Assembly: GCA_009930495.1 (NCBI GenBank) | Contig: RZYB01000011.1 | Location: 1 to 32,815 of the forward strand | DNA: 32,815 nucleotides | Direction of reading: 5' to 3' | Source of the DNA: Deltaproteobacteria bacterium | GTDB lineage: Bacteria; Desulfobacterota; Desulfovibrionia; Desulfovibrionales; Desulfomicrobiaceae | Shown here: positions 1-32,815 of the stretch, piece after piece | Position numbering within the stretch: position 1 is the first letter of the stretch | Layout of the letters: each line of letters starts with the position of its first letter | Notes under the pieces: model-generated | Told to the model about the DNA's origin: nothing | The model's input: the letters and a program-made list of their open reading frames with translations, nothing else | Database searches by the model: none | Program-made: the position numbers and the translations under genes

Positions 1-288
1 GCGGCCGTGGGCGTGGGTATCGCCTTCAGTCTGATTCTGGACGCCACGCCCATCAAGGCGCTTGAGCGCAAGCGGGTCCAGGGCGCGGTGCAGGCCGCCC
101 TGGCGGACATCGCCCGCTTCAAGGCCGCCCGTTGCTGCCAGCGCGACGGCTGGCTGGCGCTCAAAAAAGCGGCCGAACTCTCGGTAACGCTCCTGCCGGT
201 GCCACTCGTGGCCAATCATCCCCTGGTCTGCACCCAAATGCACAATAACCCGGAATGCCTGGGCCAAGGCTGCCCGCTTCATCCCTGA
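1..288 (+). CDS. C-terminal fragment of a DUF5714-type cysteine-rich protein
   Basis: The reading frame is open from the first base of the window and stops with TGA at 286-288, so this is the 3' end of a gene that starts outside. The 95 visible residues contain GVGIAFSLILDATPIK, then CCQRDGWLALKKAAEL, and end in a cysteine-rich tail (ECLGQGCPLHP). From memory this matches the C-terminus of DUF5714 proteins, found in anaerobes and sometimes fused to or annotated as SAM-dependent methyltransferases. The paired cysteines suggest metal or Fe-S binding, but that is inference. A GC-rich hairpin follows 6 bp after the stop. The internal ATG/GTG codons near base 7 should not be taken as the true start. 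Confidence 0.6.
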   Translation, partial: AAVGVGIAFSLILDATPIKALERKRVQGAVQAALADIARFKAARCCQRDGWLALKKAAELSVTLLPVPLVANHPLVCTQMHNNPECLGQGCPLHP

Positions 289-294
289 ACGCGA

Positions 295-320
295 AACGGG
301 CGGGATTGTTCCCGCCCGTT
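295..320. terminator. Hairpin between convergent genes (possible bidirectional terminator)
   Basis: A perfect 11-bp stem, AACGGGCGGGA (295-305) and TCCCGCCCGTT (310-320), encloses a TTGT loop. It lies between the stop of the DUF5714-like gene (+) and the stop of the 64-residue gene (-). Neither side has a long T-run, so strength is uncertain. Confidence 0.5.
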
Positions 321-347
321 GCCTGTTTCACGCGCCAGTTCTGTTTT

Positions 348-542
348 TTACTGCACGACATCCTCGTCCAGGGCAAAAAGCAGTTTGTCCTCCGTTGTCG
401 CGTGATCGTAATCGACCCATTTGAACTCCGTCTGGGTCATCATCCAGCGCACGACCTCGGCCTGATTGCGAGGCACGCCCGGATACTCGACGACTTCCGA
501 AAACCGATGCCCGAAAATGGTGATCTCCACCGCGATTTTCAT
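348..542 (-). CDS. Small hypothetical protein (64 aa)
   Basis: I do not recognise this family. The ATG at 542-540 is preceded by a strong ribosome-binding site (GGGAGGTGG, about 4 nt before the start). This selects a 64-residue product over the longer open frame that runs antisense into rubrerythrin. The protein begins MKIAVEITIFGHRF and ends LLFALDEDVVQ. It is acidic, has no cysteines, membrane segment or signal peptide, and alternates hydrophobic residues at the N-terminus (beta-like) before a helical middle. It lies downstream of rubrerythrin on the same strand, but a terminator at 611-642 separates them, so it may be transcribed independently or by read-through. Confidence 0.6.
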   Translation of the reverse strand: MKIAVEITIFGHRFSEVVEYPGVPRNQAEVVRWMMTQTEFKWVDYDHATTEDKLLFALDEDVVQ

Positions 543-610
543 ACCCACCTCCCGGCCCGCCCGGGCCGACACCATAACCCCGAAACCAAACAACGGGATG
601 GACAGGATAC

Positions 611-642
611 AAAAACGGCCGCGCCCCCGGAAGGACGCGGCC
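611..642 (-). terminator. Rho-independent terminator of the rubrerythrin gene
   Basis: Read on the minus strand, GGCCGCG (642-636) pairs with CGCGGCC (623-617) and is followed by GTTTTT. It starts 25 bp after the rubrerythrin stop codon. Confidence 0.7.
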
Positions 643-666
643 ACCAGACTCATGCTTCCGGGCCAA

Positions 667-1161
667 CTAGGCGACAAGGTTGTACGCCTTGGGCGCGGCG
701 CCGCAAATGGGGCACTTGTCCGTGGGCTGTCCCTCGTCGATGTGCCCGCATACACTACAGACGTAGTAATCAACGCCAGCCAGCTCGCCCATCTGTTCGG
801 CGGCCTTGGCATACAGATTGGCGTGGCATTCCTCGGCCTGATTGGCAAACCCAAAATAACGCTCGGCCGCCTTTTCTCCCTCGGCCTGGGCGTCAGTAAT
901 CATTTCCGGATACATGGACTTGAATTCGTATGTCTCTCCGGCCACGGCTTCCTTCAGATTTTCGGCCGTGGAGCCAATGCCCTTCATCAGCCGCAGGTGG
1001 GCATGGGCATGGATGGTTTCCGCCTCGGCCGCGGCCCGGAACAACTTGGCGATCTGGGGCAATCCGTCTTCCTCTGCTTTCTTGGCGAAAGCCAGATATT
1101 TGCGGTTGGCCTGGGATTCTCCGGAAAATGCTGTTTTCAAATTATCCAGGGTCTTGCTCAC
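667..1161 (-). CDS. rbr: Rubrerythrin
   Basis: This 164-residue protein is a full-length rubrerythrin, the non-haem di-iron peroxidase that reduces hydrogen peroxide to water in the cytoplasm of anaerobes. The four-helix ferritin-like domain shows the expected ligands: E15 (GES), E48-x-x-H51, E76 (GETYEF) and E110-x-x-H113. The C-terminal rubredoxin-like domain has C135-x2-C138 and C150-x2-C153 for a single Fe. The start is supported by AAGGAGC a few bases upstream. The gene has its own promoter with an inverted repeat at the predicted transcription start, and its own terminator, which suggests a single-gene peroxide- or redox-responsive unit. It is divergent from the Wadjet operon. Confidence 0.95.
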   Translation of the reverse strand: MSKTLDNLKTAFSGESQANRKYLAFAKKAEEDGLPQIAKLFRAAAEAETIHAHAHLRLMKGIGSTAENLKEAVAGETYEFKSMYPEMITDAQAEGEKAAERYFGFANQAEECHANLYAKAAEQMGELAGVDYYVCSVCGHIDEGQPTDKCPICGAAPKAYNLVA

Positions 1162-1195
1162 TAGTTCGGCTCCTTATGATTCTGTTTTCGAAGTT

Positions 1196-1210
1196 ATTGT
1201 TGGTAACAAT
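1196..1210. promoter_or_regulatory. Inverted repeat at the rubrerythrin transcription start (candidate operator)
   Basis: ATTGTT-GGT-AACAAT is a perfect 6-bp inverted repeat with a 3-bp centre. It begins 3 bp downstream of the predicted -10 box of rbr, so it covers the likely +1. That is where a repressor such as a Fur/PerR-type regulator would sit. The spacing does not match a canonical Rex or PerR box, so the regulator is unknown. Confidence 0.45.
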
Positions 1211-1213
1211 TCC

Positions 1214-1242
1214 TATTTAGATACGAACCCAGAGCATGGCAA
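1214..1242 (-). promoter_or_regulatory. Predicted sigma-70-type promoter of rubrerythrin
   Basis: On the minus strand, TTGCCA (1242-1237) and TAAATA (1219-1214) are separated by exactly 17 bp. The predicted start falls near 1207, inside the inverted repeat, about 45 nt before the rbr start codon. Confidence 0.55.
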
Positions 1243-1360
1243 GCATAATTTTTGACCATCGGCATCGATCAGGAAAACAAATTTTGCTTGTCTCGCGCAT
1301 CGGCCATGAGTAGCACGGGCGGTCCAACACACAGGCACCCGCGAACAGCCCCAAGACATC

Positions 1361-2809
1361 ATGACCCTCGATTACGTCACTCTCGACCATTTGCGCCTCG
1401 ACCACCCGGCATGGCGGCTCCTGCGCTCGGACCACGCCCCGCTCGTGGCCAGCTTTCTGCACAAGGTCTTCATCGCGCCCAACACGCGCCTCATGACCCA
1501 GGCCGATCTGGCCGAAATGCTGGAAGATGAACTCTTCGCCCTGCGCGACCTGCTCGGACCCGACGCCTTCCCCCGACCCGCCCTGTTTTATCTGAACGAC
1601 TGGGCCGGCCCGGACAAGGGGTGGTTGCGAAAATTCTACCAAGCCGGATCCGACGAACCGTTTTTCGATCTCACTCCGGACACGGAAAAGGCCATCATCT
1701 GGCTGGGCAGCCTGACCGCGCGTGAATTCGTGGGCACGGAATCGCGCATCCTGACACTGTTCGAACTGCTGCGCCAGATCAGCCAGGGCAGCGAGGCCGA
1801 TCCCGACGCCCGCCTGGCCGATCTGCACCGCCGCCGACGCGAGCTCGACGTGGAGATCACCCGCATCCAGGGCGGCGACGTGCCGCTTCTGGACGACACG
1901 GCCCTCAAGGAACGTTTCCAGCAGTTCCAGCAACTGGCCAGGGAGCTGCTCACGGATTTTCGCGAGGTGGAGCAAAACTTCCGCGCCCTGGATCGCCGCG
2001 TCCGCGAGCGCATCGCCCTATGGGCTGGGTCCAAGGGCGAACTTCTGGAAGACGTCATGGGCGAACGCGACGCCATCGCCGATTCGGACCAGGGCCGTAG
2101 CTTCCGCGCCTTCTGGGATTTCTTGATGTCCAGTCGCCGCCAGGAGGAACTGACCACGTTGCTCGACCGGGTCCTGACCCTGCCACCCGTGGCCGAGCTC
2201 CGGCCCGAACCGCGCACCCGGCGCATCCACTACGACTGGCTGGAGGCCGGTGAGCACACCCAGCGCACCGTGGCCCAGCTGTCCCAGCAGTTGCGCCGCT
2301 TTCTGGACGACCAAGCCTGGCTGGAAAACCGACGCATCATGGACATCCTGCGCGCCATCGAGGCCAAGGCCCTGGATCTGCGCCAAAATCCGCCCACCGG
2401 CGATATGATGGACATGCCCGAACTCGGGGCCGACATCCGCCTGCCCATGGAACGTCCCCTGCACACTCCGGCCGCCAAGCTGGTCATCGCGGACACGGCC
2501 CTGGCCCAGGGCCAGGCCGATCTGGATACCTCGGCCCTCTTCGCCCACGCGGTCATCGACAAGAGCCGGCTGCTCGCCAACATCCGCCGCGCCCTGCAGG
2601 ACCGTCCCCAAGTCACCCTGGCCGAACTCTGTCTCCAGGCACCGCTGGAACACGGCCTGGAGGAATTGTTGACCTATCTGCAACTGGCCGACACCAAAAC
2701 CGTGGTCGATGACACCGTCACCGACACCATCGTCTGGAAAAGCACCGCTCCCGATGGCCTGGAACAGGACAAACAAGCGCGGCTGCCGCGCGTTATCTTC
2801 GTGAGGTAG
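1361..2809 (+). CDS. jetA: Wadjet type I subunit JetA (DUF3375, kleisin/MukF-like)
   Basis: This 482-residue protein matches JetA of type I Wadjet systems (DUF3375). In the family, JetA is the MukF-like kleisin that links the SMC-like ATPase heads of JetC and recruits JetB. It is mostly helical. The N-terminal part starts TLDYVTLDHLRLDHPAWRLL, a basic heptad-rich segment (HRRRRELDVEITRIQ) follows near residue 160, and the C-terminus looks winged-helix-like. No ATG, GTG or TTG lies between the preceding in-frame TGA and this ATG, so the start is fixed. Its Shine-Dalgarno is weak. A TTGACC hexamer at 1252-1257 could be a -35 box, but no good -10 was found. jetB begins 2 nt after the stop. Confidence 0.93.
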   Translation: MTLDYVTLDHLRLDHPAWRLLRSDHAPLVASFLHKVFIAPNTRLMTQADLAEMLEDELFALRDLLGPDAFPRPALFYLNDWAGPDKGWLRKFYQAGSDEPFFDLTPDTEKAIIWLGSLTAREFVGTESRILTLFELLRQISQGSEADPDARLADLHRRRRELDVEITRIQGGDVPLLDDTALKERFQQFQQLARELLTDFREVEQNFRALDRRVRERIALWAGSKGELLEDVMGERDAIADSDQGRSFRAFWDFLMSSRRQEELTTLLDRVLTLPPVAELRPEPRTRRIHYDWLEAGEHTQRTVAQLSQQLRRFLDDQAWLENRRIMDILRAIEAKALDLRQNPPTGDMMDMPELGADIRLPMERPLHTPAAKLVIADTALAQGQADLDTSALFAHAVIDKSRLLANIRRALQDRPQVTLAELCLQAPLEHGLEELLTYLQLADTKTVVDDTVTDTIVWKSTAPDGLEQDKQARLPRVIFVR

Positions 2810-2811
2810 GC

Positions 2812-3447
2812 ATGACCGAACCCAGCTTGCACGGCACGCGCCCGACCGAATTGTCCACGGTGGTCGTGCCCCTTTTGAAAGGCGTCCTCTACGAGGACAA
2901 CGACGCCCCCGCCTGGGCCGCCCTGCTGCGTTTCCAGGCCAGGGTCCGCGACTATGTCGCGGTGCTCGGCCTGGAACTGGTCCTGGACGAGGCCGAAGGA
3001 TACGCCTTTCTGCGCTCCAGGCTTCACGATGACGCGGACAACGACGCCAAACGGCCACGGCTCGTCGCCAGACGCCCCCTGTCCTTTCCGGTCAGCCTGC
3101 TGCTGGCCCTGCTGCGCAAGAAACTGGCCGAGTCCGATGCCTCGGGCGGCGATACCCGGTTGGTCCTGACCCGCGACGACATCGTCGAGCTGATCCGGGT
3201 CTTTTTGCCCGCGACCACCAACGAAACACGCCTGGTCGATCAGATCGACGCCCATATCAATAAGATCATCGACCTCGGCTTTCTGCGACGCCTCAAAAGC
3301 GGCGACCAGACCGGAGGCCAGGGCGCCTTCGAGGTCCGACGCATCCTGAAGGCCTTTGTCGATGCCCAGTGGCTGGCCGAATTCGACGCCCGCCTGGCCG
3401 CGTATCACGCCCAACTGACCGCCACGCCGGAGACCGGCCATGAATGA
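2812..3447 (+). CDS. jetB: Wadjet type I subunit JetB (DUF4194, KITE/MukE-like)
   Basis: This 211-residue protein fits JetB (DUF4194), the MukE-like KITE subunit of the Wadjet complex, which binds the JetA kleisin. Visible family features are the opening [18 protein letters not shown] and the central [17 protein letters not shown]. They are followed by the winged-helix region with [22 protein letters not shown] (in two parts) and an [14 protein letters not shown]-terminal segment. The start lies 2 nt after the jetA stop, with AGGTAGG as ribosome-binding site inside the jetA end. Its last 8 bases overlap the start of jetC, indicating translational coupling and fixed subunit ratios. Confidence 0.92.
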
Positions 3448-6400
3448 ACTTCTGCCCGAAAGCCGCGACGGCGCCTTGTCCGGATTCCGCCTGGAGCGCC
3501 TGGAAGTCTACAACTGGGGTACTTTTGACGGCCGGATCTGGACCCTGGACGCCAACGGCACGAACACCCTGCTCACGGGCGACATCGGCTCCGGCAAATC
3601 GACCCTGGTCGACGCCGTGACCACCCTTTTGGTCCCGGCCCAACGCGTCGCCTACAACAAGGCCGCCGGCGCGGACAGCCGCGAGCGCAGTCTGCGCTCC
3701 TACGTGCTGGGGTACTACAAATCCGAACGCAACGAAATCAGCGGCGCGTCCAAGCCCGTGGCCCTGCGCGACGCCAATTCCTACTCGGTCATCCTGGGCG
3801 TGTTCCACAACCGGGGCTTCGACCAGACCGTGACCCTGGCCCAGGTTTTCTGGATGACCGAACGCCAGGGCCAGCCGGCCCGCGTCTATGTGGGCGCCGA
3901 GGGCGAGTTGTCCATCGCCGGGGATTTCGCCCGCTTCGGCCCGGACATAAACGCCCTGCGCAAAAAACTACGTAACCTCGGCGTCGAGACCTTCGAGTCC
4001 TTCCCGCCCTACGGGGCCTGGTTCCGCCGCCGCTTCGGCATCGACAACGACCAGGCCATGGAGCTTTTCCACCAAACCGTGTCCATGAAATCCGTCGGCA
4101 ACCTGACGGATTTCGTGCGCAACCACATGCTCGAACCCTTTGACGTGGGACCGCGCATCACGGCCCTGATCAACCATTTCGAGGATCTGAACCGCGCCCA
4201 CGAATCGGTTCTCAAGGCCAAGCGCCAGGTCGGAATGCTCGTCCCCCTGATCGAGGATTGCGACCGCCACGCCGCCCTGGCCACCGGGGTCGAGGCCGAA
4301 CAGGCCTGCCGCGAAGCCCTGCGCCCCTGGTTCGCGACCCTCAGGCTGGACCTGCTGGACAAACGCGCCACCTCCCTGGCCGAGGACTGGGAACGCCAGA
4401 ACGCGCGCATCGCCCGCCTGGAAGAGCGTCGTGACGGGTTACGCGCCGAGGAGGGGGATCTGCGGCGCAACATCGCGGCCAACGGTGGCGACCGCCTGGA
4501 ATGGCTGGACGCGGAAATCCGCAAGAAAAACCAGGATCGTCAGGCCCGCGAGCGCAAGGCCACGCGGTACGCCGACCTCATCTGGGCCCTGGGCGAGACG
4601 CCGGCCACGGACGAAACCGCCTTCCCGCGCCAGCGCCAGGAACTGGCCGCCCTGGCCGAAGCCGCCACGGACCGCGACACGAGCCTGCAAAACGACCGCA
4701 CCGAACACGAAGTGGCCCTGCGCCAGGGCAAGGCCGAACACGATGTGCTGTGCGCCGAAATCGCCAGCCTCAAGGCCCGGCGCAGCAACATTCCGGCCGA
4801 ACAGGTGGCCATGCGCCAGGCCATGTGTCGCGAACTCGGCCTGCGCGAAGCGGACATGCCCTATGCCGGCGAACTGTTGCAGGTACGCGAGGAGGAGCGG
4901 GACTGGGAAGGCGCGGCCGAGCGCGTCCTGCGTGGTTTTGGCCTGTCCTTGCTGGTGCCGGACAAACACTACGCCGAGGTCGCGGCCTGGGTCGATCGAA
5001 CCCACCTGCGCGGCCGGCTGGTCTATTACCGGGTGCGACCCGGCGGACGCGGCGAACGCCCGACCCTGGACCGCGATTGTCTGGCCCGCAAACTGGCCAT
5101 CAAAACCGACTCGCCCTTTTACGACTGGCTGGATCGGGAACTGCCCCATCGTTTCAACATCGTCTGCTGCTCCACCCAGGACCAGTTCCACCGCGCCACC
5201 CGGGCCATCACCCGCGCCGGACAGATCAAGGCTCCGGGCGAACGCCATGAAAAGGACGATCGGCACCGCCTGGACGATCGCGGCCGGTTTGTCCTGGGCT
5301 GGACCAACGCGGCCAAGATCGAGGCCCTGGAGGCCAAGCGGGGCCGCCTTGAAGCCCAACTCGGCGAGCTGGGCGGACGTGTCGCCACCATCCTGGCCGA
5401 GCAGGCCAGGCTCAAGGAACGTCTGAATATCCTGTCCAAGCTCGATGAATACACCGAATTCCGCGAGCTGGACTGGCAAGGACTGGCCATGGAGGTGGCC
5501 GCGCTGGAGAAGGAAAAACAGGCCTTGGAATCGGCCTCGGATGTGCTCAAAACCCTGACCACGCGGCTTGGCGAGGTGCACGCCGACCTGCTCAGTCTGG
5601 ACGCGACCCTGGAGGAGCACAAGGACGCGCGCTCCAAGACCGAGCAACGGCTCTCGGACACCCAGGCCCTGCGCGTCCAGACCCAGGCCATCGTGGACGC
5701 CGCGCCCCCAATGGACCGGACCGGGTATTTCGCCCGTCTGGACGCCCTGCGCCAGGAGGCCCTGGGCGAACACCGGCTGACAGTGGAATCCTGCGCCGGG
5801 TACGAACAGGCCATGCGCGAATGGATGCAGGCCCACATCGACGCCGAGCACAAAAAAATCGCCCGACTGCGCGACAAGATCATCACGGCCATGAGCGCCT
5901 ACCGCGCGGCCTTTCCCCTGGAAACCCAGGACACGGACGCGGCCATGGAGTCGGCCGGGGAATTCCGGTCCATGCTGGACCAACTCCAGGCCGACGACCT
6001 GCCCCGGTTCGAGGCCCGCTTCAAGGAGCTGCTCAATGAAAACACCATCCGCGAGGTGGCCAATTTCAACTCCCAGCTGATGCGCGAGCGCGAGACCATC
6101 AAGGAGCGTATCGCCCGCATCAACGAATCCCTGCACCAGATCGACTACAATCCGGGCCGGTTCATCGTGCTCGAATCCCAACCCACGCCCGACGCCGACA
6201 TCCGCGATTTCCAGAGCGAGTTGCGGGCCTGCACCGACGGCGCCCTGACCGGCCCCGAGGATCTTCAGTATTCCGAATCCAAATTCCTCCAGGTCAAGGG
6301 CATCATCGAACGCTTCCAGGGCAGGGAAGGGACCACGGACCTGGACAAACGCTGGCGGGACAAAGTCACGGACGTGCGCAACTGGTTCTTGTTCGCGGCC

Positions 6401-6805
6401 AGCGAGCGCTGGAAGGAAGACGGCACCGAATTCGAGCACTATTCGGACTCGGGTGGCAAATCCGGCGGACAAAAGGAAAAGCTGGCCTACACCATCCTGG
6501 CCGCCAGCCTGGCCTATCAGTTCGGCCTGGAATGGGGGGCGTCCCGGTCCCGGTCCTTCCGCTTCGTGGTCATCGACGAAGCCTTTGGCCGGGGATCGGA
6601 CGAATCGGCCCAATACGGTCTGAAGCTTTTCGGGCAACTCGGCCTGCAACTGCTCATCGTCACGCCCTTGCAGAAAATCCATGTCATCGAACCGTTCATT
6701 TCCGGAGTCGGCTTCGTGCACAACGCGGATGGCCGGTCCTCCAAGGTGCGCAACCTGACCATCGAGGAATACCGGGAGGAAAAGGCCCGGCTGGCGGCCA
6801 AATGA
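3440..6805 (+). CDS. jetC: Wadjet type I subunit JetC (SMC/MukB-like ATPase)
   Basis: This 1121-residue protein is the motor of the Wadjet complex, an SMC-like ATPase that extrudes DNA loops so that small closed circles can be recognised and cut. The N-terminal head has the Walker A motif GDIGSGKST at about residues 47-55. The C-terminal head has an ABC-type signature ([14 protein letters not shown], about 1001-1014) and Walker [12 protein letters not shown] (about 1041-1051). Between them lie long charged helical stretches typical of coiled-coil arms around a central hinge-like region (about 480-600). The length matches type I JetC. The start overlaps jetB by 8 nt, and the stop overlaps jetD in an ATGA. 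No frameshift or missing motif is seen. Confidence 0.95.
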
Positions 6806-7980
6806 CCTGGACCACGCCGGCGGACATCCGCGCCAGGGTGCGCGCGCTCTGGGACCGGGGAACGATCTTGGCCGGTTTGATCGGGGCGGACCATCCCTTT
6901 CCGCTGCGGCTGCCCCTGAAACGCCCTGGCAGCGAGGAGCTGACCGCGCGCTTCGACGAGGTCCGGGCCTGGATCCGCGACCTGCGCGCCATGCCCCATT
7001 GCAGGCTGGAAACCAAGGACTACCGCCACCGCGTCCTGGGCACCAATGCCCTGCCCCAGGCCATGTGGATCGACACGCCTGACGCGGCCATCCGTCTCAT
7101 CGGCAAGACCAGGGAGGCGGCGCGATTCCTCGATCTGCACGCCCGGACCGAACATCTGCCGACCCTTCGCCCCTGGCTGGTCAAACGCCCCCTGCGCGCC
7201 CTGGATCTGGCCGGGGATTGGCCCCGCCTGCTGGCCTTTGTGGACTGGATGCGCCATAATCCGCGCCCCGGCATCTATGTACGCCTCATCGACCTGCCGG
7301 GCCTGGACACAAAATTCATCGAGACCCACCGGGGCGTGCTGGCCGAACTGCTCGAACTGGCCCTGCCGCCCGAGGCCATCGACCACGCAATCACGGGAAG
7401 CGCCCATTTTGCTAGGCGCCACGGATTTCTGGACAAGCCCCGGCGCATCCGCTGCCGCGTTCTCGATCCCGCCCACAGCCCCTTGTCCATCGGTGGCACC
7501 CCGGACCTGACCATGGACCATGAACACTTCGCCCGCGTTCCCTGGCGGGTGGACAGGGTTTTTATCACTGAAAACGAAATCAATTTCCTGGCCTTTCCGT
7601 CCATGCCGGACAGTTTGGTCATTTTTGGAGGCGGGTATGGCTTTGAAATGCTGGATGGATTGCATTTCCTGGAACGTGCCCAGGTCTTTTATTGGGGCGA
7701 CATCGACACGCACGGCTTCGCCATTCTGGACGAACTGCGGCTGTCGTGCCCCTGGGCCCAATCATTTCTGATGGACCGCGACACGCTCATGGCCTTCGAG
7801 GCCCAGTGGGGGGAGGAACACACGCAGACCAAGCGGGACCTGCGCCGGCTGACGCCCGAGGAGGGGGATCTGTACGACGATCTGCGCGACAACCGCATCC
7901 GACCGCGATTACGTCTGGAGCAGGAACGAATCGGCTTCACCTGGGCGCGCCAGGCCCTGGACCGGCTCGTTCACCCGTGA
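6802..7980 (+). CDS. jetD: Wadjet type I nuclease subunit JetD (DUF3322 + DUF2220, TOPRIM)
   Basis: This 392-residue protein is the DNA-cleaving subunit of Wadjet. The N-terminal part corresponds to DUF3322 (about 1-190) and the C-terminal part to DUF2220, a TOPRIM-like nuclease related to topoisomerase VI/Spo11. The TOPRIM acidic residues are present: E257 in FITENE, and D300-x-D302 in YWGDIDTHG. The nuclease is therefore expected to be active. The start was chosen at the ATG that overlaps the jetC stop (ATGA) and gives the usual family length; the longer open frame upstream lies wholly inside jetC. The gene ends 8 bp before the end of the convergent rel gene, with no terminator between them. 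Confidence 0.94.
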
Positions 7981-7988
7981 ACCGGCGC

Positions 7989-10145
7989 TCACCCGGCCAC
8001 GGCGCGGACAACCTCGTGCACGGCGTCGAGTTTGCGCAACTTGTCGATGACGGAATAGAGCTGGGTGGTGGTCTTGACCTCGATGACCAAGTCCAGCTCG
8101 GACATGCCATCGACTCCCGACGAAAACTGACCGGAGTCGATGTTGACTCCTTCACGGGCCAAAAGCCCGCTGACCTGTCCCAGCACGCCGCGCTGGTTCT
8201 TGCAGACGACCTTGATCCGGGCCGGCAGGACCTTGGATTCCTCCTCCTGACCTCCCCAGCTGACGTCCAGCAGACGCTCCGGCTCCATGTTGGCGACATT
8301 GGGGCAATCCTGGGTGTGAATGGTCACGCCCAGACCACGACTGATGTAGCCGATGATCGGATCGCCGGGCAGGGGGTTGCAGCATTGGGCGTAACGGATA
8401 AGCACCCCGTCCACGCCCTTGATGGAAATGGCGTCGCCAGGATCCTTGGGCTTGGCCGGAGTCGCGCCGGGACGGTCCTGGGTTTTGCGCTCCTCGGGCT
8501 TTTGCTCTTCCTTGGGCAAAAGCTTGCGCAACACCTGACGGGCCGTGATCCGGCCGTGACCCACGGCCGACAGCAGATCATCGACCTGCTTGAAGGAGAA
8601 TTCCTTGGCCAGGGCTTCAAACTCGCCGCTTTTCAAAACCTTGGCGGTGTTGATCCCCAATCGGCGGCCTTCTTTTTCGAGCAGTTCCCGGGCCAGGGTC
8701 AGACTGCGCTCCCGCTCCTCGGTACCAATCCAGTGCTTGATCCGCGACCTCGCCTTGCCGGACTTGACGAATTGGAGCCAATCCCGACTCGGACTGCGCG
8801 AGGCGTCGGTGAAAATTTCCACCGTGTCGCCGTTCTTGAGGGGGGTATTGAGCGGCACGATGCGGCCGTTGACCTTGGCTCCGGAGCAGTGGTTGCCGAT
8901 CTCGGTATGGATGGCGTAGGCGAAATCCACGGGCGTGCCGCCCTCGGGCAGCTCCTTGACCTGTCCCTTGGGTGTGAAGACATAGACCTCGTCCTGAAAG
9001 AGTTCGAGACTCAGGGATGACATGAACTCCCGCGAATCCTTGAGATCGCCCTCCAGATCCAGAATTTGGCGCAGCCAGGCAAAACGATCCGCGTCCTTGA
9101 CCTTCTTGCTGCCCCGCTCCTTGTAGGCCCAATGCGCGGCCACGCCGTTCTCGGCCAACTGGTGCATTTCCTCGGTCCGGATCTGAATTTCGATCCGCTC
9201 GCCGTCCGGCCCAATGACCGTGGAGTGCAGACTCTGATACATGTTGGCCTTGGGCATGGAAATATAGTCCTTGAACTTGCCCGGCACGGGTTTCCACAAA
9301 GAATGCACCAGCCCCAGCACGGTGTAGCACTCGCGCAGGTTGTTGACGATGACCCGGAAGGCGATGATGTCGAAAATCTGGTCCAGGGTCAGGCCGCGCT
9401 GCTTCATCTTATGGTAAATGGAATAGATGTGCTTGATGCGGCCCTTGACCCGCCCCTGCACGTCATTTTCCGCAAGCACCTTCTGAATCATGGCGCAGAC
9501 CTTGTCGATATAGGCCTGGCCCTGCTCCTGGGAGCGGACGATGCCCTCGGAAATCTGGGCGTACACGTCGGGCTTGAGGTATTTGAGACTCAAATTTTCC
9601 AGCTGGACCTTGATTCGATACAGACCAAGCCTGTTGGCCAGGGGCGCGTAGATGCCCATGGTTTCCTGGGCAATGGCGCGCTGCTTGTGCGCCTTCTGAA
9701 ACTCCAGGGTGGAAATGTTGTGCAGACGGTCGGCCAGCTTGACCAGGATGACCCGGATATCGTCGGCCATGGCCAGGATCATCTTGCGGATATTCTCGGC
9801 CTGGGCCTGTTCCTTGGACTCGAAATTCATCTTGCTGATCTTGGTCACGCCGGCCACGATGGCCGCCACTTCCGGGCCGAACTCATCGGTGATCTGCTGG
9901 ATGCTCGCGTCCGTGTCCTCGACCGTGTCGTGAAGCAGACCGGCCACGATGGTGGCCGCGTCCAAACGCAGATCCGCAAGGATATGGCTGACTTCGAGAG
10001 GATGGGACAAATAGGGCTCACCCGACAGGCGAAGCTGGCCGGCATGCGCCGCGGCGGAAAAGACATAGGCCTTCTGAATCAGCGCCACGTCGGAAGCAGG
10101 AAGATACGAGGACGCCTGGTCCAGGATGTCGGTGATACGAATCAT
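7989..10145 (-). CDS. rel: Bifunctional (p)ppGpp synthetase/hydrolase, Rel/SpoT family
   Basis: This 718-residue long RSH enzyme makes and degrades (p)ppGpp, the stringent-response alarmone. The HD hydrolase domain is complete: H48, H72-D73, E76-D77, D139 and N143. The synthetase domain has D259 (FDII) and E319 in EIQIRT. The charge-selective motif is KFKD (290-293), basic like the RxKD of bifunctional enzymes rather than the acidic ExDD of monofunctional RelA. TGS, a cysteine-containing region (QCCNPLPGD) and a C-terminal ACT domain follow. The ATG at 10145 is preferred because homology begins at MIRITDIL; the in-frame extension upstream looks like leader sequence. An AAGG lies about 8 nt before the ATG. 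Confidence 0.94.
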   Translation of the reverse strand: MIRITDILDQASSYLPASDVALIQKAYVFSAAAHAGQLRLSGEPYLSHPLEVSHILADLRLDAATIVAGLLHDTVEDTDASIQQITDEFGPEVAAIVAGVTKISKMNFESKEQAQAENIRKMILAMADDIRVILVKLADRLHNISTLEFQKAHKQRAIAQETMGIYAPLANRLGLYRIKVQLENLSLKYLKPDVYAQISEGIVRSQEQGQAYIDKVCAMIQKVLAENDVQGRVKGRIKHIYSIYHKMKQRGLTLDQIFDIIAFRVIVNNLRECYTVLGLVHSLWKPVPGKFKDYISMPKANMYQSLHSTVIGPDGERIEIQIRTEEMHQLAENGVAAHWAYKERGSKKVKDADRFAWLRQILDLEGDLKDSREFMSSLSLELFQDEVYVFTPKGQVKELPEGGTPVDFAYAIHTEIGNHCSGAKVNGRIVPLNTPLKNGDTVEIFTDASRSPSRDWLQFVKSGKARSRIKHWIGTEERERSLTLARELLEKEGRRLGINTAKVLKSGEFEALAKEFSFKQVDDLLSAVGHGRITARQVLRKLLPKEEQKPEERKTQDRPGATPAKPKDPGDAISIKGVDGVLIRYAQCCNPLPGDPIIGYISRGLGVTIHTQDCPNVANMEPERLLDVSWGGQEEESKVLPARIKVVCKNQRGVLGQVSGLLAREGVNIDSGQFSSGVDGMSELDLVIEVKTTTQLYSVIDKLRKLDAVHEVVRAVAG

Positions 10146-10340
10146 GCCATGCCTTGTCAGTTTTTTCAGGGATATGTGGGGTTTTACCAGCCTGAAATTG
10201 GCCCCGCCCCACCAAAAAGTCAACTTCTCTTTGCTCGGGAAATAGTCGATCAAACCAAAATTTGTCGTACATTTTTCGCAACCCAGCCCCGGCCAAACCC
10301 GGCCCAAACGTAGGATGTGAATACCAACTATTGGAAATTA

Positions 10341-10358
10341 CTGTTTTTCGAAAAACAG
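10341..10358. promoter_or_regulatory. 18-bp perfect palindrome (candidate operator or hairpin)
   Basis: CTGTTTTTCGAAAAACAG is fully self-complementary. It lies 196 bp upstream of rel and 160 bp upstream of the SNF2 gene. The outer CTGT/ACAG halves recall a LexA box, but the central gap is 10 bp instead of the 8 bp of the E. coli site. Confidence 0.5.
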
Positions 10359-10440
10359 CATAAAGTCCTCGAAAAAGATTTCCCACCACTTGAAAAGGAA
10401 TCGTGATTTGTTTAGATGGATCTATTGTGCCATGCTGTTT

Positions 10441-10454
10441 TTGACGTACGTCAA
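10441..10454. promoter_or_regulatory. FNR/CRP-family (HcpR-like) binding site upstream of the SNF2 gene
   Basis: TTGACGTACGTCAA is a perfect palindrome with TTGA-N6-TCAA geometry. It fits CRP/FNR-family sites, and the TTGAC-N4-GTCAA form resembles what I recall for HcpR of sulfate reducers. Its centre (10447.5) is at -41.5 relative to the start predicted from the TATTAT box, the classic class II activator position. Confidence 0.55.
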
Positions 10455-10476
10455 TCATGCCGGCCACGTTGAAGAA

Positions 10477-10482
10477 TATTAT
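10477..10482 (+). promoter_or_regulatory. Predicted -10 box of the SNF2 gene
   Basis: TATTAT, with a predicted transcription start near 10489 and a leader of about 29 nt. No -35 hexamer sits at 16-18 bp, consistent with activator dependence through the palindrome upstream. Confidence 0.45.
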
Positions 10483-10517
10483 CCGTTACTAGCGGATCCA
10501 GGAGATAAACCCAAGAA

Positions 10518-13500
10518 ATGTCTAATTTTTCCGAAGAACACGTGCAGCGCGTCCTGCAAAACTTTTTGTCCGAGAGCATTCCAGAACATATTCGCGACGG
10601 GGCCCAGTATCTTATCGCCGACGGGGGCATTCAAAAAATCGATGTCCGACGCAACGAAGACTCCTGGGATATCGAAGGCCTGATCCAGGGCGATGATTTT
10701 CAGACGTACACATCCGAACTGAGCGTCAACCTCGAACAGGAAACAGTCCATGCCTATTGCAACTGTCAGGATTCCTTTTCCGGCATCTGTCGGCACGTGG
10801 CGGCCACGGTCCAAGGCCTGCTCTCGCGCTTCGACGTCCAGCACGAGGTCGAAACGCAACCCGCGAAATCCGAATGGAAGCACAGCTTCCGCTATTTTTT
10901 CTCCACGGCCCTGGAGCCGGAACCGGGCCACCACTACCTGATTTTCCGCTTTTTCGCCGAATCCGGCCGATTGCAGGTGGAATTCTTCCGGGCCCGCCAG
11001 AACAAATCCGGCCTGTCCACGGTCCAGAATCCCGTCACCCTGGAACAAATCGCCCGCAATCCCGATTGGTGCGAAATTTCTCCGGAGCTGCCCCGCGTCG
11101 CCGAGCAGATCGGACAGTACCTGGACTATTACGGCCACCGGGTTGAAGTTCCCTTTGGGCTCATGACCTGGTTCTTCTGGGCCATCAAAAACGAGTACTA
11201 CCAATTCTGGGAAGAAACCGAACAGCCGGTACGCATCGAAAGCACGCCCATGCGGCTCCAGTTGCGCCCCCGTTTCACCGACGACGGCCTGTCCTTCGAC
11301 ATCATGCTCGGTCGCGAGGGCAAGGTGCCCTTCTCCATTCTCAATCAAAAAATAAACTTTTACGGCCAGTTGCCCCTGTGGGTCTGTCTCAAGCACAGCT
11401 TTTACCCTGTTCAGACAGGGCTTCGGCCCAGCCTGATCCAGGATCTGGTTCTCAACCCGCCGGTCATCCCCCACGCCGATATCTCGGAATTTCTGGATCG
11501 GGTCTGGACCCAAATTCCGGCCTCGGACCTCCACGGCCAGGACGAATTTCTGGAACGGATGCAACCCATTTTCGTGCCGGCGACCTACAACCCCAAACTT
11601 TTCCTGAACGAGGAAGGCAGCCTGCTGACGCTCGAAATCCAGAACATCTACGAAACCGAGCATGGCGACATCTCCCTGCCTGGCCCGAACCAGGATTTGC
11701 AGACCGGCAGCTACCAGTTCGAGGGCAAATCCTTCCTCATCCGCCGCGATCAGGAAGAGGAAGAGGTTCTGCTGACCACCCTCATGGACATGAACTTCCA
11801 GCCGCGCAGCAACGCCATCTGGTTTCTGGAACCCGACGAGGCCATCACCTTCCTCCTTGATGCCTACCCCAAGCTGGTGGAGGCCTACCGCGTTTTCGGC
11901 GAAAAGGACCTGACCCGCTACAAGGTGCGCCTGACCCCTCCCAACGTGGTGGCTGTCGTGGAAACGCAGGAAGAGGACAAATGGTTCAACCTGGAGATCA
12001 GCGTCGAATACGACGACATTTCCGTACCCATCGACAAAATCTGGAAGGCCTGGACCCAGGGCAAGCGCTATGTCCAGCTCAAGGATGGTTCCTACACCAG
12101 CCTGCCCGAATCCTGGCTGGAAAAACTTGGGCATAAGCTGATCGCCCTGGGCCTTGATCCGGAAAAACCGCCCAAGAAACGCTTCGAGAACTTCGAAGCC
12201 CCGGTTCTGGACAAAATCCTGGAAGACATTCCCGAAACCACCTCCGACGGATTTTGGGATACCCTGCGGGAAAAAATCCACGATTTCACGGAAATCAAGC
12301 CCGTCAACACGCCCAAGGGGCTCAACGCCACCCTGCGTCCGTATCAGTTGCAGGGCGTCAGCTACATGAACTTCCTGCGCGAGTACCATTTCGGCGGCAT
12401 CCTGGCCGATGAAATGGGCCTGGGAAAAACCATCCAGACCCTGACCTTTCTCCAATACATGAAAGAGCAGGGGCACGGCGGGCCGAATCTGATCATCGTC
12501 CCGACCTCGGTTCTGCCCAACTGGGAGCGCGAGGCCCAAAAATTCGTGCCGGACATGAAACGTCTGGTCATCTATGGGGCCAGACGCGAGAACATGTTCA
12601 AAAAAATCGAGACGTCGGAACTGATCATCACCACCTACGCCCTGTTGCGTCGGGATTTGGACGAACTCACAAAATTTGAATTCAACGCCGTTATCCTGGA
12701 CGAAGCCCAGAACATCAAGAACCCAAACACCATCACGGCCCGCAGTGTACGCAAGATGCAGGCCCGGTTCCGGCTCTGTCTGTCGGGCACGCCCATTGAA
12801 AACACGCTGCTTGAGCTGTGGTCCTTGTTTGAATTCCTCATGCCCGGATTCCTGGGTTCCCAGGCCGCCTTCCAGAAAGGCTTCGTCAAGCCCATCAAGG
12901 ACGGCGACGATGACAGCCTGAATTACCTCAAGGCCCGGGTCAAACCCTTCATCCTGCGCCGTACCAAAAACGAAGTGGCCAAGGACCTGCCACCAAAAAT
13001 CGAAAACACCTACTACTCCGCCCTGCTCGACGACCAAATGGAGCTGTATGCGGCCCTGGCCAAGAAGCTCAAGGAACAGGTCATGCAGGACGTGGAGGAA
13101 AAGGGCATCGGCCAAAGCCAGATCTCCATTTTGGACGCCCTTTTGAAGCTTCGCCAGATCTGCTGCCATCCAAGGCTCCTGAAGCTCGACATGCCCGGCC
13201 TGAACACCAACCTGTCCTCGGGCAAATTCGAGGCGTTCAAGGATCTGGTCACGTCCATCATCGACGACGGCCACAAGGTCCTGGTCTTCTCGCAGTTCGT
13301 GCAGATGCTGCATATCATCCGCAACTGGCTGCACATGGTGGAAATTCCCTTCTGCTACCTGGACGGCACCTCCAAGGACCGCTTCGATCAGGTGGATAAA
13401 TTCAACAACACGCCCGAGATTCCCATTTTCCTGATCTCGCTCAAGGCCGGCGGCACGGGCCTCAACCTGACCTCGGCCGACTACGTCATCCACTACGATC

Positions 13501-13724
13501 CGTGGTGGAACCCGGCCGTGGAAGACCAGGCCACGGACCGCACGCACCGTATCGGCCAGACCCGACAGGTGTTCTCCTATAAAATGATCTGCGAGAACAC
13601 GGTGGAAGAAAAAATCCTGAAACTTCAAGAGTCCAAGAAAGGCATCGCCGATTCCATCATTCCTGGCCAGTCTGCCTGGAAGAGCCTGACCCGCTCGGAT
13701 CTGGAAATGCTCTTCGAGGTCTGA
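10518..13724 (+). CDS. SWIM zinc-finger SNF2-family DNA helicase/translocase
   Basis: This 1068-residue SF2 ATPase resembles the bacterial SNF2 (HepA/RapA-like) proteins that remodel protein-nucleic-acid complexes. An N-terminal SWIM finger is visible as C81-x-C83 and C91-x-H93 (YCNCQD, GICRH). A long region of about 500 residues with no recognised fold follows. The helicase core has Walker A with K637 in DEMGLGKT, a DEAQ box (D728-Q731), LSGTPIEN, SLKAGGTGLNLT and the arginine-finger motif HRIGQTRQ. The start has AGGAG 13 nt upstream, rather far. It stands alone, bounded by its own promoter region and a strong terminator. There is no nuclease or methylase next to it, so it is not obviously part of a defence cassette. 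Confidence 0.92.
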   Translation: MSNFSEEHVQRVLQNFLSESIPEHIRDGAQYLIADGGIQKIDVRRNEDSWDIEGLIQGDDFQTYTSELSVNLEQETVHAYCNCQDSFSGICRHVAATVQGLLSRFDVQHEVETQPAKSEWKHSFRYFFSTALEPEPGHHYLIFRFFAESGRLQVEFFRARQNKSGLSTVQNPVTLEQIARNPDWCEISPELPRVAEQIGQYLDYYGHRVEVPFGLMTWFFWAIKNEYYQFWEETEQPVRIESTPMRLQLRPRFTDDGLSFDIMLGREGKVPFSILNQKINFYGQLPLWVCLKHSFYPVQTGLRPSLIQDLVLNPPVIPHADISEFLDRVWTQIPASDLHGQDEFLERMQPIFVPATYNPKLFLNEEGSLLTLEIQNIYETEHGDISLPGPNQDLQTGSYQFEGKSFLIRRDQEEEEVLLTTLMDMNFQPRSNAIWFLEPDEAITFLLDAYPKLVEAYRVFGEKDLTRYKVRLTPPNVVAVVETQEEDKWFNLEISVEYDDISVPIDKIWKAWTQGKRYVQLKDGSYTSLPESWLEKLGHKLIALGLDPEKPPKKRFENFEAPVLDKILEDIPETTSDGFWDTLREKIHDFTEIKPVNTPKGLNATLRPYQLQGVSYMNFLREYHFGGILADEMGLGKTIQTLTFLQYMKEQGHGGPNLIIVPTSVLPNWEREAQKFVPDMKRLVIYGARRENMFKKIETSELIITTYALLRRDLDELTKFEFNAVILDEAQNIKNPNTITARSVRKMQARFRLCLSGTPIENTLLELWSLFEFLMPGFLGSQAAFQKGFVKPIKDGDDDSLNYLKARVKPFILRRTKNEVAKDLPPKIENTYYSALLDDQMELYAALAKKLKEQVMQDVEEKGIGQSQISILDALLKLRQICCHPRLLKLDMPGLNTNLSSGKFEAFKDLVTSIIDDGHKVLVFSQFVQMLHIIRNWLHMVEIPFCYLDGTSKDRFDQVDKFNNTPEIPIFLISLKAGGTGLNLTSADYVIHYDPWWNPAVEDQATDRTHRIGQTRQVFSYKMICENTVEEKILKLQESKKGIADSIIPGQSAWKSLTRSDLEMLFEV

Positions 13725-13736
13725 GCCATCCAACCA

Positions 13737-13780
13737 GCAAGGCGGGGAGAATGAGACACCATTCTCCCCGCCTTGCTTTT
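13737..13780 (+). terminator. Strong Rho-independent terminator after the SNF2 gene
   Basis: A 17-bp perfect stem (13737-13753 with 13760-13776) and a 6-nt AGACAC loop are followed by TTTT. It starts 13 bp after the helicase stop and ends only 8 bp before the DUF2784 start codon. Confidence 0.9.
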
Positions 13781-13788
13781 CCCGACCC

Positions 13789-14166
13789 ATGTATCATCTC
13801 GCCGCCAACGCGATTTTGCTTCTTCACCTCATCTTCATTGCCACGGTAATTTTCGGCGGATTCGCCGTGGCGCGCTGGCCACGCCTGGCATGGGCCCACC
13901 TGCCGGCCATGCTCTGGGGATTCCTGGTCGAGGCGGCGGGTTGGTACTGCCCGTTGACGGACCTGGAAAACACCCTCATGCGCCAAGCTGGCCACGCCGC
14001 CCAGGCCGACGACTTCCTGGCCCGCACCCTCCTGGCCCTGATCTATCCCGAAGGCCTGACCCGCGAAATCCAAATCGGTCTGGCCGCCATGGTCCTCGCA
14101 ACCAACGCCGCCATTTACGGATGGATTTGGACACGGCGGCGACGGCCGCGCCATCGCGTTCCCTGA
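13789..14166 (+). CDS. DUF2784 family membrane protein
   Basis: This 125-residue integral membrane protein fits DUF2784, a family of unknown function. Diagnostic stretches are HLPAMLWGFLVEAAGWYCPLT with LEN following, and LIYPEGLTREIQ. About three to four hydrophobic segments are seen: residues 5-25, 38-53, 80-90 and 95-115. The C-terminus is strongly basic (TRRRRPRHR), which suggests a cytoplasmic end. It has no Shine-Dalgarno: the ATG follows the poly-T tail of the upstream terminator by 8 nt. It must be expressed by read-through, from a leaderless message, or from a start in the hairpin. A second hairpin follows the stop. Confidence 0.8.
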   Translation: MYHLAANAILLLHLIFIATVIFGGFAVARWPRLAWAHLPAMLWGFLVEAAGWYCPLTDLENTLMRQAGHAAQADDFLARTLLALIYPEGLTREIQIGLAAMVLATNAAIYGWIWTRRRRPRHRVP

Positions 14167-14178
14167 GCGCACCAACAG

Positions 14179-14205
14179 CAAAGCCCCGGAAAAACCGGGG
14201 CTTTG
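14179..14205. terminator. Bidirectional hairpin between DUF2784 and the J-domain gene
   Basis: CAAAGCCCCGG (14179-14189) pairs perfectly with CCGGGGCTTTG (14195-14205) around an AAAAA loop. It lies between two convergent genes and can serve both. Confidence 0.75.
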
Positions 14206-14231
14206 TCACATCGGGCGTGGCAATAAAATCT

Positions 14232-15008
14232 TCATGCCTCGGCCGAGGCCCTTGCCAGCAAACGCAGATACAAATCCCCGTGCCATGGCCCCAGATGCCG
14301 CCCCAGACCCTTGAGGCGGATCGGCCGGCCAACCACGAAATCCATGGGCAGAACCACCTCGATGGTGCGCGGAGCGGACTGAAAACGGTGCCTGATCTGG
14401 ACGCGTAGCGTCGTGCCCGGAATAAGATTGCGGGCGGGCATGTACACGGTTTGATGGTCATCGAGCTGACGCGCGGCCCAGCCCTTGATGGAGCCAAGCA
14501 ACCCCGCGCCCACGTCCAGATTGACGGACCGCCCGCCCCATTTCACGCCAACCTCCCTGGCGGGCTTTTCCTGGGAGGGGTGAGCCGTGGCCCCGGTTCG
14601 AGGCCCGTCCGCCGGATCGACGCCGCGCTTGAGCTTGCTGAAAATATCCTCGAATACCTGCTTGGCGAAGGGATCGTTCAGGATGTCCTTGAGCACCTCT
14701 TCCTGCCGCGTGTAAAACGCGCTTTGCTTGCGCCCGGTGCCAGGCCGAGCCTTGGCTTCTTCTTCCTGGCGGATGGTCTCGGCGCTGTAGACGCGTTTTG
14801 CCGAGCCGGAACCCGGCGTCGATTCCCGATGCTTTTTCAACAGGACATAGGCTTCGTTGAGGCGGGTGAAACGGGCCGCGGCACGCGCGTCCCCGGGGTT
14901 TAAATCCGGATGATACTTGAACGCCAGCTTGCGGTAGCTGGTCTTGATCTCATCCAGGGACGCCCCGGGCGAAAGCTCCAACAGGGAATAACATTCGGAC
15001 AAACGCAT
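14232..15008 (-). CDS. J-domain (DnaJ/CbpA-like) co-chaperone
   Basis: This 258-residue protein has an N-terminal J domain (about 4-60) with the Hsp70-activating H33-P34-D35 motif, so it should stimulate a DnaK ATPase. No DnaJ zinc-finger CxxCxGxG repeats are present. A linker of about 100 charged residues follows. The C-terminal part ([38 protein letters not shown]) resembles the substrate-binding beta domain of DnaJ/CbpA, with KGLG as its usual turn. Its ATG shares one base with the TGA of the YkgJ gene upstream (TGATG), so the two are translationally coupled. The specific client is unknown, and the YkgJ partner is one possibility. Confidence 0.85.
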
Positions 15009-15466
15009 CAGATCCGATCCACCAAATCACCGATTTTCAAGGCGTTGGCCTCGTCAGGTCGTCCCTGCTTGGTCAGCCCGTTCTCGACCAGATAGGCCAC
15101 GCCCTGGCGGGCGAACTCGGCGTGGCCGCTGGCGGCCCGGATGCCGGGGCAATAATCCTGCGCCAATTCCCAACTGACCTCGTCCACCAGATTTCCCCGG
15201 AAGAACGGCCAGGCCCGGCAGACATCCGGCTTGGCAGGATGCACTGTGCAGGCCTTTTCGGGATCGAAAAAAATGCAAAATCCATCTTCACGGCTGCGCA
15301 GCACCCGCTTCACGCCCTGCCACTCGGTGTAGGCCTCGCAAAACTCACCCACGGACAGGCCCAGATACGTGGCCAGGCGTTCGCATTCCGACGCGGAAGC
15401 GACAATCCCCCCCCGGCCCTGACAGCAATGCCCGCACATTTTACAATCAAATACTGAATCAATCAT
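15008..15466 (-). CDS. YkgJ family cysteine-cluster protein
   Basis: This 152-residue protein has the YkgJ/CxxCxxCC pattern: C8-x2-C11-x2-C14-C15, then C64, C73 and C83 (DVCRAWPFF). It probably binds zinc or an Fe-S cluster; the family's function is not established. The ATG at 15466 has GAGGT 5 nt upstream and is preferred to a longer in-frame start because homology begins at the cysteine cluster. It heads a two-gene unit with the J-domain protein, overlapping it by one base, and is divergent from mqnC. Confidence 0.85.
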
Positions 15467-15538
15467 GGGTACCTCGCGTGTGGGGCAGACTTGAAGCACA
15501 AGCCATGTTCTTTGGCAAGGGTCGAATCCCGCCGCCCC

Positions 15539-15568
15539 TTGACCGTCGGCCCTTCCACCAGCTAGCAC
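15539..15568 (+). promoter_or_regulatory. Tentative promoter of the mqnC operon
   Basis: TTGACC (15539-15544) and TAGCAC (15563-15568) are 18 bp apart. The -35 is good and the -10 poor. The predicted start would leave a leader of about 30 nt. Confidence 0.3.
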
Positions 15569-15603
15569 CACGGCAACCTTTTTCGATTTATCAAGGAAAC
15601 GCC

Positions 15604-16641
15604 ATGACTACCCGAATCACCCCCGGCGAGGCCCGGTACATCTGGGACATGCACGATGTCTTCACCCTGGGCGGACTGGCCCACGAACGCCGTCTGACCA
15701 TGCATCCGGAAAAAATCGTGACCTACATCGTGGACCGCAACATCAATTACACCAATATCTGCATTTCGGCCTGCAAATTCTGCGCGTTCTTCAGAGGTCC
15801 GGGCGAGAACGGCGGTTATGTCCTGCCCACCGAGGACATCCTGGCCAAGGTCCAGGAAACCGTGGATCTGGGCGGCTATCAGATCCTGCTTCAGGGCGGC
15901 ATGAACCCGGATCTGCCCCTTTCCTATTACACGGACCTTCTGGCTACCCTGAAACGCCATTTCCCACAGGTCGCGGTGCACGGGTTCTCGCCGTCGGAAA
16001 TCTGGTTCATGAGCCAGGAAGCCAGGCGTCCCCTGGCCGAAATCATCACGAAATTACGCGCCGCCGGCCTGGATTCCATCCCCGGCGGCGGGGCGGAAAT
16101 CCTGGTGAACGAAGTCCGCTCCCGTGTCTCGCCGCGCAAATGCACCGCCGATGAATGGCTGCAGGTCATGGAAACGGCCCACGGGCTGGGGATGCGCACC
16201 ACGGCGACCATGATGTTCGGCCAGGGCGAAACCTTCGAGCAGCGGATCGAGCATCTGGAACGCCTGCGCGAACTTCAGGACCGCACCGGCGGCTTCACGG
16301 CCTTTATCCCCTGGACCTTCCAGCCCCGCAACACGCGCATGGAAATGCCCGAAACCTCGTCCCACGAGTACCTCAAATTTCTGGCGCTAAGCCGCCTCTA
16401 TCTGGACAACATTGACAATATCCAGGCGTCCTGGGTCACCCAGGGCCCCATGGTCGGACAGCTGGCCCTGCTTTGGGGCGCCAACGATTTCGGCTCGACC
16501 ATGATCGAGGAAAACGTGGTCGCGGCCACCGGCGTGCATTTCCGTCTGCCGGAAAAAGCCCTGCGCACCCTGGTCGAACGGGCCGGGTTCACCCCTCGGC
16601 GCCGGACCATGGACTACACCCTGTGCGAGGCGGCACAATGA
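15604..16641 (+). CDS. mqnC: Cyclic dehypoxanthinyl futalosine synthase (radical SAM)
   Basis: This 345-residue radical SAM enzyme cyclises dehypoxanthine futalosine in the futalosine route to menaquinone, the respiratory quinone of sulfate reducers. The 4Fe-4S/SAM motif is C53-x3-C57-x2-C60 (CISACKFC). Other family signatures are YIVDRNINYTNIC, LLQGGMNPDLP, DSIPGGGAEIL and AWVTQGP-like SWVTQGPMVGQ. The start follows AAGGAAAC; an upstream in-frame extension has no homology. mqnA, mqnD and mqnE are not in this window. The stop overlaps the next start in ATGA, so mqnC heads a run of five co-directional genes. Confidence 0.93.
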   Translation: MTTRITPGEARYIWDMHDVFTLGGLAHERRLTMHPEKIVTYIVDRNINYTNICISACKFCAFFRGPGENGGYVLPTEDILAKVQETVDLGGYQILLQGGMNPDLPLSYYTDLLATLKRHFPQVAVHGFSPSEIWFMSQEARRPLAEIITKLRAAGLDSIPGGGAEILVNEVRSRVSPRKCTADEWLQVMETAHGLGMRTTATMMFGQGETFEQRIEHLERLRELQDRTGGFTAFIPWTFQPRNTRMEMPETSSHEYLKFLALSRLYLDNIDNIQASWVTQGPMVGQLALLWGANDFGSTMIEENVVAATGVHFRLPEKALRTLVERAGFTPRRRTMDYTLCEAAQ

Positions 16642-17864
16642 CATTCACCACGCTGGAACAGCTCCCCCTGTCCGAAGTCCGCGCCCGCGCGGACCGGCTG
16701 CGCGCCCATGTGCGCGAACTCTACCCCAATGCCTCGGGACTGCTCGTTTTCTCCCGGCTGTCCATATATTACCTGAGTGGGTCCTGGGCCAACGGCATGC
16801 TCTGGGCGCCTCTCGATGGCGATCCCGTTCTGCTCTGCCGCAAAGGCCTGGAAAGATCGCGGTTGGATTCGCCCCTGGCCCAGATCCTGGAATACAAATC
16901 CTACTCCCAGGTGCCAGGCCTGCTCAAGGAAGCTGGAGCACCCCTGGGCGACGAGGTCGCCGTGGAAATGTCCGGACTGCCCTGGTCCATGGGCGAACTG
17001 CTGCGAAGCAAGCTGCCAGGCGTGTCCTTCGTGTCCGGCGACATGGCCATCAACTGGACCCGGGCCGTGAAGACCGAGTGGGAACTAAACAAACTGCGCT
17101 TGGCCGGAGCCCGGCACGACCGGGCCCTGAACGACACCCTGCCCGACCTCATCCGCCCGGGCATGACCGAACGCGAAATCTCCCTGGCTGTGTGGGACGC
17201 CTTTTACCGGCACGGACACCAGGGCATGATGCGCATGCAGAACGCGGGCGAGGAAATTTTCCTCGGCCATGTCGCGGCCGGCGATTCGGGCAATTACCCC
17301 AGCGTTTTCAATGGGCCCCTGGGCTTGCGCGGAGCCCATCCGGTGCTTCCCTTTCTGGGCTACGCCGGCAAGGTCTGGAAAAAAGACGAACCCCTGGCCA
17401 TCGACTGTGGCTTCTGTCTGGAAGGCTATCACACGGACAAAACCCAGATTTACTGGCAGGACGAATCGCGCGTCCCGGAAGCGGCCGAGGTGGCACAAGA
17501 TTTCTGCCAACAAATCCAAGACTATCTGGCAGGCCACCTGAAGCCCGGCGCAATACCGGCGCACCTGTACCGTGAATGCATCAAAATCGCCCTTCAAAAC
17601 GACTTGGGCGAGGGGTTCATGGGACTGGGCCGGAACAAAGTCGGCTTCCTGGGACACGGCATCGGCCTGGCCATCGACGAATGGCCGGTGATCGCGCCGT
17701 CTTTCGAGCGCCCCCTCGAGGAAAACATGGTCCTGGCCCTGGAACCCAAGATCGGCATCCCGGGTCTGGGCATGGTCGGCGTGGAAAACACGTTTCTGGT
17801 CACGCCCGCTGGTGGTCAAAGTTTGACAGGAGAACGATTTGGCCCCACGTTTATTTCGTGCTAG
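16638..17864 (+). CDS. M24 family metallopeptidase (Xaa-Pro aminopeptidase-like)
   Basis: This 408-residue protein has a creatinase-like N-terminal domain (about 1-150) and a pita-bread M24 catalytic domain. All five metal ligands of M24 enzymes appear present: D256 (IDCGF), D267 (YHTDKTQ), H340 (GHGIG), E369 (LALEPK) and E383 (VGVENTF). It is therefore probably an active dinuclear-metal aminopeptidase cleaving X-Pro bonds. Whether it has a more specific substrate cannot be read from the sequence. The start overlaps the mqnC stop by 4 nt; the longer open frame upstream lies inside mqnC. A gap of 32 nt separates it from the NYN gene. Confidence 0.9.
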   Translation: MTFTTLEQLPLSEVRARADRLRAHVRELYPNASGLLVFSRLSIYYLSGSWANGMLWAPLDGDPVLLCRKGLERSRLDSPLAQILEYKSYSQVPGLLKEAGAPLGDEVAVEMSGLPWSMGELLRSKLPGVSFVSGDMAINWTRAVKTEWELNKLRLAGARHDRALNDTLPDLIRPGMTEREISLAVWDAFYRHGHQGMMRMQNAGEEIFLGHVAAGDSGNYPSVFNGPLGLRGAHPVLPFLGYAGKVWKKDEPLAIDCGFCLEGYHTDKTQIYWQDESRVPEAAEVAQDFCQQIQDYLAGHLKPGAIPAHLYRECIKIALQNDLGEGFMGLGRNKVGFLGHGIGLAIDEWPVIAPSFERPLEENMVLALEPKIGIPGLGMVGVENTFLVTPAGGQSLTGERFGPTFISC

Positions 17865-17896
17865 AAGACAGATGCCCGAGAACCCACAGAGGATAC

Positions 17897-18526
17897 ATGC
17901 CCGAAAAACGCAAGCTCTGGCTCATTGATGCCGGATACATGTTCAATGCCCGCCATAGTGTCCGCAGCGGATATGAATTCAGCTACTTAAAGCTTCGCCA
18001 GTACCTGGAGCAGGATGGCCCCATCTGGCGGGCCTACTACTTGAACTCAACCCCCAATCCACCCAGCGACGCCCAGGACAATTTCCACCGTTGGTTGCGC
18101 AGCGGGCCGCCCTTTGGTCCCAAGATCATCACCAAATTCTACAGCCTCAAGCAGCAACGCGCCGACAAGGCCTATTGCGAGGAATGCGGCCAAAAAGTGC
18201 AGCTTCGTTGCCAGAACCAAACCGGAGATGTCACCCACCGCGTTTTCAACGAAATCCAGAAAGGCGTGGACGTGGCCATCGCCACGTTGTCCCTGATCAA
18301 CCAGAACAATTACGACACGCTGCTTTTATCCTCGGGAGATTCCGATCTGCTTGACGCCGTCGAATATCTCTCGGTCCAGGGCAAGGGCATCGAACTGGTC
18401 GTCTTCCGGGACGGCGTGTCTTCGGAATTGCAATGCCGGGCGGATCATATCCACTGGATCAACGACTTCGCGACCGAAGTCGACAACCTCCACCGGGATT
18501 CGAACGGAGAAGGCACGACACCCTGA
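17897..18526 (+). CDS. NYN/PIN-like domain protein with an internal cysteine cluster
   Basis: This 209-residue protein has a LabA/DUF88-type NYN fold, related to PIN ribonucleases. The acidic positions are in place: D11 in LIDAGYMFN, the KGVDVAIATLSL helix, and LLLSSGDSDLLDAVEYL. A metal-dependent RNase activity is expected from the family, but the substrate is unknown. Inserted in the fold is C94-x2-C97-x7-C105 with H114 nearby, a possible Zn site not standard for the family. The start is supported by AGAGGATAC just before ATG. It lies 27 nt upstream of the hemolysin-III-like gene. Confidence 0.85.
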   Translation: MPEKRKLWLIDAGYMFNARHSVRSGYEFSYLKLRQYLEQDGPIWRAYYLNSTPNPPSDAQDNFHRWLRSGPPFGPKIITKFYSLKQQRADKAYCEECGQKVQLRCQNQTGDVTHRVFNEIQKGVDVAIATLSLINQNNYDTLLLSSGDSDLLDAVEYLSVQGKGIELVVFRDGVSSELQCRADHIHWINDFATEVDNLHRDSNGEGTTP

Positions 18527-18553
18527 TCGACCGTTTTCGACACGGGAGGAAAC

Positions 18554-19204
18554 ATGCGCAAGGAAGACGTGATTACTCGGTACACGCCTGGCGAGGAAAT
18601 CGCCAACGCCATCACCCACGCCATCGCCACGGGGCTGTCCATCGCCGCCCTGGTGGTGCTCATCGTCGCGGCCGCGTCCTCGGGCACGGCCTGGCACATT
18701 GTCAGTTTCTCAATTTTTGGCTCGACCCTGATCCTGCTCTACCTGGCGTCCACCCTCTACCACGCCATTCCCGTGGCCAGGGCCAAACGCCTCCTCAAAA
18801 CCCTGGACCACAGCGCCATTTTTCTGCTCATCGCCGGCACCTACACCCCGTTCATGCTCGGCAGCCTGCGCGGCCCAACTGGTTGGACCATCTTCGGTGT
18901 GATCTGGGGATTGGCCGTGGCCGGGGTGATTCTCAAATGCTGCTGCGTGTATCGCTTCAAGCGGTTGTCCCTGGCCGTGTACATCGGCATGGGCTGGCTC
19001 TGCCTGTTGGCAGGGCGGGATCTTGTCGAAAAACTGCCGTCCACGAGCCTCGTTTTCCTGGCCCTGGGCGGAGCCGCCTACAGCCTGGGCGTTATCTTCT
19101 ACGTCTGGAAGCGTCTGCCCTATGGCCACGCCATCTGGCATCTGTTCGTGATCGCCGGCAGCGTCCTGCATTTTTTCTCGGTCCTGCACACCCTGCCGGC
19201 CTGA
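18554..19204 (+). CDS. Hemolysin III / PAQR family membrane protein
   Basis: This 216-residue protein has about seven transmembrane helices and the conserved HlyIII/PAQR motifs: EEIANAITHAIATGL near the N-terminus, STLYHAIP, LDHSAIFLLIAGTYTPF and HAIWHLFVIAGS. The conserved Ser, Asp and His residues form the zinc-dependent hydrolase-like site known in PAQR receptors. Bacterial members are often annotated hemolysin III, but their physiological role is unclear, and a haemolytic role should not be assumed. A good ribosome-binding site, GGGAGGAAAC, precedes the ATG. It is followed after 4 nt by the GIY-YIG gene. Confidence 0.9.
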   Translation: MRKEDVITRYTPGEEIANAITHAIATGLSIAALVVLIVAAASSGTAWHIVSFSIFGSTLILLYLASTLYHAIPVARAKRLLKTLDHSAIFLLIAGTYTPFMLGSLRGPTGWTIFGVIWGLAVAGVILKCCCVYRFKRLSLAVYIGMGWLCLLAGRDLVEKLPSTSLVFLALGGAAYSLGVIFYVWKRLPYGHAIWHLFVIAGSVLHFFSVLHTLPA

Positions 19205-19208
19205 TTCC

Positions 19209-19502
19209 ATGACGGACTGGTTTCTGTACGTGATCCGCTGCGCCGACGGCACCCTGTACACAGGCGTGACCACGGACGTGCTCCGGCGTTTCGCCGAGCA
19301 TGCATCCGGCGGGCCCAGGGCGGCCAAGTACCTGCGTGGCCGGGCGCCCCTGGAACTGGTTTTCTGGACAGAAATCGGCCCCAAATCCACGGCCCTGTCC
19401 CTGGAAAAGCGTTTCAAGGCCCTGTCCCGGGCCCGCAAGCACGCTCTCGTCTCGGACCAGACGGCCTGGGCCGATTTCCGAAACACATGCCCCGCGCCAT
19501 GA
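19209..19502 (+). CDS. GIY-YIG nuclease-superfamily protein (YhbQ/UPF0213-like)
   Basis: This 97-residue single-domain protein has the GIY-YIG core: LYVIRCADGTLYTGVTTD, then R and H (LRRFAEH), and the catalytic-type glutamate in SLEKRFKAL. It belongs with the small YhbQ/UPF0213 proteins, whose role (possibly DNA repair) is not settled. It starts 4 nt after the stop of the HlyIII-like gene and is the last gene of the mqnC run. A 12-bp hairpin follows the stop by 4 bp. Confidence 0.9.
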   Translation: MTDWFLYVIRCADGTLYTGVTTDVLRRFAEHASGGPRAAKYLRGRAPLELVFWTEIGPKSTALSLEKRFKALSRARKHALVSDQTAWADFRNTCPAP

Positions 19503-19506
19503 ACAA

Positions 19507-19534
19507 CGAAGCCACACCCTGGGGTGTGGCTTCG
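19507..19534. terminator. Bidirectional hairpin between two convergent operons
   Basis: CGAAGCCACACC (19507-19518) pairs perfectly with GGTGTGGCTTCG (19523-19534) around a CTGG tetraloop. On the minus strand it is followed by TTGTTC. It ends the mqnC run and probably also the opposing four-gene run. Confidence 0.75.
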
Positions 19535-19569
19535 CGAACCAATACGCATCAAACGAATCGCGCCGTGAT

Positions 19570-19920
19570 TTAACCCCGCCGGCTGAGCAGCCGGGGCGCG
19601 ATGGGGGTGATGATGGCGCCATCGCGATATCCTCCCATCCGTTTGGTCTCGGAGCGCAGTTTGAGCAACTCTTCCTTCAGGGCTTTGTGCAACAGCATGG
19701 CTTCGTTGCGCAGCCGAGTGTTGACGGCCTGCATCTGCACGAGCTTGTCCCGGAAGGCATCGTCCCGCCCCTGGGACCCCGCGGCCATGAACTCGAAAAT
19801 GGCCTGTTCGCGCTGGGCCAGGGCATCCGCCAAACCCTCGGTGTCCTTCTGGGCAAGACACGCGGCTTCCCGCCTTTCGAGGGCGCCAATGTGTTCATAC
19901 CGGCTTTGAAGATCAGACAT
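19570..19920 (-). CDS. Small coiled-coil protein (possible FliT/FlgN-like chaperone)
   Basis: I do not firmly recognise this 116-residue protein. It is helical and charged, with leucine-rich heptads (LQSRYEHIGALERREA; LALAQREQ-like LADALAQREQAIFEFM; NEAMLLHKALKEELLKLRSE), and a basic C-terminus. The size and heptad pattern resemble FliT/FlgN-type flagellar export chaperones, but no flagellar gene is visible in the window, so this is a weak guess. Its start overlaps the previous gene by 8 nt, meaning the two are translationally coupled and their products likely work together. Confidence 0.6.
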   Translation of the reverse strand: MSDLQSRYEHIGALERREAACLAQKDTEGLADALAQREQAIFEFMAAGSQGRDDAFRDKLVQMQAVNTRLRNEAMLLHKALKEELLKLRSETKRMGGYRDGAIITPIAPRLLSRRG

Positions 19921-20530
19921 GGGTTTCCTTCCTGAGAGCCGCTTTCAAGGACTCCCGCAGATGGGCCACGATGGTCTTGGTTTTTTCCACCAGCGGCAGG
20001 TATTCGTATTCCAACAAATCCGCGAGCAAAATCCAGTCCTCGTTTTCCTGGATCTCGATCATCTCCGTGAAAAGCGAGGACAGATCCGCCAGGGAATTTT
20101 CAAACTCCTCCGAGGAATCCAGGGCGAATTCTCCGCGAAGCACGCCCACCATGCCCAGAAAATCCCGGTTGACCTCGATCAGATCCCCGTACAATTCCAG
20201 GGCCTGGGCGTCGTCGGCCATGCGGAAGCTGTCCGCCACCCGCTGGCCCGCCTTGGACATGAGGCTGACCACCTTGTACAGTTCCCGCGTGATGCTTTGC
20301 GCCATCTCGATCAGCGGCACGGAAACGATTTCGACCCGGTCGATAGAGGCGGTTTCCATGTCCTCGGCCTGATGGGGATAAATCTCCGAAAACGCCTCGT
20401 TATTGACGAGCACGTCCGTGACCACTCTGCGCTGCATGCGCTCGTCTTCCATGACTTTTTCTATAATCTGTTCGAGATTCTCAAAATTCGCGACCTCGAG
20501 CAGGCTGTTTTGACCGTCGACTATGATCAT
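19913..20530 (-). CDS. Hypothetical protein with a beta-rich N-terminus and helical C-terminus
   Basis: This 205-residue protein has two parts. Residues 1-75 (MIIVDGQNSLLEVANFENLE, then VVTDVLVNNEAFSEIYP and IDRVEIVSVP) look like a small beta-grasp-type module. I recall this module at the front of uncharacterised proteins in other anaerobes. The rest is acidic and all-helical (FALDSSEEFENSLADLSSLF). No enzyme motif, cysteine cluster or signal peptide is seen. The start is the ATG at 20530, which has GGAGG 8 nt upstream; a GTG 15 nt earlier is too close to that site. It lies 44 nt after the GT9 gene and overlaps the next gene by 8 nt. Confidence 0.7.
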   Translation of the reverse strand: MIIVDGQNSLLEVANFENLEQIIEKVMEDERMQRRVVTDVLVNNEAFSEIYPHQAEDMETASIDRVEIVSVPLIEMAQSITRELYKVVSLMSKAGQRVADSFRMADDAQALELYGDLIEVNRDFLGMVGVLRGEFALDSSEEFENSLADLSSLFTEMIEIQENEDWILLADLLEYEYLPLVEKTKTIVAHLRESLKAALRKETHV

Positions 20531-20574
20531 TTCCCTGTCCTCCACGTTGGGATATTTTTACCGCACGCCAAGGA

Positions 20575-22110
20575 CTAATCAACATCCATGCCAAGACAGT
20601 TTTGAAACGCGGTCAAAAGCGCGCCATAGCGACCGCACAACGCCACGAAACCCTCCATGGACCGGGCGGCCTCCTGGGATTGGTACATCCACATCGGACC
20701 CAAAACCCCAAGCCCGCGACTCGCGTCCAAAAAATCCTGAAAATTTTGGCAATTAACGAGAAATTTCTTCCGAATCGACTCCGGCGCCCCCCGGATGAGC
20801 AGCCGGGCCTGTTCCTCGACCAAGGTCAATAACAGCAGACCGCGCTCCAGATCAGCCCGTAACGACCGCTTGAAGGGAGATGGTCGCCAGATGGGGGCCG
20901 GGATTCCCATGACGGCACTTCTGTCAAGAAACTGACGATAAATTCCACGCTGCTCCTGAATCCAGCTCGAACGATCGCCGTGGCCGCCTGGCGAGATATC
21001 CTCCAGGTCCATGAACCCGTGTCCGTCGCGCTTGGCGACCCAAACGCGCGCGCCCAACTCCGAGGACGCGGTCCACTGCCCGGAACGGGCAAAAGCCACG
21101 ATCATGGCTCCGACCGCCTCCGGATCGATCCGCTCGCGGCAGGCCAGACCGTGGGGACATTGCCGGCCAAAGGTGCACGGACGACAGGGTATGTCCGGCT
21201 CCAGGCTGATGGACCCGACCTGGTACGGTCCGGTGTCAAAGGGCTGGGCCGTGGCCAAGAATATGGCCACCACCGGCACGCCCAGGCCAGCGGCCAGATG
21301 CATGGTGCCGGTATCGTTGGTCAGCAGAAGGCGCGTCCGGGTCAGGACCGCGGCCAGTGTCGGGATGTTTGTCCGGCCGATCAGGTTCGTGAACGGGTAA
21401 TCGGCGCCGTGGCCGAAGGCCTCCCCAAGATGGGCTTCGGCACCGGTCCCCAGCAAAACAGGGCGCAAACCCACCTCCCGCCACAGCACCCGCCCGACGC
21501 GGACAAAGGCATCGACGGGCCAACGCCGATAATCCTGGCTGGCCCCGAGCTGGAAAGCCACCAAGTCCGAATCCGCGCCCAGCAGGGCGTCGGCCCGCGC
21601 CAAGGCCTCGGAATCCGGACGCTTCAGGGCAAAAGAACCAGGCGACAGGCCGGCCACGCGTTGGAAAAGATCGACCAGATTGAACGGGCTGCACCCTCTG
21701 TGCTTGGACGCGGCCTGCAGAAAAGCGGCCCATGGCGAAGAATATTGGCCAAATCCAAAGGCGTCGAGGCCAAAGCCATCCCCGGCATGGCCCAGGGACT
21801 GGCCCAGCAGTCGGGCCGAAAGCGTTGGGGTCAAATTCAGAATTCGGTCGGGATGGGTCCGCAGACACTGCTCGCTCCATAGCCGCAGGGCGGCCACGGC
21901 CAGGGGCCACCCCTGATCGACCAGGGCCAAAAACCTGGCTCCAGGCAGGGGAACGACCGCGTCCAGGTCCCGCAGCAGGGCCGTGGCGCCCTGGAAAGTG
22001 TCCAGACACACCAAACTGGTCCGGTGCCCGGCGGCCTTGAGGCCGCTCAGCACGGGCTGGGTCTGGAGCAAATCCCCGAAGCGGGTCAGATTGACGACCA
22101 AGGTATGCAT
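20575..22110 (-). CDS. Glycosyltransferase family 9 protein (heptosyltransferase-like) with C-terminal extension
   Basis: This 511-residue protein has the GT9 fold in residues 1 to about 330: NLTRFGDLLQTQPVLSGLK at the N-terminus, and the nucleotide-sugar-binding half with PVLLGTGAE and LLTNDTGTMHLAAGLGVPVV. GT9 enzymes add heptose or related sugars, usually to lipopolysaccharide core, though some modify flagellin or other proteins. After the GT9 core comes C309-x2-C312-x5-C318-x5-C324, a four-cysteine motif that may bind metal. It is followed by about 185 further residues, mostly helical, absent from ordinary heptosyltransferases. The start is the ATG preceded by GGAGAGTGTC. It lies 74 nt downstream of the TPR gene in the same run. 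Confidence 0.85.
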   Translation of the reverse strand: MHTLVVNLTRFGDLLQTQPVLSGLKAAGHRTSLVCLDTFQGATALLRDLDAVVPLPGARFLALVDQGWPLAVAALRLWSEQCLRTHPDRILNLTPTLSARLLGQSLGHAGDGFGLDAFGFGQYSSPWAAFLQAASKHRGCSPFNLVDLFQRVAGLSPGSFALKRPDSEALARADALLGADSDLVAFQLGASQDYRRWPVDAFVRVGRVLWREVGLRPVLLGTGAEAHLGEAFGHGADYPFTNLIGRTNIPTLAAVLTRTRLLLTNDTGTMHLAAGLGVPVVAIFLATAQPFDTGPYQVGSISLEPDIPCRPCTFGRQCPHGLACRERIDPEAVGAMIVAFARSGQWTASSELGARVWVAKRDGHGFMDLEDISPGGHGDRSSWIQEQRGIYRQFLDRSAVMGIPAPIWRPSPFKRSLRADLERGLLLLTLVEEQARLLIRGAPESIRKKFLVNCQNFQDFLDASRGLGVLGPMWMYQSQEAARSMEGFVALCGRYGALLTAFQNCLGMDVD

Positions 22111-22184
22111 GACACTCTCCACGGACAAACCGCACGGCGGACACTCGAAAAGCACGCGACGCTAGGCCGCGCCGGGCCCAGGGG

Positions 22185-24782
22185 CTATCCCTTGGTGTCC
22201 AGAATCCGGTTCTTGTAGGCTTCAAACTGGGACGAGGCCCGGAGCGCCGCGCCAACAACGGCAAAAAAAGAAAAAAGAATCAGACAGATATTCAAAACAA
22301 GCCATCTATCCTGACGCAAATCCCGCCCCATGATCCCCTGCTTGGGGAAAAAATAGATCAACCCCAAGGAAATGCCCCCCGACACCACGATGGCGATGAC
22401 CTCGAAAAAGAGCAGATACTTTCCGGACAACAGTGAAAAAAGCACGGCATTGCGCACCGTTTGCAAAAAAAGCAGCTTCTGTTCCAATTTCTTGAGATCC
22501 TGGGTGGCCGCGCGGACCGCCTCGTGGGCCCGCCGGAATTTATCCGGCACATAGAGGTCCAGCTGGCCGACCATCTGCAACTGCTCGCCGCAATGATTGA
22601 ACAATTCATTGAAATGATGCAGCAAGCGGGGAAAGGGAAACCACGACGCCTCGTGCTGGATTTCCAGCAGGCGGTCGAACAAAACCTTGCGCTGGGCGCC
22701 AAGTTCCTTGATATCCTTCTTGACCCTGGCCTGAATTTCATCGCGGATCATCAGGGTACCACGGATCAATTTCGCGGTGGCCACGTAATTGCCGATACCG
22801 GAGTGGATGCTTAATCCCTGAATGCGTTCGGCAAACCCCCGATACGCGTCGTGGTCGCGCGGCAGCCACTTGTCCAACAGGTCTGGCAGATGCTCGACGG
22901 AACCGACGATTTCCGAGGCTGTCCGGTCCGCCTCCTGCCAAATATCCCACAGATCGGCCAGAATCAGCGTGCGCCCGCCCTCGAGCTCCGGGTCCAACAA
23001 CATGACACTGAAAAAATCCGGGTCCTGTTGGATCAAATCCCGCAGCATGCCCTGGGCCTCGGCCAAAAAGCCGGACTTGATCAGGCACACGGCCTGACGG
23101 TAACGAGCCGGCAAAAATCGCGAGGACTCGCGCAAGGCCTTGCCGTAGAGCCCCACGGCCTCCTGATGCACGCCCTGCACCTCGCACAGCCGTCCTTGCA
23201 GAAACTGGACGTACGAACGCTGCAACGGGGTGTAGGTCAGCCCCTCGGCCTCCTCCCAATAACCACGCGCCCGCTTCAGCTCGCCGCGCTCCATGGCCAT
23301 GAATCCCTGCAGCAGCCGCGGCTGGTAATTCTTATGCGCCTTGAGAATATACTGGTCGAGCTGTTGCGAGGCCCGATCGATGTGGCCCATGCGCATGGCG
23401 TCGAGGGCGGACCAGATCAGTTCCTCCCCCGGATCCCGCAAATCCTGGATGCCATCCGGCCATTGCTTGCCCTTGGCCCGCCAGACCAAATTCATCATCC
23501 GCAACTGGCAGGTCTGGTTGACATCGAACATGGCCCCGACGACCGTGGCCAGGTCCCCTTTTTCCATGAGCAGATTGGACAGATCCTGCAGCAGGTCCGA
23601 GGACAGGCGCTTGTCCAGGGCCTGGAACAAGCCCGGCAGGGCGTCCAGCCCCATCTGACCGAACCGATCCAAATAATTGATCATGGTATTGGCCGGTTGC
23701 AGTCGCCGCGACGGACATTTGACCGGTGGATGCGAACGCAGGCCGCAATAAAAGCACGGCGCCTCGGAGCCGGAAACCAGGGGGGAAGGCAGGAGGATAT
23801 TCAGGCTGCCATGCCGCTTGGTACCGCCTTCCATGGAAATTTGGACCTGAAAAAAATCGGAAATCTTGGTGCGGGACATGGAAAACCGTGATTCCACGGG
23901 AGTCAGGCGGGGGTCCGCGATCTGAAACATCGTGGCCAGGGGCATGTACAGGACGCCGGACTCCAACGCCTCGAAAACATGCAGCATTTTTTTCGGAAAA
24001 TCCGGCGTGAAGGAATGGCTGTCGAGTTCCATGATGAGATACTCGCAAGGCCACACCTGCACGTCAGCGCTCCCGACCAGGGTCATTATCTCCAGGATCA
24101 GGCGCGCCAAGGTGCGCAGGGAAGAAATCTTGAGCATCAGCACATGGTCTTCGCCATGCTGGTACACGACCTTGTTTTGCGTCAGGAGCGGCTCGATGCG
24201 TTCGAAATAGGAACGCCATCCCTTGGCAAAAACCTTGTCCTGACGCGTGCCGATGGGACGGATCAGCCACAACCAATTCGTGCTCGTGGACACGGTGAGC
24301 TGTTCACTGGATTCCAGATCAAACCATTTTCCGGCCAAACCATCCAGATTCTGGCTCTGCTTGAAGGACACGCCGGTCATGCTCCGGCCCAGTTCGCGCA
24401 AATGGGACGTGACCCGAACCACCAGGCGCTTGGGAAACCCGACTTCCAGGTTGCTCAGCTCGGCCTTGACAGACAAGGACCGCTCGAACGCCTCGCCCAC
24501 GATCAGGCTGCATTCGAACACGGTCACGGCGGCGGCAATGGGGTTCAGACGCGCCCAGTTGTGCAGCCGGGCCAGGCCGATCATGACCATCGGATCGGGA
24601 AAAAACCACAAGACCTGAGTCTTTTCCTCGGCCAGGGACCAGCCACCCATGTCGGACAGGGATTGAAAAAAGCTGACCGAAGGCGCCTGCGGGTAGCAAA
24701 TCCAGCAAGCAATGCCGTTGCTGACCAATCGCGAAGAGAGCGTGCGCGGCACCTTGGCCAGAAGCGTGGCGAGAGAATTCAT
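22185..24782 (-). CDS. TPR-repeat membrane protein with a CCHC zinc-knuckle motif
   Basis: I do not recognise this 865-residue protein as a named family. The N-terminal about 330 residues have no known fold. At C343-x2-C346-x4-H351-x4-C356 there is an exact CCHC zinc-knuckle spacing. Residues of about 450-590 look like tetratricopeptide repeats (YWEEAEGLTYTPLQRSYVQF; AVGLYGKALRESSRFLPARY). A coiled coil follows (about 690-760). Two transmembrane helices end the protein (about 770-805 and 825-850), with a short basic tail. It thus appears to be a membrane-anchored scaffold. The ATG has GAGGAGTCCG in front. It is the first gene of the run 24782-19570 and is divergent from nadC. Confidence 0.7.
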   Translation of the reverse strand: MNSLATLLAKVPRTLSSRLVSNGIACWICYPQAPSVSFFQSLSDMGGWSLAEEKTQVLWFFPDPMVMIGLARLHNWARLNPIAAAVTVFECSLIVGEAFERSLSVKAELSNLEVGFPKRLVVRVTSHLRELGRSMTGVSFKQSQNLDGLAGKWFDLESSEQLTVSTSTNWLWLIRPIGTRQDKVFAKGWRSYFERIEPLLTQNKVVYQHGEDHVLMLKISSLRTLARLILEIMTLVGSADVQVWPCEYLIMELDSHSFTPDFPKKMLHVFEALESGVLYMPLATMFQIADPRLTPVESRFSMSRTKISDFFQVQISMEGGTKRHGSLNILLPSPLVSGSEAPCFYCGLRSHPPVKCPSRRLQPANTMINYLDRFGQMGLDALPGLFQALDKRLSSDLLQDLSNLLMEKGDLATVVGAMFDVNQTCQLRMMNLVWRAKGKQWPDGIQDLRDPGEELIWSALDAMRMGHIDRASQQLDQYILKAHKNYQPRLLQGFMAMERGELKRARGYWEEAEGLTYTPLQRSYVQFLQGRLCEVQGVHQEAVGLYGKALRESSRFLPARYRQAVCLIKSGFLAEAQGMLRDLIQQDPDFFSVMLLDPELEGGRTLILADLWDIWQEADRTASEIVGSVEHLPDLLDKWLPRDHDAYRGFAERIQGLSIHSGIGNYVATAKLIRGTLMIRDEIQARVKKDIKELGAQRKVLFDRLLEIQHEASWFPFPRLLHHFNELFNHCGEQLQMVGQLDLYVPDKFRRAHEAVRAATQDLKKLEQKLLFLQTVRNAVLFSLLSGKYLLFFEVIAIVVSGGISLGLIYFFPKQGIMGRDLRQDRWLVLNICLILFSFFAVVGAALRASSQFEAYKNRILDTKG

Positions 24783-24807
24783 CGGACTCCTCGTGTCAGG
24801 GAATTTG

Positions 24808-24823
24808 AAGGCGCGTGCGCCTT
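24808..24823. promoter_or_regulatory. Inverted repeat upstream of the TPR gene
   Basis: AAGGCGC-GT-GCGCCTT has 7-bp arms with a 2-bp centre. It lies 26 bp upstream of the TPR start codon, in the divergent region shared with nadC. It could be an operator or a leader hairpin. Confidence 0.35.
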
Positions 24824-24879
24824 GACGAGCATGACACGCAGCCCAGACGAGCGCAACCGAGGAATACTCCGGGAACGGC

Positions 24880-24908
24880 TTGACGCGACAGGGGCCATTT
24901 CCTAGTCA
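24880..24908 (+). promoter_or_regulatory. Tentative promoter of nadCAB
   Basis: TTGACG (24880-24885) and TAGTCA (24903-24908) are 17 bp apart. The -35 is near consensus and the -10 weak. The predicted leader is about 34 nt. Confidence 0.3.
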
Positions 24909-24948
24909 TCAGACCTCGGCAAACCATCAATCCGGTAAGGACTTTCCC

Positions 24949-25818
24949 ATGTTTGCTTCATTCTTCACGCCCGAGCGCATGTCCCTTCTGCACCGTCTCG
25001 TGGATCTGGCCCTGGAGGAGGACGGCCCCGACCTGACCTCCGAGGCTGTTTTTCCTCCCTCGTCCATCCTGCACGCCTCCATCCTGGCCAAGGACGACGC
25101 CATCGTCGTCGGCCTGCCGCTCATCGCCATCGTGCTCGCGCGCATGGGCGTTCTTGACGCCAGCTCCGTCACGCTGCTGGCCAAGGACGGCGAGAGTGTC
25201 ACCAGGGGACGCGAAGTGGCCCGCATTGTCGGCCCGGCCCCGGCCCTCCTCAAGGCCGAACGGGTCATCATGAATTTTATCTGTCGTCTGTCCGGCGTGG
25301 CCAACGCCACCCGCCGCTTCGTCGAAGCCGTGGACGGCACGGGTGTGCGCGTCCTGGACACGCGCAAAACCACGCCCGGACACCGCTACCTGGAAAAATA
25401 CGCCGTGCGCATGGGCGGTGGCCACAACCACCGCGCCAATCTGGAAGAAATGCTCATGCTCAAGGACAACCATATCGACCAGGCCGGGTCCATCACCGTG
25501 GCCGTGGCCGCCCTGCGCGGGGTCTATGCGCCCTGCCCGCCCCTGGAAATCGAATGCCGCACCGTGGACCATGTCCGCGAGGCCGTGGGTCTCAAGCCCG
25601 AGCGCATCATGCTCGACAACATGCCCCCGACGCTTGCGGCCCAGGCCCTGGCCCTGATTCCGGCCAGCATCGAGACGGAAATCAGCGGCAACGTGACCCT
25701 TGGCACCATCCGCGCCCTGGCCGAACTCGGGCCGACCTTCATTTCCACCGGCGCCATCACCCATTCCGCCGTTGTCGCGGACTTTTCCATGCGCCTGACC
25801 CAACCGGAGGAACAATGA
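24949..25818 (+). CDS. nadC: Nicotinate-nucleotide pyrophosphorylase (quinolinate phosphoribosyltransferase)
   Basis: This 289-residue enzyme converts quinolinate and PRPP to nicotinate mononucleotide, CO2 and pyrophosphate. It has the typical motifs RVLDTRKTTPGHRYLEKYAV, GGGHNHRANLEEMLMLKDNH, IECRTVDH, RIMLDNMPP and ISGNVTLGTI. Residues binding quinolinate (R and K in TRKTTPG, H in GGHNHR) are present. The start is the ATG after AAGGACTTTCCC. Its stop overlaps the nadA start in ATGA. With nadA and nadB it encodes the complete route from aspartate to nicotinate mononucleotide. Confidence 0.96.
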   Translation: MFASFFTPERMSLLHRLVDLALEEDGPDLTSEAVFPPSSILHASILAKDDAIVVGLPLIAIVLARMGVLDASSVTLLAKDGESVTRGREVARIVGPAPALLKAERVIMNFICRLSGVANATRRFVEAVDGTGVRVLDTRKTTPGHRYLEKYAVRMGGGHNHRANLEEMLMLKDNHIDQAGSITVAVAALRGVYAPCPPLEIECRTVDHVREAVGLKPERIMLDNMPPTLAAQALALIPASIETEISGNVTLGTIRALAELGPTFISTGAITHSAVVADFSMRLTQPEEQ

Positions 25819-26837
25819 ACCAGGCAGAGGTCATCACCGACATCAGAAAACGCATGGGTGGCCGTCTGGCCATCCTGGCCCATCATTATGAATCCGACGC
25901 CATTGTCCGCCACGCCGACATCCTGGGAGATTCCCTGGAACTGGCCCGCAAGATCGACGGCCTGGACGCCGAGCACATCGTCTTCTGCGGCGTGCATTTC
26001 ATGGCCGAGACCGCAGCCATTCTGGCCAGACCCGAACAGAAGGTGCACATCCCGGACGAAAGCGCGGGCTGCGTCATGGCCAACATGGTTCCGGCCGATC
26101 TGGCCAACGTCGTCATCACCCGCCTGAAGCGGACCGGGGCCCGGATCATCCCCCTGACCTATGTCAATTCCTCGGCGGCGGTTAAAGCAATCTGCGGACG
26201 GCACGGCGGTTCGGTATGCACTTCGGCCAACGCCGCGACCATGCTGCGCTGGGCCCTGGACGAGGGCGACGGCGTTCTTTTCATGCCCGACGCCAACCTG
26301 GGCCGGAACACGGCCAGGAGCCTGGGTCTGCACATCACCGAAACCGCGTTTCTGGACGTGTCCCACGGCGGGCGGCTGGTGGAGCCGGCAGATCCGACCA
26401 CCCGGCTCTATCTGTGGCCGGGACTGTGCGCCGTGCACGCCAAATTTCACGCCACGCAGATCGAGGCCGCGCGCGCGGCCGAACCCACGGCCCAAATCCT
26501 GGTGCATCCGGAATGCGATCCAAGCGTGGTCGAAGTGGCCGATGGTGCAGGGTCCACGTCGTACCTGATCAAAAAAGTGGCCGAACTGCCGGCCGGCAGC
26601 GTCATTTACGTCGGCACGGAATGGAATCTGGTCAACCGTCTGGCCCAGCGTCATCCGGACAAAATCATCCGCCCCCTGCGCCAGGCCCTGTGCTCGAACA
26701 TGGGCAAGATCACCGAAGACAAGCTTGCCCAAACCCTGCGCGGCCTGGACACGGACCGGCCCGTGCGCGTGTCCGAGGACATCGCCGCCCCGGCCCGTCT
26801 GGCCCTGGAGCGCATGCTCAACGCCTGCCGCCAATAA
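25815..26837 (+). CDS. nadA: Quinolinate synthase
   Basis: This 340-residue 4Fe-4S enzyme condenses iminoaspartate (from NadB) with dihydroxyacetone phosphate to give quinolinate. Conserved stretches include ILAHHYESDAI, GDSLELAR, FCGVHFMAETAAIL, YVNSSAAVKA, HPECDP and GSTSYLIKKV. The three cluster ligands are visible as C86 (SAGCVMAN), C205 (WPGLCAVH) and C293 (ALCSNMGKI). The oxygen-sensitive cluster suits an anaerobe. The start overlaps nadC by 4 nt, with GGAGG six nt upstream, and nadB follows after 13 nt. Confidence 0.96.
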   Translation: MNQAEVITDIRKRMGGRLAILAHHYESDAIVRHADILGDSLELARKIDGLDAEHIVFCGVHFMAETAAILARPEQKVHIPDESAGCVMANMVPADLANVVITRLKRTGARIIPLTYVNSSAAVKAICGRHGGSVCTSANAATMLRWALDEGDGVLFMPDANLGRNTARSLGLHITETAFLDVSHGGRLVEPADPTTRLYLWPGLCAVHAKFHATQIEAARAAEPTAQILVHPECDPSVVEVADGAGSTSYLIKKVAELPAGSVIYVGTEWNLVNRLAQRHPDKIIRPLRQALCSNMGKITEDKLAQTLRGLDTDRPVRVSEDIAAPARLALERMLNACRQ

Positions 26838-26850
26838 CAGGAGAAACACC

Positions 26851-28434
26851 ATGCCCCATACCCGTCTCAAAACCGAAATCCTGATCATCGGCTCCGGCAT
26901 CGCTGGCTGCACCGCCGCCATCTGCCTGGCCGACAAGGGGCACGAGGTCACCCTGCTGACCTCGGGCGACCGCCTGGACAACGGCAACACGGCCCTGGCC
27001 CAGGGCGGTATCATTTACAAAGGACACGAGGACAGCCCGGAACTGCTGGCCAAGGACATCACCACCGCAGGCTGGGACTACAACTACACCGAGGCCGTGC
27101 GCTACCTGACCGAGGAAGGCCCGAAATCCGTGGAAAAAATCCTTGTCGAGCGGGTTCAGGTGCCCTTTGACCGCGCCAGCGACGGCGACTGGTACCTGAC
27201 CAAGGAAGGCGGCCACGCCGTGCGTCGTATCCTGACCTGCGCCGACTACACCGGTCGGGCCATCCAGGACAGTCTGGTCAAAACCGTGCTCGGACATCCA
27301 GGCATCACCGTTCTTTACAACCGCACGGCCATCGACCTCCTGGCCACCCGGCATCAATGCACGGATCTGGAATCCCGGTATCAGCTCGACAACCGATGCG
27401 TGGGTGTCTACGTGTTCAATGGCGAGACAGGGGAGCCAAACACCATCCTGGCCGATTTCACCGTGCTCTGCACCGGCGGCCTGGGCCAGATATTCCAGCA
27501 CACGACCAACTCCTCGGCCTCCATCGGGTCCGGCCTGGCCATGGCCCAGCGCGCCGGAGCCACGGTCATGAACCTGGAATACATCCAATTCCACCCCACG
27601 GCCCTGTTCCACCGCGCGGACCGCAAATTTCTCATTTCCGAGGCGGTACGCGGCGAAGGCGCCCGCTTGTTCAATGCCAAGGGCGAACGCTTCATGGCCC
27701 GTTATGACGAACGCCTGGAACTGGCCCCACGCGACATCGTGACCAGGGCCATCACCGACGAACTGCTCAAGACCGGTGAGGACTGCGTCTTTCTGGACGC
27801 GGCCAACTTCGTGGACAAAAACCTCCGTAAACGCTTTCCGACCATTTATGACAAATGCAAAGAAATCGGCGTAGATATCACCAAGGAACCCATCCCGGTG
27901 GTGCCGGCGGCCCACTACTCCTGCGGCGGAGTCTTGGTGGACAAACGCGGCCGAACCACCATCGAAGGCCTGTACGCAGCCGGCGAAATCGCCTGCACCG
28001 GCGTCCACGGCGCCAATCGTCTGGCCTCGACATCGTTACTGGAAGGCGTGCTCTGGGGGCAGAGCGCGGCCGAGGACATCATCCGTCGCTACGACGACGG
28101 CGCATGCGGCTTGTCCCAAAAATTACAGGATTCCATCCCGGACTGGATCACATCGGGCAAGACCGAAATGGAAGACCCAGCCCTGATCAATCAGGACTGG
28201 GTCACCATCCGCAGCACCATGTGGAACTACATGGGCATCATGCGCACCACGTCGCGCCTGGAACGGGCCTTCGAGGATTTGCGCAATCTCAACAAGCGTC
28301 TGCATTCCTTCTATAAATCCATCCGCGTCTGCAAGGAGTCCGTGGACCTCTTCCACGGCTGCCAGACCGCCTACATCGTGACCACGGCGGCTCTGCGCAA
28401 CAAAACCAGCCGGGGCTGCCACTTCCGCATGTAA
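26851..28434 (+). CDS. nadB: L-aspartate oxidase
   Basis: This 527-residue flavoprotein oxidises L-aspartate to iminoaspartate, the first step of bacterial NAD synthesis; in anaerobes fumarate can be the electron acceptor. The FAD-binding GxGxxG is at the N-terminus (IIGSGIAGCTAA). Further succinate-dehydrogenase-family motifs are NTALAQGGI, YIQFHPTAL, ISEAVRGEGARL, AAHYSCGGV and GANRLASTSLLEG. The helical C-terminal domain ends NKTSRGCHFRM. The start has CAGGAGAAAC 5 nt upstream; the longer in-frame ORF begins inside nadA. The gene converges on the next gene with 15 bp between stops and no terminator. Confidence 0.95.
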   Translation: MPHTRLKTEILIIGSGIAGCTAAICLADKGHEVTLLTSGDRLDNGNTALAQGGIIYKGHEDSPELLAKDITTAGWDYNYTEAVRYLTEEGPKSVEKILVERVQVPFDRASDGDWYLTKEGGHAVRRILTCADYTGRAIQDSLVKTVLGHPGITVLYNRTAIDLLATRHQCTDLESRYQLDNRCVGVYVFNGETGEPNTILADFTVLCTGGLGQIFQHTTNSSASIGSGLAMAQRAGATVMNLEYIQFHPTALFHRADRKFLISEAVRGEGARLFNAKGERFMARYDERLELAPRDIVTRAITDELLKTGEDCVFLDAANFVDKNLRKRFPTIYDKCKEIGVDITKEPIPVVPAAHYSCGGVLVDKRGRTTIEGLYAAGEIACTGVHGANRLASTSLLEGVLWGQSAAEDIIRRYDDGACGLSQKLQDSIPDWITSGKTEMEDPALINQDWVTIRSTMWNYMGIMRTTSRLERAFEDLRNLNKRLHSFYKSIRVCKESVDLFHGCQTAYIVTTAALRNKTSRGCHFRM

Positions 28435-28449
28435 CGCCGGGTCTTTTCA

Positions 28450-30150
28450 TCAGAGGGGGGTGGTCAGAAAATCCGTCACCAACGCCTTGAAGCGCCGCCC
28501 CCCCTGCTCCAAGTCCAGGCGCTCCAGATCGCCAACGCCCAGATTCTGAATCCAGGCCACCAGCAGGCCAAGACAGACCAGATTGCGCTGCAGGTAAACA
28601 TCCTCCACATCCCGTCGGAGGGCTTCCAGATAGTCGCCCCGGAAAATCACCTCGAACCCTTCCGCCAGCAGCACATGCCGCATGATCCCAAGACGCCGCG
28701 AGCGCTGCCCCCAGGTGCCGCTTCCACCCTTGAAACGAAAACCCAGGTGTCCGGAAACGCCCACGTCGTCGCAATCGCATTCGATTACATACAAATTTTG
28801 GCCCAGACGAAGCGTGCAATACAGATAAAGCTGGGACATGACCGCGTAGCTGCTGGAGTGGGGTGGCTCGTCGTCGACCTCCTCGCGTCTGACGCCCCCC
28901 CACCGTACCAGCGAGCTGGTCAGCCCGAGCAGGAAAGACCAGGCCGGAGCCGAACGGACATCCTCCATGGTGACCACAGCTTTTTCCACGACCGAGGGAA
29001 AAAGCCCGCCGCCCAGATTGAAAACGTTGCAAATCACCGGAATTTCGAGACGCAGGTGCTTGATCGAGGCCAAGCCCAAGGCTGGCTGGCCCGCGAAGGA
29101 AAAAATCTGGGCCAAGCCGCGTTCCAGGCACAGGCAGACCAGATCGTGCAGGGACCGACAGTGCTCGGCCCGCAAGGGTTCGCCGGGCGTCTGAAAAACA
29201 TGCAGCCGGGTCACGTGGGGCAGAATCGATTCCAGCCGTCGCGACAAAGCGCCGGCGCGTGGCGGAGTCACCTGCGGGATGTCCACCGACGCCGTTTTGT
29301 CCGGCAGAGCCAGCACGGTCAGCGGATGTTCATCGTCGGCCAGCCCGGAATCCAGGCGGCGCAAAATTGCCTCGGGCGCATATTTCAGGGCAACACCCTG
29401 GATCCAGGCCGTGACCACGTCCTTTGGGCGGACATTTTCCAGACACCCAAGACATGCCCCCCCCTGACCCAGCCCCGCGAAAAACCAAAGCGTGATATTC
29501 CCCGAGGCAGCGAAAGCATCCTCGGCCGCGATTTCCAATCCCGAGCCAAGGCCGTCGGGCAATGCGCCTGCCCGGACCAAAGCCTGAAGCTCATGGCTGG
29601 CGCGCGCGAGCTCCTCCGGGAAGGCGGCATCGATACACCGGAGCACGGCATCCAAGCCAGGACGCAGATCATTGGCTTCGATGAAATACTGAAACAGGGA
29701 CGGGGTCAGCAACAAACCGGCCTGATCCGCGCTGTCGGTTCGGACCCGGCCCAGGACGGGCCAAGCCTGCCTGTCGGCGGTAGCATGCAGACGCACCGGA
29801 ACGCAGTACGGCGGCGTGGCCGGAATCGCGTCCATGGCCGAGGCCAACCGCGCGTAAAACCCCACCTTGGCCACCCAATCGTGTACGTCCATGAAGTGAA
29901 CCGGATTCATGATCTGAAGCTGATCGGCCAATTGCCGGATTCTGGCGCCCAGATCGGAAACCAGGGCGTCAACCTGACACCAGTCCACGACCCGCCTGGA
30001 CATGGCCACATCCTCGATCCGCGACAGCAGATCGAAACACGCCACGGAGCCAACGTGAATTTTTTGAAACGCGTTGTATTTACTCCGGGGAATGCTCCCG
30101 GACGCAAAGGACGCAAACGTCCAGTGGGAAAAAAGATCAAGATCGTTCAT
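28450..30150 (-). CDS. Hypothetical protein resembling the non-catalytic regions of PEP-synthase/PPDK-like proteins
   Basis: This 566-residue protein has no clear named family. From memory, two parts resemble accessory regions of deltaproteobacterial proteins annotated PEP synthase or PEP/pyruvate-binding protein. One is an N-terminal helical segment (SKYNAFQKIHVGSVACFDLL). The other is the C-terminal third: LRAEHCRSLHDLVCLCLERG, SSYAVMSQLYLYCTLRLGQ, GHLGFRFKGG, and RSRRLGIM before a helix pair. The ATP-grasp motifs and the phosphohistidine swivel motif were not found, so phosphotransfer is unlikely. A cysteine-containing patch (GGACLGCLENVRPKD) lies in the middle. The ATG at 30150 follows GAGGACAGCGC. 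It lies 57 nt downstream of the membrane protein gene. Confidence 0.65.
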   Translation of the reverse strand: MNDLDLFSHWTFASFASGSIPRSKYNAFQKIHVGSVACFDLLSRIEDVAMSRRVVDWCQVDALVSDLGARIRQLADQLQIMNPVHFMDVHDWVAKVGFYARLASAMDAIPATPPYCVPVRLHATADRQAWPVLGRVRTDSADQAGLLLTPSLFQYFIEANDLRPGLDAVLRCIDAAFPEELARASHELQALVRAGALPDGLGSGLEIAAEDAFAASGNITLWFFAGLGQGGACLGCLENVRPKDVVTAWIQGVALKYAPEAILRRLDSGLADDEHPLTVLALPDKTASVDIPQVTPPRAGALSRRLESILPHVTRLHVFQTPGEPLRAEHCRSLHDLVCLCLERGLAQIFSFAGQPALGLASIKHLRLEIPVICNVFNLGGGLFPSVVEKAVVTMEDVRSAPAWSFLLGLTSSLVRWGGVRREEVDDEPPHSSSYAVMSQLYLYCTLRLGQNLYVIECDCDDVGVSGHLGFRFKGGSGTWGQRSRRLGIMRHVLLAEGFEVIFRGDYLEALRRDVEDVYLQRNLVCLGLLVAWIQNLGVGDLERLDLEQGGRRFKALVTDFLTTPL

Positions 30151-30207
30151 GCGCTGTCCTCGAAGGCGATCAGGCCCAGTTGGCGGCCAATGGTCCGCCA
30201 TGGGGCG

Positions 30208-30858
30208 TCATGACTGCCTCGTGTTTATATCCGAAGTCCGGGCCGGGTCCGCCTCCCCGGCGCCGCTTTCCGAGGAAGGCTTGAGCAAATCCACGAAAGG
30301 CAACATGGCCTCCTCGCCGCCATGTTTTGTCCAGGCCAAAATACGCTGATAAAATGGAAACAGGCGCATCAGCCGGCCGTAGGCGATCCGCACCGCAAGG
30401 TACATGGGGATAAAGAAAAAAGGGTACAACACACTGTCCCCAAGACCGGGCACGGAAAACGGAAGTTCGAGAGGCACCCCGCCAAAACGCAGGTCCATCC
30501 AGGCCAGCCCAAAGGGGACAGGCCAAATGGACAGGGTAAACGCCCCGGCCTGACTGAAAAAATACTTGCCGAAGGCTTCATGGGCCTGCTTGTTGGTGGC
30601 TTTGTAGGCCTCCTTGTTGGAACTTTTCAGCGCGTGGATTGAAAGGTTGTGCTGCCGGACCATTTCGTCGTGGTACCGGCCATAAACCTTCCGGTTCAAT
30701 CGGCGGGCCAAGATTGATGTGATGTCGCCCAGGAGGACACAGCCCAAATTCAAGATGAAAAGTCCGAAAAAAAATCCCGCCCAAGGATGTTCAAAGAGAC
30801 GAAAAGCCCAAATGATCAGGGGATCAAGAGCCCACAACGCGTCATGAAGAATTCCCAT
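30208..30858 (-). CDS. Three-helix membrane protein (possibly Oxa1/DUF106-like)
   Basis: This 216-residue protein has three hydrophobic segments: about residues 10-50 (PLIIWAFRLFEHPWAGFFFG onward), 100-125 (FTLSIWPVPFGLAWMD) and 145-170 (LYPFFFIPMYLAVRIAYG). The first two are separated by a charged helical hairpin (HALKSSNKEAYKATNKQAHE). The layout of one helix, a cytosolic coiled hairpin and then a helix pair recalls the Oxa1/EMC3 (DUF106) insertase fold, but I cannot confirm this. The tail is polar and acidic. The ATG at 30858 was chosen over a GTG 18 nt upstream because GGGGGCG lies before it. It probably forms a two-gene unit with the 566-residue protein. Confidence 0.65.
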   Translation of the reverse strand: MGILHDALWALDPLIIWAFRLFEHPWAGFFFGLFILNLGCVLLGDITSILARRLNRKVYGRYHDEMVRQHNLSIHALKSSNKEAYKATNKQAHEAFGKYFFSQAGAFTLSIWPVPFGLAWMDLRFGGVPLELPFSVPGLGDSVLYPFFFIPMYLAVRIAYGRLMRLFPFYQRILAWTKHGGEEAMLPFVDLLKPSSESGAGEADPARTSDINTRQS

Positions 30859-31016
30859 GTTTCGATACGCCCCCACATTTCAGGATCCGATACCAGCCGC
30901 CCGTTCCTGGTCCTGAATGATAAAATGGTTGCAAAAAGGCCTCCCCCACATCTGGACCACGGAGAATTGTTTCTCGTCAACACCAAGGGCCACGCTGCAA
31001 CGAGAACACATGCAGC

Positions 31017-31047
31017 AAAAAAGGCCCCGGCTGCGCGCCAGGGCCTT
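31017..31047 (-). terminator. Rho-independent terminator of the TauE/SafE exporter gene
   Basis: On the minus strand AAGGCCC (31047-31041) pairs with GGGCCTT (31027-31021), with an inner GGC/GCC pairing, and runs into TTTTTT. It lies 25 bp after the exporter stop. The rest of the 30859-31072 gap holds no gene that I can support. Confidence 0.75.
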
Positions 31048-31072
31048 CATCACACACGAAATTATCCAGAAA

Positions 31073-32299
31073 TCAACCAAAAAGCATATCCAGAACGCGG
31101 ATATTGAAGAAACCCCGCAGCACGTAGTCGATACCGACATAAAAAGCCAAAATGATGAACAGGCGCTTCAGCAGCTTGTCGGACAGGTACTTGGAGGTCA
31201 TGGGGCCAACAATCGAGCCGATGGCGACACCAACCATTTCCGTGCCGATCAGAGCCCAGTCAATGGGCGTTCCCTTGGTCATGAGGGTCAGGATACTGGT
31301 GATCATGCTGATCAAGACGGCCAGGGCGGAGGTGCCGGCCGCCAGGTACATGGGCAGCTGGGAAATGGCGGTCAGGAAAGGCACCAGCAAGAACCCGCCA
31401 CCGACACCAAGGAAAGCGGCCACGGCCGAGATCGCGACACCACCAACCACGGGCAGGACGGGATTGAAGGTGAACTCAACCCCACAGAACGTGAAGTCCA
31501 CCTTGGACAGGCTCATGCCAAGGATCTTGACACCCGTCGGCGCCGGGGCTCCGCCGGTCTTCTGGGCCTTCACAGCGGCCTCGAAAGCCTTGGCGGCTTC
31601 CTTGGCCTTGCTTTTCTTTGCCTGGCCGGCAGCGGAGGTATCCCAAAGCAGGAACATACCCAGGGCCAACACGAAAAGTCCAAAATACCCCTGATACTGG
31701 GAGAAGGAGACCTTGCCCGCGGTCAACGTGGCGGAACCCCACGCGCCCAGCAGGGAGCCAACGCCCAGGGCCAGGGCCAGGGGGAACACGAGGCGCCCCA
31801 TCTTGCCATAATTGATGGACGAGATCAGGGCGGACAAACCGACCAGGAACTGGTTCGAGGCCCGGATGGAGTCCGTGACCGTCTTGTTCAGATCGGGGGC
31901 GGTGGATTTGAAGCCCTTGGCGTAGGCACCAAGACCAAAAACGGTCATGTGACCCACGCCGGCCATGACGCCACCAAAAGCGCCGACCGTGGAGAAAATC
32001 CAGCCTACCCAGATGGCCCAGATCAAAGCCAGAATGATGTTGACCTGCGGCCCGCCGGGAATGCCCAGGAAACCGGCCGGCTTGGACGGATCGATCTGGC
32101 CGTTTTCCGTGCCCACCGGGGCTTTGGCAATGGCCTGTTGCAGCTTGGAGCCGGTCGGCGCCGCCTGATCGGCGGCCGCTGTCACGGCCGGGGCGGAAGT
32201 CGGGGAACTGGCGTTATCGGCCAGCAACGGCCCCTGACACAAAAGCATGGCCATGACGGCCACGATCACCACAGCAAAAATTTTTCGGGTCATGCCCAT
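31073..32299 (-). CDS. TauE/SafE (TSUP) family anion exporter, long form
   Basis: This 408-residue inner-membrane protein belongs to the TSUP/TauE-SafE family, which moves sulfite, sulfonates or other sulfur-containing anions. The family motif VAAFLGVGGGFLLVPFL is clear in the second half, and about eight transmembrane helices can be drawn. It is longer than the usual 250-300 residues because of two additions. One is an N-terminal hydrophobic segment plus an Ala/Pro/Thr-rich stretch (residues 1-80), which looks like a signal peptide and periplasmic linker. The other is a Lys/Ala-rich loop (KKSKAKEAAKAFEAAVKAQK) near residues 228-250. The first ATG follows GAGGAGAGTGGT. The substrate is inferred only from family; sulfite or sulfate would fit a sulfate reducer. 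Confidence 0.88.
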   Translation of the reverse strand: MGMTRKIFAVVIVAVMAMLLCQGPLLADNASSPTSAPAVTAAADQAAPTGSKLQQAIAKAPVGTENGQIDPSKPAGFLGIPGGPQVNIILALIWAIWVGWIFSTVGAFGGVMAGVGHMTVFGLGAYAKGFKSTAPDLNKTVTDSIRASNQFLVGLSALISSINYGKMGRLVFPLALALGVGSLLGAWGSATLTAGKVSFSQYQGYFGLFVLALGMFLLWDTSAAGQAKKSKAKEAAKAFEAAVKAQKTGGAPAPTGVKILGMSLSKVDFTFCGVEFTFNPVLPVVGGVAISAVAAFLGVGGGFLLVPFLTAISQLPMYLAAGTSALAVLISMITSILTLMTKGTPIDWALIGTEMVGVAIGSIVGPMTSKYLSDKLLKRLFIILAFYVGIDYVLRGFFNIRVLDMLFG

Positions 32300-32323
32300 A
32301 CCACTCTCCTCCTCGCGTTGTTC

Positions 32324-32337
32324 GTCACGGACGTGAC
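32324..32337. promoter_or_regulatory. Inverted repeat just upstream of the exporter ribosome-binding site
   Basis: GTCACG-GA-CGTGAC has perfect 6-bp arms with a 2-bp centre. It lies about 12-15 bp upstream of the GAGGAG ribosome-binding site, so it could be an operator or a leader hairpin affecting translation. Confidence 0.4.
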
Positions 32338-32602
32338 ATCAAATTTCCACATGAACACAATATGCGGACAATTCACACAAATATCCGCCAGGCGAATTCT
32401 CGCCGAGCGGCAGCGGTGTCCCCCTTACCGAGGCGCGGCCAAGCCTTCCGGGGTCCCACCGGGCTGTCTTGGTCATCACGAATCGATGTCCTTCACATAC
32501 CCCCCGGACGAAGCGACTCGAAGAAACATGAACTATTCGTGACATAAAAATCCAGACATTTCCACCCTGGACAGGCCCGCCGTACGAGGATCGTCCAGCA
32601 AA

Positions 32603-32624
32603 AAAACAAAAACCGCCGAAGGCG
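32603..32624 (-). terminator. Weak terminator-like hairpin upstream of the exporter
   Basis: On the minus strand CGCC-TTC-GGCG is followed by GTTTTTGTTTTTTT. The stem is only 4 bp but the T-run is long. It may end a transcript coming from the right edge, or act as an attenuator in the exporter leader. Confidence 0.35.
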
Positions 32625-32815
32625 TGACTGGTTCCTAGGTGAGGCCGGGTTGACTGTTCAATTTTTTTTTTCTTTGTTCGTTTTGTCACATTTTTCACTG
32701 ACTAGTAGAAAATCACTCTGGAATTTAGATAAAATTTTGTTATTTTTTTCACGAAATATCCTTCACCATGCAAAACCACCCAACACCACGCATCCCTCGA
32801 CACCAGTCAAATGCC

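Follow-up and report, generated by a model that had tools for sequence, protein, structure and literature searches.

The window, a 32,815-nucleotide contig of a 3.2-Mb Desulfomicrobium genome, carries on its minus strand four successive open reading frames in the order A-B-C-D (Table 1). An earlier note on this DNA had described four genes running in one direction with gaps of 74 and 44 nt and an 8-nt overlap, and the ORF coordinates bear this out: all four frames are open, A and B are separated by 74 nt, B and C by 44 nt, and C overlaps D by 8 nt. The domain reading offered in that note is also mostly correct, with TPRs and a zinc knuckle in A, a GT9 enzyme in B, an alpha/beta region followed by helices in C, and a helical product for D. 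The sequences are conserved in relatives, B and C being 60-80% identical within Desulfomicrobium, and this conservation shows A-D to be real genes. A search for sigma-54 and sigma-28 promoters returned matches near the level of shuffled sequence, none of them convincing; one good sigma-54-like site was seen, in locus L070 only.

Table 1. Features of the four-gene stretch, in coordinates of the window.
Feature	Coordinates	Strand	Basis
Gene A, 865-aa TPR/zinc-knuckle protein with two C-terminal TM segments	22185..24782	-	ORF, TPR_19, alignment of 16 homologues
A, CX2CX4HX4C zinc knuckle, residues 343-356	23715..23756	-	Alignment of 16 homologues
Gene B, 511-aa GT9-family glycosyltransferase with extra C-terminal helical domain	20575..22110	-	PF01075, structure model, GT9 structures
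B, residues 1-346, heptosyltransferase-type GT-B fold	21073..22110	-	Motifs, model, structure match
B, residues 347-511, short strands then helical C-terminal domain	20578..21072	-	Model; present in 151/199 genomes of the order
Gene C, 205-aa protein of an undescribed family	19913..20530	-	No family match; 164/199 genomes; flagellin loci elsewhere
C, residues 1-72, small alpha/beta domain, beta-grasp-like	20315..20530	-	AF2 model
C, residues 73-205, four-helix bundle with conserved ENEDWILLADLLEYE motif	19916..20314	-	AF2 model, alignment
Gene D, 116-aa helical protein, remote FliT/FlgN-type flagellar chaperone	19570..19920	-	Profile-profile match

Products of the four genes

Gene B, read from an ATG at 22110 to its end at 20575, matches PF01075 (GT9) with 75.3 bits against a curated cut-off of 22. 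GT9 is its sole family match; PF01973/Maf_flag10 was not found in B, nor does any PF01973 Maf occur in the window's own genome. The structure model (pLDDT 90, pTM 0.90) matches GT9 structures with Z scores of 27-31, and among solved structures it comes nearest to a Veillonella GT9 enzyme, WaaF and WaaC. Individual comparisons give Z 31.4 and an rmsd of 2.5 over 321 residues for 3tov, Z 28.6 for WaaF, Z 27.5 for WaaC, and Z 20 for TibC. Two motifs, N-L-T-R-x-G-D13 and N265-D266-T-G-T-x-H271, are invariant, as are residues R10, G12, D13, E225, D266, T267, G268, and H271 in 14 sequences from across the order. From established knowledge of WaaC, we take the conserved GD/DTGxxH residues to be catalytic.

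Gene C represents a conserved protein family without a Pfam, NCBIfam or PHROGs entry, its searches returning zero Pfam or NCBIfam families over cut-off and zero PHROGs matches. The AF2 model (pLDDT 87) begins with a small alpha/beta domain, built from strands at residues 2-4, 35-42, 45-47, and 66-72 plus a single main helix, and continues with four long helices; the label beta-grasp-like for the N-terminal domain is given by topology of the model. This domain is absent from some distant homologues, which measure 134-157 aa in L114-L116 and 146 aa in L139. Identification by fold was abandoned, since the bundle of C matched generic four-helix bundles only (designed proteins and chemoreceptor sensor domains, Z 12-15), matches that may reflect merely a common helix arrangement. 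Comparison of C with the FliS profile gives an hhalign probability of 1.6%, a weak result compatible with a shared fold. A Dynamin_M match (E 4e-4, below cut-off) was judged to be coiled-coil noise, and sequence searches of solved structures with the C and D profiles yielded nothing convincing.

The product of gene D has no family match over cut-off in Pfam or NCBIfam and no match to FliT (PF05400). Among 32 members of its family, FliT is the most frequent Pfam family, matched below cut-off by 8 proteins (best E 0.006), and FlgN is matched, also below cut-off, by 4 (best E 4e-5). The order's D family aligns over nearly its full length (hhalign 96.7%, E 4e-10) with set A5, which comprises small proteins adjoining C or fliS/fliD outside the order, two of which pass the FliT cut-off of 29.5 (39 bits in L102 and 29.6 bits in L140). 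Control alignments of D are weak, at 11% to FliS and 0.8% to C. The profile-profile search proposed in the earlier note has thus uncovered a remote relationship, and because of the A5 match and the sub-cut-off FliT and FlgN matches D is named a remote FliT/FlgN-type chaperone rather than a proven FliT. Assignment of D as the genome's FlgN was rejected, a clear FlgN being encoded elsewhere, adjoining flgJ and flgK; outside D, the genome contains no FliT match over cut-off.

The TPRs of gene A are recognized by PF14559 (TPR_19) at 31.8 bits, and two hydrophobic segments lie at its C-terminus. The zinc-knuckle residues C343, C346, H351, and C356 are invariant in 16 homologues from the order. The C-terminal two thirds of A, with the same zinc knuckle, are also present in other Desulfobacterota, where a class III nucleotidyl cyclase domain is fused to the A-like C-terminal part in the two proteins scanned, which suggests signalling.

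The B-C-D unit and its neighbour A

Inspection of 71 C loci in the order, representing 54 distinct C sequences, reveals a D-like ORF directly downstream of C in all 54 distinct loci, in every case ~105-120 aa long and with its start within ~125 nt of where C ends. In 49 of the 54, the gene immediately upstream of C is B. The block conservation that the earlier note had proposed to examine therefore holds for these three genes, which are kept together and not scattered, and B-C-D is a conserved unit. A four-gene system that includes A is unsupported.

Of the 199 genomes of the order, 156 encode a full-length homologue of A, and A adjoins B-C-D in Desulfomicrobiaceae only, namely in Desulfomicrobium and a single sister genus, g3. 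In the other lineages a distance of 23 kb to 2.6 Mb separates A from B-C-D, or the two are on separate contigs, and the neighbours of A in other families of the order are genes such as TusE/DsrC- and YcaO-like ones, with no flagellar context in the A loci viewed. The outcome that the earlier note named as refuting, genes scattered in related genomes, is thus observed for A, and a scaffold role for A in one unit of all four genes is unsupported. One membrane-anchored glycosylation/export complex of all four products, with A as a TPR scaffold, is accordingly very unlikely, even if several observations speak for it: most Desulfomicrobium and g3 genomes have A ahead of B, A is restricted to flagellin-positive genomes (156/156 in the order, and likewise the 12 top-scoring partial matches from the phylum sample), and Caulobacter FlmG recognises flagellin via a TPR domain (PMC7591256). 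Against such a complex stand the lack of linkage in all other families, the three Desulfomicrobium genomes (G034, G048, and G073) that keep B-C-D without A, and the cyclase-fused relatives with their suggestion of signalling. On linkage, A is rejected as a core part of the module despite its restriction to flagellated genomes, and it is a separate neighbour, probably outside the B-C-D module. The four genes are not one system; the B-C-D arrangement is, for its part, apparently undescribed.

Association with flagellin within and beyond the order

The occurrence of C and of flagellin was compared in the same set of 199 Desulfovibrionales genomes, 164 of which contain C and 174 flagellin. Both are present in 163 genomes and neither in 24, with 11 genomes containing flagellin only and one C only (Fisher p 2e-21, uncorrected for kinship); the match in the sole C-only genome is weak (E 6e-4). 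Family f3 accounts for seven of the 11 flagellin-only genomes and the sole f6 genome for one more; the remaining three are incomplete assemblies. The existence of flagellated f3 and f6 genomes without C indicates that C is not generally required for flagella. Four genera (g5, g10, g12, and g15) each hold both double-positive and double-negative genomes, implying that C and flagellin were lost jointly several times. Some of the double-negative genomes are 2.8-3.2 Mb in size and >95% complete, and neither a reduced genome nor missing sequence is therefore enough to explain the pattern. Within Desulfovibrionales the association is one of co-occurrence only: the genes around the B-C-D cluster are unrelated housekeeping genes, and no flagellin gene was found next to it in the loci viewed.

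A search with the C profile of 191 sampled Desulfobacterota genomes outside the order gave 25 matches, all in flagellin-positive genomes; with a flagellin base rate of 109/191, the chance of 25/25 is 2e-7. In 15 of the 25, no more than 20 kb separates C from a flagellin gene, and start-to-start distances are 358-850 bp in three genomes. The proposed check of distance to flagellar genes consequently gives a divided answer, with proximity outside the order and no adjacency in the Desulfovibrionales loci viewed. The pattern in these flagellin-linked loci is Maf-type and GT9 glycosyltransferases, C, a D-like gene, fliS, fliD, and fliC, or alternatively Maf, C, and fliC, with gene names read by eye from protein starts where no family search covered them. 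The order is glycosyltransferases-C-D-fliS-fliD-fliC in L103, and a glycosyltransferase array, C, then fliS, fliD, and fliC in L108 and L110. In L140 it is Maf (PF01973, 122 bits)-C-fliC-flaG-fliD-fliS-FliT (PF05400), in L138 Maf-C-fliC, and in L139 Maf-like glycosyltransferase-GT9-C-fliC-fliD-fliS. Where an array holds several GT9 genes, the neighbour of C scores highest against the B profile in every case (312 versus 192 bits in L105), identifying B as the positional orthologue. Two of the C matches, in L113 and L119 (E about 1e-8 to 1e-9), lack flagellar or glycosyltransferase context; they are weak and may not be true orthologues.

GT9 enzymes act mostly on LPS, and the nearest structures to B are the Veillonella GT9 enzyme, WaaF, and WaaC. 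B could on this basis be an LPS-core or surface-polysaccharide heptosyltransferase, with C and D in envelope assembly and an indirect flagellar link created by joint loss in non-motile or reduced lineages, a reading also in keeping with the housekeeping surroundings of the Desulfovibrionales cluster. It is unlikely, because non-flagellated genomes, which should still require an envelope, are without C, several of them at the size and completeness given above, and because the trio is found within flagellin loci with Maf enzymes in other classes. An alternative closer to the flagellum is that B-C-D exports or assembles filament proteins (FliD, flagellin) without glycosylation, B being a structural or regulatory partner. 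The FliT/FlgN-like character of D, the helical bundle of C, and the adjacency of C to fliC, fliD, and fliS in other classes would all suit this alternative. The invariance of the GT9 motifs of B across the order, and the Maf-type transferases that replace or flank B in other genomes, nonetheless make it improbable.

A proposed flagellin-modification module and its known counterparts

The B-C-D arrangement is real and conserved and has apparently not been described before; judged from genomic comparison, it is most probably a variant of flagellin glycosylation and export, with C as one new protein family. It is rather probable, in our estimate, that B-C-D is specifically a Desulfobacterota module for modifying and exporting flagellin, in the form that it takes in Desulfovibrionales, and A is not a core part of it. 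The earlier guess of a flagellin-glycosylation module with dedicated chaperones is thereby retained for B, C, and D, on the strength of gene linkage, flagellin co-occurrence, distant flagellin loci, and the D profile match, and dropped for A as a scaffold.

We infer the mechanism, from the substrate and the sugar to the binding roles and the succession of steps, as follows. B, as a cytosolic GT9 enzyme, would transfer a sugar, possibly from an ADP-heptose donor, onto flagellin or another filament protein before export; it is the best candidate transferase, and its own genome is without a PF01973 Maf. C, as a helical adaptor, would bind the unfolded filament protein and/or B and present the substrate for modification. 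D, as a FliT/FlgN-type chaperone, would bring proteins of the filament stage, FliD or flagellin, to the gate of the flagellar type III export apparatus. In other Desulfobacterota the triad lies within the flagellin locus, alongside Maf-type transferases; in Desulfovibrionales it would have moved away from there. Glycosylation in the cytoplasm before chaperone binding and export is proposed by analogy to Maf and FlmG, for which flagellin is glycosylated in the cytoplasm ahead of chaperone-dependent export (PMC4065374, PMC7591256). More tentatively, C could constitute a new class of flagellin-handling chaperone or adaptor, a four-helix bundle with a beta-grasp-like arm that would present unfolded flagellin to GT9 or Maf transferases, a dedicated carrier coupling glycosylation and export in Desulfobacterota.

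Genetic data from sulfate reducers may touch on this proposal at one point. In D. alaskensis G20, mutants in three heptosyltransferase-family genes share the high-pressure fitness defect of flagellar mutants, and the authors tentatively link the heptosyltransferase-family phenotype to extracellular polysaccharide (PMC6052904). A D. vulgaris fitness paper (PMC10102598) leaves motility and flagella unmentioned, and the literature search brought up no study of glycosylated flagellin in Desulfovibrio. Systems for this modification are known chiefly from Maf and FlmG, with none described for Desulfovibrio-type sulfate reducers in the literature searched, and a triad present in most flagellated Desulfovibrionales sampled could explain filament building in this group. 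The placement of a conserved family, C, beside flagellin in distant genomes also makes the coordination of glycosylation with chaperone-dependent export testable.

The proposed module bears some resemblance to Maf loci, in which a cytosolic transferase encoded beside flagellin modifies it before chaperone binding and export (PMC4065374), and C homologues do lie between Maf and fliC in L138 and L140. It differs from them in that B is a GT9 rather than a PF01973 enzyme, C is an extra, undescribed protein, and the trio is not adjacent to flagellin in the Desulfovibrionales loci viewed. Caulobacter FlmG likewise is a GT-B flagellin enzyme with a separate recognition module that acts before the secretion chaperone (PMC7591256). 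FlmG joins TPR and GT-B in one polypeptide, whereas B and its presumed helper C are two distinct proteins, and C lacks TPRs. B shares its GT-B fold and motifs with WaaC/WaaF and the protein heptosyltransferase TibC, but carries an added C-terminal domain. D resembles FliT/FlgN chaperones in size, helical make-up, and remote profile match, with D-like genes beside fliS/fliD in other classes, and departs from them in that the window's own copy stays below the family cut-offs.

Gene A and its relatives

The gene for the 865-aa TPR/zinc-knuckle protein (gene A, window 22185-24782) is restricted to flagellin-positive genomes, in 156 of 156 cases in the Desulfovibrionales and likewise for the 12 strongest matches in Desulfobacterota sampled outside the order, and yet the loci that hold it are non-flagellar. 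At loci L129 and L131, homologues of its zinc-knuckle/TPR/membrane region carry a fused class III nucleotidyl cyclase domain, with similar cyclase-like N-termini at L132, L134, L136 and L137. These fused homologues possibly constitute a new signalling protein family.

The B-C-D triad and its neighbours

Because several distant homologues of the 205-aa protein C (L114–L116 and L139) retain the helical part alone, its alpha/beta N-terminal domain is dispensable. In many gut Desulfovibrio-type genomes (L039–L047), a cluster 3 neighbour protein is encoded immediately upstream of B-C-D, just ahead of the glycosyltransferase gene B; by eye, it has a lysozyme-like C-terminal region. This protein might be a flagellar peptidoglycan hydrolase. 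A cluster 28 gene adjoins the triad at L055, L057 and L071, its product resembling, by eye only, a PilZ/YcgR-type flagellar brake.

Wadjet and candidate defence genes in the window

The window also carries a complete type I Wadjet operon. A separate gene encodes a 1068-aa product that matches, in its C-terminal half, defence-system helicases of the SNF2 type (DpdE, ZorD); this gene may be part of a further defence locus.

Coordinates of the features discussed
Feature	Location	Strand	Evidence
Wadjet type I operon	window 1361-7980	+	strong PADLOC matches, all four genes
JetA	1361-2809	+	strong PADLOC match
JetB	2812-3447	+	strong PADLOC match
JetC	3440-6805	+	strong PADLOC match
JetD	inside 6532-7980	+	strong PADLOC match
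SNF2-type gene	window 10518-13724	+	
C, alpha/beta N-terminal domain	window 20315-20530		
A-region homologue + class III cyclase domain	L129 7837-10488		
A-region homologue + class III cyclase domain	L131 8073-10742
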